Shown here piece by piece: positions 1-64,000 of a DNA stretch of 64,000 bases. Below the pieces are notes generated by a model. That model searched no databases. It was not told the DNA's origin and saw only the letters and a list, made by a program, of their open reading frames with translations. Each line of letters begins with the position of its first letter. Within the stretch, counting starts at the first letter, position 1. Source of the stretch: Maricaulis maris MCS10 (GTDB lineage Bacteria; Pseudomonadota; Alphaproteobacteria; Caulobacterales; Maricaulaceae); assembly GCF_000014745.1 (NCBI RefSeq), contig NC_008347.1, positions 682,001 through 746,000 of the forward strand, given 5' to 3'. Made by a program: the position numbers and the translations under genes.

Positions 1-389
1 TCATCCCGGTTGAGCAGGGTTTCGTCGGCCGGATCAATCACGAAGACGGTGGGCGTGGCATAGATCGCGGCAACGCCGAAGCGTTGCATGATGTCATGGT
101 TCCGGTCACGCCAGCCGACATCGATGTAGCGGGTGATGTAATGCGCCTCCAGTGTCGCGGCGAGCTCGGCATCTTCGAAATGATGCGCCAGGCCACGGCT
201 GTCATGGCACCAGTTGGCACCGAGTACGAGCAGGAGACGTTTCTCTTCGGCCAGGGCCTGCGCCATCGCTGCATCGACCACCGCCATGGCGTCGTAATTC
301 CCGTCAAAGGGCTGGGGGTGCTCGTCATCGGCCCGGACCGGGGTGATGACCAGCAGGAAGAAGCATCCGATGAAAGCGGCAAGACGCAT
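1..389 (-). CDS. Secreted thioredoxin-fold protein with CxxS site (3' end outside window)
   Basis: The frame begins with ATG at 389 behind a GAGGA ribosome site and runs off the left edge after 129 codons. Residues 1-20 form a signal peptide (MRLAAFIGCFFLLVITPVRA), so the mature protein should be periplasmic. A thioredoxin-like core follows: a beta strand (LLLVLGAN) leads into WCHDS at the start of a helix, and an ATPT segment looks like the cis-proline loop. The active site is C-H-D-S and not CxxC, so simple disulfide exchange by a two-cysteine mechanism is unlikely. It may be a monothiol, a chaperone-like thioredoxin or a heme/metal-site helper. Family assignment to the broad thioredoxin superfamily is fairly safe; the specific role is unknown. 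Confidence 0.75.
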   Translation of the reverse strand, partial: MRLAAFIGCFFLLVITPVRADDEHPQPFDGNYDAMAVVDAAMAQALAEEKRLLLVLGANWCHDSRGLAHHFEDAELAATLEAHYITRYIDVGWRDRNHDIMQRFGVAAIYATPTVFVIDPADETLLNRD

Positions 390-444
390 GGGACAGGTCC
401 TCGAATTGTGAGGCGGCCACTCAAGCATGATCAGGCGCGGTCGA

Positions 445-471
445 ACAGGCGGACGCGCTGCGCCCGCCTGT
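445..471 (-). terminator. Hairpin downstream of the ABC exporter gene
   Basis: ACAGGCGG at 445-452 and CCGCCTGT at 464-471 form an 8-bp stem around a GC-rich loop that can itself pair. It lies about 35 bp past the stop of the minus-strand ABC gene and 55 bp before the next minus-strand start. There is no T tract, so it is either a weak or Rho-assisted terminator or simply an intergenic hairpin. Confidence 0.3.
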
Positions 472-504
472 CACTGTCGCGATTGTGATCCTAGCCCGCC
501 GTAA

Positions 505-2286
505 TCAGCCCGCCGCCAGGGCCGCCAGCCGCGCATAGAGGCCGTCATCATTGGCCGCCAGCTCGTCATGCGTGCCCTGCTCGACGATCCGGCCCTGGTT
601 GAAGACCAGGATGCGGTCGGCATTGCGAATGGTCGACAGGCGGTGGGCGATGAGGATGGTCGTGCGTCCGTCCATCACCGCTTCCATCGCCGCCTGCACA
701 TCGCGCTCGGTCTCGTTGTCGAGGCTGGAGGTCGCCTCGTCGAGGATGAGGATGGGGGCATCGGTGAGGATGGCCCGGGCGATGGCGACCCGCTGGCGTT
801 CGCCGCCTGACAGCTTCACTCCGCGCTCGCCGACCAGCGTGTCATAGCCTTTCGGCAGACGCTGGATGAAGGCATCGGCATGGGCCGCCCTTGCCGCCGC
901 GACGATATCGTCGGCAGTGGCTTCGGGGGCGCCATAGGCGATGTTCTCGGCGATGGTACGGTGAAACAGGGCCGGGTCCTGCGGCACCAGCGCTACGTTG
1001 CGGCGCAGGCTGTCCTGCGTCACGCCGCGCACATCCTGGCCGTCGATCCGCACCGCGCCCTCATTCACGTCATAGAGGCGCTGGACCAGCTTGACGAAGG
1101 TCGACTTGCCCGAGCCGGTCGGTCCGACCAGCGCCACCGTCTCACCCGGATCGATCTCCAGCGAGAAATCGGCATAGAGCGGCCGTGTCTGGCCGGCATA
1201 GGTGAAGCCTACCTCGTCGAAATGGATCGCACCGCGGTCACGGCGGAAGTCAGGCGCATCGTCATGATCACCGACATCGCTCTCCTGCAGGTCGAAGATC
1301 GCCAGGTCCTGGATCTCGTCCATGCCGCGCTGGACCTGCTGCACCTGTTCACCGAAGCGCCGCATATAGCCGGACACGATCATGTAGGCGGTCAGCGCTG
1401 CCACCACATCGCCGGCCGAGGCCGCACCGCGCGACCATTGCCAGACCAGCAGGCCGACCAGGGCTGCCTGCATGGTCAGGTCGGTGATGATGTTGACCAG
1501 CCAGGAATTGACGAAGCGCAGCCAGGTCTTCTTGGTCTCGGTGCGCCAGCGCCAGGTGAGCTCATGGAAGCGGGCATCCTCGCGGGCCTCGGCACCGAAG
1601 CTCTTGACGGTCGCGACGCCACCGATCGAATCCGCCAGCGCGCCGCCGATCTCGCTGTCGAGCGCGTTCGAGCGGATATTCTGGGGGCGGATATAGTAGC
1701 GGCTCAGCAGCAGCGAGGAGGTCACGAAGGCAGCCATGACGACAAAGACCACGCCGCCGACCAGCGGCCAGCGCAGCGCCATCATGCCGGCAATGCCCAG
1801 CATCACCCCGACCGAGGGCGCAATGCCCATGAAGATGTTCACCGTGACATTGTCATAGGCCCACATGCCGCGCGTGATCTTGCGCACCACCGAACCGGCA
1901 AAGGTATTGGCGTGCCAGTCCAGCGAGAAGCGTTGCACCCGCGCAAAAGCGTGCGTGGTCAGATCCGCCATGTTGGCCGAGGAAAACGGCACTTCGCAGC
2001 GCGAGGCCGCCTGGCGCAGGGCGTAATAGACCAGCGCCGCTCCCAGATAGGTGGCAAAGGCGGGCCAGGGCGCGCCATTGTCAGGGCCGGCGGCCAGCGC
2101 GTCGATCAGGCGGCCGGCGGCAAGCGGGATCATCAGCTCGGCAATCGTCGCCAGCACCATGAACACGATCATGCCGCTCAGCAGGATCGGCCGACGCCGC
2201 CATTGGCGCGTCAGATAGGCCAGCACTTCCAGATTGGAAAGATCGCGGGCGCGGGGCGTTTCGTCTTGGTTTTGAAAGTCGGACAT
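505..2286 (-). CDS. ABC exporter, fused transmembrane and ATPase domains (MsbA-like half transporter)
   Basis: This 593-residue protein has the classic half-exporter layout. A hydrophobic membrane domain with about six helices spans residues 30-310, followed by a nucleotide-binding domain from about 345. Walker A is GPTGSGKST (about 382-390), the signature is LSGGERQRV, Walker B is ILILDEATSSLD and the switch histidine is in AHRLST, so the ATPase should be active. It would dimerise in the inner membrane and export a lipid, peptide or drug. A second, more MsbA-like exporter lies at 52323-54089 next to lipid A genes, so this copy probably has another substrate. The start at 2286 has only a weak ribosome site. 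Substrate cannot be read from sequence. Confidence 0.9.
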   Translation of the reverse strand: MSDFQNQDETPRARDLSNLEVLAYLTRQWRRRPILLSGMIVFMVLATIAELMIPLAAGRLIDALAAGPDNGAPWPAFATYLGAALVYYALRQAASRCEVPFSSANMADLTTHAFARVQRFSLDWHANTFAGSVVRKITRGMWAYDNVTVNIFMGIAPSVGVMLGIAGMMALRWPLVGGVVFVVMAAFVTSSLLLSRYYIRPQNIRSNALDSEIGGALADSIGGVATVKSFGAEAREDARFHELTWRWRTETKKTWLRFVNSWLVNIITDLTMQAALVGLLVWQWSRGAASAGDVVAALTAYMIVSGYMRRFGEQVQQVQRGMDEIQDLAIFDLQESDVGDHDDAPDFRRDRGAIHFDEVGFTYAGQTRPLYADFSLEIDPGETVALVGPTGSGKSTFVKLVQRLYDVNEGAVRIDGQDVRGVTQDSLRRNVALVPQDPALFHRTIAENIAYGAPEATADDIVAAARAAHADAFIQRLPKGYDTLVGERGVKLSGGERQRVAIARAILTDAPILILDEATSSLDNETERDVQAAMEAVMDGRTTILIAHRLSTIRNADRILVFNQGRIVEQGTHDELAANDDGLYARLAALAAG

Positions 2287-2600
2287 CTCAGCATCGGACC
2301 CGGGGGCAGCGGCGCTGCGGGGTCCGTCCTCATGGTCATCATCATCTGGAAAGTCAGGCAGGTGACGCAGCGGAGTCCCGAAGGCGGCGACCGGGTAGCG
2401 GTCGAGGCTTGTTCAGGGTCAGGACGCGCGCCGGCGACCTGTTTTGCCTAGATGATGGTTCGCATGGATCTGCTCTCTTGTGCCGATTGATCCGGGAGGC
2501 GGTGGGTAGCCCGGCGCGGCGGAGAGGGCAAGGCGGGGGAGGGCGGATTTCGCGTTTGAGGCGAGATGTGTGGCAAGCGGGGCACAGGGGTGCGTTCTTT

Positions 2601-2748
2601 CTTCCCCATGCAATGGGGAAGTGGGCCGATGCGAAGCAGCGGGTCGATGGGGCGGCGCGAGAGCGCCGGTTGCGAGGTCAGATTATCGGCTTCGCCGACC
2701 CCTCCGTCTCGCCCTTCGGTCGAGACACCTCCCCATTGAATGGGGAGG
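2601..2748. repeat. Palindromic intergenic repeat inside the 482-bp gap at 2287-2768
   Basis: The 482-bp gap between the thioesterase and the ABC gene has no convincing gene. Its right part is a string of short palindromes: CTTCCCCATG/CAATGGGGAAG at 2601-2621, GTCTCG/CGAGAC at 2706-2726 and CCTCCCCATT/GAATGGGGAGG at 2728-2748. The outer two are near-copies of each other, giving the look of a mobile palindromic repeat. The rest of the gap (2287-2600) shows nothing I can name. Confidence 0.55.
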
Positions 2749-2768
2749 AAAGCGCCGGCATCGCTTTC

Positions 2769-3692
2769 CTAAGCCTCAAGCCCCGGCACCACAGCCGCTT
2801 CCACCTTCGCCTGCGTCTCCGCGTCCACCTCGGCCAGCTTGCGCAGGTCGAGATCCATCGGGGCGGCGACGCCTTCCATGCTCCACCAGGGTTTGCCGGT
2901 GGCTGGCTCCAAAACCCAGTGGACGATATTGCGGACCTTGGCGCCGGCGGATTTCAGGCCGGAGCGGATGGCATAGCCGTCGCCGGCGCGGGGCCAGCGG
3001 TGGACATGGATGACGCATTCCAGCAGCGCCGAGCCGATCCGGGCTGATGGTTCGCCGGCATGCATGTCCCATTCTTCTGGGAAGGCGGAGGCGAAATTGG
3101 TGACGCTGTCGGAGACGCGGCCGAGCAGGAATTCGGCCCGCATCCAGCCAAAGGCGTCCATCTCGTGCTGGCCCAGGCGGCCGTGGCCGATCGTGGTCAG
3201 GTCGAGCACATCCGCGGCGCTCATCGAGGCCCGGCGGGAGCCGGGCGTAGCGCTCAGTCCACGGGGTGTGGCGAAGTCTGGTGTCTCGACAGTCAGGGCC
3301 CGGGCGGCATCAGCGAAGCGCTTCGGCCAGTCGAAGGGCGCCAGCGTGTCCGGGGCTGCGTGGCTGGCGCGGATGCGGAAGCTGGCGGCTGGCTGGCCGG
3401 TGCCGGAATGACGCATGACCAGCAGGATGCCGGCCGACGCGGTATCGATGTCGGTGAACCCGCCCTCGATATAGAGCGGTGCCCCGGGACGGGCTTCTGC
3501 AAGAAAGCGGATATGCAGGGTCTGAGGGACGATGGTTGCGAGGGCATCGGCGCGTTGAACAGGGTTCAGCCCGGCGGCCTCGGCCAGATTGGCCAGCGCC
3601 TCGCTGGCCCGGGCGAGATAGAAGCGGACATTGAAATGGCCGAGCTCGTCGCATTCCCAGGCGTTCACGCAACCGCGCCAGAGCTCGATCAT
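2769..3692 (-). CDS. Acyl-CoA thioesterase-like protein (double hotdog)
   Basis: This 307-residue protein looks like two tandem hotdog domains of the thioesterase-like superfamily. The first half contains WECDELGHFNVRFYLARASEA, whose D-x-x-G-H-x-N core is typical of YbgC/4-hydroxybenzoyl-CoA thioesterase enzymes; the second half contains a comparable DAFGWMRAEFLLGRVSDSV segment. I place the start at 3692 because a perfect AGGAGG lies just upstream, although the frame stays open further. It begins 13 bp after the zur stop, so the two are almost certainly co-transcribed. Likely reaction: hydrolysis of an acyl- or aroyl-CoA in the cytoplasm; the substrate is unknown. A link to zinc control is only implied by the operon. 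Confidence 0.7.
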   Translation of the reverse strand: MIELWRGCVNAWECDELGHFNVRFYLARASEALANLAEAAGLNPVQRADALATIVPQTLHIRFLAEARPGAPLYIEGGFTDIDTASAGILLVMRHSGTGQPAASFRIRASHAAPDTLAPFDWPKRFADAARALTVETPDFATPRGLSATPGSRRASMSAADVLDLTTIGHGRLGQHEMDAFGWMRAEFLLGRVSDSVTNFASAFPEEWDMHAGEPSARIGSALLECVIHVHRWPRAGDGYAIRSGLKSAGAKVRNIVHWVLEPATGKPWWSMEGVAAPMDLDLRKLAEVDAETQAKVEAAVVPGLEA

Positions 3693-3705
3693 GGCGAGGC
3701 CCTCC

Positions 3706-4143
3706 TCAGCCGGGCTGGCAGGCGGCGCAAAGGCCGAAATGTTCGACCACCGAGCGCTGGATCGTAAAACCGTCCGGCGCATTGGTCGGGACCGGATCGC
3801 CATGGCGTTCCTCAACCGCGCCGCAGCCGGTGCAGATGAACAGCTCGGCGCCGCCGCCATGCCCGTCATGGGTATGGCTGCAGCCGACAAAGGCATTGAG
3901 GGCCTCGACCTTGTGCACCAGGCCGGCAGTCATCAGGAAGTCCAGCGCCCGATAGACTGTCGGCGGCTTGGCCGAGCCGGGCCCCGGCTTGAGAGCCTCC
4001 AGCAGGTCATAGGCTTTCACCGGACTGTCGGCTTCAAGGACGAGTTCGAGCACGCGCTTGCGCACGGGGGTGAGCTTCTCGCCCCGTTCCACGCAATGGG
4101 CTTCAGCGGCGGCAAGCGCCTTGGAGAGGGAATCAACGGTCAT
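3706..4143 (-). CDS. zur: Fur-family zinc regulator (Zur-like)
   Basis: This is a 145-residue Fur-family repressor. An N-terminal winged helix covers about residues 1-85 (LTPVRKRVLELVLE and the PTVYRALDFL recognition helix). The C-terminal dimerisation domain carries two cysteine pairs, CTGC and CAAC, that would hold a structural zinc, plus a histidine-rich HTHDGHGGG stretch. Zur and not Fur is preferred because the divergent neighbour is a ZnuD-like receptor with histidine-rich loops, and because the shared 115-bp promoter region holds a Zur-type AT-rich palindrome. It probably represses both directions when zinc is plentiful. The downstream gene is a thioesterase. Confidence 0.8.
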   Translation of the reverse strand: MTVDSLSKALAAAEAHCVERGEKLTPVRKRVLELVLEADSPVKAYDLLEALKPGPGSAKPPTVYRALDFLMTAGLVHKVEALNAFVGCSHTHDGHGGGAELFICTGCGAVEERHGDPVPTNAPDGFTIQRSVVEHFGLCAACQPG

Positions 4144-4207
4144 CTTGCCAACATTTAATCACGCTTCGCCGCATTTCCCAGTGGTTCGGCATTGCGAAGT
4201 TCTGAAT

Positions 4208-4220
4208 GTTATAATATCAC
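4208..4220. promoter_or_regulatory. Putative Zur box in the zur/znuD divergent promoter
   Basis: GTTATAATATCAC is an imperfect palindrome (10 of 12 paired positions around a central base) and resembles the alphaproteobacterial Zur operator with its GTTATA-TATAAC core. A further half site GTTAT sits at 4237-4241, 18 bp ahead of the znuD start. The location between zur and znuD supports autoregulation plus receptor control. No binding data exist here. Confidence 0.6.
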
Positions 4221-4258
4221 GCCTTAAGGATGTTCTGTTATTACATATCGGGGATTGC

Positions 4259-6385
4259 ATGTTCGCGCGCCTGAAACACTCCACGGCCCTAGTCGCACTC
4301 ATGGCCGGCGCCGGCCTCGCCGCTCCAGCCCTGGCCCAGCAGGCCGAGGTGGATGGGGATGTCATCGTGGTCACATCGGCGCCCCTCGGTGTCACCGCCG
4401 ACGAGATCGTTGGTGCGGTGGAAGTCGTTGATCGCCGCCACCTGGAAGACAATCTCTCCGGTTCGCTGGCCGACACGATCGCCCATGAGCCGGGTGTCTC
4501 GACCACCTATTTCGGCCCGGCGGCCAGCCGCCCGGTGATCCGCGGCCTCGGTGCTGACCGGGTTCGCGTGCTGGTCAATGGCGTCGGCCTGATCGACGCC
4601 TCGACCAATTCGCCCGACCATGCCGTGGCGTCCGAAGCGCTGGAAGCCCAGCGCGTCGAGATCCTGCGCGGGCCGGCAGCGATCGCGTATGGCGGCGCGG
4701 CCATTGGCGGCGTGGTCAATGTGATTGACGGTCGTATCCCCGAAGAGCGAGCCGAGGACGGTCTGGAGGGGCGTTTTTATGGATCCGTGACTTCGGTCGA
4801 TGACGGCGAGACCGCTGCCGGTCGGGTGCGTTTCAATGCCGGTCAATTCGTCATCAACCTGGAAGGCCTGATGCGGACCGCCCAGCCCTATGACATTCCC
4901 GGCTATGCCGAGTCCGAGACCTTCCGCCTCTTCGAGGAAGCGGAAGAGCATGAAGACGAACACGATGACGATGACGAAGAAGAGCACGAAGACGAACATC
5001 CCTATGGCACGGTCGAGAATTCGGGCCTCGATTTCAACTCCGCGTCGGCCGGGATCTCCTGGGTCGGCGAGAATGGTTTCATCGGTGTCGCCTTCAAGCA
5101 GACCAACGCGCTCTACGGCGTCCCGGGCGGTCACGCCCATGGTGAGGAAGAGCACGAAGACGAACACGACGATGGTCACGATGAGGATCATGAGGTCGAG
5201 CACGGTGAAGGCGAGAGCGTGCGGATCGATCTGGAACAGACCCGCTTCGACCTGCGCGGTGAATGGCGTGACCTGGGCGAGCATGTCGATCGGGTGAAAT
5301 TCTCCTTCGGTACCGGCAGTTATGAGCATGTCGAGCTGGAAGGCGACGAGATTGGCACGCTCTTTACCAATGAGGGCTGGGAAGGCCGTCTGGAAGCGCG
5401 CCATGTCGCAATTGATTTGTGGGGCGGCAGCTGGGAAGGTGCCGCCGGCGTGCAGGCCTTCAGTCGTGACTTCGCCGCCATTGGCGAGGAAGCCTATGTC
5501 CCGCCGTCGGAGACCTCTGATTGGGGTGTTTTCCTTGTCGAGCGCTGGGATGCCGAGAGCTGGGGCCTTGAAGGCGGTCTGCGCCTCGAGCGCCGCGAAC
5601 TCGACACCGCCAGCGACAGCCGCACTTTTGAAACATCAAGCCTGTCCGGCTCGATCTTCTTCCGCCCGGTTCGGGACACTTTCCTGGCCGTCACACTGTC
5701 CTCCAGCGAACGGGCGCCGACCGATGTCGAATTGTTTGCAGACGGCCCCCATGTTGCCAGCAGCACGTTCGAACTGGGTGATCCGGATCTCGACATTGAA
5801 CGGGCGGTATCCGCCGAGCTGACCGCGCGCACTCGTCTGGGTGACTGGTCACTGGAGGCTTCGGTCTTCCGGGCCGACTATGACGGCTTCATCGCCGCCT
5901 ATGCGACAGGTGCCGAGGAAGATGGGATCCCGGTCTTTGCCTACAGCCAGGATGATGTCGTCCTGTCCGGCTTTGAAGGGCGTCTTGAGGGTCCGCTGGG
6001 CGCTTGGGGTGGTTGGGACTTTGATGGCGAGCTGACCGGTGAATATGTCGAGGCCAGCCTCGATGCCGGCGGTGACCTGCCGCGCCTGCCCCCGCTGTCG
6101 CTTACCGCCGGTATTTCTGCCTCGAGAGCCGGGCACGACCTGCACCTTGAAGCGGAATGGGCGGACGTCCAGGACAATACCGCGCCGTTCGAGTTCAAGT
6201 CGCAGTCCTATGTGATCGTCAATGCACGCTGGTCCTTCGAGCCGCTCCCGGAACGCGACATGCGGGTGATCCTCGAGGCGCGCAATCTGACCGATGCGGA
6301 GGCCCGCCTGCATACGTCCTTCCTGAAGGACCAGGTGCCTTTGCCTGGCCGCAACTTCCGCGCCGCGCTGGTTCTCGACTTCTGA
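4259..6385 (+). CDS. znuD: TonB-dependent outer-membrane zinc receptor, ZnuD-like
   Basis: A 708-residue TonB-dependent receptor. Residues 1-23 are a signal peptide ending ALAQQ. A plug domain follows with the usual features (VIRGLGADRVRVLVNGV, VEILRGPAAIAYGG, IGGVVNVID), then a beta barrel ending in LVLDF with a terminal phenylalanine. Two extracellular-type loops, about residues 226-250 and 294-320, are packed with His, Glu and Asp (EEHEDEHDDDDEEEHEDEH and HGEEEHEDEHDDGHDEDH), as in ZnuD zinc receptors. The start at 4259 is preferred over upstream in-frame starts because it gives the signal peptide. It is transcribed divergently from zur with a probable Zur box between them. Zinc is the most likely substrate. 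Confidence 0.88.
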   Translation: MFARLKHSTALVALMAGAGLAAPALAQQAEVDGDVIVVTSAPLGVTADEIVGAVEVVDRRHLEDNLSGSLADTIAHEPGVSTTYFGPAASRPVIRGLGADRVRVLVNGVGLIDASTNSPDHAVASEALEAQRVEILRGPAAIAYGGAAIGGVVNVIDGRIPEERAEDGLEGRFYGSVTSVDDGETAAGRVRFNAGQFVINLEGLMRTAQPYDIPGYAESETFRLFEEAEEHEDEHDDDDEEEHEDEHPYGTVENSGLDFNSASAGISWVGENGFIGVAFKQTNALYGVPGGHAHGEEEHEDEHDDGHDEDHEVEHGEGESVRIDLEQTRFDLRGEWRDLGEHVDRVKFSFGTGSYEHVELEGDEIGTLFTNEGWEGRLEARHVAIDLWGGSWEGAAGVQAFSRDFAAIGEEAYVPPSETSDWGVFLVERWDAESWGLEGGLRLERRELDTASDSRTFETSSLSGSIFFRPVRDTFLAVTLSSSERAPTDVELFADGPHVASSTFELGDPDLDIERAVSAELTARTRLGDWSLEASVFRADYDGFIAAYATGAEEDGIPVFAYSQDDVVLSGFEGRLEGPLGAWGGWDFDGELTGEYVEASLDAGGDLPRLPPLSLTAGISASRAGHDLHLEAEWADVQDNTAPFEFKSQSYVIVNARWSFEPLPERDMRVILEARNLTDAEARLHTSFLKDQVPLPGRNFRAALVLDF

Positions 6386-6439
6386 CCTGACAGGTTCTGA
6401 TCTGACGGGTTCTGATCTGCCGGGTTCTGATCTGATGGG
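6380..6439 (+). repeat. Four tandem 15-bp repeats spanning the znuD stop codon
   Basis: Four head-to-tail units of TTCTGAYCTGNCNGG type occupy 6380-6394, 6395-6409, 6410-6424 and 6425-6439. The second and third differ at one base. The first unit contains the znuD TTC codon and TGA stop, so the array starts inside the gene. The unit length is a multiple of three. Confidence 0.85.
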
Positions 6440-6440
6440 C

Positions 6441-6472
6441 CGCGACAGCCTGCCGCGCGGCGGGCTGTCGCG
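6441..6472 (+). terminator. GC-rich hairpin after znuD
   Basis: CGCGACAGCC at 6441-6450 pairs with GGCTGTCGCG at 6463-6472, and the loop contains a further GCCG/CGGC pairing. It follows the tandem repeat directly. No T run follows, so a role as an intrinsic terminator is only possible. Confidence 0.4.
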
Positions 6473-6516
6473 CGACGAAACGCGCACTGCCAATGAAGGA
6501 CAGGCGGGTCCAGAAA

Positions 6517-6537
6517 GTCCCTAGATTTTTTAGGGAC
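6517..6537 (+). promoter_or_regulatory. Inverted repeat next to the ompW ribosome site
   Basis: GTCCCTA at 6517-6523 and TAGGGAC at 6531-6537 flank a 7-nt T-rich spacer. The repeat ends two bases before the AAAGGA ribosome site of the OmpW gene. It could be an operator or an mRNA hairpin controlling access to the ribosome site. Confidence 0.5.
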
Positions 6538-6551
6538 GAAAGGATCAGCCC

Positions 6552-7172
6552 ATGAAACGCCTGTTCTTCACCACGGCAATCGCCGCACTCCTCACCGCCG
6601 CTCCTGCCTCTGCAGAGAGTGGTGACTGGCTGGTCCGCCTGCGCGCCATCAATGTGGCGCCGAATGAAAGCGCGGACATTGCCACCATTGGCGGCGATGT
6701 GGATATCGACACCTCGGTCGTACCCGAACTGGACATCACCTATTTCGTGCGGGACCAGTGGGCTGTGGAACTGATCCTGGGAGTCACGCCGCATGATGTG
6801 ACCGCTGTCGGCACCTCGCTCGGTGATGTCGATCTGGGTGATGTGACACTGCTGCCGCCGACCCTGACGCTGCAATACCATTTCAATCCGCAAGGCCAGG
6901 TCCGTCCCTATGTGGGCGCGGGCGTCAACTACACGCACTTCTTCGATGCCGACCTGCCGGCCGGATCGGCCCTGACCTCGATCGACTATGATGCCAGCTT
7001 CGGGTTGGCCGCGCAGGCGGGTGTCGACTTTGCACTCGATGACGACTGGTTCGTCAATGTGGACGTCAAATACATCGACATCGACACGGACGTCACGATC
7101 AATGGCGCCATCGCTGCCGATGTGCAGATCGACCCGGTCGTATTCGGCATCGGATTGGGCCGGCGTTTCTGA
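6552..7172 (+). CDS. ompW: OmpW-family outer-membrane porin
   Basis: A 206-residue protein with a signal peptide (residues 1-21, ending ASAES) and the OmpW pattern of an 8-stranded barrel. Features include WLVRLRAINVAP at the start of the mature protein, the conserved LLPPTLTLQYHF strand, VRPYVGAGVNYTHFF in the middle and a C-terminal IGLGRRF with a terminal phenylalanine. OmpW proteins form a narrow channel for hydrophobic molecules in the outer membrane. The start has a clear AAAGGA ribosome site. A strong terminator follows 26 bp after the stop, so it is probably transcribed alone; the inverted repeat directly upstream may regulate it. Confidence 0.9.
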   Translation: MKRLFFTTAIAALLTAAPASAESGDWLVRLRAINVAPNESADIATIGGDVDIDTSVVPELDITYFVRDQWAVELILGVTPHDVTAVGTSLGDVDLGDVTLLPPTLTLQYHFNPQGQVRPYVGAGVNYTHFFDADLPAGSALTSIDYDASFGLAAQAGVDFALDDDWFVNVDVKYIDIDTDVTINGAIAADVQIDPVVFGIGLGRRF

Positions 7173-7197
7173 CATTTTCGCCTCTTGAACAGTGTAA

Positions 7198-7230
7198 TGC
7201 CGGTCCGTTCCGCGGACCGGCATTTTTCTT
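7198..7230 (+). terminator. Intrinsic terminator of the OmpW gene
   Basis: A perfect 10-bp stem, TGCCGGTCCG at 7198-7207 and CGGACCGGCA at 7213-7222 with loop TTCCG, is followed by TTTTTCTT. Confidence 0.92.
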
Positions 7231-7323
7231 GCTACATGACGGTCATTCAGCTCTGCACCGGTGCGTTGCCGGGGCAAGGCATATCCGCTATCCAGTGCGC
7301 AAAGAACTGAAGGGGTTTTTATC

Positions 7324-8109
7324 ATGGTCGACGCTGCCGCCACCGAGCCGCGCCTTACCGGAACTGTTCCGCTCTACAAGAATGTGGAGCCGCTCAACCG
7401 TCAAAAACATGCCGGCTATGGCGTGAACACGGTCTCACAACCGTTCAACTTCCTGAAAGATTGGCATTTTGTGCCAGCTATCAGCGCCGAGTTTTCCTTC
7501 GCCTGTGGCAGCTATCCGATCATCTTCCTCGGTGAGAAGAAGATGCCGATCCTGGTGATGGGTCTGCGTCAGGGCTCGAACGTCTTCGTTTCCGAAGACG
7601 GACAGTTCGACAGCGAGCACTACATCCCGGCCTATGTCCGCCGCTATCCGTTCGTCAGCGCGGCCAACCCGAACGACCAGCCGTCCACGGTCTGTGTCGA
7701 TCTGGATGCCGAATTCGTGGTCACGGAAAATGCGGAGCGCCCCTTCTTTGACGATAAGGGCGAGCCGACCGAGTACACCCGCCAGGCCATCGATTTCGTC
7801 TCTGCTTTCGAGAATGATGCCCGCACGACCGAAGCGTTCGTCGAACGCCTGATCGCGCTGGACCTGCTCGAGCAGAAAGACGTCAAGGTTGCCAATCCGC
7901 AGGATCCGGAAAACCCGGTCACGGTCGCGGAATACTGGGGCGTTTCGTCCGAGAAATTTGATGCGCTTCCGGCTGACAAGCTGAAAGAAATGCAGACCAA
8001 TGGCGATCTCGGTGCGATCATCTCGCACATCATTTCGCTGCAGCGCTGGGAGCGTATCCTGCGCCGGACATCCAATGTGGCAACCGCCCAGGCGCCGGCC
8101 GAGGGCTGA
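7324..8109 (+). CDS. SapC-family protein
   Basis: A 261-residue protein matching the SapC family (named after an S-layer-associated gene; the molecular function is not established). Visible family features are VEPLNRQKHAGYGV near the start, FVPAISAEFSFACGSYPIIFL, the GLRQGSNVFV and YIPAYVRRYPF segments, and a C-terminal MQTNGDLGAIISHIISLQRWERIL helix. No signal peptide is evident, so it would be cytoplasmic or exported by a non-Sec route. The start at 7324 sits behind AAGGGG; an intrinsic terminator follows the stop. It appears monocistronic. Claims about surface-layer assembly would be inference from the family name only. Confidence 0.85.
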   Translation: MVDAAATEPRLTGTVPLYKNVEPLNRQKHAGYGVNTVSQPFNFLKDWHFVPAISAEFSFACGSYPIIFLGEKKMPILVMGLRQGSNVFVSEDGQFDSEHYIPAYVRRYPFVSAANPNDQPSTVCVDLDAEFVVTENAERPFFDDKGEPTEYTRQAIDFVSAFENDARTTEAFVERLIALDLLEQKDVKVANPQDPENPVTVAEYWGVSSEKFDALPADKLKEMQTNGDLGAIISHIISLQRWERILRRTSNVATAQAPAEG

Positions 8110-8156
8110 CACTCAGCCTGGTCCTGGTCCCGATCCCGGGACTGACCCGAATTGCG

Positions 8157-8192
8157 AACGGCCGTGCCAGATTGGTGCGGCCGTTTTCTTTT
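8157..8192 (+). terminator. Intrinsic terminator after the SapC gene
   Basis: AACGGCCG at 8157-8164 pairs with CGGCCGTT at 8178-8185 across a 13-nt loop, followed by TTCTTTT. Confidence 0.8.
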
Positions 8193-8290
8193 GTGATCAC
8201 GGTTGCGGGAGCGAGGTTCGCCCTGGCGGGAAAAGCGACTATATCGAGCCATGACAGGGCAAGCCTGACGGAATTCAACGAGGTAGGTGC

Positions 8291-10405
8291 ATGCGTTTTC
8301 TGAGTGGGCTTTCGGCCCTGATCGCTCTGGCCGGATTGGTGGCGACGGCCCCGGCTTCCGCGCAATCCTCGTGGTCGAGTGGCGAAGCCATCATCGAAGC
8401 CGATCTGGTCTCCGATCGTTCGATTGTGGCACCGGGTGACAGCTTTCACATCGGTCTGCACCAGATCATGCCGGAGGGGTGGCACACCTATTGGCGCAAT
8501 CCGGGCGATAACGGCCTGCCGGTCGAGATCGACTGGGACCTGCCGTCCGGCGTCGAGATCGGCGAGATTGTCTGGCCTGTCCCGATCGAACTGCCGCTGA
8601 CCGACACGATCATGGACTATGGCTATAAGGGCGAGTTGGTCCTGCCGATGCCGGTAACGGTGGCCAGCGATTTTGCCGGCGAGGCGATCGAGTTTCGGGC
8701 CAATGCGACGTGGCTGGTCTGTGACACGATCTGTGTGCCAGAAGACCGCGAGCTTACCCTGACCCTGCCGGTCGGGCCGGAAGCCGAGCCGGATGAAACC
8801 GGGTACTGGTATATCCGTGGTGCCCTGGAAAATGAGCCGCGCGCTGATCCGGCGGTCGCAGCCGAATTCGCATTTGAAGGCGGCCGGGTCATCCTGGAGC
8901 TGTCCGGCGGCGCCTTCGCCAATACGGACGCGATCTCTGATCTGCGCTTTTTCCCCTATCAGACCGGCCTGATCCGAAATGCTGGCGCCCAGTCGGTCGC
9001 GACAGGCGAGGGCAGTACCCTGGTCTTGCTGGAGCCTGGCTATGCCGTAGCCACTGCCGCCAACAGTGCTCAAGGCGGCGTCATCACCTGGCAGGGCGCG
9101 GACGGGCAAACGCGCCAGAGCGTGGCCATTGAAGCGCAGCCGGGCGAGGGGGGCTATGACCTTCCAGCCGTGGCCGGTGCGTCAGTTCCGCAAGTCATGT
9201 CGGGCGGTATTCTCGGGCTGGTGCTGCTGGCCTTTGGTGGCGGGCTGATCCTCAACCTGATGCCTTGCGTCTTTCCGGTCCTGTCGATCAAGGTGCTCAA
9301 ATTCGTCCAGGCCGCCCATGCGGACCCCGGTGCCGTGCGGCGCCAGGGTGCCTTCTTCCTGGCTGGTGTGCTGATCAGCTTTGTCGGACTGGCCGGCATG
9401 CTGGTGATCCTGCGTGAAGTCGGTCTCCCGGTCGGCTGGGGTTTCCAGCTGCAAATGCCGATCGTCGTCGCCAGCCTCGCGCTGCTGCTGTTTGCCATTG
9501 GCTTGAATCTGCTCGGCGCCTTTGAAGTCGGGACCCGGTTGATGGGGCTGGGCGCCGGCCTGGCTGACAAGCCGGGCTGGAAGGGCGCTTTCTTCACCGG
9601 TGTCCTCGCCGTTGTGGTTGCCGCGCCGTGCGTCGGTCCACTGGCCGCCGGGGCGCTGGGGCTGGCGCTGACCCAGCCGGCACCGGTCGTCCTGCTTGTA
9701 GCTGCCGCCATGGGGCTGGGACTGGCCGCGCCCTTTGTTGTGCTGTCACTTTCGCCGGGCCTGTTGCGCTTCCTGCCCAAGCCGGGCGCCTGGATGGTGA
9801 CCTTCCGCCAATTCCTGGCCTTCCCGATGTTCGCATCGGTCGTCTGGCTGGCCTGGGTGTTGTCGATCCAGTCCGGACCGACCGGCCTGCTGCTGCTCGG
9901 CGCCGCGATGCTGGCGCTGTCCTTTGCGGTCTGGGCGCACGGCCAGAATGGGCGTGCCTGGAGTGTGGTTGCATTGGTCGGACTGGCTCTTGGTGTTGCC
10001 AGCGTGGTCATGATTGCCCGATTGCCGGCCACGACCAGCACCCAGAGCCTGTCGGCGCGAGAGGAGGCCTGGTCGCGGGCCCGTGTCGCAGAGCTGCAGG
10101 GCATGGGACAGGCCGTGTTCGTGGATGTCACGGCGGCCTGGTGCGTCACCTGCCAGATCAACAAGCTGACGGTGCTGGGCAGCACCCCGGTCGAGGCGGC
10201 GTTCGACCGCTTCGGTGTTGCCAGCCTGCGCGCCGACTGGACCAATCGTGACGAAACCATCGCGGCCTTGATCAGCGAGCATGATCAGGCCGGTGTGCCG
10301 CTCTACCTGCTCTATCCGGCTTCGGGCGGTGCGCCGCGTGTGCTGCCGACCGTGCTGACGACGGGCGGGTTTGTCGATGCGCTGGAATGGGCGGCCGACA
10401 ATTAG
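8291..10405 (+). CDS. DsbD/ScsB-like thiol reductant transporter
   Basis: This 704-residue protein has three parts. After a signal peptide (1-24), residues 25 to about 290 form a periplasmic N-terminal domain with a cysteine pair in WLVCDTICVP. Residues about 300-590 form a hydrophobic domain of about eight helices with the paired cysteines of CcdA/DsbD proteins (NLMPCVFPVLS and VAAPCVGPLA). The C terminus is a thioredoxin-like domain with WCVTC at about 616-620. This is the arrangement used to move electrons from cytoplasmic thioredoxin to periplasmic partners. The N-terminal domain resembles ScsB more than E. coli DsbD, so I leave the symbol open. Its stop lies 11 bp from the convergent gene's stop. 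Confidence 0.88.
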   Translation: MRFLSGLSALIALAGLVATAPASAQSSWSSGEAIIEADLVSDRSIVAPGDSFHIGLHQIMPEGWHTYWRNPGDNGLPVEIDWDLPSGVEIGEIVWPVPIELPLTDTIMDYGYKGELVLPMPVTVASDFAGEAIEFRANATWLVCDTICVPEDRELTLTLPVGPEAEPDETGYWYIRGALENEPRADPAVAAEFAFEGGRVILELSGGAFANTDAISDLRFFPYQTGLIRNAGAQSVATGEGSTLVLLEPGYAVATAANSAQGGVITWQGADGQTRQSVAIEAQPGEGGYDLPAVAGASVPQVMSGGILGLVLLAFGGGLILNLMPCVFPVLSIKVLKFVQAAHADPGAVRRQGAFFLAGVLISFVGLAGMLVILREVGLPVGWGFQLQMPIVVASLALLLFAIGLNLLGAFEVGTRLMGLGAGLADKPGWKGAFFTGVLAVVVAAPCVGPLAAGALGLALTQPAPVVLLVAAAMGLGLAAPFVVLSLSPGLLRFLPKPGAWMVTFRQFLAFPMFASVVWLAWVLSIQSGPTGLLLLGAAMLALSFAVWAHGQNGRAWSVVALVGLALGVASVVMIARLPATTSTQSLSAREEAWSRARVAELQGMGQAVFVDVTAAWCVTCQINKLTVLGSTPVEAAFDRFGVASLRADWTNRDETIAALISEHDQAGVPLYLLYPASGGAPRVLPTVLTTGGFVDALEWAADN

Positions 10406-10415
10406 CCAGCCCGGC

Positions 10416-10892
10416 TCAGCCGCCCGAAACGGCCGGGCAACTGGCGGGCAGCGTGACATCACTCAGGTCGGTATCGCTGTCGACTGCCGGGGCAATTTCG
10501 CTGGCATCCGCCATCAGGTCTGCGAGATCGGTGTAAATATGCGCCTGCTCGGCGGCGGTCTCGGCGGCATTGAGCGCGTCGAGACGGGCGCTGGCATCGG
10601 CGGACATGCCGCGGAAGATGCAACGCAGATCCAGCGGGCCGCCGGCTTCGTCGATGCGGCGACTCATCAGCATGGCTTCCAGAGAAAACTGTTCCAGCTC
10701 GAAGGAAAGCGGGTCCTCGATGTCCAGCGGCCGTGCCGGCGCGGCCGGGCGCTGGGCGGCTTCACGGGCCCGGGCCCGTGCCGTCTCGCCAATAGCCTCG
10801 GCAAAGGCCGCGAACTCGCTGCCCGGACCCGCCTGGGCGGCAGAGGTGGCAAGGGCTGAAGCGGCCAGGACGGCAAACAGGACGGATTTCAT
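10416..10892 (-). CDS. Small secreted protein of unknown function
   Basis: A 158-residue protein with a good signal peptide (MKSVLFAVLAASALATSAAQA). The mature part is helical and alanine-rich and contains two cysteines (LRCIFRG and ASCPAV) that could form a disulfide in the periplasm. I recognise no family. It is convergent with the DsbD-like gene, whose product could reduce or isomerise such a disulfide, but that link is only positional. Codon usage looks like the neighbours and the reading frame is intact, so I regard the gene as real. Confidence 0.65.
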   Translation of the reverse strand: MKSVLFAVLAASALATSAAQAGPGSEFAAFAEAIGETARARAREAAQRPAAPARPLDIEDPLSFELEQFSLEAMLMSRRIDEAGGPLDLRCIFRGMSADASARLDALNAAETAAEQAHIYTDLADLMADASEIAPAVDSDTDLSDVTLPASCPAVSGG

Positions 10893-11074
10893 CGGTGACT
10901 CCCAAAGGTATTGGTGATGCTTCTAGCAGTAACGCCTTGATTTCCGGTGAATCGACCGGCATCTCCCCTGTCAGTATGCGTGCGCGGGTTCACAGGGCCT
11001 GCCCGCTGGTGGAAAACACCGCCTGATCAGGATCGTCGCGCAGGGGCGCAGCGATCCCCAAACCGGAGACTGTG

Positions 11075-12553
11075 ATGAAGGCCAAGAAACCTTTCCGACC
11101 CAAGGCCCGCCGTCCGCGCGGTTTTGAAGACCGCAGCGGGTCAGTTCTCCGGGTCGAGCGCCATCTCGTTGAAACGGCCAGCCGCGTCTATGACGATTGG
11201 GGTTTCGAGCCTCTTCAGACTTCTGCCTTTGAATATGCTGACGCCCTTGGCAAATTCCTGCCCGATGAAGAACGTCCCAATGAAGGCGTGTTCGCGCTTG
11301 AGGATGATGACGGGCAATGGTTGTCGCTGCGCTATGATCACACGGCGCCGCTGGCCCGCTATGTGGCCGAGAATTTCCAGGACCTCAACAAGCCCTATCG
11401 CCGCTATCAGGCCGGTGATGTCTGGCGCAATGAGAAGCCGGGACCGGGCCGTTTCCGGCAGTTCGTCCAGTGCGATGCCGATACAGTCGGTGCCGGCAGC
11501 CCCTCTGCCGACGCCGAGATGATCGCGCTGGCCGCCGATGTCATGCGCGCGGTCGGTCTGGCCGATGGCGACTATGTGGTCCGGGTCAATGACCGGCGAA
11601 TTCTGGACGGTGTGCTGGAAAGCATCGGAGCGGCCGATCCGGAGCGCCGCATGCGCGTGTTGCGGGCCGCCGACAAGCTCGACCGCCTGGGACGCGACGG
11701 CGTTGCCCAATTGCTGGGTGAGGGCCGCAAGGACGAGTCCGGTGATTATACCGAAGGCGCCAAGCTGGACGCGGCGGGCATCGACACCGTGCTCGGTTTT
11801 CTGGATGCCGGTGGTGGCAGCCGCAGCGATGTGATCGCCCGCCTCGAGCCTCTGATCGGGACATCCGATACCGGCAAGGCCGGTCTGGCCGCCCTGGCCG
11901 AGATTGATGCAGTCCTGACCGCGATCGGCGTTGATGTGGACCGCGCCCTGTTCGACCCGTCCGTCGTTCGCGGTCTTGGTTATTACACCGGTCCGGTGTT
12001 CGAAGCGGAATTGCTGGCCCAGGCCAGCTATGACGACGGCTCGCCGATCCAGTTCGGCTCGGTCGGTGGCGGTGGTCGTTATGACGACCTCGTCTCCCGC
12101 TTTACAGGCCAGGCCGTGCCGGCAACCGGCTTCTCGTTCGGCGTGAGCCGGTTTGCGGCGGCTCTGTCGGCGCTGGGACTGACCGGCGCTGTCGAGGAGA
12201 AGCCGCTGGTGCTGGTGGTGGCGAGCGAGAAGGACCGTTCCGCCGACTATCTCGCCATGGCGCGTGAGCTGCGTGCCGCCGGTTTCAGGGCCGAGGCGTT
12301 TGTCGGGTCCGGCAATATGGGCAAGCAGATCAAATATGCTGACCGGCGCGGTGCCGTTGCCGCGGTGATCGTCGGATCCAATGAGCGCGAGGAGGGCCTG
12401 GTCACGATCAAGGACCTCAAGCTGGGCGCCCGCCTGGCGGCTGATATCAGCGACAACAAGCAGTGGCGTGAAGAGCAGCCGGCGCAAGAGACCGTGTCCC
12501 GCGATGGCTGGGTCGCGGCAGTTTCCGCCGTCGCGCAACGCAACAAGCCATGA
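11075..12553 (+). CDS. hisS: Histidine-tRNA ligase
   Basis: A 492-residue class II aminoacyl-tRNA synthetase charging tRNA-His. Motif 1 lies around PRGFEDRSGSVLRVERHLVE, motif 2 around RRYQAGDVWRNEKPGPGRFRQF, the HisA motif in RGLGYYTGPVFE, and motif 3 around GGGGRYDDL and FSFGVSRF. The C-terminal anticodon domain (about 390-480) is present. The ATG at 11075 is chosen over the adjoining GTG at 11072; both share the same GGAG ribosome site. No neighbouring hisG/hisZ genes are present, and the conserved tRNA-synthetase motifs exclude the HisZ paralogue. Confidence 0.95.
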   Translation: MKAKKPFRPKARRPRGFEDRSGSVLRVERHLVETASRVYDDWGFEPLQTSAFEYADALGKFLPDEERPNEGVFALEDDDGQWLSLRYDHTAPLARYVAENFQDLNKPYRRYQAGDVWRNEKPGPGRFRQFVQCDADTVGAGSPSADAEMIALAADVMRAVGLADGDYVVRVNDRRILDGVLESIGAADPERRMRVLRAADKLDRLGRDGVAQLLGEGRKDESGDYTEGAKLDAAGIDTVLGFLDAGGGSRSDVIARLEPLIGTSDTGKAGLAALAEIDAVLTAIGVDVDRALFDPSVVRGLGYYTGPVFEAELLAQASYDDGSPIQFGSVGGGGRYDDLVSRFTGQAVPATGFSFGVSRFAAALSALGLTGAVEEKPLVLVVASEKDRSADYLAMARELRAAGFRAEAFVGSGNMGKQIKYADRRGAVAAVIVGSNEREEGLVTIKDLKLGARLAADISDNKQWREEQPAQETVSRDGWVAAVSAVAQRNKP

Positions 12554-12605
12554 CGAAAAGGCGAAGCGGAAGCGCACCTTATCCCCAAGCGTAAAGATTA
12601 AGGGG

Positions 12606-12633
12606 GTTGACGTAACCAGGTGGTCACGTCAAC
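12606..12633 (+). repeat. 28-bp near-perfect palindrome downstream of hisS
   Basis: GTTGACGT at 12606-12613 and ACGTCAAC at 12626-12633 are perfect inverted arms, and the 12 bases between them continue the symmetry (ACCA/TGGT), giving 24 of 28 symmetric positions. It sits in the 306-bp gap 12554-12859, between the hisS stop and two terminators. It could be an operator or the 5' hairpin of a small RNA ending at the 12715-12744 terminator. Confidence 0.6.
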
Positions 12634-12714
12634 GTCGTGACTGGACTGGGCCTGACCGCTCTGTCTTTTGGCGTCTCGGGGAGGAGGCGCCCTTTATCGA
12701 CCAACCGTTATCTC

Positions 12715-12744
12715 GGGGCTGGCTTTCGCCAGCCCCCTTTTTTT
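12715..12744 (+). terminator. Strong intrinsic terminator downstream of hisS
   Basis: GGGGCTGGC at 12715-12723 and GCCAGCCCC at 12728-12736 enclose a TTTC tetraloop; a C and seven T follow. It lies about 160 bp past the hisS stop, which is unusually far. Confidence 0.92.
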
Positions 12745-12784
12745 CGCAGCCAGACTCTTTTTCGCAGACTGAAGGCGGCGCACG

Positions 12785-12825
12785 AAAAAGGCGGACCCGC
12801 TGGTGCCGGTCCGCCTGTTGTTTTT
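12785..12825. terminator. Bidirectional terminator between hisS and the charged secreted protein gene
   Basis: AGGCGGACC at 12789-12797 pairs with GGTCCGCCT at 12808-12816. On the plus strand TTTTT follows at 12821-12825; on the minus strand the stem is followed directly by TTTTTCG, placing a good terminator 35 bp after the minus-strand gene's stop. Confidence 0.85.
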
Positions 12826-12859
12826 CTGCCCGCCTGTTGCTGTTCGGAATGACCAGGCG

Positions 12860-13954
12860 CTAGTCGTCGTTCTCGTCGGTCGTGTGACGTTCGATGATGA
12901 CGACGCGTTCGCCATCATCCATTTCGATCACCCGACGGCTGTCGCCGCGCTGGATGCGCTCGATGCGGGCATGTCGGTGCATGTCGCGACCCTCATGGCG
13001 GTCACCCATATTGCCACCGGCCAGGCGGTCTACCTCGAGACGATTGAGCCAGTCGACCAGGTCGTCGCCGGTCTGTTCCTCGCCATCGACCCAGACGCGC
13101 TGGCGTCCATCGGTTTCCTCGATGCGAAGTTCGGCGGCGCCATTCTCGCCCAGCACCTGGTGGAGGCGTTCAATGTCGGCATGCCGGACATCGTCACGGC
13201 CACGCAGGACCTCGACCCGGGCGCGGGCGACATCGCGTTCGGCCCGTGCCATGTCCCGCGCCGCACGCTGGATCTCGATCCGCGCACGTCGACGTTCGCC
13301 CTCGAGTTCGGCATGGGCGCCGCGCATTTCGCGGCGAACCTCTGCCATGGCTTCACGCATCTCTTCGCGGGCGGATTCAAGTTCCTCACGGACCTCGGCG
13401 CGTTCCTCTTCGCTCAATTCATTCCAGTCGTCGGAATGGATGACATGATGGTCATCGAGCCCGGCGAGTGCCTGCTCCAGCGATTCCATGACGGTGGCTT
13501 CGATGCCGGCGCCATCGATGTCGATCACCATGCGGGCAATATGATTTTCCATCTGGGCGAGATGTTCGGCCCTTTCGGCGAGGTGGACCTCGAATTCGCG
13601 GCCCATGCGGGCGTGGTGGCCCTCGATCACCCGGACTTCATCGCCGTCAATGATGACCACGCTGTGCGGTGCGGTCTCGACCACTTCACCATCGACCATC
13701 ACCACACCGTCGCTGATCTCGATGCGCTGGCCGTCGACATTGATCACCGAGCGTTCGCCATCGCGGTCGACATGTATGGTCCGGTCGCCATTGGCGCCGC
13801 GGACTTCGACCACCTGGCCGTCCTCGCTGACGACCATGGCTTCATGGCCGCCGGACACATGAATGCGGGTCTGGCCGACACTGTCGTCGTCCAGAGCGAA
13901 AGCCGTGGCCCCCGTCACGGCCAGTGCGGCACCTGCCATCAAAAATCGTTTCAT
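12860..13954 (-). CDS. Highly charged secreted coiled-coil protein, family unknown
   Basis: A 364-residue protein starting at 13954 with signal peptide MKRFLMAGAALAVTGATAFA. Residues 25-125 look like short repeated beta segments (SEDGQVVEVRGANGDRTIHV, VVMVDGEVV, VVIIDGDEVRVI). Residues about 170-260 are an extremely charged helix rich in Glu, Arg and Ala, with probable coiled-coil character (EEERAEVREELESAREEMRE). The C terminus returns to beta segments ending VVIIERHTTDENDD. Only the signal peptide is hydrophobic. It would be a soluble periplasmic or envelope protein. I do not recognise a family. It is monocistronic, with a bidirectional terminator downstream and a 180-bp spacer to the divergent GH3 gene. 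Confidence 0.75.
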   Translation of the reverse strand: MKRFLMAGAALAVTGATAFALDDDSVGQTRIHVSGGHEAMVVSEDGQVVEVRGANGDRTIHVDRDGERSVINVDGQRIEISDGVVMVDGEVVETAPHSVVIIDGDEVRVIEGHHARMGREFEVHLAERAEHLAQMENHIARMVIDIDGAGIEATVMESLEQALAGLDDHHVIHSDDWNELSEEERAEVREELESAREEMREAMAEVRREMRGAHAELEGERRRARIEIQRAARDMARAERDVARARVEVLRGRDDVRHADIERLHQVLGENGAAELRIEETDGRQRVWVDGEEQTGDDLVDWLNRLEVDRLAGGNMGDRHEGRDMHRHARIERIQRGDSRRVIEMDDGERVVIIERHTTDENDD

Positions 13955-14136
13955 CGCATCTATCCCTCTTCGATGTAGCGACAAATTGAACGCCGCAGCC
14001 TTACGGTGCCCATGATCCGCGCTAAATTATTTGTCACGAAACGCGCTCGTTGCTTGCGCGCAGCGGCACAGGCTTGCCAGCCTCTCGCCGGGTCCGCATG
14101 TTCGGTGCGGGGAAAACGAGTGACGGAAAGCGTATC

Positions 14137-15243
14137 ATGGATCGACGGCGCGTCTTGAAATCGGGTATCGCGGCCACACTGACGGCGGCGTTTGGGCCGG
14201 CTGCCGGTGCCCTGGTCCGCGAAGCCATGGAACGGCCCCTGGCCGAGCGCGTCGGCGACATGTTGCTGATGGGCTTTATCGGCTCGCATTCGGAGACGGA
14301 AGGTGCCGACATCATCGACGCCCATCTGGCGGCCAAGCGGATCGGCGGCGTGCTCTTCCTGCGCCATAATGTGCGCTCACGTGAGGGTGCTGAGGGATCC
14401 GCGGCCCGTTTTCGCGCTACAAGCCCGTCATCCTGGATGGCTATCGATCAGGAAGGCGGTCTGGTCCAGCGCCTGTCGCGTGATCTGGGCTACACCCATA
14501 TTCCGCGGGCCATGCAGGTCGCCGAAGCCCGCTCACCCGAATCCGCAGGCGATCTCTATCGGCTCGGCGCCGCCGAGTTTCACGCCGCCGGCTTCAACAT
14601 GAATCTGGCGCCGGTTGCCGACCTCCACGATCCCGACAATGCGGTGATCGGTCGGCACGGGCGGGCCTATGGCGCGGATGGCGAGACCATCGCCGCCTAT
14701 GCCGGTGCCTTCATCGACGCTTTCGAGGCCTTTGGCATCGCCTGCGCGATCAAGCACTTCCCCGGACATGGCCGGTCGCGCGGTGACAGTCATGACGGTT
14801 TTGTCGATATTTCCGACAGCTGGAGCGAGGCCGAGCTGGCGCCTTTCCGCCAGTTGATCGAGCGGGGTCAGGCGCATGTCATGATGGGCGGGCACCTGAC
14901 CAATCGGCAGCTCGACCCGACCGGCGCGCCGGTGACCTTCTCGGCACCGGTATTGGAAGGCCTCTTGCGCGATCAGCTCGGCTTCACCGGCGTGATGATG
15001 ACGGATGATCTCGACATGGGCGCGATCCGCAATAATTACAGCCAGCACGAGGCGGTGATCAGCGCCATCGAGGCCGGCAATGACATGATCATGCTGTCCA
15101 ACTCCGCCGCCCCCGATGCCGAACTCCCGCAACGCATTGTCGGCTGGGTAGAGGCGGCCATCAGCGAGGGTCGGCTGACCGAACACCGGATCAACCAGTC
15201 GGTCGCCCGCCTGGCCGTGCTGAAGGCGCGGGTGGGGCTCTAG
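14137..15243 (+). CDS. Glycoside hydrolase family 3 enzyme (NagZ-like), Tat-exported
   Basis: This 368-residue GH3 catalytic domain has the NagZ-type signature KHFPGHG near residue 205 followed by the G-D-S-H-D-G loop, whose Asp-His dyad serves as acid/base in beta-N-acetylglucosaminidases. The nucleophile aspartate is expected in MTDDLDMG near 288. The N terminus MDRRRVLKSGIAATLTAAFG carries twin arginines before a hydrophobic stretch, suggesting Tat export, whereas E. coli NagZ is cytoplasmic. I chose 14137 because of the GGAAAG site upstream and because it gives the Tat signal. Likely role: removal of GlcNAc from muropeptides in the periplasm. Confidence 0.82.
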   Translation: MDRRRVLKSGIAATLTAAFGPAAGALVREAMERPLAERVGDMLLMGFIGSHSETEGADIIDAHLAAKRIGGVLFLRHNVRSREGAEGSAARFRATSPSSWMAIDQEGGLVQRLSRDLGYTHIPRAMQVAEARSPESAGDLYRLGAAEFHAAGFNMNLAPVADLHDPDNAVIGRHGRAYGADGETIAAYAGAFIDAFEAFGIACAIKHFPGHGRSRGDSHDGFVDISDSWSEAELAPFRQLIERGQAHVMMGGHLTNRQLDPTGAPVTFSAPVLEGLLRDQLGFTGVMMTDDLDMGAIRNNYSQHEAVISAIEAGNDMIMLSNSAAPDAELPQRIVGWVEAAISEGRLTEHRINQSVARLAVLKARVGL

Positions 15244-15387
15244 TCGGCGCTACCTGTCAGGGCTTCCAGCAGGATTTTTGCTCGGCGACCCGGCCATCCG
15301 CCGGTACGAGACATTGGTCGTCTTCACGACCCACAAATTCTCGACAGCCATCCCGATACCCGAACCGGCTTTACCGTTTCAGGCATC

Positions 15388-15418
15388 GGCCGGGACTGGA
15401 TGTCCCGGCCTTGCCTTC
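15388..15418. terminator. Hairpin between the convergent GH3 and S9 peptidase genes
   Basis: GGCCGGGAC at 15388-15396 and GTCCCGGCC at 15402-15410 form a perfect 9-bp stem with loop TGGAT; the plus-strand tail is TTGCCTTC. It can end transcripts of either gene, though neither side has a strong T tract. Confidence 0.5.
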
Positions 15419-15424
15419 GCTGGC

Positions 15425-17386
15425 CTATTCGGCCGGCGTTTCGTCCTGTTCACGCAGATAGGTGTCCAGGAAGCTCACATAGGCTTCTGACGCCGTGATC
15501 CGGTTTTCGCGGCGACGGAAGCCGTGACCTTCATCCGGGAAAAGGACGTATTCGACCGGAACGCCATTGGCGCGGACGGCTTCGACCAGCTCGTCGCTCT
15601 CCACTTGCAGCACGCGCGGATCATTGGCGCCCTGGATGACCAGCATCGGGCGGATCACGTTCTCGGCGTGGAAGAGCGGGGAGATGGCGTGGTGACGCTC
15701 CGCATCGGTGGCCGGATCGCCCATCTCGTCATAGAGGGCTTCACGGAAGCTCTCCCACCAGGGCGGGATCGAGGCGAGGGTCCGTTCCCAATTGGTGACA
15801 CCGAAGATATTCACGCCGACCTCGAAGGCTTCCGGATGGAAGGTGAGGGCCGCCGCCGTCATGTAGCCGCCATAGGAGCCACCGATCACGCCAACTTCCT
15901 CGGCATTGACCCAGTCCTGTGTCCGCAGCCAGTCGCCGGCGGCGACAATGTCGCGCAGGTCTTCCTCGCCATGCCGGCGATCATCCATATGGAAGAAGGT
16001 CTTTCCATAGCCCGACGAGCCGCGATTATTGGCGGCGTAGACGGCATAGCCGTGATTGACGAGGTGCTGGATGGTGGCCGAATAGCCGATCCGGCTCTGC
16101 CCGCCCGGGCCACCATGGACCCAGACCAGGGCCGGCACCGGATTGTCGGCGCTGGCGCCATGCGGGCGATAGAGAATGCCCGGGATTTCCAGCCCGTCAA
16201 AGCTCTCGAAGCGGACCACTTGCGCATCGACCATCTCCGCTTCCGAAATCGCCGGGTTGAGCGCATTGGTCAGCTGGGCATGGGCCTGGCTGGCCAGATC
16301 GACCACATGGATATTGGACGGTGAGGTGGCGGAATTGATCAGGAAGGCGATTCGGCCTTCATCGCGCGAAAAGCGGACCGAGCTGATATCGCCGGCCGGG
16401 AGGTCGGGCAGGGCCAGGGTTTCGCCGCTCATGGTGTCTAGAATGGAGACCTCGGTGCGGGCATCTGCATTGATACCGGAGACCTGGTAGCGTCCGCTGT
16501 CGGAATAGATCACGAACTGGACGTCCCAATCGGCCTCGATCAGCGGCGCGGTGGTGCCGTCGGCCAGGTCATAAGTCCAGGCCTGGTTGAACTCGCCATG
16601 CTGGTCCGTCGCATAGACGAGCTGCGTGCTGTCCGGCGTGAACGTGTAGACGCCATGGGCGATATTGCCCTCATGGGCGGTGATCACGCTCGGTTCTGTC
16701 TCACCCGAGGCCAGGTCGAGCAGCAGGATGTCACTGTCGGCCGAGGTGCGGTTGCGCACGAGGGCCACCCAGCGACCATCCGGGCTGACATCGCCGATCT
16801 GCAGCGCGTCATCATTCTGGAACACAAAGCCGCTCTCATAGCTCAGCGTGTCATAGGCATAGATGTCCATGGCGCTCTGGTCGCGCTCATTGGTCATCAG
16901 CCACATATCATTGCCATCGGGAGACCAGCCGAGGAATTGCGCCCGGACTTCCTCGCCCGGCGTAATGTCATTGAGCCGGCCATCGAGCTCGCGCACGAAG
17001 ATATGGCTGATCTCATTGCCGCCGCTATCGGCGGTGACGACTGCGCGGTCGTCAGTCGGAAACCAGGACAGGGCGAATGTGGCGTCTGTTTCGGAGGAGG
17101 TCAGCGCCTCGCGATCACCGGTCGAGGGATCAACGGCGTAGGCATTGAACACGCCGGTCTCGTCCGAGGAGATCAGGATGCGGCTGTCATCCGCCGACCA
17201 GGCAAAACCCGCCGATGAGGCCAGCGAGAAACTGGTGGTCTGGTGGAAGGTGGCGGCGTCATGGCGGGCAGCGGCTTCAGCTGCGGCCGGCGGCGTCTCG
17301 GCGGTTTCGGTGCCGGTCCCGGCCGGCTGGCAGGCGGCCAGAAGGCCGGCCAGGGCCAGGCTGGTGCTCATGGTCAGGCGTTTCAT
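15425..17386 (-). CDS. S9-family prolyl-oligopeptidase-like lipoprotein
   Basis: A 653-residue peptidase. The start at 17386 has a GAGGGG site and gives MKRLTMSTSLALAGLLAAC, a lipoprotein signal with lipobox LAAC. Residues about 60-390 form a beta-propeller of WD40/TolB-like repeats (SWFPTDDRAVVTAD, WSPDGNDMWLMT, VSPDGRWVALV). The C-terminal alpha/beta hydrolase has catalytic serine in GGSYGGYM (about 505), aspartate in GANDPRV (about 586) and histidine in DEGHGFR (about 618). It should cleave oligopeptides or acyl-peptides in the periplasm while membrane-anchored. It looks like the dipeptidyl/acylaminoacyl peptidase group, not true prolyl oligopeptidase. Confidence 0.9.
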   Translation of the reverse strand: MKRLTMSTSLALAGLLAACQPAGTGTETAETPPAAAEAAARHDAATFHQTTSFSLASSAGFAWSADDSRILISSDETGVFNAYAVDPSTGDREALTSSETDATFALSWFPTDDRAVVTADSGGNEISHIFVRELDGRLNDITPGEEVRAQFLGWSPDGNDMWLMTNERDQSAMDIYAYDTLSYESGFVFQNDDALQIGDVSPDGRWVALVRNRTSADSDILLLDLASGETEPSVITAHEGNIAHGVYTFTPDSTQLVYATDQHGEFNQAWTYDLADGTTAPLIEADWDVQFVIYSDSGRYQVSGINADARTEVSILDTMSGETLALPDLPAGDISSVRFSRDEGRIAFLINSATSPSNIHVVDLASQAHAQLTNALNPAISEAEMVDAQVVRFESFDGLEIPGILYRPHGASADNPVPALVWVHGGPGGQSRIGYSATIQHLVNHGYAVYAANNRGSSGYGKTFFHMDDRRHGEEDLRDIVAAGDWLRTQDWVNAEEVGVIGGSYGGYMTAAALTFHPEAFEVGVNIFGVTNWERTLASIPPWWESFREALYDEMGDPATDAERHHAISPLFHAENVIRPMLVIQGANDPRVLQVESDELVEAVRANGVPVEYVLFPDEGHGFRRRENRITASEAYVSFLDTYLREQDETPAE

Positions 17387-17477
17387 GTCATTCCCCTCGA
17401 ATAGCTGTTGGCGCAAGCATACCTCGGAGAGGGGGACGTGTCGCAAGGCAAATGGAATATGTCCCCCTGCATGCCTT

Positions 17478-17580
17478 CCTTCTCCGCCGGGAGAAGGTGC
17501 CCCAAAGCGGCGGAAGAGGGGGATTGGTTTATTGGTACCGGGATTTACCCCTCACCCTGACCCTCTCCCAGGGGAAAGGG
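17478..17580. repeat. Palindromic repeat in the 456-bp gap 17387-17842
   Basis: The gap between the peptidase and the beta-lactamase-like gene holds CCTTCTCC/GGAGAAGG at 17478-17497 and CCCCTCACCCTGACCCTCTC at 17548-17567 followed by CAGGGGAAAGGG. The same words recur in the element at 33539-33657, in opposite order. The remainder (17581-17842) shows only a CCCATCGGGACGGCCCT string like the groEL terminator region; no gene is evident. Confidence 0.6.
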
Positions 17581-17842
17581 AAACGCCCCATCGGGACGGC
17601 CCTGCAAGTGCGCTCATTTTCGATGGGATAGGCAGCAAAAGTACCCGTCCTTTTCGCCGCCGGGACACCGGCCATAGGCCATGTCCCGGCTTTGAGGGGC
17701 TTCGACGACAGATGATGAAGGATTGGATCGGGGGATTGTCCCGGGCATGTCGTCCGCCGTCAGTGGGAAAGGACAGGGTCAACGCCATTGTCGACAAGTC
17801 GGGTGGGGCGGGGCAGGTTCAACCTTTGTAACAAGCGGGGAA

Positions 17843-19075
17843 ATGATGCTGTTACCAACCAAGATTCTTGCCGGATCGGTCCTGAGCGTCTGTCTGTTGA
17901 GTTCGGCGTGTGCTGTTGAGCCGGAGCTCAATGCCTGCCGACTGGACGAAGTGGCTCTGAGCGATGCGATTGCGCGCTCCGAAGCATGGGTGGACGGATA
18001 TTTCTCGCTCGTGGAGACACTGGCCGGAGGCGAGCATCATGGAACCAGCGTGGCGGTCAGTGCCTGTGGGCAGATAGTCTGGCAGGCCGGGTTTGGATTT
18101 GCCGATATCGAAGCACAAACGCCTGTGACGATTGATACGCTGTTCCGGGCGGGCAGTGTCGCCAAGACCTTGACCTCGCCGCTTCTGGTCCAGGCCGAGG
18201 CGCGGGGTGAGCTGGATCTGGACGCGGACATCCGGACGTATTTTCCGGCCTTTCCGCCAAAGGAGCATGAATTTTCGACACGTCAGCTGGCCGGCCACAC
18301 AGCGGGGATACGCCATTATTGGGGCGATGAGTTTGCCAGCAATGTCGCCTATGAGACCGTCTCTGACGGGCTGGTGATCTTTCAGGATGATCCACTCGAA
18401 TTCGAGCCAGGCACCCAATACTCCTATTCCAGCTACGGCTGGAATTTGTTGAGTGCTGTGGTCGAGGGCGCGACTGGCCGGGACTATCTCGAACTGATGC
18501 AGACTGATGTGTTTGATCCGGCCGGAATGGACAGCACATTCGCCGAGGGGCGCGCGGACACACCTGGCGGGCAGGTGACCTATTATCTCTACGACCAGGA
18601 AGGTCAGGCGATGGTCGTTGCTCCGCCTGTGAATAATTCGATCAAATGGGCGAGCGGTGGCTTTGTCTCGACGCCGACCGATTTGCTGCGCTTTGGTCTG
18701 GCGATGGAGGATGGCACCTTGGTGTCTCCCGAGGCTTATGAAGCCATGCGCGAAACGATGCATACGGCTGATGGCGCGGCCACCAATTACGGACTGGGCT
18801 GGGCAATCGACATGATTCCGCGCCAGCTGCAGAGAACGGCCCAGATTTACTCTGAAGAGGATGTCGCTCGAACCACGGCGATCTTTGACGGCATGATCAG
18901 CTATGGTCATACCGGCGGTTCCATGGGCAGTACGACGGTCTTTCTCTCGGCGCAGGATGACGACACCACCTTCACCGTGGCTGCGATGAGCAATTCGGGT
19001 ATCGGACCGGCCTATGCGGTATCGGTATTGGGAGAGTTCGTTGCTGCGTCGCAGGCGGCTCGTGCCGTGGAGTAG
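17843..19075 (+). CDS. Beta-lactamase-fold serine hydrolase lipoprotein
   Basis: A 410-residue protein of the class C beta-lactamase/penicillin-binding family. The N terminus MMLLPTKILAGSVLSVCLLSSAC is a lipoprotein signal, so it should be anchored facing the periplasm. SVAK near residue 104 is the SxxK catalytic motif, YSYSSYG near 190-200 supplies the tyrosine motif and HTGGS near 355 replaces the KTG box, as is usual in esterase- or D-aminopeptidase-like members. True beta-lactamase activity is therefore not implied. The start behind AGCGGGG was preferred to upstream codons because it gives the signal peptide. Members act as D,D-peptidases, esterases or amidases; the substrate is unknown. 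Confidence 0.85.
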   Translation: MMLLPTKILAGSVLSVCLLSSACAVEPELNACRLDEVALSDAIARSEAWVDGYFSLVETLAGGEHHGTSVAVSACGQIVWQAGFGFADIEAQTPVTIDTLFRAGSVAKTLTSPLLVQAEARGELDLDADIRTYFPAFPPKEHEFSTRQLAGHTAGIRHYWGDEFASNVAYETVSDGLVIFQDDPLEFEPGTQYSYSSYGWNLLSAVVEGATGRDYLELMQTDVFDPAGMDSTFAEGRADTPGGQVTYYLYDQEGQAMVVAPPVNNSIKWASGGFVSTPTDLLRFGLAMEDGTLVSPEAYEAMRETMHTADGAATNYGLGWAIDMIPRQLQRTAQIYSEEDVARTTAIFDGMISYGHTGGSMGSTTVFLSAQDDDTTFTVAAMSNSGIGPAYAVSVLGEFVAASQAARAVE

Positions 19076-19114
19076 CAGACGGCGACAGATCACTTTTCGA
19101 GAGGTCTCGCCCGA

Positions 19115-19154
19115 ATGAAGAAGGCCGCCCCGTTTCCGGGGCGGCCTTCTTCAT
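19115..19154. terminator. Long perfect hairpin after the serine hydrolase gene
   Basis: An 18-bp perfect inverted repeat (19115-19132 with 19137-19154) surrounds a TTTC tetraloop. The stem core is GGCCGCCCCG/CGGGGCGGCC. Only short T runs lie inside the arms, but stability alone should block RNA polymerase. Confidence 0.7.
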
Positions 19155-19213
19155 GGTGTCTCAGCCGGGCTCAGGCGCATGATGGGCGGACTCATGCGGG
19201 CATGGCCAAAAGA

Positions 19214-19250
19214 AAAGGGCCGCCCCATCGGGACGGCCCTTTCCTTTCAG
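19214..19250 (-). terminator. Intrinsic terminator of groESL
   Basis: On the minus strand AAAGGGCCGTCCC pairs with GGGGCGGCCCTTT (19214-19242, one G-U pair), followed by TCTTTT. It lies 30 bp after the groEL stop. Confidence 0.8.
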
Positions 19251-19271
19251 TCGGTCAGGTGACCGGCATGA

Positions 19272-20945
<1,674 letters not shown>

Positions 20946-20981
20946 CTAGCTTGAGAGGGGTGTTCGGATCGGGTGTGCGGC

Positions 20982-21269
20982 TTACGCCATCACGCCGAGA
21001 ATGTCGGACTCTTTCATGATCAGCAGCTCGACACCGTCAACGGTGACTTCGGTGCCGGACCATTTGCCGAACAGGATGCGATCGCCGGCCTTGACGTCGA
21101 GCGGACGCACCGAACCGTCTTCCTTGATGGCGCCGCCGCCGATGGCGACAACTTCGCCTTCTTGCGGCTTTTCCTTGGCCGTATCCGGGATGATGATCCC
21201 ACCCTTGGTCGTGGACTCTTCTTCGACGCGCTTCACCAGCACGCGATCGTGCAGAGGACGAAAAGTCAT
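20982..21269 (-). CDS. groES: Co-chaperonin GroES (10 kDa)
   Basis: A 95-residue GroES with the usual start [19 protein letters not shown], the mobile loop [17 protein letters not shown] that contacts GroEL, and the C-terminal ILGVMA. Seven subunits cap the GroEL ring. It is the first gene of the groESL operon, 55 bp downstream of a CIRCE element and close to an RpoH-type promoter. Confidence 0.98.
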
Positions 21270-21324
21270 CTTGGTCTATCTCCAAACAGAGGACTGAAGG
21301 TTTCTGGCATCCGGACAGGGTAGG

Positions 21325-21351
21325 TTAGCACTCACCCCATCCGACTGCTAA
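21325..21351. promoter_or_regulatory. CIRCE element (HrcA operator)
   Basis: TTAGCACTC, nine spacer bases, then GACTGCTAA; only one base (C for G at the third position of the second arm) differs from the canonical palindrome. It lies between the RpoH-type -10 and groES, where bound HrcA would block transcription. Confidence 0.93.
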
Positions 21352-21360
21352 CAGCGGCGG

Positions 21361-21389
21361 AGATAGGAGGCGGAGGGCGGAACGTCAAG
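21361..21389 (-). promoter_or_regulatory. RpoH (sigma-32) promoter of groESL
   Basis: On the minus strand CTTG (21389-21386) is followed after 18 bases by CCTATCT (21367-21361), an exact match to the alphaproteobacterial heat-shock consensus CTTG-N17/18-CYTATNT. The CIRCE element follows ten bases later. Confidence 0.85.
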
Positions 21390-21529
21390 AGGTCGGGGAT
21401 GCATTTGCAGCGCAACCAAATGCCTGTCAGCCTGCGTTCATCTTGCGAAAGATAAATCCGGCCATTGCCATGCCTGTCATATAAATCGATATGATAGACA
21501 TCGAGTAGCGTTACCGAGAGGGAAACACC

Positions 21530-22213
21530 ATGCAACTCCGTCCAACCATGCTTCGCACCACCGTTCTCACAGTCGCAGCCCTGACCATGGCCGCCTGCAC
21601 GACCACCGACCCCTATACCGGCGAAACCCGGGCCAACAATACGGGCCGGGGAGTCCTGCTGGGCGCCGCAGCCGGCGCCGCATTGGGCTATCTCACCAAC
21701 ACCAATGACAGCGAAGAGGGCCGCACCAACGCCCTGATCGGTGCCGGTATCGGTGCGCTCGCCGGTGGTGCCATCGGCAATTACATGGACCGCCAGGAAA
21801 CGGCCATGCGCGAAGCCCTGTCCGACACCGGCGTCGGTGTCCGCCGTGAAGGCAATGACCTGCGCCTGATCATGCCGGGCGATGTCACCTTCGCCACCAA
21901 TTCCGCAGACATCCAGGGCCAGTTCTATGGCATCCTCAGCGATGTCTCGACGGTGCTGAACCGCTACCCGGCCACCTATGTGGACGTGGTTGGTCATGCC
22001 GACTCCGTTGGCGCTGCCGACTACAACCAGCAGCTTTCCGAGCGCCGGGCCCTGTCGGTCGGCAATTACCTGATCGCCCAGGGCGTTCTGCGCGACCGTT
22101 TCTACATTGCCGGCATGGGCGAGCGGTCTCCGATCGCATCCAATGAGACGGCAGCCGGTCGCCAGCAAAACCGTCGTGTGGAAATCCTGATCCGGCCGCA
22201 CGCTTCGTCCTGA
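21530..22213 (+). CDS. OmpA-family lipoprotein with glycine-zipper segment
   Basis: A 227-residue lipoprotein: MQLRPTMLRTTVLTVAALTMAAC ends in a lipobox. Residues about 38-85 contain glycine-zipper stretches (GVLLGAAAGAALGYL and ALIGAGIGALAGGAIG) found in YiaD-type proteins. The C-terminal OmpA domain (about 110-225) carries the peptidoglycan-binding signature VVGHADSVGAADYNQQLSERRA followed by RFYIAGMGE and QNRRVEILI. It would tether the outer membrane to peptidoglycan. The ribosome site is GAGAGGG and a strong terminator follows the stop, so it is probably transcribed alone. Confidence 0.9.
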   Translation: MQLRPTMLRTTVLTVAALTMAACTTTDPYTGETRANNTGRGVLLGAAAGAALGYLTNTNDSEEGRTNALIGAGIGALAGGAIGNYMDRQETAMREALSDTGVGVRREGNDLRLIMPGDVTFATNSADIQGQFYGILSDVSTVLNRYPATYVDVVGHADSVGAADYNQQLSERRALSVGNYLIAQGVLRDRFYIAGMGERSPIASNETAAGRQQNRRVEILIRPHASS

Positions 22214-22239
22214 TTTCACTGATTCTCCACAGAATTGAC

Positions 22240-22273
22240 AGCGGCCCGCCGGATTGGCGGGCCGCTTTAATTT
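22240..22273 (+). terminator. Intrinsic terminator of the OmpA-like gene
   Basis: AGCGGCCCGCC at 22240-22250 pairs with GGCGGGCCGCT at 22256-22266 around GGATT, followed by TTAATTT. Confidence 0.9.
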
Positions 22274-22323
22274 ATGCATGGTGTTTTATTTCAGATGGTT
22301 AGGCCTGTTTGAGGCCGGTGTGG

Positions 22324-22339
22324 TTTACCTTCGTTAACC
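22324..22339 (+). promoter_or_regulatory. CtrA-like motif and GANTC site upstream of tipF
   Basis: TTTACCTTCGTTAACC lies 70 bp before tipF and matches 14 of 16 bases of the motif in front of the histidine kinase gene at 50627. It resembles a CtrA box except that the spacer between the TTAA-like half sites is six and not seven. A GATTC (GANTC, CcrM-type) site lies at 22395-22399. Confidence 0.5.
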
Positions 22340-22410
22340 AAACGACAACTCGTGACGACGCAGCTTAACCTGCAAGCACACCTGACGACCCGCTGATTCG
22401 AAGGCCCGAC

Positions 22411-23631
22411 ATGCCCCGCGCATCCGACATCTTGATCCTCCTGACCTACATCACCATCGCCGGCGTGGCCGCGATCGGTTTCGAGTTTTTCGGGCTGATG
22501 CCGACGCTGAATGCCTGGATGATGGGGGCGATCGTCTTCATTGTGGCCGGCATGGCGCATTCTGCTGCCGCGCGTGGCCAGGAGCGGCGTGTCCTGGAAA
22601 CAGAGATCCATGAGCTCAAGGCCGCCAATCTGGCCCTGGCCGAAGAGTTCGAGGCCGCCCAAGCCCGCATTGACGAGATCGCCGACGAATTGCGGACCGA
22701 ATCTGTCGAGCGCGACAACGCGCTGGTCCATGAAGTCAAAGTTCTGGAAGACCTGGTTCGGCGCGTCGGACCGGCCGGGACACAAACGCGGACCGAGACT
22801 GCCACCGTCAGCACGGCGCGAACGGATATAGAGACTGTCCGCGAGGCCTTGGCCGCCAACCGGGTCGATCTCTACCTGCAGCCGGTGGTGACCCTGCCGC
22901 AGCGCCGGACGGCCTTCTATGAAAGCTATACCCGCCTGCGCGATGCGACCGGTCGGATTCTGGCGCCGGGCGCCTTTATGTCCGCCGCCGAAGAGGCCGG
23001 CCTGATGGCCGAGGTCGACAATCTCCTGCTGTTCCGCTGCGTGCAGATCGTGCGCCGCCTGACAGGTCAGGACCGCAAGGTCGCGATTTTCTGCAATGTC
23101 TCGCTGAACTCCCTGTCGGACGAGACCTTCTTCCCGGAATTCCTCGACTTCATCCGCCAGAACAAGGACCTGTCCGGCTCACTCATATTCGAGATTTCCC
23201 AGAAGGCCTTCGAGGAACGCGACGCCATTGCCGCCCGTAACATGGCGCGGATGGCCGATTTCGGCTTCCGCTTCTCGATCGACCAGATCGCCCATGTCGA
23301 GCTGGATCTGACCGAAATGGAGCGCGCGGGTGTCCGCTTCGCCAAGATCGGCGGCCGTCGCCTGCTCGACGCCATCGACAATTACGAGTCCATCGCCGGC
23401 TACGAGGCCGGCGCAATTGCGACCGAGGATCTGGCTGGTCTGTTCGGGCGTCATGGTATCGAGCTCATTGTCGACAAGATCGAGGATGAAGCGACCGTGG
23501 TTGAGGTGCTGGAGATGGATGTCGCCTACGGGCAGGGCCATTTGTTCGGCGAGCCGCGCCCGGTTCGCGATGACATGCTGGAAACGACACCGCGTGACGG
23601 CGGCTCCAATGTCATCCAGATGTCGGCTTGA
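22411..23631 (+). CDS. tipF: TipF-like flagellar positioning protein with degenerate EAL domain
   Basis: This 406-residue protein has two N-terminal membrane helices (about 7-27 and 33-50), a coiled coil (about 55-115) and an EAL-type domain (about 145-390), the architecture of Caulobacter TipF. Catalytic positions are lost: EAL is ESY near residue 171, the DDFG segment reads SIDQI and KID reads KIG, while NVS and QG are kept. The domain should therefore bind c-di-GMP and not hydrolyse it. TipF recruits flagellar switch proteins to the new pole in Caulobacter. The cheY-cheZ pair lies 1 kb downstream on the other strand. Assignment rests on architecture and motif pattern. Confidence 0.8.
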   Translation: MPRASDILILLTYITIAGVAAIGFEFFGLMPTLNAWMMGAIVFIVAGMAHSAAARGQERRVLETEIHELKAANLALAEEFEAAQARIDEIADELRTESVERDNALVHEVKVLEDLVRRVGPAGTQTRTETATVSTARTDIETVREALAANRVDLYLQPVVTLPQRRTAFYESYTRLRDATGRILAPGAFMSAAEEAGLMAEVDNLLLFRCVQIVRRLTGQDRKVAIFCNVSLNSLSDETFFPEFLDFIRQNKDLSGSLIFEISQKAFEERDAIAARNMARMADFGFRFSIDQIAHVELDLTEMERAGVRFAKIGGRRLLDAIDNYESIAGYEAGAIATEDLAGLFGRHGIELIVDKIEDEATVVEVLEMDVAYGQGHLFGEPRPVRDDMLETTPRDGGSNVIQMSA

Positions 23632-23678
23632 TCGACACGGCGATTGACCCCGGGCGAGCAGCCTGCTTCAAGCGCTCC

Positions 23679-24530
23679 ATGTTTCCAGAACTCGCCACGC
23701 TCGGCCCGCTCCGCGACCGCTACGACACGCTCTATTGCGACGTCTGGGGCGTCATCCGCGACGGCACGGACCTGTTGCCGGAAGCGGTTGAGGCCCTGAT
23801 CCGCTTTCGCGAGACTGGCGGGCGTGTCTGCCTGGTCTCCAATTCGCCGCGCCGCAGCAGCTCGCTGGCACATTTCCTGACCGATATGGGGCTTCCGGAC
23901 GAGGCGACCGACGCCATCGTGACGTCCGGGGACGCCATCCGCGAGGAATTGGTCAAACGCTCGCCGGGCAGGGCGTTGAATATCGGCCCCGAGCGCGATG
24001 GCAGCCTCTATGAGGGGCTGGCGCTGGAGTTCACCGGTATCGAAGACGCTGACTTCATTTCCTGTACAGGCCCTGACGACTACCTCAATGGCCGGCCGGA
24101 AGACTATGATGCGGTGTTGGCGAGAGCGCTCGATCGGGGTCTGGACCTGGTCTGCGCAAACCCGGATATCGTCGTGCAGTCCGGAAACCGACTGATTTTC
24201 TGTGCCGGCGCCATTGCCCGGCATTATCGGCGGATGGGCGGGACCAGCATTGTTGCGGGAAAACCGCACAGGCCCATCTATGCCCTGGCCAGGGCTGCAC
24301 TCGAAGCGCGGGGCTTTGCGGTGGACCTGACGCGTGTCCTGGCGATCGGCGACGGGCCGGAGACCGATGTTGAAGGGGCGACCCGGGCCGGCGTCGACTG
24401 TCTGTTCATCGCCGGCGGGATCCTCGGCGAAACGCTTGACGGCGGCCGTCTCGATGTCGAGACAGCCGCCGCCGCACTGAAGGATTACGGTGTCACCGCC
24501 CGCTTTGTCGCGGACCGGCTCACCTGGTAG
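23679..24530 (+). CDS. HAD-family hydrolase, class IIA type
   Basis: A 283-residue HAD phosphatase of the NagD-like class IIA group. Motif I is CDVWGVIRDG (nucleophile aspartate), motif II is VSNSPR, motif III includes the lysine in VAGKPHRPIY, and motif IV is IGDGPETDVEGA, so all catalytic parts are present. The likely substrate is a sugar- or nucleotide-phosphate. I choose ATG at 23679 because family members begin a few residues before the motif; a TTG at 23628 that overlaps the tipF stop would give 17 more residues and translational coupling. The ribosome site is weak in either case. Convergent with cheZ, 12 bp apart. Confidence 0.8.
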   Translation: MFPELATLGPLRDRYDTLYCDVWGVIRDGTDLLPEAVEALIRFRETGGRVCLVSNSPRRSSSLAHFLTDMGLPDEATDAIVTSGDAIREELVKRSPGRALNIGPERDGSLYEGLALEFTGIEDADFISCTGPDDYLNGRPEDYDAVLARALDRGLDLVCANPDIVVQSGNRLIFCAGAIARHYRRMGGTSIVAGKPHRPIYALARAALEARGFAVDLTRVLAIGDGPETDVEGATRAGVDCLFIAGGILGETLDGGRLDVETAAAALKDYGVTARFVADRLTW

Positions 24531-24542
24531 GTCAGTCGCGGA

Positions 24543-25232
24543 TCAATCGAACAGGGAGTCGATTGAACCCTGGTCCAGGTCTGAAGCCGGAGCGGCATCG
24601 GCGAACATTGCGTCGATATCATCCTGGCTGGTTTCCGGGCCGCCGATCGCCGGACCATTGAGCAGCAGCTCGCGGGCCCGTTTTTCCTCGGCGGTTTCCT
24701 CGGACACCTGGTCGGCATCACGGACACCCATGACGTCGGCAAAGCGGGACACGCGGTCTTCCACGTGGCGCAGCGAAGTGACGACCTTGGACACGCGTTG
24801 TCCGGCAAGGTCCTGGAAGCTGCACGCCTCGATGATGGTCATCATGCGGGCCTCGACGCTGGCGCGGTAGGCGTCATAGTCGGCTTCATCGTCACAGAGC
24901 ACAGCTTCCGCTTCGCTCATGATGGTCTCGGTCGCCCGTTCGGTATCCCCGACGACAGCCTCGAGTTCCTGGCCGGCCGAAGGGATGCGCGAGGTCTTGA
25001 TATCGTTCGGCCGCAAGGCCGCGATCTCGTCACGGGTTCGCGAGATATATTCCGCGATATAATTGAATTCCTGGCAGATCGACTGGTCGAGGGAGCTGAA
25101 GAACAGCTTCATCGTATCCGTCAGCTGGTGGGCCAGCTTCAGGACTTCCATGATCTGGGCATCCTGCAGATCGCTCGCCTTCAGTGAAGCGAGTGAGGTG
25201 CGGACTTGCGCGGCAACATTGGCGGCGGGCAT
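24543..25232 (-). CDS. cheZ: CheY-P phosphatase CheZ, alphaproteobacterial type
   Basis: A 229-residue helical protein. FQDLAGQRV (about 139-147) holds the D141 and Q145 that match E. coli CheZ D143/Q147, the residues that dephosphorylate CheY-P. The very C-terminal DQGSIDSLFD is a typical CheY-binding peptide, joined by an acidic linker. A second copy-like element, QDDIDAMFAD, precedes it. The start at 25232 has AAGGAGGG immediately upstream, which favours it over an in-frame start nine codons earlier. It follows cheY by 54 bp in the same direction, so the pair is probably one operon setting motor switching. Confidence 0.88.
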   Translation of the reverse strand: MPAANVAAQVRTSLASLKASDLQDAQIMEVLKLAHQLTDTMKLFFSSLDQSICQEFNYIAEYISRTRDEIAALRPNDIKTSRIPSAGQELEAVVGDTERATETIMSEAEAVLCDDEADYDAYRASVEARMMTIIEACSFQDLAGQRVSKVVTSLRHVEDRVSRFADVMGVRDADQVSEETAEEKRARELLLNGPAIGGPETSQDDIDAMFADAAPASDLDQGSIDSLFD

Positions 25233-25286
25233 GGGGCCCTCCTTCCTTTGCAGACTCAAACGAGGATTGGGCGGATCATCCGGCGA

Positions 25287-25673
25287 CTAGAAGTCGCCGA
25301 GAACCGCAGCCATCTTCGATTTGAGAGTTCCGGCGTTGAAGGGCTTCACGATGTAATTGTTCACACCGGCCCGTTTCGCCGCGACCACGTTTTCGGTCTT
25401 GGATTCTGCGGTTACCATGATGAAGGGCGTCGCCTTCATGCTTTCGTCGGCGCGAACCTTTTGCAGAAGCTCGTAGCCCGTCATGGGCTCCATGTTCCAG
25501 TCTGAGATCACCAGACCGTACTTGTTTTCCTGCATTTTCGCGTATGCTTCCTGGCCATCGGCGGCCTCGTCCACATTTTCGAACCCAATCTGCTTGAGCA
25601 GGTTGCGAATAATGCGGATCATGGTTTTGTAGTCATCCACGACCAGGATCGGCATCGTCATTTCGACAGCCAT
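25287..25673 (-). CDS. cheY: CheY-like single-domain response regulator
   Basis: A 128-residue receiver with all key positions: acidic pair D13-D14 in VVDDY, phospho-acceptor D58 in SDWNM, T88 in MVTAES and K110 in IVKPF. The start at 25673 has a GGAG site and removes a long unlikely N-terminal extension. The next gene downstream on the same strand is cheZ, so the regulator most likely acts at the flagellar motor and not on transcription. No DNA-binding domain is attached. Confidence 0.92.
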   Translation of the reverse strand: MAVEMTMPILVVDDYKTMIRIIRNLLKQIGFENVDEAADGQEAYAKMQENKYGLVISDWNMEPMTGYELLQKVRADESMKATPFIMVTAESKTENVVAAKRAGVNNYIVKPFNAGTLKSKMAAVLGDF

Positions 25674-25794
25674 GCTTAGTCTCCATCCACTCGGCGCGTT
25701 TACACTAGGACAGCTTGTTCCGCTGTCTTCAGCTAGGACCCTAGACAATCGCGGATAAAAATCGGTTAAAGCGGATACAAAGATGGAGTCACCG

Positions 25795-26238
25795 ATGTCG
25801 GACGTGCGCAGTATCGCCCTCGATGAAATGGAAATAGGCCTTTCCGCAGAGGCAGTTAGGACTGTCACTGAGGAAGATTTGGATATGTTCGCCAAGGTGT
25901 CAGGGGATTATAATCCCGTGCACATGGACGAAGAATTTGCCCGCGCGACGCCATTTCGGGGCCGAATTGCGCATGGTGCGCTCGTCGCGTCCTATATTTC
26001 CGGGGTGCTCGGAAACCAGCTGCCCGGACCGGGCGCCATCTTCCTTGGCCTGAACATGCGCTTCTTCCATCCCACCCGGATCGGTGACGAGGTCCGCACC
26101 CGTGTCGAGGTGAAGTCGGTCGATCTCAAATCGCGCAAGGCGGTCATGGATTGCACCTGTTATGTCGGTGACAAGCTGACCATGCAGGCCGAGGCCGAGG
26201 TCATGGTCCGCAAACGCCACCGCAAGGCGGGTGACTGA
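25795..26238 (+). CDS. MaoC-like (R)-specific enoyl-CoA hydratase
   Basis: A 147-residue single hotdog domain of the MaoC/PhaJ type. The catalytic segment DYNPVHMDEEFARATPFRGRIAHG contains the D-x-x-x-x-H pair and the glycine of the hydratase motif. It would hydrate trans-2-enoyl-CoA to (R)-3-hydroxyacyl-CoA, serving fatty-acid or polyhydroxyalkanoate metabolism. I start at 25795, where GGAG lies at the proper distance; ATG at 25783 in the same frame is the alternative. Its promoter region overlaps the divergent cheY leader. It ends 6 bp before ribF, suggesting translational coupling. Confidence 0.85.
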   Translation: MSDVRSIALDEMEIGLSAEAVRTVTEEDLDMFAKVSGDYNPVHMDEEFARATPFRGRIAHGALVASYISGVLGNQLPGPGAIFLGLNMRFFHPTRIGDEVRTRVEVKSVDLKSRKAVMDCTCYVGDKLTMQAEAEVMVRKRHRKAGD

Positions 26239-26244
26239 TCACCC

Positions 26245-27189
26245 ATGAAGGTCCTGCGAGGTCATAGCGGACTGCCGCAGGATGATCGCGGTGCGGTCAT
26301 TGCCCTGGGCAATTTCGATGGCGTCCATATGGGGCATCGTCATGTGATCGGCCTTGCCGCTGATCTGGCGCAATCCCTGGACGCACCGCTTGGTGCCGCC
26401 CTGTTCGATCCGCATCCGCGCCGCTTCTTCGCCCCGGACGCGCCGGCCTTCCGCCTGATGGGCACCGGCCGTCGCAATCGCATCCTTGAGAGTCTGGGCG
26501 TGCAGCAGCTTCATGTCCTGCCCTTCTCGATGGGCATGGCAAGGATGACACCCGCCGATTTCGTCGACACGGTCCTGGCGGGCGGGCTGGGCATTGCCGG
26601 GATTGTCACCGGCGAGGATTTCCGCTTCGGGGCTGGTCGAACCGGCGCCACCGATGATCTGGCCCGGCTGTGTGCCGGGCACGGAATCAAGACCGCTTTT
26701 GCCGAGCTTCATGGCAATGGTGCCGACAAGGTCTCGTCAACACGGATCCGCAAGGCCATCCATGATGGTGACATGCAGGCCGCCGCGACATTGTTGGGTA
26801 CGCCTTGGGCCGTCGAGGGTGTTGTCCGGCGCGGCGACCAGCGCGGCCGGACCATCGGTTTTCCCACCGCCAATCTGACACTGGGTGACTATGTCCGGCC
26901 AGACTACGGAGTTTACGCGGTCCGTGTCGGTATTGATGGCGACACACCGTCGCTGGCCGGTGTTGCCAATATCGGCAAGCGCCCGACGGTCGATGGTGCG
27001 ACCGAGCTGCTGGAAGTCCACCTGCTGGACTGGTCCGGTGATCTTTATGGCCGGACGCTGGAGGTCGAGTTCTTCGATCATCTGCGCTCGGAAAAGCGGT
27101 TCGATGGTCTCGATGCCCTGAAGGTGCAGATCGCTGAGGACGCCGCCGCGGCGCGCCGTGTGCTGAGCGCCCTGTCTGGACCGGCCTGA
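26245..27189 (+). CDS. ribF: Bifunctional riboflavin kinase / FAD synthetase
   Basis: A 314-residue RibF. The N-terminal adenylyltransferase domain has GNFDGVHMGHRHVI and the STRIRKAIHDGDM segment; the C-terminal kinase domain starts with GVVRRGDQRGRTIGFPTANL and continues to YGVYAV and NIGKRPTVDG. It converts riboflavin to FMN and then FAD in the cytoplasm. It lies 6 bp after the MaoC gene and 180 bp before ileS. I see no FMN riboswitch fold in front of it. Confidence 0.95.
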   Translation: MKVLRGHSGLPQDDRGAVIALGNFDGVHMGHRHVIGLAADLAQSLDAPLGAALFDPHPRRFFAPDAPAFRLMGTGRRNRILESLGVQQLHVLPFSMGMARMTPADFVDTVLAGGLGIAGIVTGEDFRFGAGRTGATDDLARLCAGHGIKTAFAELHGNGADKVSSTRIRKAIHDGDMQAAATLLGTPWAVEGVVRRGDQRGRTIGFPTANLTLGDYVRPDYGVYAVRVGIDGDTPSLAGVANIGKRPTVDGATELLEVHLLDWSGDLYGRTLEVEFFDHLRSEKRFDGLDALKVQIAEDAAAARRVLSALSGPA

Positions 27190-27369
27190 CGGGCTCTGTT
27201 AAACGCGAGGCATGGTCTCGATGTCCCGGTTGATATGCCCGGCTGCGCCTGTCGCCGCCAACGCCTTCGGGCGAATTACCGGCCCGGGCCGCCGCGTTTG
27301 ACGTGGGCGGTTCCGGGACATGTCCTGCCTTGAACCCATGACGACAAAAGACCGCAAGGATCCGATCCG

Positions 27370-30342
27370 ATGACGGACACGCCCTCGAAGACTGGCGCGA
27401 CAGACGCCGGTCGCGACTACAAAGACACGCTCTTCCTGCCGACCACCGAATTCCCGATGCGCGCCGGCCTGCCCAAGCGCGAACCGGAATGGCTGGAACG
27501 CTGGAATTCTCTCGACCTCTACAAGCGCATGCGCGCTGACAGCGCCGGCCGCGAGCGCTGGGTGCTGCATGACGGCCCGCCCTATGCCAATGGACATATC
27601 CATATCGGCACCGGTCAGAACAAGATCCTCAAGGATATCGTCGTCCGCTCGCACCAGATGCTCGGCTTCGACGCCCCCTACCGTCCGGGCTGGGACTGTC
27701 ACGGCCTGCCGATCGAGTGGAAGGTCGAACAGAATTTCCGCGCCAAGGGGCGCAACAAGGACGATATCCCGGTCAAGGAATTCCGCGCCGAATGTCGCCG
27801 CTATGCCAGCGAATGGGTCGGCGTCCAGTCGTCCGAATTCCAGCGCCTGGGCGTCAATGGTGAGTGGGATGATCCCTACACCACCATGGCCTTCGAGGCT
27901 GAGTCGGCGATCGTGCGGGAATTCCTCGCCTTTGTGGAACAGGGCCTGGTCTATTGCGGGTCTGCTCCGGTGATGTGGTCGCCGGTCGAGAAGACCGCCC
28001 TGGCCGAGGCCGAGGTCGAATACCAGGACAAGGTGTCGTCGACGATCTTCGTGCGCTTCCCCGTTCGCGGTGTGCGCAAGGACGGTTCGGCCATCCCGAA
28101 GACCTGTATCGGTGCCCATGTCGTGATCTGGACGACGACGCCGTGGACCATCCCGGGCAATCGCGCGATCTGTTTCTCGCCGGACATCAGCTATGGCCTC
28201 TACAAGGTCACCGGCGTTGATGGCGGTGAGTTCAAGCCCTGGGCCATGCCGGGCGATACGTTGATCGTGGCCGATGCGCTGTGGGAAGAGACCGCCAAGG
28301 CCGCGATGATCGGTAATTGGGAACGGGTCGACACCATCGACCCGGCCGGTTTCGTCTGCTCGCACCCCCTGTCCGAGCTCGACCGCTTCTGGAGCTATCC
28401 CGTGCCCCTGCTGCCGGGCGAGCATGTGACCGACGAGGCCGGTACCGGCTTCGTGCATACCGCGCCCAGCCACGGTGCCGAGGACTATGTCGCCTGGATG
28501 GCCTTCCCGGAATGGCATGACAAGGATGCGCCGGTCCCGCACATGGTCGACGAGAACGGTGCATACTATCCGCATGTGCCGGTCTTCGCCGGGCTGAACA
28601 TCATCCGTCTGGATGGCAAGAAGCAGGGCCAGGACGGGCCGGCCAACAAGACCGTGATGGACGAGCTGATCGTGCAGGGCAAACTGCTCGCGCGTGGCCG
28701 TCTCGAGCATTCCTACCCGCATTCCTGGCGCTCCAAGGCACCGGTCATCTTCCGCAATACGCCGCAATGGTTCGTCGCCATCGACCGGCCGATGAAGTCG
28801 GGCGGAACCCTGCGCGAAAAAGCCCTCAAAGGCATCTCGGAGACGACCTTCACGCCGAAAGTCTCGGAAAACCGCATCCGCTCCATGGTCGAACAGCGGC
28901 CTGACTGGCTGATCTCACGCCAGCGCGCCTGGGGCGTGCCGCTGACCATGTTCGTTGAAAAGGGCACCACCCGCGTCCTCAACGACCCGAAGGTCAATGA
29001 GCGCATCATCGACGCGGTCGCTGCCGACGGCGCCGACGCCTGGTTCGAACGTCCCGCCGCGGAGTTCCTCGGCTCGGATTATGACGCGGACGCGTATGAG
29101 AAGATCACCGACATCCTTGATGTCTGGTTCGACAGTGGCTGTACCCATGCCTTCGCGCTGGAGCCGCGGGCGGATCAGAAATGGCCGGCGGATCTCTATC
29201 TTGAAGGCTCCGACCAGCATCGCGGCTGGTTCCAGTCCTCGCTTCTGGAAAGCGCCGGTACGCGCGGGCGGGCCCCTTATGACGCCGTGCTGACCCATGG
29301 TTTCGTGATGGCAGGTGACGGTCGCAAGATGTCCAAGTCCCTGGGCAATACGCTCGCGCCCAACGAGATCGCCAAGAAGTACGGCATCGAGATCATGCGG
29401 CTGTGGGTTTCGGCCCAGGACTTCACCGATGATCTGCGCATCTCCGAGGAGATCCTGCAGACCTCGGTCGATGCCTACCGCAAGATGCGCAACACGCTGC
29501 GCTACCTGCTCGGCGCCCTGCACAGCTATGACGCGACGGTCGAGCATCTCCCGCACGACCGCATGCCTTCGCTCGAGCGCTTCATGCTGCACCGTCTGCA
29601 CGAGCTCGATGGCGTGGTCCGCGAGGGGTATGAGAGCTACGACTTCAAGAAGGTCTATTCGGCGCTGTTCAATTTCTGCGTCGTCGACCTGTCGGCCTTC
29701 TATCTCGATATCCGCAAGGACAGCCTGTATTGCGACCGCCCGGACGATGATCGCCGCAAGGCCTGCCGCTCGGTCATGCACGAGATCTTCATGCGGCTCA
29801 CCGCCTGGCTGGCGCCGATCATGCCTTTCACCATGGAAGAGGCCTGGCTGACACGCTTCCCGTCCGAGGATGACAGTGTCCACCTGCGCACCTTCCCGAA
29901 AACACCGGGAGACTGGCAGGACGGGGCGCTGGCCGAAAACTGGCGCACCATCCGTCGCCTGCGCCGGGTCGTGAACGGAGCGCTGGAAGTCGAGCGTCGC
30001 GAAAAGCGGATCGGCTCCAGTCTCGAAGCGGCGCCGCAGGTTTTCGTCACAGATGCCGCCTATCGCGCGGCCCTGGCTGCGGAGACTGGTGGCGATGTCG
30101 ATGAGTTCGTCGCCGAGATCGGTATCACCAGCCAGGCCTATCTGGTGGATGGCGAGGCGCCGGACGGGGCCTTCCGTCTCGACGATGTTGCCGATATCGC
30201 GGTCGTGCCGGGTCGGGCCAAGGGCGCCAAATGTGCCCGCTCGTGGAAATACTCGACCGAGATCGGTGCCGATCCGCGCTATCCCGAGCTGAGCCCGCGC
30301 GATGCCGATGCGGTCGCCTGGTGGGACAAGGCGAATGCCTGA
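27370..30342 (+). CDS. ileS: Isoleucine-tRNA ligase
   Basis: A 990-residue class I synthetase. The nucleotide motif appears as HIHIG near residue 76 (in YANGHIHIGTG) and KMSKS near 653. The editing domain, with WTTTPWTIPGN and the DEAGTGFVHTAPSHGAEDY segment, is intact, so mischarged valine can be removed. The PWFVAIDRP-type catalytic region (PQWFVAIDRPM) and DVWFDSGCTHAF are also present. It ends inside the start of lspA (ATG 8 bp before the stop), giving overlap of coding regions. No anomaly seen. Confidence 0.97.
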   Translation: MTDTPSKTGATDAGRDYKDTLFLPTTEFPMRAGLPKREPEWLERWNSLDLYKRMRADSAGRERWVLHDGPPYANGHIHIGTGQNKILKDIVVRSHQMLGFDAPYRPGWDCHGLPIEWKVEQNFRAKGRNKDDIPVKEFRAECRRYASEWVGVQSSEFQRLGVNGEWDDPYTTMAFEAESAIVREFLAFVEQGLVYCGSAPVMWSPVEKTALAEAEVEYQDKVSSTIFVRFPVRGVRKDGSAIPKTCIGAHVVIWTTTPWTIPGNRAICFSPDISYGLYKVTGVDGGEFKPWAMPGDTLIVADALWEETAKAAMIGNWERVDTIDPAGFVCSHPLSELDRFWSYPVPLLPGEHVTDEAGTGFVHTAPSHGAEDYVAWMAFPEWHDKDAPVPHMVDENGAYYPHVPVFAGLNIIRLDGKKQGQDGPANKTVMDELIVQGKLLARGRLEHSYPHSWRSKAPVIFRNTPQWFVAIDRPMKSGGTLREKALKGISETTFTPKVSENRIRSMVEQRPDWLISRQRAWGVPLTMFVEKGTTRVLNDPKVNERIIDAVAADGADAWFERPAAEFLGSDYDADAYEKITDILDVWFDSGCTHAFALEPRADQKWPADLYLEGSDQHRGWFQSSLLESAGTRGRAPYDAVLTHGFVMAGDGRKMSKSLGNTLAPNEIAKKYGIEIMRLWVSAQDFTDDLRISEEILQTSVDAYRKMRNTLRYLLGALHSYDATVEHLPHDRMPSLERFMLHRLHELDGVVREGYESYDFKKVYSALFNFCVVDLSAFYLDIRKDSLYCDRPDDDRRKACRSVMHEIFMRLTAWLAPIMPFTMEEAWLTRFPSEDDSVHLRTFPKTPGDWQDGALAENWRTIRRLRRVVNGALEVERREKRIGSSLEAAPQVFVTDAAYRAALAAETGGDVDEFVAEIGITSQAYLVDGEAPDGAFRLDDVADIAVVPGRAKGAKCARSWKYSTEIGADPRYPELSPRDADAVAWWDKANA

Positions 30343-30934
30343 TTGGGCGAGTGAGATCCGGCGGCGTTTTGCCGCGTCGCCGGTCCCGCGCCTGGGTCTG
30401 GGCATCGCCGCTGTGGTTCTGATCCTCGACCAGCTCACCAAATGGTGGGTGTTGGCGGGTCTCAATTTCTCGCCCGCCGGTTGCCTGGACTATCAACGCG
30501 CCGAGGGCGCCGAGCGCCTGACGCTGGCCAATACCTGCGGCCATATCGAAGTGTCGCCGATCTTTGACCTGACCATGGTCTGGAACAAGGGGGTCAGCTT
30601 CGGACTTTTGGGCGCTGACGGGCCACTGGGCCGGACGATTCTGATCGCCTTTTCGGTATTGGTTGCCATCGGCCTGATCGCCGGGCTCCTGAATGCCGGG
30701 CCGATCCGCGCCACGCGCCGGCTCCAGGGCGTCGCGTTCGGCTTTATCATTGGCGGTGCCCTTGGCAATGCCATTGATCGGGGGCTCTACGGTGCTGTTG
30801 TCGATTTCCTCAATTTTTCGGACGTTTACTTTCCCTACGTCTTCAATATCGCGGATGTCGGGATCAATCTCGGCGTCGCCGCGATCATCCTCGACATTTT
30901 TCTCAATGACAGAAAGCCGGCGTCCGGCACCTAG
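30335..30934 (+). CDS. lspA: Lipoprotein signal peptidase (signal peptidase II)
   Basis: A 199-residue inner-membrane protease with four hydrophobic segments. The first is GLGIAAVVLILDQLTKWW, with the D-x-x-TK motif. Catalytic aspartates lie in GNAIDRG (about 147) and NIADVG (about 173). It cleaves prolipoproteins; several such lipoproteins are encoded in this window. The start at 30335 overlaps the ileS stop, so translation is coupled. A somewhat long loop (GCLDYQRAEGAERLTLANTC) contains two cysteines between helix 1 and the next segment. Confidence 0.93.
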   Translation: MPDWASEIRRRFAASPVPRLGLGIAAVVLILDQLTKWWVLAGLNFSPAGCLDYQRAEGAERLTLANTCGHIEVSPIFDLTMVWNKGVSFGLLGADGPLGRTILIAFSVLVAIGLIAGLLNAGPIRATRRLQGVAFGFIIGGALGNAIDRGLYGAVVDFLNFSDVYFPYVFNIADVGINLGVAAIILDIFLNDRKPASGT

Positions 30935-31009
30935 TGTGGATTCCGGGGTGGAGTGATGACCCGGCTTTGGGTTAAACTGCCGCCAACAGAAATTCGGAGT
31001 CTCACAGAG

Positions 31010-31552
31010 ATGCGTATGCGTACTGCTCTTATCGCCGCGACCACCGCGGCCATCGCCCTTTCCGGCTGCAGCAATGTCTCGCGCGCGCTCGGCGCCGAGC
31101 GTTCGACGCCGGATGAGTTCCGTACCGTGACCATCGCCCCGCTGACCGTCCCGCCGGAATACAATCTGCGCCCGCCGCGTCCCGGTGAGCCGCGTCCGGA
31201 CGAGATCTATCCCGACCAGCAGGCCCGTGCGGCCCTGCTCGGTTCGCAAGGGGCTTTCGAAGGCTCTGACGCCGAGGCCCTTCTGGTCGCCCGCGCCAAT
31301 GGCGGTTCGGCCGACCCCTTCATCCGCTCCATCATTGATGGTGAGATGGCCAGCGTCGTCCGCAAGAATCGCAGCTTCGCCGATCAGGTGCTGTTCTGGC
31401 GCAATGGCGAGTATCGCCCGCAAGGCGATGCCACGCCGCTGGATGCCGAGGCGGAAGCCCTGGCCCAGGAGCGTATCCTGAATGTCACCGGTGGTGGCGA
31501 TGTGGAAATCGAGCGCGACCGTCGCTTGCTTCCCAAGCTGCCGGGCCTTTGA
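31010..31552 (+). CDS. DUF3035 lipoprotein
   Basis: A 180-residue lipoprotein: MRMRTALIAATTAAIALSGC ends in a lipobox. The mature part holds the DUF3035 pattern (TPDEFRTVTIAPLTVPPEYNLRPP) followed by a low-complexity proline-rich run and a more helical C terminus. In alphaproteobacteria this family is found next to lspA, as here (75 bp downstream), and has been linked to outer-membrane barrel assembly under the name BamF; I am not certain of that equivalence. The start at 31010 is favoured by the lipoprotein signal; 31016 is possible. Confidence 0.8.
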   Translation: MRMRTALIAATTAAIALSGCSNVSRALGAERSTPDEFRTVTIAPLTVPPEYNLRPPRPGEPRPDEIYPDQQARAALLGSQGAFEGSDAEALLVARANGGSADPFIRSIIDGEMASVVRKNRSFADQVLFWRNGEYRPQGDATPLDAEAEALAQERILNVTGGGDVEIERDRRLLPKLPGL

Positions 31553-31636
31553 TCCGGACTTGTCACGTCTGACGGTCTGACCGTCCGACCGATGCTCCCA
31601 CTTGACCGACTCGGGGCCAGCCAAGAGGCTGGCCTC

Positions 31637-33538
31637 ATGTCTTTGGCCATGACCCAACCCATCATCCGACGCCTGCCACCGGAAACGGTGAACCGAATTG
31701 CTGCCGGCGAAGTCGTCGAGCGGCCGGCCTCTGTCGTCAAGGAATTGGCCGAGAATGCGCTGGATGCCGGTGCCCGCCGCATCGACATCACCGCCGAGGG
31801 CGGTGGCCTGGTTCGCCTGCTGATCGAGGATGACGGCAAGGGCATGAGCCCGGCCGAGCTCGAACTGTGTATCGAGCGTCACGCCACGTCCAAACTCCCG
31901 GTCGGTGAAAACGGCGCCGACGATCTGCTCAACATCTCCACGATGGGCTTTCGCGGCGAGGCGCTGCCATCAATCGGCTCGATCGCGCGCCTGTCGATCA
32001 CGACACAGGCCAAGGGCAAGGGTGATGCCTGGGCGATCCTGGTCGAGGGTGGCAAGACCAATGGCATCGCGCCAGCTGCGCCGCTGGGACGCGGCGGTAC
32101 GCGGATCGAGGTGCGGGACCTCTTCTACGCCACGCCGGCACGCCTGAAATTTCTCAAGTCCGAACGCTCGGAAAATCTCGGCATCACCGATGTGGTCAAG
32201 CGCATGGCGATGTCGCGGCCCGATGTCGGCTTCTTCCTCACCCTGGACGGCCGCAAACGCCTGTCCGTCGCCGCCGAACGCGGCGAGGGCGCTGATGCGC
32301 GCATTGCCCGCATGTCGGCCATTCTGGGCGCTGATTTCGGCGAGAATGCCCTCGAGGTCGACCAGACCCGGGAGGGCGTGCGTATTTTCGGTTTTGCCAG
32401 CCTGCCGACCTATTCGCGCGGCAATGCCATGCACCAATATCTCTTCGTCAATGGCCGGCCCGTTCGCGACAAGCTGCTGGGCGGTGCCGTGCGCGGTGCC
32501 TATCAGGACTTCCTCGCCCGCGACCGTCACCCGGTCGTGGCACTGAATGTAGAGCTGCCGACCGATGAGGTCGACGTCAATGTCCATCCGGCCAAGGCCG
32601 AGGTCCGCTTCCGCGACGCCGCCCTGGTGCGCGGCCTGATCGTTGGGTCCCTGCGCCATGCCCTGGCCGGGGCCGGACACCGCGCTTCGACCACGGTCGC
32701 CGGCTATGCGCTGGGTCGGGTGCGCCCGGAAGGCTATCAGCCGCCGCAACCGCCACCGGGCGGCTATCAGTCCCATACCAACAGCCTGGCCGGCTGGGGC
32801 GCACCGCGACCGCCGTCAGAGCCGGTCCAGGACCGCGTCTTCGATCCCGGCATGTCGGCCCGCGTTGAACCGGACCAGCCCGCCTATGACGGCGGTATGG
32901 GCGAGATGCCGCAAGCTGGGTTCGACCCGGCGCAACAGCCCTCCGCCCCGCCACTGGACTGGCCGCTTGGCGTGGCCCGGGCGCAATTGCACGAGACCTA
33001 TGTCGTCGCCCAGACCGGCGATGGCATCGTCATCGTCGACCAGCACGCCGCCCATGAACGCCTCGTCTATGAGCGCATGAAAAAGATGATCGCCGAGACC
33101 GGGGTCCAGCGTCAGCGCCTTCTGGTGCCGGAAATCGTCAATCTCGACGAAGCCGAGGCGCGCCGCCTGCTCGAGCGCGGCGAGGAGCTGGAAGAACTCG
33201 GCCTGGTCATCGAAGCCTTCGGCCAGGGCGCCATTGCCGTCCGCGAAACGCCGTCCTTGCTGAAAAAGCTCAACATCCAGGGCCTGATCCGCGACCTCGC
33301 CGACGATCTCGCCGAGTATGATCAGGCGCTCTCCCTGAAAGAAAAGCTGGAAGACGTCGTCGGCACCATGGCCTGCCACGGCAGTGTCCGCTCCGGCCGC
33401 CGCCTCACCGGCGAGGAAATGAACGCCCTTCTGCGCGAAATGGAAGCCACGCCGCATTCCGGCCAATGCAATCACGGGCGGCCGACTTATGTGGAACTCA
33501 AGCTGAGCGATATCGAGCGGCTGTTCGGGCGGCGCTGA
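31637..33538 (+). CDS. mutL: DNA mismatch repair protein MutL, endonuclease type
   Basis: A 633-residue MutL. The GHKL ATPase is intact ([24 protein letters not shown]), followed by a Pro/Gly/Gln-rich linker (about 350-440). The C-terminal domain has [12 protein letters not shown] (about 468), which satisfies the DQHAxxExxxxE nicking-endonuclease motif, and the metal-site partners ACHGS and GQCNHGRP. It should nick DNA itself, without MutH. Start 31637 has AAGAGG upstream; 31649 is an alternative. The downstream region is a palindromic repeat. Confidence 0.95.
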
Positions 33539-33657
33539 CCCCTCACCCTGCCCTTCGGGCCACCCTCTCCCGCAAGGGGAGAGGGCGTTCTTGCCAGCGG
33601 CCGGCTCATACGCCTTCTCCCCTTGCGGGAGAAGGTCCCCGCAGGGGGGATGAGGGG
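33539..33657. repeat. 119-bp palindromic intergenic repeat between mutL and rsmD
   Basis: The element begins CCCCTCACC and ends GATGAGGGG. Inside are two nested hairpins, CCTCTCCCGCAAGGGGAGAGG-like and CCTTCTCCCCTTGCGGGAGAAGG-like, which are inverted copies of each other. It fills the gap between two convergent genes and shares its words with the element at 17478-17580. Confidence 0.8.
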
Positions 33658-33659
33658 AC

Positions 33660-34220
33660 CTACCCCCGCGTCAGGAACAATACTTTCGCCGCGCCATAGA
33701 CCTTTTCCACCTGACACACCCAGCCCGGCGTTGCCGGGTTTTCCTCGGCGCCGACTTCCAGCACGGCGACGGCGTCGTCGCTGACCCAGCTTCCCTCGAT
33801 CAGTTTTTCCAGCGTCTTGGTGCCGAGACCGAAGCCATAGGGCGGGTCGAGGAAGACGAGGTTGAAGGGGTCACCCAGATTGGACGGCTTGTCGCCCAGC
33901 GCCGTGGCGTCGCGGCGGTGGATGCGGGTGATGCCGAAGAGTTGCAGCGTGTCGACATTGTCGCGGATGGCACCGCGCGCCTCGGCTGCGAACTCGATGA
34001 AGAGGCAGAAGGCGGCCCCGCGTGAGATGGCTTCCAGGCCCAGCGCGCCGGAGCCGGCATAGATATCGGCGACGCGGGCGCCCTCAATGGCCGGGCACCA
34101 GTCGGCATGCTCGATCACATTGAACATGTTTTCCCGCGCCCGGTCCGAGGTCGGACGGGTCGATTTGCCCTTAGGGGCCACAAGGGCGCGGTTGCGGAAT
34201 TTGCCGCCGACGATACGCAT
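33660..34220 (-). CDS. rsmD: 16S rRNA (guanine(966)-N(2))-methyltransferase
   Basis: A 186-residue Rossmann methyltransferase. It begins MRIVGGKFRNRAL, keeps RPTSDRARENMFN, the SAM-binding DIYAGSGALGLEA and the catalytic LDPPYGFG. It methylates G966 of 16S rRNA during 30S assembly. It lies 6 bp downstream of the rluB-like gene on the same strand, so both RNA modification genes are one operon. Nothing unusual. Confidence 0.95.
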   Translation of the reverse strand: MRIVGGKFRNRALVAPKGKSTRPTSDRARENMFNVIEHADWCPAIEGARVADIYAGSGALGLEAISRGAAFCLFIEFAAEARGAIRDNVDTLQLFGITRIHRRDATALGDKPSNLGDPFNLVFLDPPYGFGLGTKTLEKLIEGSWVSDDAVAVLEVGAEENPATPGWVCQVEKVYGAAKVLFLTRG

Positions 34221-34226
34221 CGCGGA

Positions 34227-35345
34227 CTAGCTCCGGCCGCCGGGCTTGCGAGGTCCACCGGTGCGCGGCCCACCCGGCTTGCGGGGGCCGCCGGTGCGCG
34301 GTGTGTCAGGGCGCGGCGTCTCAGACCGTGATGTGGTCGCGCGCGGCGCGGCGCGACCGGCAGCCGGTTTGGCGGTCGGCTTGCCATCCTTGCCGCGACG
34401 GGCGCGGGTCGATTTGGCATCCAGCGGACGGCCCTTGCGTGCGTCTTCGATCAGGCTGTCATCGACCTCGCGTTTGGGCAGGCCGGGCTGACCCGGTCCA
34501 CCCATGGCGCGCTGACCGGGCTTGCCATCCGGCTTCTGGCCCGGCTTGCGGGCCGCCCGGTTGGCGGGACGCGGCTTGGCGATCGCCTGGCCGGTCGGCG
34601 TGTCGCCCATGTCGATCAGATGGCCGCACTGGTCGTGCAAAACGCGTGAGGGCACGGACTTGATCTCACCCTTTTCCAGCTGCCCCAGCTGGAAGGGGCC
34701 ATAGGCGATGCGGATCAGGCGGTTGACGCGCAGACCGACCGCGTCGAGCGCCTTGCGGACTTCGCGGTTCTTGCCTTCGCGAATGCCGACCTCAAGCCAG
34801 ATATTGGACCCGGTCTCGCGCTCGACCTCGACCTCCATCGGCCCGTACTTGATGCCTTCCACCGTCACCCCGGCGCGCAGGATTTTCAGGGCGCTTTCCG
34901 AGATCGAACCGAAAGCGCGGGCGCGGTAGCGGCGTGTCCAGCCGGTCGAGGGCAGTTCCAGGGCGCGGGCGAGGGCGCCATCATTGGTCAGCAGCAGCAG
35001 GCCTTCCGAGGTCAGGTCGAGGCGGCCGATCGAGATCACCCGGCCGATATCCTTGGGGATGGCGTCGAATACGGTCTCGCGGCCTTCCGGGTCGGCATGG
35101 GTGGTGACCAGGCCGTCGGGCTTGTGATAGCGCCACAGCTTGGTGGCGGCGGGCGGCTCGATGCGCTTGCCGTCAACCTCGATATGCTCGCTGCCCGTGA
35201 CCTTGAAGGCCGGCGTGTCGAGCGTCTTGCCATCGACCTTCACCCGGCCGCCCTCGATCATGCGTTCGACCTCACGGCGTGAGGCCACACCGGCGCGGGC
35301 GAGGAATTTGGCAATACGTTCTGACGTGTCAGCAGTTCCGGTCAC
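34227..35345 (-). CDS. RluB/RsuA-type rRNA pseudouridine synthase with long basic tail
   Basis: This 372-residue protein has an S4 RNA-binding domain (about 8-65; RIAKFLARAGVASRREVERMI) and a pseudouridine synthase domain (about 70-240) with catalytic aspartate in GRLDLTSEGLLLLT. A disordered tail of about 120 residues (250-372) is rich in Pro, Gly, Arg and Lys, ending in GGPRKPGG repeats. Such tails are seen on alphaproteobacterial members and probably add nonspecific RNA affinity. The target is most likely 23S rRNA (RluB), but RsuA-type 16S specificity cannot be excluded. The start is GTG at 35345. Confidence 0.85.
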   Translation of the reverse strand: MTGTADTSERIAKFLARAGVASRREVERMIEGGRVKVDGKTLDTPAFKVTGSEHIEVDGKRIEPPAATKLWRYHKPDGLVTTHADPEGRETVFDAIPKDIGRVISIGRLDLTSEGLLLLTNDGALARALELPSTGWTRRYRARAFGSISESALKILRAGVTVEGIKYGPMEVEVERETGSNIWLEVGIREGKNREVRKALDAVGLRVNRLIRIAYGPFQLGQLEKGEIKSVPSRVLHDQCGHLIDMGDTPTGQAIAKPRPANRAARKPGQKPDGKPGQRAMGGPGQPGLPKREVDDSLIEDARKGRPLDAKSTRARRGKDGKPTAKPAAGRAAPRATTSRSETPRPDTPRTGGPRKPGGPRTGGPRKPGGRS

Positions 35346-35383
35346 GCTTGACCCTTTCGATGCGGCGCTCTATCGCGCGCAGT

Positions 35384-35884
35384 ATGACGAACCCGCGCGA
35401 TACACGTTTTATGCAGGCGGCGCTACGGCTGGCGCAAGCGGCAGCTGAGGCTGGCGAGGCACCAATTGGTGCCATCATCGTCGATCCGGCCACGGACAGC
35501 ATTGTTGCGCAGGCCCATAACCGGCCAATCGCGGACCATGATCCGACCGCTCACGCCGAAATACTGGCTCTGCGTGAGGCCGCTGCGAAGCTGGGCAATT
35601 ACCGCCTCACCGGTCTGGAACTCTATGTCACGCTGGAGCCGTGTGCCATGTGCGCCGGGGCGATCAGTCATGCCCGTATCGGTCGGCTGGTATTTGGCGC
35701 CAGCGACGAGAAGGGCGGCGCCGTGGTCTCCGGGACGCGCTTTTTCGAGCAGCCGACCTGTCACTGGCGGCCCGAGATCGTGCCGGGAATCCTGGCAGAT
35801 GAAGGTGCGGCGATGCTGAAGGATTTCTTCCGCGCCCGTCGCAAGGCGAAATCAGCTCCGAAAGAGGTTGGCGATGGCGTTTGA
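35384..35884 (+). CDS. tadA: tRNA-specific adenosine deaminase
   Basis: A 166-residue cytidine-deaminase-fold enzyme with the zinc site HAEI (about 56-59, catalytic glutamate) and PCAMCAGA (about 85-92). It deaminates A34 to inosine in tRNA-Arg. The chosen ATG gives MTNPRDTRFMQAALRLA; a second ATG nine codons later is a possibility. It diverges from rluB with only 38 bp between starts, so promoters overlap. The next gene begins inside its last four codons. Confidence 0.9.
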   Translation: MTNPRDTRFMQAALRLAQAAAEAGEAPIGAIIVDPATDSIVAQAHNRPIADHDPTAHAEILALREAAAKLGNYRLTGLELYVTLEPCAMCAGAISHARIGRLVFGASDEKGGAVVSGTRFFEQPTCHWRPEIVPGILADEGAAMLKDFFRARRKAKSAPKEVGDGV

Positions 35885-36206
35885 TCCCGATCTTGTCGAC
35901 CGTATGGAAGCGGCACTGGTCGCGCTGGGGCAGCGTCCTGAACGACGCCGCATGTTTGGCGGCATTGCCCTGATGATCGGCGGCAATATGAGTTTCGGCA
36001 CGTCACGCGACGAGCTGCACGTCCGCGTTGGACCGGACCAGTATGAGGCCGCCCTGGCCAAAATCGGCGCGCGGGAAATGGATCTGACCGGTCGCGTGAT
36101 GAAGGGTTGGGTGACTGTGGACGGCCCGTCGGACCTCGACGATGACGCCTTGGCGGACTGGGCCAGAATGACGGCGGATTTCGTCACGACGCTGCCGGTC
36201 AAGTAG
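35874..36206 (+). CDS. TfoX N-terminal domain protein
   Basis: A 110-residue protein consisting of only the TfoX/Sxy N-terminal domain: RRMFGGIALMIGGNMSFGTSRDELHVRVGP. TfoX-type domains appear in competence regulators, but single-domain versions have no agreed function. It overlaps tadA by 11 bp in another frame and has GAGG at the right distance from ATG 35874. It is probably translationally coupled to tadA. Confidence 0.85.
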   Translation: MAFDPDLVDRMEAALVALGQRPERRRMFGGIALMIGGNMSFGTSRDELHVRVGPDQYEAALAKIGAREMDLTGRVMKGWVTVDGPSDLDDDALADWARMTADFVTTLPVK

Positions 36207-36298
36207 GCCCGTCATTTCGATAATTCGCGTTCACGCCAACTTGTCATAAAACCTTGTCTTGAGTTGAATCCGTACGCGGACGAAGAGGAGCCATTCCG

Positions 36299-36775
36299 AT
36301 GGAGCGGCTCATGCGTCGTGCACTGATCAAAACCTGTCTTGTTGCCGGTCTGGCATTCGGCACCTGCGCCGCAGCGCAGGCCGAGAGCTCGGTTTGCAAT
36401 GATGCGCCCATCCTGCTGCGCGATGTCACCATCATTGATGCATCGGGCGAATGGGATGATCAGGACATCCTGATCGAGCAGGGCCGCATTTCGGCGATTG
36501 CATCGGACATTGAACTGGAAACCGGCCAGCTTGTGGTCGAGCTTGGACGTCCGGGCGCCATCGTTCGCCCCGGTGTGCAGGCAGCCTCCAGCCATGGCGC
36601 GATCTTCATCCGTGCGTCGACCGCTCCGAGCCGTCGCGAAACGGCAATCCTGACCGCCGGGTCGCCGGCTGATCTGAACGTCTACGCAACCGATGCCGCC
36701 CTGGCCGGTCAGGTCGAGATCGAAATCCGCGGTGGCCATGTCGCCGGGCTGACCGACGTCTGTTTCGCGGGCTAG
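36299..36775 (+). CDS. Secreted miniature amidohydrolase-like protein lacking the metal-binding barrel
   Basis: A 158-residue protein starting with a signal peptide (about 1-28, ending AAAQAES) behind AGGAG. The first mature part, ILLRDVTIIDASGEWDDQDILIEQGRISAI, looks like the beta-sandwich start of amidohydrolases; the end, ILTAGSPADLNVYATDAA, looks like their C-terminal return strand. The intervening TIM barrel with its HxH metal site is missing. It is either a stand-alone composite domain or a decayed enzyme. A full amidohydrolase lies at 39752. The final four bases overlap the convergent GNAT gene. Confidence 0.7.
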   Translation: MERLMRRALIKTCLVAGLAFGTCAAAQAESSVCNDAPILLRDVTIIDASGEWDDQDILIEQGRISAIASDIELETGQLVVELGRPGAIVRPGVQAASSHGAIFIRASTAPSRRETAILTAGSPADLNVYATDAALAGQVEIEIRGGHVAGLTDVCFAG

Positions 36776-37347
36776 GCGAAGCGTGCTTCCAGCCCGGCCT
36801 TCACGCCGGGCCATTCCTCCCTCAGAACCGAGAAGAATACCGTGTCGCGCCATTCGCCTGTCCAGCACAGGAGGTGGCGGCGCAGCGTGCCTTCGCGGGT
36901 CGCGCCCATCTTGGTCATGGCCGCCTGGGAACGCAGGTTGAGGTGATGGGTTTTCAGTTCAACCCGTTCGGCACCGGCCCCGAAGGCCTCTCCCAGCAGG
37001 ATGTGTTTGGCGGCCGGATTGATCGCCGTGCCGCGCGCCTCACTGCCATACCAGGTCCAGCCGATCTCAAGGCGTTTGTGCTCGGGCGTGATGGTGAGCC
37101 AGGCCGAGTGACCGACCGCCGCGCCATCCGCCTGCCGGCGGACAAGATGGCTGATCTGGCTGCCGGCATTGGTATTGGCCAGCATCAGATTGAACCAGGC
37201 GTCGAAATGATCGCCATCACCGCGCAGGGAGGTCAGCGTCCACAGGCCGGGTTCGGCCGCTATGGGGCGGAGTTCCTCACGGTGGGCTTCGACGAGGGGT
37301 TCAAGCCGGACGACAGCGTTTTCACGGATGGCAGGAGAGAGGATCAT
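36772..37347 (-). CDS. GNAT-family N-acetyltransferase (RimJ/RimL-like)
   Basis: A 191-residue acetyltransferase of the RimJ/RimL branch. Visible GNAT strands include VGHSAWLTITPEHKRLEIGWTW, the acetyl-CoA segment GTAINPAAKHILL and the helix VELKTHHLNLRSQAAMTKMGATREG, matching the C-terminal domain of that branch. The substrate is unknown; such enzymes acetylate ribosomal proteins or small amines. The start at 37347 overlaps the upstream TauE gene by four bases (ATGA), indicating translational coupling. Confidence 0.85.
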   Translation of the reverse strand: MILSPAIRENAVVRLEPLVEAHREELRPIAAEPGLWTLTSLRGDGDHFDAWFNLMLANTNAGSQISHLVRRQADGAAVGHSAWLTITPEHKRLEIGWTWYGSEARGTAINPAAKHILLGEAFGAGAERVELKTHHLNLRSQAAMTKMGATREGTLRRHLLCWTGEWRDTVFFSVLREEWPGVKAGLEARFA

Positions 37348-38087
37348 GAACCGGCTCCGGTCAGCAGGATGACGCCGCGGATGACATAGACCGCGCCGAT
37401 CACCGACACGATCCACTTTGTCCACTGGCGGAACTGGACATCGCTCATCAGCGCCAGGAAACGGGCCCCGGCGGTGGTGCCGAGGATGGCCAGCGGGGCG
37501 GCGATCATCAACCATTGGACTGACGGCAGGCCGGCGGCGCCCAGTGCGGGCAGGATGTAGTAGGCGATCTTGACGCCATGACTGACCACTTGCGTCGCCG
37601 CCTTGGTCGCCACGATGGCGCGCCGGTCCTGTTGTGTGTCGGCAAAGAAGACGTCCAGCAGCGGGCCGGAGACACCGGCGACCACATTGAGGCCGGTGAC
37701 AGCGAAGCCACAGGCGACAGCGTGGTGTGGTCTGGCGGCATCGAGATGGAGGATGTGTTTGGGCAACCAGATGACCGCGGGGACGAGCCCCAGGATCACG
37801 AACAGCCAGGCCTTGGACAGCTCAAAACTCGCAAATGCCAACAGACCCGCCGCTGCGGCCGATCCGGCCAGATAGATGGCAAGGATGCGCCAGTCGATCC
37901 ATTGCAGGTGCAGGACGGCGCGCCAGCCATTCGACACGCTCTGGATCACCCCGTGCACGACCATCGCCGCCGCGACCGGCAGGACCAGTGCCAGCGCCCC
38001 CATCAGGATCAACCCGCCCGCCATGCCGAACACGCCGGAGATGAAGGCGGTGATAAAGGTCGCGACAAGGATGAAGGCAGCGATCAT
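37344..38087 (-). CDS. TauE/SafE-family membrane transporter
   Basis: A 247-residue membrane protein with about eight hydrophobic segments. The N-terminal ITAFISGVFGMAGGLILMGALALVLP and the second-half VVAGVSGPLLDVFFADT are the two repeated TauE/SafE signature regions. Members export sulfite, sulfoacetate or related anions. It is the first gene of a two-gene unit with the GNAT acetyltransferase. The substrate cannot be predicted. Confidence 0.87.
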   Translation of the reverse strand: MIAAFILVATFITAFISGVFGMAGGLILMGALALVLPVAAAMVVHGVIQSVSNGWRAVLHLQWIDWRILAIYLAGSAAAAGLLAFASFELSKAWLFVILGLVPAVIWLPKHILHLDAARPHHAVACGFAVTGLNVVAGVSGPLLDVFFADTQQDRRAIVATKAATQVVSHGVKIAYYILPALGAAGLPSVQWLMIAAPLAILGTTAGARFLALMSDVQFRQWTKWIVSVIGAVYVIRGVILLTGAGS

Positions 38088-38182
38088 GCGCGGACTATAT
38101 CGCCGGTCGCGGCCGGGGCGAGTGCAGGGTGCAGTCGGTTGTGGATATTGCAGAACATAACCGGAACTTGTAGGGTAGGCTC

Positions 38183-38452
38183 ATGCTGAAGCAAATCAGA
38201 GTGCTGTGGACAGGCATGCGTTGGGTTGCCAGCAAACTGGCAGCGTGGCGTCCACGCGGACCGACGTCGAACAAGGCGCTGTGGCGAAGCTGGGAGCAGT
38301 CGAGTCGCGCGATCGGCTTGGGACTTCTGGGCCTGTCGCTATTTGCGGAGCGTGGTATTATCAGCCCGGCCAGCCTGTTGCTCGGTGCCGGATTTCTGGT
38401 CGCGAGCTGGGTTTGTGCGTTTTATCTCGGGCACCTGGAGGAGGCTTCATGA
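38183..38452 (+). CDS. Small membrane protein, unknown (first of an overlapping pair)
   Basis: An 89-residue protein: a basic N terminus (MLKQIRVLWTGMRW, about residues 1-40, with WRPRG) followed by a single hydrophobic stretch that may be one long or two short helices (AIGLGLLGLSLFAERGII...LLLGAGFLVASWVCAFYLG). It overlaps the next start by four bases (ATGA), so the pair is translated together. I recognise no family. The strong coupling and GGAGG before the second gene argue that both are real. Confidence 0.65.
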   Translation: MLKQIRVLWTGMRWVASKLAAWRPRGPTSNKALWRSWEQSSRAIGLGLLGLSLFAERGIISPASLLLGAGFLVASWVCAFYLGHLEEAS

Positions 38453-38568
38453 TCGGCGAAATTGAAATCAATCTCTGGCCGCTGACCCTGTTCTTCGGAT
38501 TCATGGTCACGATGATTGTGCTCGCAGCTATCGCGGAAGAGAAGCGTCGCCGCAAACGGAGCGACTGA
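38449..38568 (+). CDS. 39-residue single-span membrane protein
   Basis: A 39-residue protein, MIGEIEINLWPLTLFFGFMV..., with one membrane helix (about 9-28) and a basic C terminus (EEKRRRKRSD) that should stay in the cytoplasm. The ATG overlaps the previous TGA and has GGAGG six bases upstream, so it is likely translated although very short. The pair resembles a small-subunit or toxin/regulatory peptide arrangement, but I assign no function. Confidence 0.6.
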   Translation: MIGEIEINLWPLTLFFGFMVTMIVLAAIAEEKRRRKRSD

Positions 38569-38690
38569 GCTCAGCTTCTCGCGCCAGTGGGGTGCAGTTG
38601 TTTTCCTTGGTCGTCTGCTTTTATTTGGGCAGTCACGAAAGGGGCAGGACATGTATCAGGCGCCCCGTTCGATTCTCATCTCGCCGGCCC

Positions 38691-39755
38691 TCACGCCCCC
38701 GCCTGTTTCGCGAACCCCCAGGCGGCTTCGGCCATCGGTTCAACGGCGGCACCCATTTCGGCGGCGCGTGAGTTCGAGGCATTGCCCTGCAGGGAGCGCG
38801 CATAGACGCCTTGGATGATCGAGGTCAGGCGGAAGATGTTGTAGGCGAAGTAGAAATCCAGCGCCGGGATGCCTGAGCGATTGGTGCGCTCGCAGTAGGC
38901 CTGCGTGTATTGCTCGATGTCGGGAATGCCCAGAGACGCAATGTCGACGCCAAGCAGCCCGTTGCGGATTTCCGGCGGCATCACCCAGCCCATCAGCTGA
39001 TAGGTGAAATCAGCCAGCGGATCGCCCAGCGTCGAGAGTTCCCAGTCCAGCACCGCGATGACGCGCGGTTCGGTCGGATGGAAGACCATGTTGTCGAGCC
39101 GGTAATCGCCATGCACGACGCTGGTGCGCTCCTGATCCGGTGCGGCGGTCGGCAGCCACTCGATGAGGCGGTCCATCGCCGGGACAGTGGTGGTCTCGGC
39201 GGCGCGGTATTGCTTGGTCCAGCGGCCGATCTGGCGCTCGAAATAATTACCCGGCTTGCCGTAATCGCCCAGGCCTGCGGCTTCAAAATCGATGCCGTGC
39301 AGATGGGCCAGCGTGGCATTGGACGCGTCATAGATGGCGCCGCGCTCGGTCTTGTCGAGATCGGGCAGGAGCGGATCCCAGAAGATCCGGCCCTCGACGA
39401 AGTCCATGATGTAGAACTCCGTCCCGATCACCTCGCGTTCCATGCATAGCCCGTGCATGACCGGAGCCGGGAAACCGGCGCCGCCAAGCGCCTTCATGAC
39501 CCGGAATTCGCGATCAACGGCGTGGGCGGATGGCAACAGCTTGCCCGGGGGCTTGCGCCGCAGGACATAGGCCTTGCCCGGCGTCACCAGCTTGTAGGTC
39601 GGGTTGGACTGCCCGCCCTTGAACTGTTCCACCGTCAAGGGCCCCTGGAAGTCTGCGACATGGGCGGTCATCCATTCGGCCAGCACGCCTTCATCGAAGG
39701 CGAGAGCGTCGGCTACCGGCTTGGTGCCGGAGAAGCTGTCGTCGATATCACTCAT
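38691..39755 (-). CDS. Aminoglycoside-phosphotransferase-fold kinase (acyl-CoA dehydrogenase-type family)
   Basis: A 354-residue protein-kinase-fold enzyme. The catalytic loop VVHGDYRLDNMVFHP (HGD-x4-DN) and the metal aspartate in VLDWELSTLGDPLADF are intact. The N-terminal VEQFKGGQSNPTYKL looks like the glycine loop. This subfamily often sits next to acyl-CoA dehydrogenase genes, but here it is coupled by a four-base overlap to a secreted amidohydrolase. It probably phosphorylates a small alcohol; antibiotic resistance is not implied. Confidence 0.82.
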   Translation of the reverse strand: MSDIDDSFSGTKPVADALAFDEGVLAEWMTAHVADFQGPLTVEQFKGGQSNPTYKLVTPGKAYVLRRKPPGKLLPSAHAVDREFRVMKALGGAGFPAPVMHGLCMEREVIGTEFYIMDFVEGRIFWDPLLPDLDKTERGAIYDASNATLAHLHGIDFEAAGLGDYGKPGNYFERQIGRWTKQYRAAETTTVPAMDRLIEWLPTAAPDQERTSVVHGDYRLDNMVFHPTEPRVIAVLDWELSTLGDPLADFTYQLMGWVMPPEIRNGLLGVDIASLGIPDIEQYTQAYCERTNRSGIPALDFYFAYNIFRLTSIIQGVYARSLQGNASNSRAAEMGAAVEPMAEAAWGFAKQAGA

Positions 39756-41053
39756 GGGTTCAGATAGACCTCGCCGCCCTTCATCACGAAATCCATGTCG
39801 CGCAGCTCGGAGATGTTCTCAAGCGGATTGCCGTCGACCGCGATGATGTCGGCCAGCTTGCCCGCTTCGATCGTACCGATATCGCCGTCCATCTGGACAT
39901 GACGCGAGGCGTTGATGGTAGCCGTAACGATGGCTTCCATCGGCGTCAGCCCGGCTTCGACCAGCAGTTCGAACTCACGGGCGTTGACGCCGTGCCGGGA
40001 GACGCCGCTATCGGTTCCGAAAGCAATCATCACGCCGCCCTCATGCGCGCGGCGGGCCATTTCCAGCATCAGTGGCCCGACTTCGCGCGACTTGGCGCGC
40101 TGGTTGTCGGTCATGAAATCAACTGTCTCAGCCATTTCGGCGACGGTGACGCCGGCCAGCACGGTCGGGACCAGATAGGCGCCATTGCGGCGCATCAGGC
40201 GGATGCTCTCGCGATCAAGATAAGTGCCGTGCTCGATCGAGTCGCCACCCGCTTCCAGGAAAGAGTTGATGCCGGTCACGCCGTGTGCGTGCGCGGTGAC
40301 GCGGCGGCCCATCATGTGGGCGGCTTCGACAATGGCGCTGAGTTCGTCATCGAAGAATTGTTGCTCGACACCGGCTGCCGTGTCGGACAGGACGCCGCCG
40401 GTTGCGGTGATCTTGATCACATCGGCGCCGCCGCGGATCAGGGTGCGGACAGCCTCGCGGCACTGGGCCTCGCCATTACAGGCGGTTTCGCTGGCGAATG
40501 TGTGCAGCACGTCGAGCGAGAAGCCGTTGACGTCGGCATGGCCGCCGGTCGGCGTGACGGCTGATCCGGCAATGCGCATGCGCGGGCCGGGGATGTCGCC
40601 ATCATTGATCGCATCGCGCAGCGCCAGCGAGGCTTCGAAACTGCCGCCGACATCCTGAACAGTGGTGAAGCCGGCCCGAAGCGTGGTGCCGGCATTGACG
40701 GCGCCATCAAAGGCGAGGTCCGAAGGGGACATGGTGAAGGTGTTGAAGCGCCGGCCCGGGCCGAGTTCAGACTGCAGGTGGACATGGCTGTCGATGAAGC
40801 CGGGCATCACATAATCATCGCTCAGGTCGATGATGGTGGCCCCGTCCGGCGTGACATAACCCGATTCAATCCCTTCAACCCGCTCGCCGCGGATCAGGAT
40901 GGATTGTTCCATCAACGGGTCTTCGCCGGGCACGGCGAGCAGCCAGCCGGCATGGATGACGGTCAGCGCGTCCTCCGCATCCTGGGCCAGGGCGCTCGGC
41001 GCAAATGTCGTGGTGGCGATCAGGGCGATCGCGCTCATGGCTGTTTTCAGCAT
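39752..41053 (-). CDS. Secreted amidohydrolase-family metalloenzyme
   Basis: A 433-residue enzyme starting at 41053 with signal peptide MLKTAMSAIALIATTTFAPSALAQD. The metal-binding HVHL motif is in MPGFIDSHVHL. The lysine in ADVIKITATGG may be carboxylated. Histidines lie in TAHAHGVTGI and SIEHGTYLD, and the final aspartate in IAFGTDSGV, so the binuclear site is complete. It resembles periplasmic imidazolonepropionase-like or prolidase/Xaa-Pro amidohydrolases. It overlaps the phosphotransferase start (ATGA). Confidence 0.85.
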   Translation of the reverse strand: MLKTAMSAIALIATTTFAPSALAQDAEDALTVIHAGWLLAVPGEDPLMEQSILIRGERVEGIESGYVTPDGATIIDLSDDYVMPGFIDSHVHLQSELGPGRRFNTFTMSPSDLAFDGAVNAGTTLRAGFTTVQDVGGSFEASLALRDAINDGDIPGPRMRIAGSAVTPTGGHADVNGFSLDVLHTFASETACNGEAQCREAVRTLIRGGADVIKITATGGVLSDTAAGVEQQFFDDELSAIVEAAHMMGRRVTAHAHGVTGINSFLEAGGDSIEHGTYLDRESIRLMRRNGAYLVPTVLAGVTVAEMAETVDFMTDNQRAKSREVGPLMLEMARRAHEGGVMIAFGTDSGVSRHGVNAREFELLVEAGLTPMEAIVTATINASRHVQMDGDIGTIEAGKLADIIAVDGNPLENISELRDMDFVMKGGEVYLNP

Positions 41054-41135
41054 CCGGTCTGCCTCCCCGCAAACAAGTGTTGGCGGAGTAGAAGACGCCG
41101 GGTGCCGGGATGTCAAACGACGCGCGCGGTTGGCA

Positions 41136-42413
41136 CTAGTGGGTCTTCAGGGCCCGCCAGGCGATGTCTCGGCGGCAGAAGCCGCCGGGCCAGTTGATCT
41201 GGTCGACAGCGGCATAGGCGCGATCGACGGCATAGTGCAGCGTCTCGCCACTGGCCGTGACATTGAGGACGCGGCCACCGGTGGCGGTGTGCTGTCCGGC
41301 CGCATTGCGACCCGTGCCGGCCTCGAACACGACCACGCCTTCCATCAGGTTGGCGGCATCGACGCCCTCGATCAGGCTGCCCTTCTCATAGCTGTCCGGA
41401 TAGCCATTGGCGGCCATGACGACCGTGATCGCCGGTTCCGCCGTCCAGCTGAGCGGCGGCATGTCGGCGAGATGACCGGTCGCAGTCGCTTCAAGATAGG
41501 GAAGGAGGTCATCCTCGATCCGCATCATCAGGACCTGGCATTCCGGGTCCCCGAAACGGATATTGAACTCGACAACGCGGGGGCCGTCTGCATTCACCAT
41601 CAGCCCGGCAAACAGCACACCCTGGAAAGGCGATCCTTCGGCGGCAAGGCCGCGGGCGACCGGTTCGATGATGGTCTTCATCGCGGTTTCGATCAGCTCG
41701 GGCTTGGCGATCGGGGCCGGGGAATAGGCACCCATGCCGCCGGTATTGGGGCCGGTATCGCCTTCGCCGACGCGTTTGTGGTCCTGGGCCGCGCCGCAAT
41801 AGAGTACATCCTCGCCGTCGCACAGGGCGAAGATCGAGACTTCCTCCCCGTCCATGAATTCCTCGATCACCAGGGTCCTCGAAGCATCGCCGAACTTGCC
41901 CGAGAGGAAGGCGTCGATCTCGGCCTCAGCCTCGGCCCGGTCTGACACGATGACCACACCCTTGCCGGCGGCGAGACCGTCAGCCTTGAGCACATAGGGC
42001 GGCTGGAACTGGTCGAGAAAGGCTTTCGCCTCGCCGGCATTCGAAAACGTGCCATAGCGGGCGGACGGCACATTGTGACGGGCGTAAAAATCCTTGGCGA
42101 AGGCCTTGGAAGCCTCCAACCGGGCTGCCAGCTTGGACGGTCCGAATGTGGCGATTCCGACCTGGCGCAAGCGATCCGCCAGCCCGTCGCACAATGGCAC
42201 TTCCGGTCCGACAATGACCAGATCAACCGCCTCTGCGCGCGCCAGATCAACCAGGCCGTCGAGGTCGGACACGGGGATTGTGTGACAGGTCGCCAGCTCG
42301 CTGATGGCGGCGCTGCCGGGAGCCGCCAGGATTGTGGAGACCAACGGGCTTTGGGCGATTTTCCACACCAGGGCATGTTCGCGCCCGCCAGATCCGACAA
42401 CCAGAACCTTCAT
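41136..42413 (-). CDS. purD: Phosphoribosylamine-glycine ligase
   Basis: A 425-residue ATP-grasp enzyme catalysing the second step of purine synthesis (5-phosphoribosylamine plus glycine to GAR). The N terminus MKVLVVGSGGREHALVWKI, KADGLAAGKGVVIV, GGMGAYSPAPI and the metal-binding VEFNIRFGDPE are all present. Unremarkable. It diverges from xseA with 117 bp between starts. Confidence 0.96.
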   Translation of the reverse strand: MKVLVVGSGGREHALVWKIAQSPLVSTILAAPGSAAISELATCHTIPVSDLDGLVDLARAEAVDLVIVGPEVPLCDGLADRLRQVGIATFGPSKLAARLEASKAFAKDFYARHNVPSARYGTFSNAGEAKAFLDQFQPPYVLKADGLAAGKGVVIVSDRAEAEAEIDAFLSGKFGDASRTLVIEEFMDGEEVSIFALCDGEDVLYCGAAQDHKRVGEGDTGPNTGGMGAYSPAPIAKPELIETAMKTIIEPVARGLAAEGSPFQGVLFAGLMVNADGPRVVEFNIRFGDPECQVLMMRIEDDLLPYLEATATGHLADMPPLSWTAEPAITVVMAANGYPDSYEKGSLIEGVDAANLMEGVVVFEAGTGRNAAGQHTATGGRVLNVTASGETLHYAVDRAYAAVDQINWPGGFCRRDIAWRALKTH

Positions 42414-42530
42414 GTGACCCTCTATGCAGCCAATTGCGCCAATCCAAGGCCTTGCCTAACGCAATCGCCCGGCATTCGCGAGTCCGTCGGGCCGTTGCGG
42501 TGGCGTTGAAACCATTTTACCAGAGTTGCC

Positions 42531-43988
42531 ATGAACACGCCCGCAGGAAACATCCACGAATTCACCGTTTCCGAGCTTGCCGGCTCGCTCAAGCGAACCG
42601 TCGAGGACGCCTTCGGTCATGTCCGCCTGCGCGGCGAGCTGGGCCGGGTCGTGGTGGCCAAGTCCGGCCATGTCTATTTCGACATCAAGGACGACAAGGC
42701 GGTGATCGCCTCGATCGCCTGGAAAGGGACAGCCCAGCGCTTCCGCTTCCGTCCCGAAGAAGGGCTGGAAGTGGTCATAGAGGGGCGGCTCTCGACCTAT
42801 CCGGGCCGCTCGCAATACCAGCTTATCGTCGAGAGCATGGAGCCGGCGGGTGCCGGCGCGCTGATGGCGTTGCTGGAAGAGCGCAAGCGGACACTCGCCG
42901 CCGAAGGCCTGTTCGAGACCAGCCGCAAGCAGGCGCTGCCCTTCCTGCCGCGGACCATCGGCGTCGTGACCTCGCCGACCGGGGCGGTGATCCGGGACAT
43001 CCTGCATCGCCTGCAGGACCGCTTTCCCTGCCATGTCCTGTTGTGGCCGGTGCTGGTGCAAGGTGACAGCGCCGCCGCCCAGATCGCCGAGGCCATTCGC
43101 GGTTTCAACGCCCTGCCCGCCGGCGGCAAAGTGCCGCGACCCGACGTGCTGATCGTCGCCCGCGGCGGTGGCTCGATCGAGGATTTGTGGGCTTTCAACG
43201 AGGAGGTGGTCGTCCGCGCCGCCGCCGACAGCACCATCCCGCTGATCTCGGCGGTTGGTCACGAGACCGACACCACGCTGATCGATTTCGCCTCGGACCG
43301 CCGCGCGCCGACCCCGACCGGTGCGGCGGAAATGGCGGTGCCGGTAAGGGCCGAGCTAAAGGCCTCGCTGGACCAGCTGGGCGGTCGCCTCGTGGCCGGC
43401 CTGTCTCGTCATATCGAGCGGCGCCGTACCGAGTTGCGCTCGGCGGCGCGGGCCCTGCCGCGTCCGGCGGCGCTGATGGAGCTCAAGCGGCAGCGTTTCG
43501 ACATGATCGCCGACAAGCTCGACCCGGCCTTGCTCAATCACGCCGCCGAGAAGCGCGGTCGCCTGTTGGTGCTCGCCGCAGGGCTGAAGCCGGCGGCGCT
43601 ATCACGTGACCTGCGCCAGAAGCGCACCTTGCTGGACGAGCGCGCAGCGCGCCTGGGTCCGGCTGCAGAGCGCCTGCGCCGGGACCGTCAGCGCGATCTG
43701 GACAATTGGTCAGCGCGGCTGGAGGCCCTGTCGCACCAGTCGGTTCTCAAACGCGGCTTCGTGCTGGTCCGGGACCGGGCCGGCAAGCTGGTGCGGTCCG
43801 GAGGCTCGCTGATGGAGGGGGCGGGTATCGACCTGGTCTTCGCCGATGGCGAACGCGCGGCGCGGATCGAGGGCGAGCGTGGCTCGCGCAAACGGCCTCC
43901 CGAGACACCCGATCTGCCGAAGAAGACCAAGCCGAAACCCAAACCCCGCAGCAAGCCCGAGGCGGCCGGCCAGGGCCGGCTTTTCTGA
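42531..43988 (+). CDS. xseA: Exodeoxyribonuclease VII large subunit
   Basis: A 485-residue XseA. The N-terminal OB fold begins [29 protein letters not shown]; the catalytic core contains [19 protein letters not shown] and [17 protein letters not shown], and [20 protein letters not shown] completes the active region. A coiled-coil segment and a basic low-complexity tail ([14 protein letters not shown]) follow. The enzyme degrades single-stranded DNA with XseB, which is not in this window. Confidence 0.95.
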
Positions 43989-44035
43989 CACACGCCACCC
44001 TCCCGCTGGCCGGCAAACACTGCTAGAGAAGACCC

Positions 44036-44266
44036 ATGAGTGATTTCAGTTTCGACAAAGAATTCCAGGGCGAAGCCATTCTTGAATATGGTGATAGCGA
44101 CTTCATCATATTGAAGGCGGGCGCTTTCGTGCGTTGTGCCGTCACCAATGACCCGATCCAGCTTGATCAGCTGCGCTATTGGAATGTCGATGAGCAGGAA
44201 GCCTACAAGGATGTTCTGGTCGCCAAGCAACGCTGGATCGAACTGAATTCGGAGCCGGGAAAATGA
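44036..44266 (+). CDS. DUF2093 protein
   Basis: A 76-residue protein with the DUF2093 pattern (GEAILEYGDSDFIILKAGAFVRCAVTND and LRYWNVDEQEAY), known mainly from alphaproteobacteria near xseA. The function is unknown. It overlaps the M23 peptidase start by four bases, so the two are coupled. One cysteine (RCAV) is conserved in appearance; a metal role has not been shown. Confidence 0.88.
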   Translation: MSDFSFDKEFQGEAILEYGDSDFIILKAGAFVRCAVTNDPIQLDQLRYWNVDEQEAYKDVLVAKQRWIELNSEPGK

Positions 44267-45201
44267 TCAGCCTCGCCGTCGCCCTTGCCCTGCAATCCAC
44301 GACGGCCCTGGTCGATGACGCTGCCGATCCGATCGGTGACCTGATCGCCCAAGCCTCGCCTGAGGCGCGGGACGTGGAAATAACCCATGTCGGCCCTTTT
44401 GCAAGTGCTGACAATGTCGGGTGTACCGGGCGCCGCGAAGAAGGCGCATTGTTGGTCTGCTTCTACCCTCCGCGCACGGAACTAAGGCTCGGCGAGGTTT
44501 CTGCGGTGGCAGATCGCGATGGGTTAGCCCTGCTGGGGATACCGCGCAGAGCGCCGGCAAGTTTGACCCTCACTATCGACGTTTCGGCGATCGACCACGA
44601 TAACCTCCTTGGTATCGGGGGCAGCGAAGTCTGGGACATCACCCAGCGCGAATACAATCTCCAGCAGGTCAATGGCGTGCCCCAGGCGACCGTGACACCG
44701 GATGCATCCACGCTGCCGCGGCGCCAGCGCGAATACGCGCAAAAGCAGGCCGCTTTCAACTCGGTCTGGGACGGGCAGGGTTTCCTGGGCGGGTTCATCC
44801 ATCCCGCCGAAGGCATCACGACCGGCGTCTATGGCTCCGCCCGGGTTTACAATAATGGCCATGAAGGCAGCCCGCACTGGGGTCTGGACTGGGCCAATGA
44901 GGTCGGCACGCCGATTTATGCGCCCGCAGGCGGTCTGGTGACGCTGGCCGAGCCGGACATGTATTACGAGGGCGGCCTGATCTTCATCGATCACGGCCAT
45001 GGCCTGGTCTCGGCCTTCCTGCACCTGTCCGGTGTCGAAGTCTCAGAAGGCGATATGGTCGAGCAGGGCCAGCTGATCGGCGCCATGGGTGCGGGCGGCC
45101 GGGCGACCGGCTCGCATCTCGACTGGCGGGTTAAGCTGCGCAACCAGTTCTATGTCGATCCGCAAAGCCTGCTGGATCTGGATCTGAGCGAGTTGCGCTA
45201 G
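44263..45201 (+). CDS. M23-family (LytM) metallopeptidase, secreted
   Basis: A 312-residue protein with a short signal-like N terminus (MISLAVALALQSTTALVDD). After an N-terminal beta-rich domain (about 25-170), residues about 200-300 form the LytM fold: HWGLDWANEVGTPIYAPAGG with the metal histidine and aspartate, DHGHGLVSAFLHLS and the LDWRV end. Zinc peptidases of this type cut peptidoglycan cross-bridges; some are inactive regulators, but all three metal ligands (HxxxD, HxH) appear present. It overlaps DUF2093 by four bases. The strange nested hairpin at 45237 follows its stop by 35 bp. Confidence 0.87.
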   Translation: MISLAVALALQSTTALVDDAADPIGDLIAQASPEARDVEITHVGPFASADNVGCTGRREEGALLVCFYPPRTELRLGEVSAVADRDGLALLGIPRRAPASLTLTIDVSAIDHDNLLGIGGSEVWDITQREYNLQQVNGVPQATVTPDASTLPRRQREYAQKQAAFNSVWDGQGFLGGFIHPAEGITTGVYGSARVYNNGHEGSPHWGLDWANEVGTPIYAPAGGLVTLAEPDMYYEGGLIFIDHGHGLVSAFLHLSGVEVSEGDMVEQGQLIGAMGAGGRATGSHLDWRVKLRNQFYVDPQSLLDLDLSELR

Positions 45202-45236
45202 GCTCTCAGTCGGGGCTTGAAGTGACCTGAGCGCCG

Positions 45237-45403
45237 CGCGCGCAATCAGCCATAAACCGCTTGTCAGCCAGCAGGCCGTATCCGCTTCTTCAGCTCAAGG
45301 GTGAAACCGCGAAGCGGCGGCTGCGCCGCCCTTGACCTGAAGAAGCGGATACGGCGATCTCTCGGCAAGTGGTTTGTGGACGAGTTTGCGCCGATTGCGC
45401 GCG
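45237..45403 (+). ncRNA. Long nested inverted repeat, candidate structured RNA
   Basis: Four nested paired segments: 45237-45247 with 45393-45403 (11 bp, CGCGCGCAATC), 45251-45265 with 45364-45378 (15 bp), 45275-45293 with 45337-45355 (19 bp, GCCGTATCCGCTTCTTCAG), and 45295-45301 with 45329-45335 (7 bp). The loop holds GGCGGC-TGC-GCCGCC. All three imperfect pairs of the second segment are G-U wobbles on plus-strand RNA but A-C mismatches on the minus strand. That favours a plus-strand transcript, possibly the tail of the M23 operon. An extra GTGACC/GGTCAC pair (45222, 45431) may enlarge it. No known RNA family recognised. Confidence 0.5.
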
Positions 45404-45456
45404 GACGTCGAGGAGCAGTGGTGGCGTGTGGGTCACCATCTATTCCGTGTTCCCGT

Positions 45457-45657
45457 TTATTTACGGCCAGATCGGGCAGCCACGACGATCAACTGGTACA
45501 ACACGAGAACAATGAATGCTCCACCGATAACCCAAGGCACAGCGCTGGTTGGGATTCCCAAAAATCGTCTAAGGAAAATGGCGCCCAGCGCGACCGTCAG
45601 GTACAACGCAATAGAAAAGCCGAAGCGGTTCAGGAACCTCGAATAGAAATCTAACAT
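45457..45657 (-). CDS. 66-residue double-span membrane protein, unknown
   Basis: A 66-residue protein starting at 45657 (MLDFYSRFLNRFGF), with GGAAG upstream and two membrane helices (about 14-32 and 38-57: IALYLTVALGAIFL and PWVIGGAFIVLVLYQLIV) and a basic end (ARSGRK). Earlier in-frame starts exist at 45678 and 45717. I recognise no family. It lies between the nested hairpin and the lipid A genes, on the strand opposite to the hairpin's favoured orientation. Confidence 0.55.
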   Translation of the reverse strand: MLDFYSRFLNRFGFSIALYLTVALGAIFLRRFLGIPTSAVPWVIGGAFIVLVLYQLIVVAARSGRK

Positions 45658-45685
45658 AAGCAAACTTCCAATTCTCATTGGATAA

Positions 45686-45707
45686 TTGGGCTCAAGCCCC
45701 TTTTTTT
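45686..45707 (+). terminator. Short hairpin with T7 run, plus strand
   Basis: GGGCTCAAGCCC (about 45688-45699) followed by C and seven T (45701-45707). The stem is only four or five base pairs, so it is a weak candidate. It would end plus-strand transcripts passing the nested hairpin and runs antisense to the 66-residue protein gene. Confidence 0.35.
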
Positions 45708-45776
45708 GACTAGCCAAAGCTGGTCAGCCGTCCGCGGCTATATTGCGACAAGATCCGAAAAGCCTCAGAGCCTCGC

Positions 45777-46697
45777 TCAGCCCTTGTACACCGATTTCGC
45801 CCAGCGCCGGTGAACCCAGAACCATTGTTCCGGCGCCTGGCGGATTTCGCTTTCCACCCAGTCATTGATCCGCGTCACCGTCTCGACGATGGCGGCGGTC
45901 TTGTCGGGATTGGTGGAAATCTCGATCGGGTCATGGACCTCGACGCGGAAGCGGGCGCCGCCCATGCGTCGGATCGATAGTGGCAAGAGCGGGCAGCCAT
46001 GGCGCATGGCGAGGCGTGTCGGGCCGGGCGCGGTCATCGAGGGCAGGCCGAAGAAGGGCGCTTCGATGCCATCATTCATCTTCTGGTCGTTCATCAGGGC
46101 CACGGCCTCACCGGCCTTCAGGGCCTGCATGAGCGCCTTGGCGCCATCGCCGCCCTTGGCGGTCAGAGTCTTGACGCCATAGCCGACCCGCATGTCGGTG
46201 ATGCGGCGGTCGATCAGCGGGTTGTTGGCCGGACGATAGGTGATGTGGCAGGGCAGGCCGGTCTGGCTGATCGCGGCGGCACCGATCTCCCAGTTGGAAT
46301 GGTGCATCGAGATGATCACGGCCGGCTTGCCGGCATCGCGCAGGGCCTCGAACTTCTCGCGGCCGATGAATTCGACCCGCTCATTGAACTCAGGCCCGGA
46401 AAAGACGCCCAGATGCGGCATCTCGCCGGCCAGGCGCCCGAAATTTTCCCACATGCCGCCCAGCAGACGTTCGATCTCGGGTGCGGCGGCTTCGGGGAAG
46501 CAGCGTTGCATGTTGATGCGGGCGACCTTGTGCACCGGCATCAGCGGGCCGAGCTTGCGCAGCAATGCGCCGGCCGCGTCGGAGGCCTTGTCGATGCCCT
46601 TGATCTTGTACCAGCCGGCATAGGCATCCCAGGCGGCGGCTTCAAATCGCCAGCTGATCCGGGTCAGGGCTGAGGCATTGCGGGTGGCATCTATCAT
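45777..46697 (-). CDS. Lauroyl/myristoyl acyltransferase (LpxL/HtrB-like)
   Basis: A 306-residue acyltransferase of the LpxL/LpxM family. The catalytic HHSNWE (about 132-137) fits the HX4D/E motif, and NRRITDMRV with MNDQKMNDGIEAPFFG matches the substrate segment. The end PEQWFWVHRRWAKS is a family signature. It adds a secondary acyl chain to Kdo-lipid A. It is the last of four minus-strand genes, nine bases after lpxK. The donor chain length cannot be read from sequence. Confidence 0.9.
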   Translation of the reverse strand: MIDATRNASALTRISWRFEAAAWDAYAGWYKIKGIDKASDAAGALLRKLGPLMPVHKVARINMQRCFPEAAAPEIERLLGGMWENFGRLAGEMPHLGVFSGPEFNERVEFIGREKFEALRDAGKPAVIISMHHSNWEIGAAAISQTGLPCHITYRPANNPLIDRRITDMRVGYGVKTLTAKGGDGAKALMQALKAGEAVALMNDQKMNDGIEAPFFGLPSMTAPGPTRLAMRHGCPLLPLSIRRMGGARFRVEVHDPIEISTNPDKTAAIVETVTRINDWVESEIRQAPEQWFWVHRRWAKSVYKG

Positions 46698-46706
46698 GGT
46701 CCGGAT

Positions 46707-47732
46707 TTAACCAGCCTCGCCGCCCGCGTCCATGTCGGCATCCATGACGTCGCGCAACAGGCCGTCCAGCGCGCCCGGATTGGCGAACACGGCGCGGACC
46801 GGCCAGGCGGTGACACGGGCCTGGATATCGACGGGCAGGCGGACCCAGTCTTTCTCGGTCGTGATCAATTGCGCGTCATGGGCAGCGGCCAGCGCGTCGA
46901 GATGGCGCAAATCACCTGCGTTGAAGGCGTGATGGTCGCCATAGACCGCAACCTCGCCGATATCGCCCCCGGCAGCCCTCAGAGCATCGAAGAACTTTTC
47001 CGGCCGGCCGATCCCGGCAAAGGCGACCAGCTTGCCAGCCGGTGGCGGCGCCAGCGGTTCCAGCCAGGCGTGGAAGACCGGGATGGAAAGATCGCTCAGG
47101 CCGAGCCCGGTCCAGTCCGGCTCGGTGGCGGCATCGGGCATCATCACGATCACCGCATCGGCGCGGGCAAGGCCGGTCGCGACCGGCTCGCGCAGCGGGC
47201 CTGCGGGGACAATCGTGCCCGGACCCCAGCCGGTCAGCCCGTCGACGACGACGATCGAGCAATCCTTGGCCAGGTCCGGGTTTTGATGACCATCATCCAT
47301 CAGCACCAGATCAACACCGCCTGCCGCCTCGATGGCGCGACCACCGGCTGCGCGGTCGCGGGCGATCCAGGCCTGTCCGGTACGGGCGAGCAGCAGCGGC
47401 TCATCGCCGACGGTGGAAGCATCATGTGTGGCGGGGTCGATGCGCAGGGGGCCGGCTTCGCGGCCGCCATAGCCACGCGACAGCGATGCGGCCGTCAGAT
47501 CCATCTCTGCGAGGCGTTGCATCAGGGTCTGGGTGACCGGGGTCTTGCCGGTGCCGCCGACCGTGAGATTGCCCACGCACACGACCTTGGGGCCGATACG
47601 GACGGGCGTCGCCTTGCGGATGCGGCGGGCGACGGCCCAGGCATGAATCCACCCCAACGGCGCCAGCAGGGCCCGGGCGAGGGCGCCCGATCCGCGGCCG
47701 CCATCGGTGCGCCAGAAAGCCGGTTCCTTCAT
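46707..47732 (-). CDS. lpxK: Tetraacyldisaccharide 4'-kinase
   Basis: A 341-residue LpxK. The P-loop is in VGNLTVGGTGKTPVTQ (about 50-63), followed by SRGYGGRE and VDLVLMDDGHQNPDLAKD, the catalytic aspartate and histidine. It phosphorylates the 4' position of the lipid A disaccharide at the inner membrane. It overlaps the waaA stop by three bases and precedes the lpxL-like gene. Confidence 0.93.
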   Translation of the reverse strand: MKEPAFWRTDGGRGSGALARALLAPLGWIHAWAVARRIRKATPVRIGPKVVCVGNLTVGGTGKTPVTQTLMQRLAEMDLTAASLSRGYGGREAGPLRIDPATHDASTVGDEPLLLARTGQAWIARDRAAGGRAIEAAGGVDLVLMDDGHQNPDLAKDCSIVVVDGLTGWGPGTIVPAGPLREPVATGLARADAVIVMMPDAATEPDWTGLGLSDLSIPVFHAWLEPLAPPPAGKLVAFAGIGRPEKFFDALRAAGGDIGEVAVYGDHHAFNAGDLRHLDALAAAHDAQLITTEKDWVRLPVDIQARVTAWPVRAVFANPGALDGLLRDVMDADMDAGGEAG

Positions 47733-49024
47733 GCCTCGCGCTCCGGGCCCTCGGCCAGATCCAGCAGGACGGAGAGGGCCGAAAGCGTAGTGTCCAGCGC
47801 ACCGCCCGATGCTTCGCTGATAGCCCGCTCTGCCGCGGCGCGCCCGGGTGCCTTGGCCTGCCAGACCTGCTCGACGGCGGCAGACAGGGATTGAGAATCG
47901 CTCACTTCGATCATGGCCGAGTGGCGGCGATAGGCGCCATAGATATCGTCAAAACTGTCGACATGCGGACCGGTGATCACACAGGCCCCGGCCAGGCTGG
48001 CCTCGATCGGATTGTGGCCGCCAATATTGGCCTTCAGGCTGCCGGCAATCAGCGCTGCAGGGGACAGCGCGAACCAGAGTGACATCTCACCCAGCGTATC
48101 AGCGAGCCAGACCGTGTCGGCGCCATCCGGCACTTCACCGGCTGACCGGCGGGCCACTTTGAAGCCGCGCTGCCGGGCCATCGCCGCGAGCTCCTTGCCG
48201 CGTTCGGGATGTCGCGGCGCCAGTATCAGCAGCGCGCCGGGATGGGTCTTGTGCAACAGGGCATGGGCGGCCAGCACTGTGCCTTCCTCGCCGTCATGCG
48301 TTGAGGCCGCAAGCCAGACCGGCCGTCCGGCGAGTGCAATCTTCAGGGAGGACAGCTCGCGGGCGTCGGGGGCGGGGGGGCGTGCCTCCAGCTTCAGATT
48401 GCCGGCCAGCACGATCTCGCGACCGGTCAGGTCTTCCAGTCCGTCGCGGGTGCGGATGTCGGCTGCCCCGATCCAGGCAAAGGCTTCCAGCAGTCGGCGG
48501 ACAGCGTCGCCGCGTTTGCGCCAGCGGGTCAGCGAGGCAGTGTTCATGCGCGCATTGACCAGGGCCATCGGAATGTCGCGATTGCGGGCCTCGATCAGCA
48601 GGTTGGGCCAGAGTTCCGACTCGGCAAAGACGCCGATATCCGGGCGCCAGTGATCAAGGAAGCGGCGGACCGCGCCCGGAGTATCGACAGGCACGTATTG
48701 GTGCTTGGCTTGCGGCGGCAGGCGTTTGGCCATCAGGTCTGCCGAGGTGACGGTGCCGGTGGTGACCAGGAATTCCAGCTCCGGATCGCGGGCTGCCAGC
48801 TGGTCGATCAGCGTTGCCAGTACGAGACTTTCGCCGACGCTGGCGCCATGCAGCCAGATCAGCCGGCCCTCGGGCCGCTGGATTTCGGGCCGGCCAAGAC
48901 GTTCATGGCGACGGTCAGGGTCTTCCTTGCCGGCGCGGGCGCGGCGCGCCAGGACAAGCGGCAGGATCGGGGAGGCGAGCCCGGTCAGGACGCGATAGAG
49001 GGCGAGCGAGGCCGGCAGGCTCAC
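47729..49024 (-). CDS. waaA: 3-deoxy-D-manno-octulosonic acid transferase
   Basis: A 431-residue GT30-type Kdo transferase. The N-terminal GRLIWLHGASVGESLVLATLIDQL includes the base glutamate (GES), TGTVTSADLMAKRLP is the donor-side segment, ESELWPNLL and NARMN follow, and the C-terminal half contains APRHPERGKEL and GGHNPIEASLAG. It adds Kdo to lipid IVA. The start is GTG at 49024, overlapping the previous stop (GTGA). Confidence 0.93.
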   Translation of the reverse strand: MSLPASLALYRVLTGLASPILPLVLARRARAGKEDPDRRHERLGRPEIQRPEGRLIWLHGASVGESLVLATLIDQLAARDPELEFLVTTGTVTSADLMAKRLPPQAKHQYVPVDTPGAVRRFLDHWRPDIGVFAESELWPNLLIEARNRDIPMALVNARMNTASLTRWRKRGDAVRRLLEAFAWIGAADIRTRDGLEDLTGREIVLAGNLKLEARPPAPDARELSSLKIALAGRPVWLAASTHDGEEGTVLAAHALLHKTHPGALLILAPRHPERGKELAAMARQRGFKVARRSAGEVPDGADTVWLADTLGEMSLWFALSPAALIAGSLKANIGGHNPIEASLAGACVITGPHVDSFDDIYGAYRRHSAMIEVSDSQSLSAAVEQVWQAKAPGRAAAERAISEASGGALDTTLSALSVLLDLAEGPEREA

Positions 49025-49791
49025 GCGGTCGCTCCCGCCTTGCCGGGCGCGCGCCCCGTACCCGGGCGGCGTTTGGCGTCAGGCTCGATGGTGTCGCCGG
49101 CAACGGCTTCGTCGGCTTCGCGGCTGAGGTCGTTGAGCTGGGTTTCGAGATTCAGGCGGGCCGCTTCGAGGTCGGCGGGGCTGGCATCCCTGGCGACATG
49201 GATCGGCTCACCCCAGATGATGACGCCACGGGTGAAGAAGTGTGGCAGGCAATGATGGTCCCAGGCCTTGCGCAGGATGGTCTTGCGGTGGGTCGACCAG
49301 GTGAAGGGCAGGATCGGCACGCCGGTATCGCGGGCCATGCGGACGGCACCGAAACCGGCCCGCATGCGGGGGCCGCGCGGTCCGTCCGGTGTCACCGCAC
49401 CGCAACCGCCGGCATTGAGATGATTGACCATGGCGCGGTAGGCCGCCTCGCCGCCCTTGGCCGCGCCGGGCTTGTCGGGATTGCGCGAGGAACCGCGCAC
49501 CACACCGACCTTGTACCAGCGCGCCAGCCGTGACCCGATCTCGCCCTCGCGTGAGCGGGAAGCCAGGGCGACCATGCGGTCCTTCTGCCTGGCCCAGCCA
49601 TGCAGGGCCATCAGAATGCGGCCGTGCCAGACACAGCCGAGGACCGGCTTGCGCTCATCCCACACCGATTGGACATAATCAGTATTGCGATGTTCCCAGC
49701 GAATGGAGTGGCGGACCAGCTCCAGATAGAGCAGGACGAAGAAGGCTAGGACTTCCTGGGCCCAGGGCCGGGAGAGCAGGCGTTTCGACAT
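49021..49791 (-). CDS. DUF374 lysophospholipid acyltransferase-like protein
   Basis: A 256-residue protein of the DUF374 group, related to lysophospholipid acyltransferases. One hydrophobic segment near the N terminus (VLAFFVLLYLELV) is followed by PVLGCVWHGRILMAL, VVRGSSRNPDKPGAAKGGEA and AVTPDGPRGPRMRAGFG. The H of WHGR may replace the usual HX4D. It overlaps waaA by four bases. Family members are commonly near lipid A genes in this class. The start at 49791 has GGGAG upstream. Confidence 0.83.
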   Translation of the reverse strand: MSKRLLSRPWAQEVLAFFVLLYLELVRHSIRWEHRNTDYVQSVWDERKPVLGCVWHGRILMALHGWARQKDRMVALASRSREGEIGSRLARWYKVGVVRGSSRNPDKPGAAKGGEAAYRAMVNHLNAGGCGAVTPDGPRGPRMRAGFGAVRMARDTGVPILPFTWSTHRKTILRKAWDHHCLPHFFTRGVIIWGEPIHVARDASPADLEAARLNLETQLNDLSREADEAVAGDTIEPDAKRRPGTGRAPGKAGATA

Positions 49792-49894
49792 GATGCTCCC
49801 TTGCTCACCCCGGTGAGGCAAAAGGTCAAGCATGGCGCGCGGTTGCGTCCGGGCCGAGACCGGCCTAAATGCGCTGCCAGACGAAAGGCCCAGC

Positions 49895-50557
49895 ATGCCC
49901 TATGACCTGAACGACCCGACTGACCGCGAGCGCGCCTGGCAGGATTATCTGTGGAAGGATCACGGTATCCTGCGCCAGAAATTCCACAACATGCACGAGG
50001 TCGGTGGCGGCATGTGGCGGGCCAACCAGCCCTCACCGGAGCGGTTGGAGCAATTGGCGGCGGACGGGTTCAAGACCATCCTGAACATTCGCGGCACGCA
50101 GCCGGGCGTCTGCTATTACGATCTCGAAAAAGAGGCCTGCGAGAAGCACGGCCTGACCATGATCGACATGCCCTTCGGTTCACGCGAAGCGCCGTATGTC
50201 GACCGCATGCAGCGGGCGGTGAAGATTTTCGAGAGCATCGAATATCCCGCCCTGATCCATTGCAAGTCGGGCGCCGACCGGGCCGGTATCATCTCGGTGC
50301 TCTATGCCCTGACCAAGCTGAAACTGCCCTATGACGAGGCCATCAAGCACCTGTCGCTGAAATACCTGCACGTGAAGGCCGGCAAGACCGGCGTGCTGGA
50401 TTATTTCTTTGAGTGCTATCGCGCCTATAACGAAACCACCCCGATTGATTTCTGGGAATGGGTCGAAACGGTTTATGACCGTGATGCGGTCCAGTCAGGC
50501 TTCATGTCGAGTTGGTGGGGCAACTTCCTGACGGAAAGGCTGCTGCGCCGCGAATAG
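49895..50557 (+). CDS. Dual-specificity-type protein tyrosine phosphatase
   Basis: A 220-residue phosphatase with the CX5R loop HCKSGADRAG (about 121-130) and the preceding ALIHCKSG strand, plus an N-terminal TILNIRGTQPG segment. The intact cysteine and arginine suggest activity. It is transcribed divergently from the lipid A operon with 103 bp between starts and is followed by an orphan histidine kinase. Possible targets are phosphoproteins, phosphoinositide-like lipids or phosphorylated sugars; a role in lipid A dephosphorylation is only suggested by position. Confidence 0.82.
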   Translation: MPYDLNDPTDRERAWQDYLWKDHGILRQKFHNMHEVGGGMWRANQPSPERLEQLAADGFKTILNIRGTQPGVCYYDLEKEACEKHGLTMIDMPFGSREAPYVDRMQRAVKIFESIEYPALIHCKSGADRAGIISVLYALTKLKLPYDEAIKHLSLKYLHVKAGKTGVLDYFFECYRAYNETTPIDFWEWVETVYDRDAVQSGFMSSWWGNFLTERLLRRE

Positions 50558-50600
50558 GCCGAGGCCATTTTTTATAACCAGTGAATTCATCAGATATGAC

Positions 50601-50642
50601 GACTCTTTCCACAGGATTGAGTCACATTAACCCTCGTTAACC
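50601..50642 (+). promoter_or_regulatory. Cell-cycle-type promoter elements upstream of the histidine kinase
   Basis: Two GANTC sites, GACTC at 50601-50605 and GAGTC at 50619-50623, precede TTAACCCTCGTTAACC at 50627-50642. The latter is near-identical to the motif upstream of tipF. It looks like a CtrA site except for the six-base spacer. A fully methylatable GANTC pair plus a CtrA-like site is a pattern seen in cell-cycle-controlled promoters of this class. Confidence 0.5.
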
Positions 50643-50687
50643 ACGTTCAGCGTCCCTTTCTGAGGGAGGCGGAGGGGAGAGGGGCTG

Positions 50688-52295
50688 ATGCCGGATCTGG
50701 CCATACGATCGGATAGCACGCAGGAGCGGTTGAACCGCCTCAATTTCCTGCTGTCACGCGAATGTGGTCCGGCTTTCCTTGAGGCCTTCGTCAAGCAGAC
50801 CGCCGAGGTCTTCGCCGCCGACCGTCTTTTCATCGCGCGCATCGACGCCACCCATTCGCGCATGCGTACGCTCAAGGTTGCCTGCGGCAATGCCATGGTT
50901 GGCAATTACTGCTACGACCTGAAGGGGACGCCCTGTTCCGACGTCATGGATGCGGGCGCTGATATCTTCGAAGACAATGTTTCAATGCGCTTTCCGCGCG
51001 ATTTCATGCTCGAGGAAATGGGCATGCGGGCCTATGTCGGCATGCCGCTCTATAATGGCGCCCAGTCGGTCGGCATTGTGGTTGCCATGTTCAAACGCCC
51101 GGCCGATGTCGCCGACGAGATGCTGGCCGTGTTCAATCATTATCGCCGTCGCCTGACGGGCGAGATCCTGGCCGCCGAATCCGGTGATCGTGCCGCGTTG
51201 GCGATGAAGGGCACATCCGACGGCATCGTCGATTTCTGCCTCGAGACCGATCAGATATTCATCTCGGCGCGAGGTCGCGAATTGCTGGGATACCAGCCCC
51301 GTGAGCTCACCGCGGCGACCGAAACCTTCACCAATCTGATCCATGCCGATGACCGGCCCCGCTTCCAGTCCGCGCAGCAATCCCATTACCGGGCCGGTCG
51401 TCCCTTCGACCTGACGGTCCGGCTGAAGGTCGTCGGCGGGCTGCACCGCTGGTTCCGGATGCGCGGCGAAGCGGTGCGGACGCCGGATGGTGATCCGGTC
51501 CGAATGGTCGGTGCGATGACCGACATCCACGATCTGGTCGAAGCTCGCCAGCAGGCCACCGAGGCCAGCCGCGCAAAATCCCGCTTCCTGGCCACGATGA
51601 GCCACGAGGTCCGAACACCGATGAATGGTGTGCTGGGCATGTCGGCCCTGCTGGCAACCACGGATCTGGAGCCGTCGCAGCGCGAAATGGTCAATCTGAT
51701 CGAGGGGTCAGGCCAGGCGCTGTTGACCATCCTCAACGACATCCTCGATCTGGCCAATATTGAGTCCGGCCGTTTCGAGGTCGAGCAGGACACATTCAAC
51801 CCGGCCGAACTGGTGCGCACGGTTGCCGGTCCCTATCGCATGAAGGCGATGGAGAAGGGCCTCAACCTGCACCTGGAAATCGATCCCGTCGCCGAACGGG
51901 AGGTGGTCGGCGACCCGGCCCGCGTCCGCCAGATCCTGTCCAACCTCCTGTCCAATGCGGTCAAGTTCTCCGATCGCGGCGAGGTGCGTGTGCGTTGCCT
52001 GATGACGCAGACCGCCGATCGCGCCCATGATGTCACCTTTGAGGTCGGCGATACCGGGATCGGCATGGATGGTGATCTGATGTCGCGCATCTTCATGCCG
52101 TTCAGCCAGGGCGAAGCCGTCATGCAGCGCAAGAATGGCGGTACCGGGCTGGGCCTGGCCATCGCCAAGAAGCTGGCCGAGTTGATGGGCGGTGACATCA
52201 CTGTCGAAAGCGCGCCGGGGGCCGGGTCGAAATTCACGGTGAAACTGCCGGCGGCCGGTCGCCGCAGCGAGATCGTCCAGGCTCGCGAGGCCTGA
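50688..52295 (+). CDS. Orphan sensor histidine kinase (GAF-PAS-HisKA-HATPase)
   Basis: A 535-residue cytoplasmic kinase without membrane helices. A GAF-like domain (about 5-160), a PAS domain (about 175-290; LGYQPRELTAATETFTNLIHADDRP), a HisKA helix with the phosphorylatable H306 in MSHEVRTPMNG, and an ATPase with N box LSNLLSNAVKFSD, G1 DTGIGMD and G2 GGTGLGL. No receiver or HPt domain and no neighbouring response regulator. The promoter carries GANTC and CtrA-like sites. It may signal into cell-cycle or envelope control; the partner is unknown. Confidence 0.88.
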   Translation: MPDLAIRSDSTQERLNRLNFLLSRECGPAFLEAFVKQTAEVFAADRLFIARIDATHSRMRTLKVACGNAMVGNYCYDLKGTPCSDVMDAGADIFEDNVSMRFPRDFMLEEMGMRAYVGMPLYNGAQSVGIVVAMFKRPADVADEMLAVFNHYRRRLTGEILAAESGDRAALAMKGTSDGIVDFCLETDQIFISARGRELLGYQPRELTAATETFTNLIHADDRPRFQSAQQSHYRAGRPFDLTVRLKVVGGLHRWFRMRGEAVRTPDGDPVRMVGAMTDIHDLVEARQQATEASRAKSRFLATMSHEVRTPMNGVLGMSALLATTDLEPSQREMVNLIEGSGQALLTILNDILDLANIESGRFEVEQDTFNPAELVRTVAGPYRMKAMEKGLNLHLEIDPVAEREVVGDPARVRQILSNLLSNAVKFSDRGEVRVRCLMTQTADRAHDVTFEVGDTGIGMDGDLMSRIFMPFSQGEAVMQRKNGGTGLGLAIAKKLAELMGGDITVESAPGAGSKFTVKLPAAGRRSEIVQAREA

Positions 52296-52322
52296 GCGGT
52301 CCCGGCATTGCCAAGGCACAGG

Positions 52323-54089
52323 TCAGGCCTCGAACTGCATCCGGCACAGGCGGGCGTAAAGGCCGTCACACGCGATGAGGTCGTCATGGCGGCCCTGTTC
52401 GGCGATGCGGCCGTCTTCCATCACATAGATCCAGTCGGCCCGACGCACGGTCGAGAGCCGGTGCGCGATGACCAGGCAGGTGCGTCCTTGGGACAGGTGT
52501 TCGAGCGCGGTCTGAACCCGCTGTTCCGACTCGGTGTCGAGAGCGCTGGTCGCTTCATCCAGCAGCAGGATGGGCGCGTTTTTCAGGATCGCCCGCGCGA
52601 TCGACAGGCGCTGACGCTGTCCGCCGGACAGATTGCCGCCACGCGGGCCGACCGGGCTGTCATATCCGTCCGGCAGGGCCATGATGAAGTCATGTGCGTC
52701 GGCCGCCTTGGCGGCGGCGATGATGGCGTCGTCGCCGGCATCGAGATCCCCAAAGCCGATATTGGCCCGCACCGTGTCGTCAAACAGGGTCACATCCTGG
52801 CTGACCAGCGCCATCGAGCGGCGCAGCGAGGCGAGGGACACGGCACTCGTGGCAGTGCCGTCAATCGTGATCCGGCCGGATTGATGATCATAGAGCCGTG
52901 GCAACAGGTTGAGGATGGTCGATTTGCCCGATCCCGACGGACCGACCAGGGCGACGGTCTGGCCGGGATCCGCTTTCAGGGAGATTTTGTTCAGGGCCAC
53001 AGAGCCGTCCGGATAGGCAAAGCCCACACCGTCCAGCTCGACAGCACCGGCGGTCACATCAAGAGCGGGGGCGTCCAGCGCCGTTGTGACGGATTCTTCG
53101 GTATCGAGCACGGTGAAGACACGCTCGAGAACGGCAAAGCCCTCCTGGACCACGGCGTTCAGCGTGCCCAGCGCCCGGATCGCCGGTGAGATCACCGCGA
53201 TCCCGGTCAGGACGCCAATGATATTGCCCAGCGAGGTCTCGCCTTCCAGCATGCGCCAGCCTGCAAAGGCGACCAGACCGGCGAAGGCCAGACCGCCGAC
53301 GACTTCCAGGATCGGATCGACCCGGGCCTTGTTCTCGGTGATTTTCAGCAGGAAGCGCAGGCGCTCGAAGAAGGATTTGCGAGCCCGCTCGGTTTCATGA
53401 TCCTCAAGCCCGTAGGTCTTGATCATGCGGGCGCCGGAAAAGCTTTCCTCCAGCTGCCCGGTCACTTCACCCATCTGGGCCTGGGCCTGGGAGGAGGTCT
53501 TGCGCAGGCGCTGGCCGATCCGGATCACCGGCCAGGCCGCGATCGGGTAGACCACCAGGATCAGCAGCGACAGCATCCAGTCCAGGCTCAGCATGACGCC
53601 GATGGTGATGATCACCGTCAGCACATCGCGCATGAGATTGTTGGACAGGCGAACGATGGTTTCGCGCAGCAGGGTGATGTCATTGGTGAAGCGCGACACC
53701 AGCGAACCGGTGCCTTCGGCCTGCAGCCGGGCGAAGTCAGCCTGCATCAGCTTGGCGAACATGGCGTTCTGCAGGTCCTGCATCACGTTCAGCGCCAACC
53801 GGTTGGTCTGGACCGTTTGCAGGTAGAGGCTGACGCCCCGGATGGCCGCCAGCCCGACGACCGCCAGCGGTGCCAGCGGGAAAAAGTCCGCCGCGCCGGA
53901 ATTGAGCTTGTCGAAGGTCCAGGCAATGACCCCGGCATAGGATGCCGCCGCTGCCGCCGTGATGGCGGACAGCACCAGGGCCAGCACGACCATGCCGCGG
54001 CGACGCCACAGCCAATCGCGCCACAGGCGCCGGGCAAGCGTCGCGGTGGGGGCTGGCTTGGAAGCGCCGGGTTGGGCCGGGTCGGTCAC
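52323..54089 (-). CDS. msbA: MsbA-like lipid A export ABC transporter
   Basis: A 588-residue half exporter with an N-terminal membrane domain (about 30-320) and a C-terminal ATPase. Walker A is GPSGSGKST, the signature LSGGQRQRLS, Walker B ILLLDEATSAL and the H loop AHRLST. Position in a lipid A gene region, directly after DUF4170 (15-bp gap), and overall length favour flipping of lipid A at the inner membrane. The start is GTG at 54089. Length and motifs match MsbA; the substrate is inference. Confidence 0.87.
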   Translation of the reverse strand: MTDPAQPGASKPAPTATLARRLWRDWLWRRRGMVVLALVLSAITAAAAASYAGVIAWTFDKLNSGAADFFPLAPLAVVGLAAIRGVSLYLQTVQTNRLALNVMQDLQNAMFAKLMQADFARLQAEGTGSLVSRFTNDITLLRETIVRLSNNLMRDVLTVIITIGVMLSLDWMLSLLILVVYPIAAWPVIRIGQRLRKTSSQAQAQMGEVTGQLEESFSGARMIKTYGLEDHETERARKSFFERLRFLLKITENKARVDPILEVVGGLAFAGLVAFAGWRMLEGETSLGNIIGVLTGIAVISPAIRALGTLNAVVQEGFAVLERVFTVLDTEESVTTALDAPALDVTAGAVELDGVGFAYPDGSVALNKISLKADPGQTVALVGPSGSGKSTILNLLPRLYDHQSGRITIDGTATSAVSLASLRRSMALVSQDVTLFDDTVRANIGFGDLDAGDDAIIAAAKAADAHDFIMALPDGYDSPVGPRGGNLSGGQRQRLSIARAILKNAPILLLDEATSALDTESEQRVQTALEHLSQGRTCLVIAHRLSTVRRADWIYVMEDGRIAEQGRHDDLIACDGLYARLCRMQFEA

Positions 54090-54104
54090 GCCGCGGATCG
54101 GACC

Positions 54105-54359
54105 CTAGCCGTCCTTCTTCTCGGTCGCAGGATCGAGAAGCTTGTGGGCGTGAATGACGAAATAGCGCATATGGGCATTGTCGACCGTGCGCTGGGCGGC
54201 GCCCTTCCAGGCGGCGCGCGCCTCGGCATAGGTGCCGAAGGCACCGACGAAATCGACTTCGTCGAGATCCTTGAATTCGCAGTTTTGCGGGTCGACGCAG
54301 GCCAGCTCGCCACCGATGACGAGGTGCAGCAGCTGGTTGTTGATCTTCGTTTCACTCAT
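54105..54359 (-). CDS. DUF4170 protein
   Basis: An 84-residue protein with the DUF4170 pattern (LLHLVIGGELACVDPQNCEFKDLDEVDFVGAFGTYAEARAAWKGAAQ...). The function is unknown. The start at 54359 has AAGGAG. It sits between pmbA (34 bp) and msbA (15 bp) in one operon, and the family typically accompanies lipid A genes in alphaproteobacteria. Confidence 0.85.
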   Translation of the reverse strand: MSETKINNQLLHLVIGGELACVDPQNCEFKDLDEVDFVGAFGTYAEARAAWKGAAQRTVDNAHMRYFVIHAHKLLDPATEKKDG

Positions 54360-54393
54360 GCCGGGCTCCTTGATTTGGTTGTCCTGGGTGGCG

Positions 54394-55755
54394 CTAGAGG
54401 CCACCGATGGACATGGCGTCCACAAATACGCTGGGGGCGTTAACAGAACCTCGAAATTCCAGGTCGCTGCCCGGGATGAGGCGGGCATAGATGTCGATCA
54501 GATTGCCGGCCACGGTGATCTCGCTGACCGGGTGGTCGATCTGGCCATTGCTGATGCGATAGCCGGAGACCCCCACCGACCAGTCGCCGGTGTTGGAATT
54601 GAGGGAGGGGCCGAACATCTCCATGATCAGCACACCTTCGGTGATGCCGCCGATCAGGTCGTCGCGGCTGGTGGTGCCGGCTTCCATGTGGAAATTGGTC
54701 GGACCGGCGCCGGGCGATCCACCCATCGACCGGCGGGCATGGCCGGTCGGGGCCATGTCGAGCTGGCGCGCGGCGGCGGAGTTGAGGAACCAGGTCGTCA
54801 GGCGTCCATCCTCGATGATGGCGCTGCGCTGGTTGACCGTGCCTTCGCCGTCGAAGGGCGCCGAGGCATGGCCCCAGGGGCGGTGCGGGTCGTCGATCAC
54901 GGTGACGCCCGGCGCGAACACCTGTTCGCCCAGCTTGTCGCGCAGGAAGGAGACGCCGCGAGCGACGGCCGGACCCGATGCGGCGCCGGCCAGCGAGCCG
55001 ATGAAAGTCGTGGAGACGCGGCGGTCGAACACGACCGGCATGACGCCGGATTGGAGTTTCTTCGGACCGACCCGGCGCGCGGCGCGTTCGCCGGCCTCGC
55101 GGCCGATCTCGACCCGGTCGCGCAGGTCGGCGCGGCGGCGGGCACTGGTGGCGGCATAGTCCCGCTCCATGGCGCCATCCTCGCCGGCAATGACGCTGGC
55201 GCCATAGCCGAACACGCTCTTTCTCCAGCCGGCATTGAACCCGGTCGAGGTAGCATAGGCGGCGGCGCCCTGTCCTGAAGAGGCGAAGGAGGCGTCGGTC
55301 TTGGTCACGCCGTCAACGGCGCGGGCCGCGGCTTCGATGGCCAGCGCGGTCTCTTCCAGCTCTTCCGGTGTCCACTCGCCATCCTCGAACTGGGCGATTT
55401 CCGGCGGTGCCTTGCACAGGCGGGCCGGGTCGGCCAGCGCCGAGTAAGGGTCTTCCGGTGCCGCCTTGGCCATGGTCACGGCGCGGCCGATGGTGAAGTC
55501 CCTGCCGTGTTCGGACAGGTCCGAGAATGCGACGCCGGCCTGCCGCTTGCCGACAAAGACGCGAAGGCCTGCATCCAGGCTTTCCGAACGGCCGATATCC
55601 TCCAGCTTGCCATCACGCACCGAAAGCTCGGTTTCGCGCGACTCGGCGACCGAAGCCTCGGCGCTGTCGGCGCCGGCTTTCAGGGCGCGGGCGACAAGAT
55701 CGGCTGCAATCTCTTGCAGGTTGGCGGGATCGGGTGCTTTGAACGTCTTTGTCAT
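54394..55755 (-). CDS. pmbA: PmbA/TldE-type metalloprotease subunit
   Basis: A 453-residue protein of the TldD/PmbA family. The N-terminal half has ETELSVRDGKLEDIGRSESLDAGLRVFVG, and the C-terminal half has MEAGTTSRDDLIGGITEGVLI, GVSGYRISNGQI and EITVAGNL, family-typical. PmbA subunits pair with TldD to cleave modified peptides, but no tldD lies here. The start at 55755 is used because the upstream extension is implausible. First gene of the pmbA-DUF4170-msbA unit. Confidence 0.9.
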   Translation of the reverse strand: MTKTFKAPDPANLQEIAADLVARALKAGADSAEASVAESRETELSVRDGKLEDIGRSESLDAGLRVFVGKRQAGVAFSDLSEHGRDFTIGRAVTMAKAAPEDPYSALADPARLCKAPPEIAQFEDGEWTPEELEETALAIEAAARAVDGVTKTDASFASSGQGAAAYATSTGFNAGWRKSVFGYGASVIAGEDGAMERDYAATSARRRADLRDRVEIGREAGERAARRVGPKKLQSGVMPVVFDRRVSTTFIGSLAGAASGPAVARGVSFLRDKLGEQVFAPGVTVIDDPHRPWGHASAPFDGEGTVNQRSAIIEDGRLTTWFLNSAAARQLDMAPTGHARRSMGGSPGAGPTNFHMEAGTTSRDDLIGGITEGVLIMEMFGPSLNSNTGDWSVGVSGYRISNGQIDHPVSEITVAGNLIDIYARLIPGSDLEFRGSVNAPSVFVDAMSIGGL

Positions 55756-55795
55756 GTGAGCGCTATAGCCCCGCGAGGCCCCGCCGGGCAATGGC

Positions 55796-56188
55796 TCAAC
55801 TGACCGCCGTCCAGATCAGGAAGCCCGAACCGGCGACAATGCTGATCCAGCTGAGCAGTGTCCCGACCACACGTCCCATCGAGGTGCCGGCAGAGCTGGA
55901 CAGTCCCCAGGCATGCAGGCCGCGCCCCAGGGTCAGGGCGATGCCGAGCCCATGGATCAAAAGGGTCGGTGCATTGGTGAGTGCCAGACCGCCCAGAATG
56001 ATGAGGGCCATGGGGATGTACTCCACCGCATTGCCCTGCACCCGGCAGGCCCGTTCAAGGTCTGCATCCGTGCCGATGCCGATCCCGACCTTGGAACGCT
56101 GGCGGTGGCGGACCACATTGAAGGACAGGGCGATCAACAAGAGCCCGTTTAGGCCGGTATAGAGTGCGAATGCGTCAAGTCCGGTCAT
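55796..56188 (-). CDS. MAPEG-family membrane protein
   Basis: A 130-residue membrane protein with four helices and the MAPEG signature RVQGNAVEYIP (RxQxNxxEyxP), used for glutathione-linked eicosanoid or xenobiotic metabolism in eukaryotes. In bacteria the function is mostly unproven. It lies 40 bp upstream of pmbA on the same strand. A second MAPEG protein lies at 59510; the two are not close copies. Confidence 0.87.
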   Translation of the reverse strand: MTGLDAFALYTGLNGLLLIALSFNVVRHRQRSKVGIGIGTDADLERACRVQGNAVEYIPMALIILGGLALTNAPTLLIHGLGIALTLGRGLHAWGLSSSAGTSMGRVVGTLLSWISIVAGSGFLIWTAVS

Positions 56189-56226
56189 GATGGTCTCTCC
56201 CCTTTGACCCGCCCGCTTGTGCAGGC

Positions 56227-56889
56227 TTATTCGGTTTCCGCCGGCTCCTTGACAGCCTGACGAATGGCATCGGCCAGAACAGCCGGTTCCTGGGCGCCTG
56301 AAACAGCGAAGCGCCCGTTGAAAATATAGGTGGGCACGCCGGAAACGCCGAGCTTGCGGTAGAACAGCTCTTCTTCCCAGACGGCTTTCTCGTCCTTGTC
56401 GGTGGCCAGCAGGTCAGCGGTTACGGCGCTGTCGAGCCCGGCATCACCGGCCAGTGCGGCGAGCGTGTCGCGGTCGCCGATATCCCGGCCCTGCGCGAAA
56501 AAGGCCGAGAAGAGGGCCTCTGCCATTTCGGCGGTACGCCCCTGTCCGCCGGCCCAGCGCATCAAACGGTGAGCGTCCAGCGTGTTCGGGCGCATGGCAA
56601 TGTCGTCAAAGCGGAAATCGATCCCGGCAGCCGGTCCGGCCTGTTCGAGATGGTCGCGCATGGCCTTCCACCGGCCCGAAGCTTCGGCGCCGGAGAATTT
56701 TTCGCGCATGTAATCCTTGTAGGGGCGCCCTTCGCGGGCCAGCGTCGGGTCGAGCTGGTAGGGCCGCCAGACGGTCTCCACCTTGATATCGGCGGTCAGC
56801 TTGCGGGCCTGGTCCCAATGGCGCTTTCCCAGCCAGCACCAGGGGCAGACGAGGTCGGAGACGATGTCGACGGATACGGAATGGGTCAT
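56227..56889 (-). CDS. DsbA-family oxidoreductase (FrnE-like)
   Basis: A 220-residue protein of the DsbA superfamily. The active motif CPWCW (about 15-19) is in DIVSDLVCPWCWLGK. The helical insertion and VSGVPTYIFNGRFAVSGAQ with its cis-proline are typical of FrnE-like enzymes. No signal peptide, so it works in the cytoplasm. It is the first gene of the unit with MAPEG and pmbA, though spacing is about 38 bp. Likely role: thiol-disulfide isomerase under oxidative stress. Confidence 0.87.
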   Translation of the reverse strand: MTHSVSVDIVSDLVCPWCWLGKRHWDQARKLTADIKVETVWRPYQLDPTLAREGRPYKDYMREKFSGAEASGRWKAMRDHLEQAGPAAGIDFRFDDIAMRPNTLDAHRLMRWAGGQGRTAEMAEALFSAFFAQGRDIGDRDTLAALAGDAGLDSAVTADLLATDKDEKAVWEEELFYRKLGVSGVPTYIFNGRFAVSGAQEPAVLADAIRQAVKEPAETE

Positions 56890-57040
56890 GCCGGTGATTT
56901 AGGCATGTTCGCGCAAAATTGCGAGGCTGGTTTCGGGGCGCAGGTGCGGGCTCGTCATCCCCCCGGCCTGGACGGTCGGCCATCGCGGGCCTGGCGCAGG
57001 GGGATGACGCCCACCGGCCACCCACCGACCGGAAGTCTGG

Positions 57041-57259
57041 CTAGACGGTGATGTCCAGCAACGTATCCGTCATCTCGCTGGCAATACGGGCTGTCATGGC
57101 GGAGGCGGAGTGGGCGGCTTCCGCCTTTTTCAACGCCACAGAAGCCTGGATGATGTCCTGACCCTTGGCAGCATTGTTGACCACTTCGCGGGCCGCGTCG
57201 CCGGCGTGGGACTGGGCGGCCATCATGCCGGTGACGGCTGTATTGAAAGCGATGTTCAT
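57041..57259 (-). CDS. 72-residue flagellar rod/hook-like mini protein
   Basis: A 72-residue protein. The N-terminal part (MNIAFNTAVTGMMAAQSHAG) resembles the N-terminal helix of flagellar rod/hook proteins (FlgE/FlgG type). The C-terminal part (IIQASVALKKAEAAHSASAMTARIASEMTDTLLDI) resembles their C-terminal helix. The middle domain is missing, leaving just the two helices that pack together in the axial structure. It could be an inhibitor, an adapter or a reduced rod component. The reading frame is closed and codon usage looks normal. Confidence 0.6.
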   Translation of the reverse strand: MNIAFNTAVTGMMAAQSHAGDAAREVVNNAAKGQDIIQASVALKKAEAAHSASAMTARIASEMTDTLLDITV

Positions 57260-57472
57260 GGCCGCAGGATAGCCACCGCAATTCGGGATGTGCAGCGAAG
57301 ACTGATTTTACGGTTAAGGAAGGGTGAGAGGTGGAAACCCGGGCGGCAAATGCGGACCGGGCGGTCCCGCATCCCCCGGGACGGCACGCTTTGTGTTCCC
57401 GCTGTTCCATTGTCGGGCGAAGTGCGACAAGGTCACCATCAATCAACGGCCTCAGAAAGGTGCCCTGCTACC

Positions 57473-58048
57473 ATGACCAACCCGTCCACCCCGACCCTCA
57501 AGGTTGAGTTCGAACTGTCTGAATCCGATCTCGCCTTCTTCCGGGATCGTCTCGACAAGGCGCGCGAAGATCGTGCCGATCTGGACGAAAGCCGCATCAC
57601 GGCTGGCGTGGCGGACATGATCAGCAAGGCGCTGGCATCCAATCCGCCGGAATTCGTGCGGTCGCGTCTGGGCCAGCTCGGCCCGCTGATCGGCATGCTC
57701 GATGATGCCGACTGGAAGCTGGAAGGCGAAGACCGCGAGCGTGTGCTCAACGCGCTGGCCTATTTCTCCGACCCGGAAGACCTGATCCCTGACGCCACGC
57801 CGGGCATCGGCTATGTCGATGACGCGATCATGATCGAGCTGGTTGCCGGTGGCCTGGCCCCGGAACTCGAAGCCTATGCCGACTTCGTCGCGCATCGTGA
57901 GGATCTCAAAACCCCGGAGGCGACCGAAATGCCGCCGCTCGAGGATGTCCGCAAGGTGATGCAGAACCGCATGCGCCGTCGTCGCGGACGGGCGAAGGCC
58001 GGTGGCTCCTGGGGTCATTCGACCGGCTCGGTCCACCACTACTTCTAG
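57473..58048 (+). CDS. DUF1232 (YkvA-like) protein
   Basis: A 191-residue protein. The DUF1232 signature is ALAYFSDPEDLIPDATPGIGYVDDAIMIEL in the middle; an acidic N-terminal part (about 1-90) and a basic C terminus (NRMRRRRGRAKAGG) flank it. The function is unknown. The start at 57473 has AAAGG somewhat far upstream. The upstream 213-bp spacer (57260-57472) shows only a TTAACC word and no gene. Confidence 0.8.
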   Translation: MTNPSTPTLKVEFELSESDLAFFRDRLDKAREDRADLDESRITAGVADMISKALASNPPEFVRSRLGQLGPLIGMLDDADWKLEGEDRERVLNALAYFSDPEDLIPDATPGIGYVDDAIMIELVAGGLAPELEAYADFVAHREDLKTPEATEMPPLEDVRKVMQNRMRRRRGRAKAGGSWGHSTGSVHHYF

Positions 58049-58117
58049 ACGTCAGATCGGACTGCCGGCCCGGCATCCTCCCTCAACCGGGTCAGCCAGA
58101 ACTGGTGATCCGGGCGG

Positions 58118-59326
58118 TCAGACCGCCCGGATTGCCGGTTGTCTGGACTTGAGGAATTCGCCGACACCGCGGGCGGCCTGGCGGATGCGCTGCTCGTTCT
58201 CGACCAGGGCCAGGCGGACAAAGCCTTCGCCATGCTCGCCAAAGCCGATCCCCGGCGCGACGGCGACGCCGGCCTCTTCCATCAATTGCTTGGAAAACTC
58301 CAGCGAGCCCATTTCCTCGCAGCCACGCGGCAGCGGCGCCCAGGCGAACATCGAGGCTTCGGGCGAGGGGATGGTCCAACCCGCGCGGCCGAAACTCTCC
58401 ACCAGAACATCGCGGCGATGCTTGTAGATGGCGCGGGTCTCGTCGACGCAGTCCTGCGGGCCATCCAGCGCCGCGCAGGCCGCGACCTGGACCGGTGTGT
58501 AGGCGCCATAGTCGAGGTAGGATTTCACCCGGGCCAGGGCACCGACAAGGCGCGGTGAACCGGCGGCGAAGCCGACCCGGAAGCCGGCCATGGAATAGGT
58601 CTTCGACATCGAGGTGAACTCGATCGTGCGTTCCTTGGCGCCCTCGACCTGCAACATGGACGGGGTCGGCTGGTCACCGAAATAGATCTCCGAATAGGCG
58701 AGATCGGACAGGATGAGGAGGTCGTGCCTGGTCGCGAATTTCACGACCTCCCGGTAAAATTCCAGCGAGGCGGTTTGTGCCGTGGGGTTGGAGGGAAAAC
58801 AAACCACGACGGCGATCGGACTCGGGACCGTATGCCTCGCTGCATGCTCGAGTCCGCGCAGATAGTCTTCCGGCGACGGCGCGTGGACATGCCGTATCGT
58901 GCCACCGGCAATGAGAAAGCCGAATGTATGGATCGGGTAGGAGGGCGAGGGCGCCAGGATCACATCGCCCGGAGCCGTGATCGCCTGGGCCAGGTTGGCG
59001 AAGCCTTCCTTGGAGCCCAGCGTGACGATGACTTCGCTGTCCGGGTCAAGATCGACATCGAAGCGGCGCTTGTAATAGCGCGCCTGGGCCTTGCGCAGTC
59101 CGGGAATGCCGCGAGAGGCGGAATAGCCGTTGGTGCGTGGATTTTCGGTCGCCTCGCGCAGCTTTGCGAGGATGTGCGGCGGTGTCGGCAGGTCCGGATT
59201 GCCCATGCCGAAATCGATGATGTCCGCGCCATCTGCCCGCAATTTGGCCTTCAGGCGATTGACTTCTTCGAAAACATAAGGCGGCAGGCGCTTGGTGCGG
59301 TGAAATTCCATCGTTGAATCCGGCAT
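58118..59326 (-). CDS. Class I/II PLP aminotransferase (alanine/DAP aminotransferase type)
   Basis: A 402-residue fold-type I aminotransferase. The PLP lysine lies in SMSKTYSMAGFRVGF; other contacts appear in GSKEGFANL, NPTAQTAS and SDLAYSEIYFGD. The MPxTMEFHRTKRLPPYVFEEVN start matches the LL-diaminopimelate/alanine aminotransferase group. I use 59326 as start; 59311 and 59344 are in the same frame, and none has a good ribosome site. Substrate: likely alanine or LL-DAP with 2-oxoglutarate. Confidence 0.83.
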   Translation of the reverse strand: MPDSTMEFHRTKRLPPYVFEEVNRLKAKLRADGADIIDFGMGNPDLPTPPHILAKLREATENPRTNGYSASRGIPGLRKAQARYYKRRFDVDLDPDSEVIVTLGSKEGFANLAQAITAPGDVILAPSPSYPIHTFGFLIAGGTIRHVHAPSPEDYLRGLEHAARHTVPSPIAVVVCFPSNPTAQTASLEFYREVVKFATRHDLLILSDLAYSEIYFGDQPTPSMLQVEGAKERTIEFTSMSKTYSMAGFRVGFAAGSPRLVGALARVKSYLDYGAYTPVQVAACAALDGPQDCVDETRAIYKHRRDVLVESFGRAGWTIPSPEASMFAWAPLPRGCEEMGSLEFSKQLMEEAGVAVAPGIGFGEHGEGFVRLALVENEQRIRQAARGVGEFLKSRQPAIRAV

Positions 59327-59509
59327 GTTCGAATTAAATCCCATAAAACGCGGTCTCGCCCGGTCCTGCAAGAGGCTAGACCCAGTGCAAGGCGGGATTT
59401 GGCAGGGATCGCGGCGGAAATGGGGCTGGCGATTTCTCCATGAGCCCCTCTCGCCAATCGCCCCCAACTCGGCTTACCGTGCCGGAAAATGGCCGGGGAG
59501 GGCTGCGAG

Positions 59510-59932
59510 ATGTTTCAATCAATGATGACGCCGATTTTGGCGCTGGTGTGCTGGACCCTGATCATGTGGGTGTGGATGTATGCCACCCGCATTCCTGCGA
59601 TGCGCAAGGCCGGGATTGATCCGGCGACGGTGAAAGACAAGTCCGCCATGGACCGCTTGCCCATCGAGGTGCGGCGCATCGCGGACAATTACAATCACCT
59701 GCACGAACAACCGGTGATCTTCTATGCCCTGGTCGTGTATTCGGCGCTCGGCGGCGGCGTGTCGGACGAATTCAACATCATGCTGGCCTGGGCCTATGTG
59801 TTGATCCGGGTGGTCCACTCACTGATCCAGTGCCTGTGGAACTTCATCCCGATGCGTTTCCTGGTCTTCTGCCTCGGCTCGATCGTGCTGGTCATCATGG
59901 CGGTGCGCAATGTTATGGCGGTGCTGACCTGA
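59510..59932 (+). CDS. Second MAPEG-family membrane protein
   Basis: A 140-residue four-helix membrane protein. The MAPEG segment DNYNHLHEQPVIFYALVV keeps N-x-x-EQP. It differs from the MAPEG at 55796 along its length, so it is not a recent duplicate. The start at 59510 has GGAGGG upstream, better than ATG 59489. Function unknown; could be glutathione- or lipid-related. Confidence 0.83.
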   Translation: MFQSMMTPILALVCWTLIMWVWMYATRIPAMRKAGIDPATVKDKSAMDRLPIEVRRIADNYNHLHEQPVIFYALVVYSALGGGVSDEFNIMLAWAYVLIRVVHSLIQCLWNFIPMRFLVFCLGSIVLVIMAVRNVMAVLT

Positions 59933-60015
59933 GGCCTGTCTGCCCCGGGCCTTGTCCCGGGGTCCGACAGCGGCACAGGATTTTCATCGCTTGCATGAGG
60001 TGCTAACGGAGCAGC

Positions 60016-61089
60016 ATGCACGCACCTGAAGCCAGACTCGCCCAAGTCATCGACCGGTTCGACCAGGTGGAAGCCCGCCTGGGCGCCGCCGGTGATGCCG
60101 ATGAAATCGTCAAGCTCTCCAAGGAGCATGCCGAGCTCAAGCCCGTGGCCGAAAAGGCCAATGCGCTGAAGTCGGCCCGCGCCGAGCTGGCCGAGCTCGC
60201 CGAGATGATGGAGGGCGATGACGCGGAAATGGCCGAGATGGCGCGGGAGGAATTCTACGCGCTGAAGGAGCGTCTTCCCGAACTCGAGCACGCGATGAGC
60301 TTGATGCTGTTGCCGAAAGACAAGGACGACAGCGCCAATGCCATGATCGAGATCCGGGCCGGCACAGGCGGCGACGAGGCCGCCATTTTCGCTGGCAATC
60401 TCTATGGCATGTACCAGCGTTACGCCCAGCTGCAGGGCTGGAGCTGGGAACTGGTTTCGGCTTCGGAAGGTGAGCATGGCGGTTATAAGGAAGTGGTCGC
60501 CGCGATCTCCGGCAATGGAGTGTTCGGGCGGCTGAAATTCGAAAGCGGCGTGCACAGGGTCCAGCGGGTTCCGGCGACCGAAAGCCAGGGCCGCATCCAT
60601 ACGTCTGCCGCGACGGTGGCGATCATGCCGCAGCCGGAAGACATCGATATCGAGCTCGACATGGGCGATGTCCGGGTCGACACGATGCGCGCCTCTGGCG
60701 CCGGCGGCCAGCACGTCAACAAGACCGACAGTGCCGTGCGCATGACCCATATCCCGACCGGGCTTGTCGTGGTCTGCCAGGAAAAATCCCAGCACCAGAA
60801 CCGGGCGCGGGCGCAGGAAATCCTCAAGGCCAAGCTCTATGACATGCAGCGCGAGGCGGCCAATGCCGAGCGCGCCGCCGAGCGCAAGGGGCAGATCGGC
60901 TCGGGCGACCGCTCCGAGCGTATCCGCACCTATAATTACCCTCAGGGCCGGGTGTCCGATCACCGCATCAACCTGACCCTCTACAAGCTCGACGACATTG
61001 TCGCCGGTGACGGGCTGGACGAGGTGGTTGCCGCGTTGATCGCAGAAGACCAGGCAGCTCGTTTGGCGGCCCTCGAAGACGACGCATAG
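60016..61089 (+). CDS. prfA: Peptide chain release factor 1
   Basis: A 357-residue RF1. The GGQ loop is in [18 protein letters not shown] (about 229-231) and the stop-codon tripeptide-like region precedes it in the [13 protein letters not shown][11 protein letters not shown] part. It terminates at UAA and UAG. It overlaps nothing, and is followed 5 bp later by prmC, which methylates the GGQ glutamine. Confidence 0.97.
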
Positions 61090-61094
61090 ACACC

Positions 61095-62054
61095 ATGTCG
61101 GGCGAACCCTTCGACACGTTGGTGGACACCGCGAAGTCGGTGTTTGATGCCGCGAGCCACAAACCGCTGCTCGAGGCCTGGCAGGGCCTGGGCCTGGCGG
61201 AAATCCGGGCAGATCTGGCGACCCGGCTGATCGCGGCGGGGATCGAAGAAGGCCCAGACGAGAGCCGTTTCCTGATCAATCACGTGCTGGCGCCGGTCCG
61301 TCTCGCCGATGCGCTGGCCGACCCGGCGCTGTTTTCCTGGCAGGCGGCGGACGAGCTGGCTGCCCTCGCCTGGCGCCGGCTGGCGCGTGTACCGTTGTCG
61401 CAAGTGCTGGGAAGCCAGCCATTCTGGACCCTCGATCTTGCTGTTTCCTCCGATGTTCTGACGCCTCGAGCGGATACCGAAGCCCTGGTTGAGGCCGTTC
61501 TGGCCGAAGCGGGAGAGGCATCGGCTCGGCTGGTCGACCTTGGGACCGGCTCCGGTGCCATCCTGCTCGCCTTGCTGAGTGAACGACCGGGCTGGAGCGG
61601 GCTCGGTGTTGACCTGTCGGCACCGGCTCTGGCCATCGCGACAGCCAATGCGGACCGCTGCGGCCTGGCGAATCGGGCCGAGTTTATGCAGGGACGCTGG
61701 GGCGCCGGGCTGGCCGACGGATCTGTCGATATTCTGGTCTCCAACCCGCCCTATATCGTCTCCGATATCCTGGCCGGACTCGAGCCGGAAGTGCGCGACC
61801 ACGAGCCGGCACTGGCGCTGGATGGCGGGGTGGACGGGCTGGATGCTTACCGTGAAATCATTGCCGACCTGCCTCGTCTTCTGGTGTCAAATGGTCTGTT
61901 TGCACTGGAAATCGGCCATGACCAGGGTGTGACGGTGAGCGCGCTCGCACGCGAGGCCGGGCTGGTCGACATTCGGGTCCTGCCGGATCTGGCCGGCAAT
62001 GATCGCGTTGTCCTTGGCCGGCGGGTTGGCGCAGCCAACCAGACCGACGGCTAA
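61095..62054 (+). CDS. prmC: Release factor glutamine methyltransferase
   Basis: A 319-residue methyltransferase. The catalytic NPPY is in VSNPPYIV (about 217-220), and the SAM site is VDLGTGSGAILLALL. It methylates the glutamine of GGQ in RF1 and RF2. The N-terminal part (about 1-110) is the helical substrate-binding domain. The classic prfA-prmC operon. Confidence 0.95.
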   Translation: MSGEPFDTLVDTAKSVFDAASHKPLLEAWQGLGLAEIRADLATRLIAAGIEEGPDESRFLINHVLAPVRLADALADPALFSWQAADELAALAWRRLARVPLSQVLGSQPFWTLDLAVSSDVLTPRADTEALVEAVLAEAGEASARLVDLGTGSGAILLALLSERPGWSGLGVDLSAPALAIATANADRCGLANRAEFMQGRWGAGLADGSVDILVSNPPYIVSDILAGLEPEVRDHEPALALDGGVDGLDAYREIIADLPRLLVSNGLFALEIGHDQGVTVSALAREAGLVDIRVLPDLAGNDRVVLGRRVGAANQTDG

Positions 62055-62267
62055 AAGGGCTTGGAATGACTGGTCTTGCGGGCTAGGGTCCGGACCAAGG
62101 CAGGTGGATCGCGCCAGTACGGGGGTCTCGCGCGGCCGGATGACCCACTTGCCATTATCCGGTCAAACAGTTGGATCCCCATGGTATCGGCGCACAGGCT
62201 TGCACCTGCGAATGCACCGCCAAGCCCGAAGTCAGATTAGCATCGCTGTTGAACAGGATAACGCGAT

Positions 62268-63020
62268 ATGAAGCGTCAACGTGGTCGAGGACGTAAGCCC
62301 GGCAATTCCGCAAACCGGAGCTATGAGAGCAATGGCCCGGAAGTAAAGATCCGCGGCAATGCGTCCCAGATCTATGACAAATACATGCAGCTGGCGCGTG
62401 ATGCGTCTCTGGCCGGTGACCGGGTGCGGGCGGAAAACCTTTTCCAGCACGCCGAACACTATCTGCGCATTGTCCAGCTCAACCAGCCCAAGCGTGATCC
62501 CAACCAGGATGACGACAATAACGGTAATGACAGCCTCGATGACGAGGATGACGGTCAGCAGTTCGGTGGCCATCAGGGCAATAACCAGGGCAATAACCAG
62601 GATCGTCAGGATCGTCAGGATCGTCAGCCGCGCGAGCGGCGTGAGCGCAATGATCGCAACGACCAGGGCGATGGCCGTGAGCCGCGTCGCGGTCGCAATA
62701 ATCGAAATCGCTCGAACGGTCGCGACCAGGACCGGTCGCAGGATCGCGACGGCAATCGCGAGCCGGACGCGGATCCGCTCGGTGTGGTGACCCCGGAAGG
62801 CGACAATTCTGCGTCGACCCCGGCCGCCGAAACGTCTGCGCCGGCTGAAGAGGCCCCGCGTCGCACCCGCCGTCCCCGCCGCACCAAGGCGGAAATGGAA
62901 GCGGCCCGCGCCGCCGAGGCTGCGCTGAAGACGGCGTCCGACGCCGCCGACAGCGACGCCAACAGCAGCAATAGTGACGACAAGTCTGGCGGCGACGGTC
63001 CCGAAACCCAGGCCGCCTAG
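62268..63020 (+). CDS. DUF4167 protein with long charged disordered tail
   Basis: A 250-residue protein. The N-terminal DUF4167 domain (about 1-75) reads RGRGRKPGNSANRSYESNGPE and IYDKYMQLARDASLAGDRVRAENLFQHAEHYLRIV. The rest is disordered: repeats QGNNQGNNQ, QDRQDRQDR, then Arg/Glu/Asp-rich and Ala/Thr-rich stretches. DUF4167 is an alphaproteobacterial family with possible RNA-binding or translation roles; the function is unproven. It follows prmC by 213 bp and ends in a shared stop region with MOSC. Confidence 0.85.
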   Translation: MKRQRGRGRKPGNSANRSYESNGPEVKIRGNASQIYDKYMQLARDASLAGDRVRAENLFQHAEHYLRIVQLNQPKRDPNQDDDNNGNDSLDDEDDGQQFGGHQGNNQGNNQDRQDRQDRQPRERRERNDRNDQGDGREPRRGRNNRNRSNGRDQDRSQDRDGNREPDADPLGVVTPEGDNSASTPAAETSAPAEEAPRRTRRPRRTKAEMEAARAAEAALKTASDAADSDANSSNSDDKSGGDGPETQAA

Positions 63021-63772
63021 GCCAGGCTGACCGGGTCGCCCAGCGCGATCACCCCGTCCTCAAGGACGGTCAGGTAGAGACCACAATCCATGTGCCCGTA
63101 GTGCTCGAACAGCGCTGCGGGCACATCTGTATTACGCTCCCCGGTGTCCGGATTGACGCTGGTCGCGGCGCAGCGCCGGATGCGCGACTCGACGCGAAGC
63201 TCGACCCCGCCGATGCGGATATTCTGCCCGACCAGCCCGAACTCTTCCCAGGCTGCCAGCCCGTCGATCAGCAGATTGCCGCGAAACCGGATGGGATCGA
63301 GCGGTTGGCCCATCTTGTCGGCAAGGTCGCGGACCGAAGCGGCATTGATCAGGGAAATCTGCGGCATGGCAATGTCGGTCATGGCCTGTCCCGGCGCATG
63401 GACCAGACGCAGCGGGCCGCGCACCCCGTCGCCGAGCAGGGTGCGAAGCCGGTCGAACAGGGGCGGGTGTGAGGCCGCATTGTCCAGCTGGACATCAATC
63501 GGCGCCCCGCCATCGAGGCTGGCCGTGACCGTGCGCCCGTCTTCTGCGTATCGGCAGTCGAGACGCGCCAGTTCCGCTTGTCCGGCCAGCATCAGGAAAT
63601 GTTTCTTCTTCACATGCCCTGGCGCCCTGTCATCAAAGGGCGAGGGGCCATTCTCGATCGCCCAGGCCCGGTCATGCGGCAGGGTGGCATTGGCCGTCAG
63701 TTCGACGTGCGGTAACTGCTCGGGGCCAAGTCCTTTGACGGGAAACCGTGTGATGGCTGTAAGCTGGGGCAT
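63017..63772 (-). CDS. MOSC-domain protein
   Basis: A 251-residue protein: an N-terminal beta-barrel domain (about 1-100; ITRFPVKGLGPEQLP) and a C-terminal MOSC domain with RRCAATSVNPDTGERN, whose cysteine is the likely molybdenum-cofactor ligand. Such proteins reduce N-hydroxylated or related compounds, or carry Moco sulfur. It ends four bases inside the convergent DUF4167 stop region. Confidence 0.88.
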   Translation of the reverse strand: MPQLTAITRFPVKGLGPEQLPHVELTANATLPHDRAWAIENGPSPFDDRAPGHVKKKHFLMLAGQAELARLDCRYAEDGRTVTASLDGGAPIDVQLDNAASHPPLFDRLRTLLGDGVRGPLRLVHAPGQAMTDIAMPQISLINAASVRDLADKMGQPLDPIRFRGNLLIDGLAAWEEFGLVGQNIRIGGVELRVESRIRRCAATSVNPDTGERNTDVPAALFEHYGHMDCGLYLTVLEDGVIALGDPVSLA

Positions 63773-63888
63773 GGGATTGAGTCGCTCCGTGGGTTCCGCT
63801 CGAAACCGTGGTCAGAATGTCGCGGGTCGACCTCTTGTGTTGTGCATATGCAACACCTACATGCGGTCTGAAACGCGATTTGGCCGTG

Positions 63889-63919
63889 CTTGATCAAGGC
63901 GGCGAAACGCAACCTATCT
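63889..63919 (+). promoter_or_regulatory. Possible RpoH promoter of clpB
   Basis: CTTG at 63889-63892 and CCTATCT at 63913-63919 match the heat-shock hexamers, but the 20-base spacer is two or three too long compared with the groESL promoter (18). It ends 21 bp before the clpB start. Weak support. Confidence 0.35.
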
Positions 63920-63940
63920 CGCCTTTTCCGGGGGATCGAC

Positions 63941-64000
63941 ATGGAATTCGATACTTATACAGACCGCGCGCGGTCGATTATCCAGGCCGCACAGGGTCTG
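63941..64000 (+). CDS. clpB: ATP-dependent disaggregase ClpB (5' end only)
   Basis: The last 60 bases encode MEFDTYTDRARSIIQAAQGL, which fits the start of ClpB (MDFNKFTERSRGFIQAAQ type). The ATG has GGGGGA upstream and follows a possible RpoH promoter. ClpB resolubilises aggregated proteins with DnaK. Only 20 residues are visible, so the call rests on the N terminus and context. Confidence 0.75.
   Translation, partial: MEFDTYTDRARSIIQAAQGL

Follow-up and report, generated by a model that had tools for sequence, protein, structure and literature searches.

What is the long nested inverted repeat that lies between genes in Maricaulis maris MCS10, and is it, as originally predicted, a structured RNA? 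In the window, the 64,000-nucleotide stretch of DNA analysed from the complete chromosome of 3,368,780 bases, the repeat is flanked by an M23 peptidase gene, whose stop at 45201 was confirmed to lie upstream as first described, and by a small uncharacterised ORF, beyond which a lipid A acyltransferase gene lies on the other strand. The 86-aa ORF at 45457–45717 (minus strand) contains hydrophobic stretches and matched nothing in Pfam. Since the DNA around it is also alignable in the orthologue from Maricaulis genome G016, it could be a genuine gene for a small membrane protein.

The nested pairing proposed for 45237–45403 was borne out: the longest exact arm was 19 bp, compared to at most 10 bp across 200 Markov resamplings, and the inner arms (45275–45301 and 45329–45355, 27 nt each) were 96% complementary. 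The plus-strand RNA fold had an energy of −137.8 kcal/mol (z −7.15), equalled by none of 200 shuffles, and the minus-strand fold was nearly equal (−118.8, z −6.15). As predicted, the three imperfect outer-stem pairs are G.U on the plus strand (T45253.G45376, G45259.T45370, T45264.G45365). The outermost 14-bp segment and its GTGACC/GGTCAC extension, also part of the prediction, were not conserved in four orthologues; across the family described below, the element ends in two separate GCGC mini-hairpins in place of this pairing. No known RNA family had been obvious, and indeed no Rfam covariance model scored above its gathering threshold, the sub-threshold matches being mostly to miRNA-hairpin models.

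The repeat proved not to be alone: this genome carries at least 41 copies of the same ~170-bp intergenic foldback element, and 37 of these are full length. Presence at 41 places rules out a single-copy RNA gene. All copies lie between called genes, as defined by a simple codon-usage caller, with a few overlapping a predicted gene end by at most ~50 bases. When copies are oriented by their outer arms, a common plan emerges. Each end has a GCGC mini-hairpin. The outer stem, CCATAAATCGCTTGTC / GGCAAGCGGTTTATGG, is 16 bp long and is followed by an internal loop with unpaired AGCCAGCRG opposite CTCYC; then come the 27 pairs of the inner stem, closed by a loop that combines TGAAA with two mini-hairpins. 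In the window copy the parts are as follows.

45231–45400, plus strand: whole element, mini-hairpin to mini-hairpin, bounded by homology among copies and recent paralogues
45231–45243, plus strand: 5′ end mini-hairpin GCGC...GCGC, shared by almost every copy at this end
45250–45265, plus strand: outer stem 5′ arm CCATAAACCGCTTGTC, forming 13 Watson–Crick and 3 G.U pairs with 45364–45379
45266–45274, plus strand: conserved segment AGCCAGCAG, unpaired; identity between paired orthologues 96.8%
45275–45301, plus strand: inner stem 5′ arm, 27 nt, of copy-specific sequence
45302–45328, plus strand: loop of TGAAA, mini-hairpin CCGCGAAGCGG and mini-hairpin CGGCTGCGCCG, found in both orientations among copies
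45329–45355, plus strand: inner stem 3′ arm
45356–45363, plus strand: opposite side of the internal loop (GATCTCTC)
45364–45379, plus strand: outer stem 3′ arm GGCAAGTGGTTTGTGG
45388–45400, plus strand: 3′ end mini-hairpin GCGC-CGATT-GCGC, likewise shared by almost every copy at this end

Two paralogue pairs are near-identical inside and have unrelated flanks, their homology stopping at the end hairpins or no more than about 12 bases away; copies have therefore dispersed. No sequence outside the end hairpins, including any promoter-like flank, is conserved among copies. One locus (L038) carries two copies in opposite orientation less than 500 bp apart, at 1972–2139 (plus) and 2273–2444 (minus). 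A second short repeat, of the GTGTCTGTCCC / ACGTGTCCCCGTTTATT type and resembling REP sequences, often sits just outside the element, as at 45431–45465 of the window and in the right flanks of L031, L037, L044, L045, L038 and L053. No account of these Maricaulis repeats was found in the papers searched, and the family is an undescribed intergenic element of the genus.

The inner stem changes in concert. Among the 37 full-length copies of this genome, 16 of its 27 pairs have changed on both sides (0 of 500 shuffles) with a single one-sided wobble among 999 cells, and the covariation score of both stems together is 0.256 versus 0.086 in shuffles. Across 107 copies, which are not phylogenetically independent, the inner stem comprises 2655 Watson–Crick, 10 GU, 12 AC and 105 other cells, and 82 of these 105 are the family's usual C.C/G.G mismatch, present in the window copy as C45294.C45336. 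Orthologues compared in place gave 18 double changes from one Watson–Crick pair to another, about half of transversion type, and one-sided departures of 10 other mismatches, 5 GU and 4 AC. The test set by the original prediction, conserved pairing with compensatory changes, thus came out positive, with nearly all compensatory changes in the inner stem. In RNA under selection, GU pairs are expected to be favoured, and the absence of wobble bias in the inner stem is the opposite of the plus-strand asymmetry from which an RNA had been argued.

The loop also inverts: 46 copies carry it forward and 50 reversed, and at the window's own site four species have it forward whereas G016 has it reversed. 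Copies with a forward loop usually have C.C at the mismatch position, and those with a reversed loop G.G or a pair. Polymerase template switching between inverted repeats is known to homogenise arms and invert the spacer (PMC8604942), and has been proposed as a keeper of RNA hairpins (PMC8794818). Both marks, homogenised arms and a spacer inverted in place, are present here, and template switching fits the two as one process; it does not explain the retained C.C/G.G mismatch. Because the arms co-change almost without wobble and the loop flips in place, the covariation is better explained by replication slipping across a palindrome than by an RNA gene.

The window copy has same-place orthologues in four other Maricaulis genomes, where the adjoining intergenic DNA is mostly unalignable. 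The identity of element cores was 0.916, 0.880 and 0.921 to DSM 4734 and two MAGs, and that of fourfold sites in neighbouring genes 0.737, 0.639 and 0.735 in the same three comparisons. Since orthologous copies are 88–92% identical and fourfold sites 64–74%, the copies are constrained in place, with some ascertainment bias from the picking of orthologue pairs by similarity. The element's most conserved part is the unpaired AGCCAGC segment (0.968). In G010 the element is missing from about half of the testable sites, at some of which remnants persist; neither a clean empty site nor a target duplication was found at six element-less G010 sites.

An 18-base pattern scan of named genomes found full-length elements only in Maricaulis, one of these being on a contig assigned no further than Alphaproteobacteria, with flanks matching the Maricaulis genome under study; most non-Maricaulis matches were to ~20 bases and were set aside as chance. 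No match pointed to carriage on a plasmid or phage. A looser core pattern, GTCAAGGGN{18,46}CCCTTGA, with the reversed pattern as control, gave 26 forward sites in this genome and 29 in DSM 4734. The other Maricaulis genomes sampled had 0 to 18 each, and many genomes from other families of the order had 1 to 8; the control gave almost none. The exact core site was not found in G004, of the same genus; the element is therefore probably not essential in Maricaulis. Several order-level sites have the same head (e.g., TGAAA then two tandem mini-hairpins) within perfect or near-perfect arms of differing sequence, and in genus g25 an AGCCAGC segment and an end hairpin also flank the stem. Order-level relatives L298–L307 (genus g25) and L315–L317 (genus g22) show copy-specific perfect or near-perfect stems around a TCAAGGG core, and g25 has a separate ATGGCAG/CTGCCAT hairpin beside the stems. 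The common plan, rather than a statistical profile, suggests homology across families.

The reading we favour, and hold to be likely, is that the window feature is a copy of an old, dispersed, intergenic non-coding foldback repeat, MITE- or REP-like and probably recognised in folded form, because there are ~41 copies with unrelated flanks that end at mini-hairpins, the core is order-wide, the arms change in concert, the loop inverts, and conservation exceeds that at fourfold sites. Past spread would have relied on a trans-acting enzyme that recognises the folded form and putatively contacts it at the end mini-hairpins and at the AGCCAGC/CTCYC internal loop. During replication, template switching by the polymerase from one arm to the other would copy mutations between them and flip the loop, and the same switching would maintain the near-perfect inner stem. 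Present copies may be held by selection on the folded element, whether for a host role (an mRNA-end hairpin or a protein-binding site, for example) or for the element's own recognition. Against this account, a search for Y1 transposases yielded no mobilising enzyme in this genome; neither a clean empty site nor a target duplication came to light; a dead selfish repeat would not usually be conserved so strongly in place; and the retained C.C/G.G would need selection if mismatches are freely corrected by template switching. The wobble excess of the outer stem, described below, also counts against it.

A host role at gene ends is the leading functional guess, and a domesticated gene-end hairpin is a tenable, clearly less probable, explanation of the element as a whole. 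The repeat would fold in read-through transcripts from either side and block exonucleases or be cut by RNase III; with both strands in use, GU, which is AC on the other strand, would be selected out. This would account for the strict Watson–Crick pairing and the conservation, and it agrees with the position of every copy between called genes. Facing the copies are 46 gene 3′ ends and 34 5′ ends, but this excess is not significant (p 0.22), and although 11 copies lie in convergent gaps, 5 lie in divergent ones. Loop inversion would still require a process acting on DNA. Copies are sparse near dnaA, 10 of 41 lying within a quarter genome of it (p 0.0015, for a split chosen after seeing the data). 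Most copies (26 of 41) fall at 480000–1440000 of the 3.37-Mb chromosome, on which dnaA is at coordinate 95.

That each copy yields a plus-strand RNA whose fold is selected seems unlikely. The fold energy, the covariation and the conserved unpaired bases speak for such an RNA, as does the outer stem, to which the plus-strand wobble excess is confined: across the 107 non-independent copies it has 175 GU versus 38 AC cells (82 versus 38 with a fixed T.G position excluded), and orthologue pairs show 24 changes between Watson–Crick and GU versus 8 between Watson–Crick and AC, with no double change to another Watson–Crick pair among orthologues in place. This excess fits a single-stranded form (RNA or ssDNA) better than pure double-stranded DNA, and a folded form may act on one strand. 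The wobble asymmetry from which an RNA was first argued is seen in the outer stem and absent from the inner one. An RNA gene is nevertheless not the best reading, because the element is multicopy, its inner stem has no G.U bias, its loop is reverse-complemented in half of the copies, and copies occur on either strand, with no preference relative to genes (21 on the same strand as the upstream gene, 18 on the opposite) or to the replication fork (20 versus 21). Nothing is conserved beyond the end hairpins, and Rfam offered no match. What stands of the RNA prediction is a conserved fold with compensatory changes; what was set against it from the start, a multicopy element of mobile type, is what was found.

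A broader reading unites sequence-free perfect stem, conserved T-shaped head and conserved AGCCAGC bulge in an order-wide element that would be recognised as a folded single strand, be both kept perfect and flipped (flip/flop) by its own cycle of hairpin copying, and be retained by hosts for a common function; we regard it as improbable. Decidedly improbable is a functionless relict MITE whose seeming conservation arose by gene conversion among copies. Dispersal, the range of 0 to 29 forward core sites among Maricaulis species and losses with remnants would suit it, but many copies are closer to their orthologue than to any paralogue (e.g., 5.9% versus 32.5% divergence), only 3 bp separate the invariant internal loop from copy-specific stems, and identity exceeds that at fourfold sites. 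Least probable is an ssDNA element like a viral terminal repeat, in which an HUH-type or other enzyme would nick the folded strand and hairpin-primed copying would equalise the arms and flip the loop (flip/flop): the T-shaped loop of two mini-hairpins in a stem, the about equal orientations, the end hairpins and the one-strand outer-stem G.T favour it, but the HUH search, which covered Y1 only, found none in this genome, and the copies show no fork-direction bias.

The dispersed foldback repeat that we favour shares features with several known systems. The Caulobacter CcrM-associated intergenic repeats (CIR) reportedly have an inverted-repeat organisation. In a review (PMC10969869), these repeats, described by Chen and Shapiro in 2003, are reported as strictly intergenic; the likeness lies in their being intergenic repeats of a Caulobacterales genome. 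The name CIR refers to CcrM (GANTC) sites, whereas the Maricaulis element is depleted in GANTC, with 7 sites in 37 copies versus 25 expected from base composition and only 4 copies carrying one; by its GANTC content the element does not look like a CcrM-type CIR. REP/BIME sequences with their RAYTs are likewise short, dispersed, extragenic palindromes with small hairpins, but the Maricaulis stem is much longer and more perfect, with a T-shaped loop and a conserved internal loop. Its genome has no Y1 transposase gene, on which ground Y1/RAYT mobilisation was rejected here, and relatives' Y1 loci have no element copy within 1.5 kb. Like MITEs and nemis/Correia-type elements, which are non-coding, multicopy inverted repeats of 100–250 bp between genes, the Maricaulis element is multicopy (41 places, all between called genes), non-coding and without its own transposase. 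It differs in having a long inverted repeat, with copy-specific arm sequence, inside end hairpins, and neither a target duplication nor a parent element was found; no transposase-bearing parent was seen in the copy flanks examined, the transposase search of this genome covering the Y1 family. The AAV-type terminal repeat is T-shaped: its stem bears two small arms, and it alternates between two forms that differ in the order of these arms. It serves as a working analogy only: the Maricaulis element has such a stem and two flip forms, but is bacterial, dispersed and without attached replication genes.

Quasipalindromic template-switch sites (PMC8604942, PMC8794818) share with the element arm homogenisation, spacer inversion and double changes including transversions. 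These were described at single sites or in RNA genes, whereas the Maricaulis family offers ~100 natural copies with intense covariation, no wobble bias and loop inversion. RNA structure is customarily proved by base-pair covariation. With its inverting loop and covariation free of wobble bias, the family separates covariation due to template switching from that selected in RNA, a separation visible within one element as inner versus outer stem, and points to an undescribed, conserved intergenic element across a bacterial order, with a putative binding or mobilising factor.
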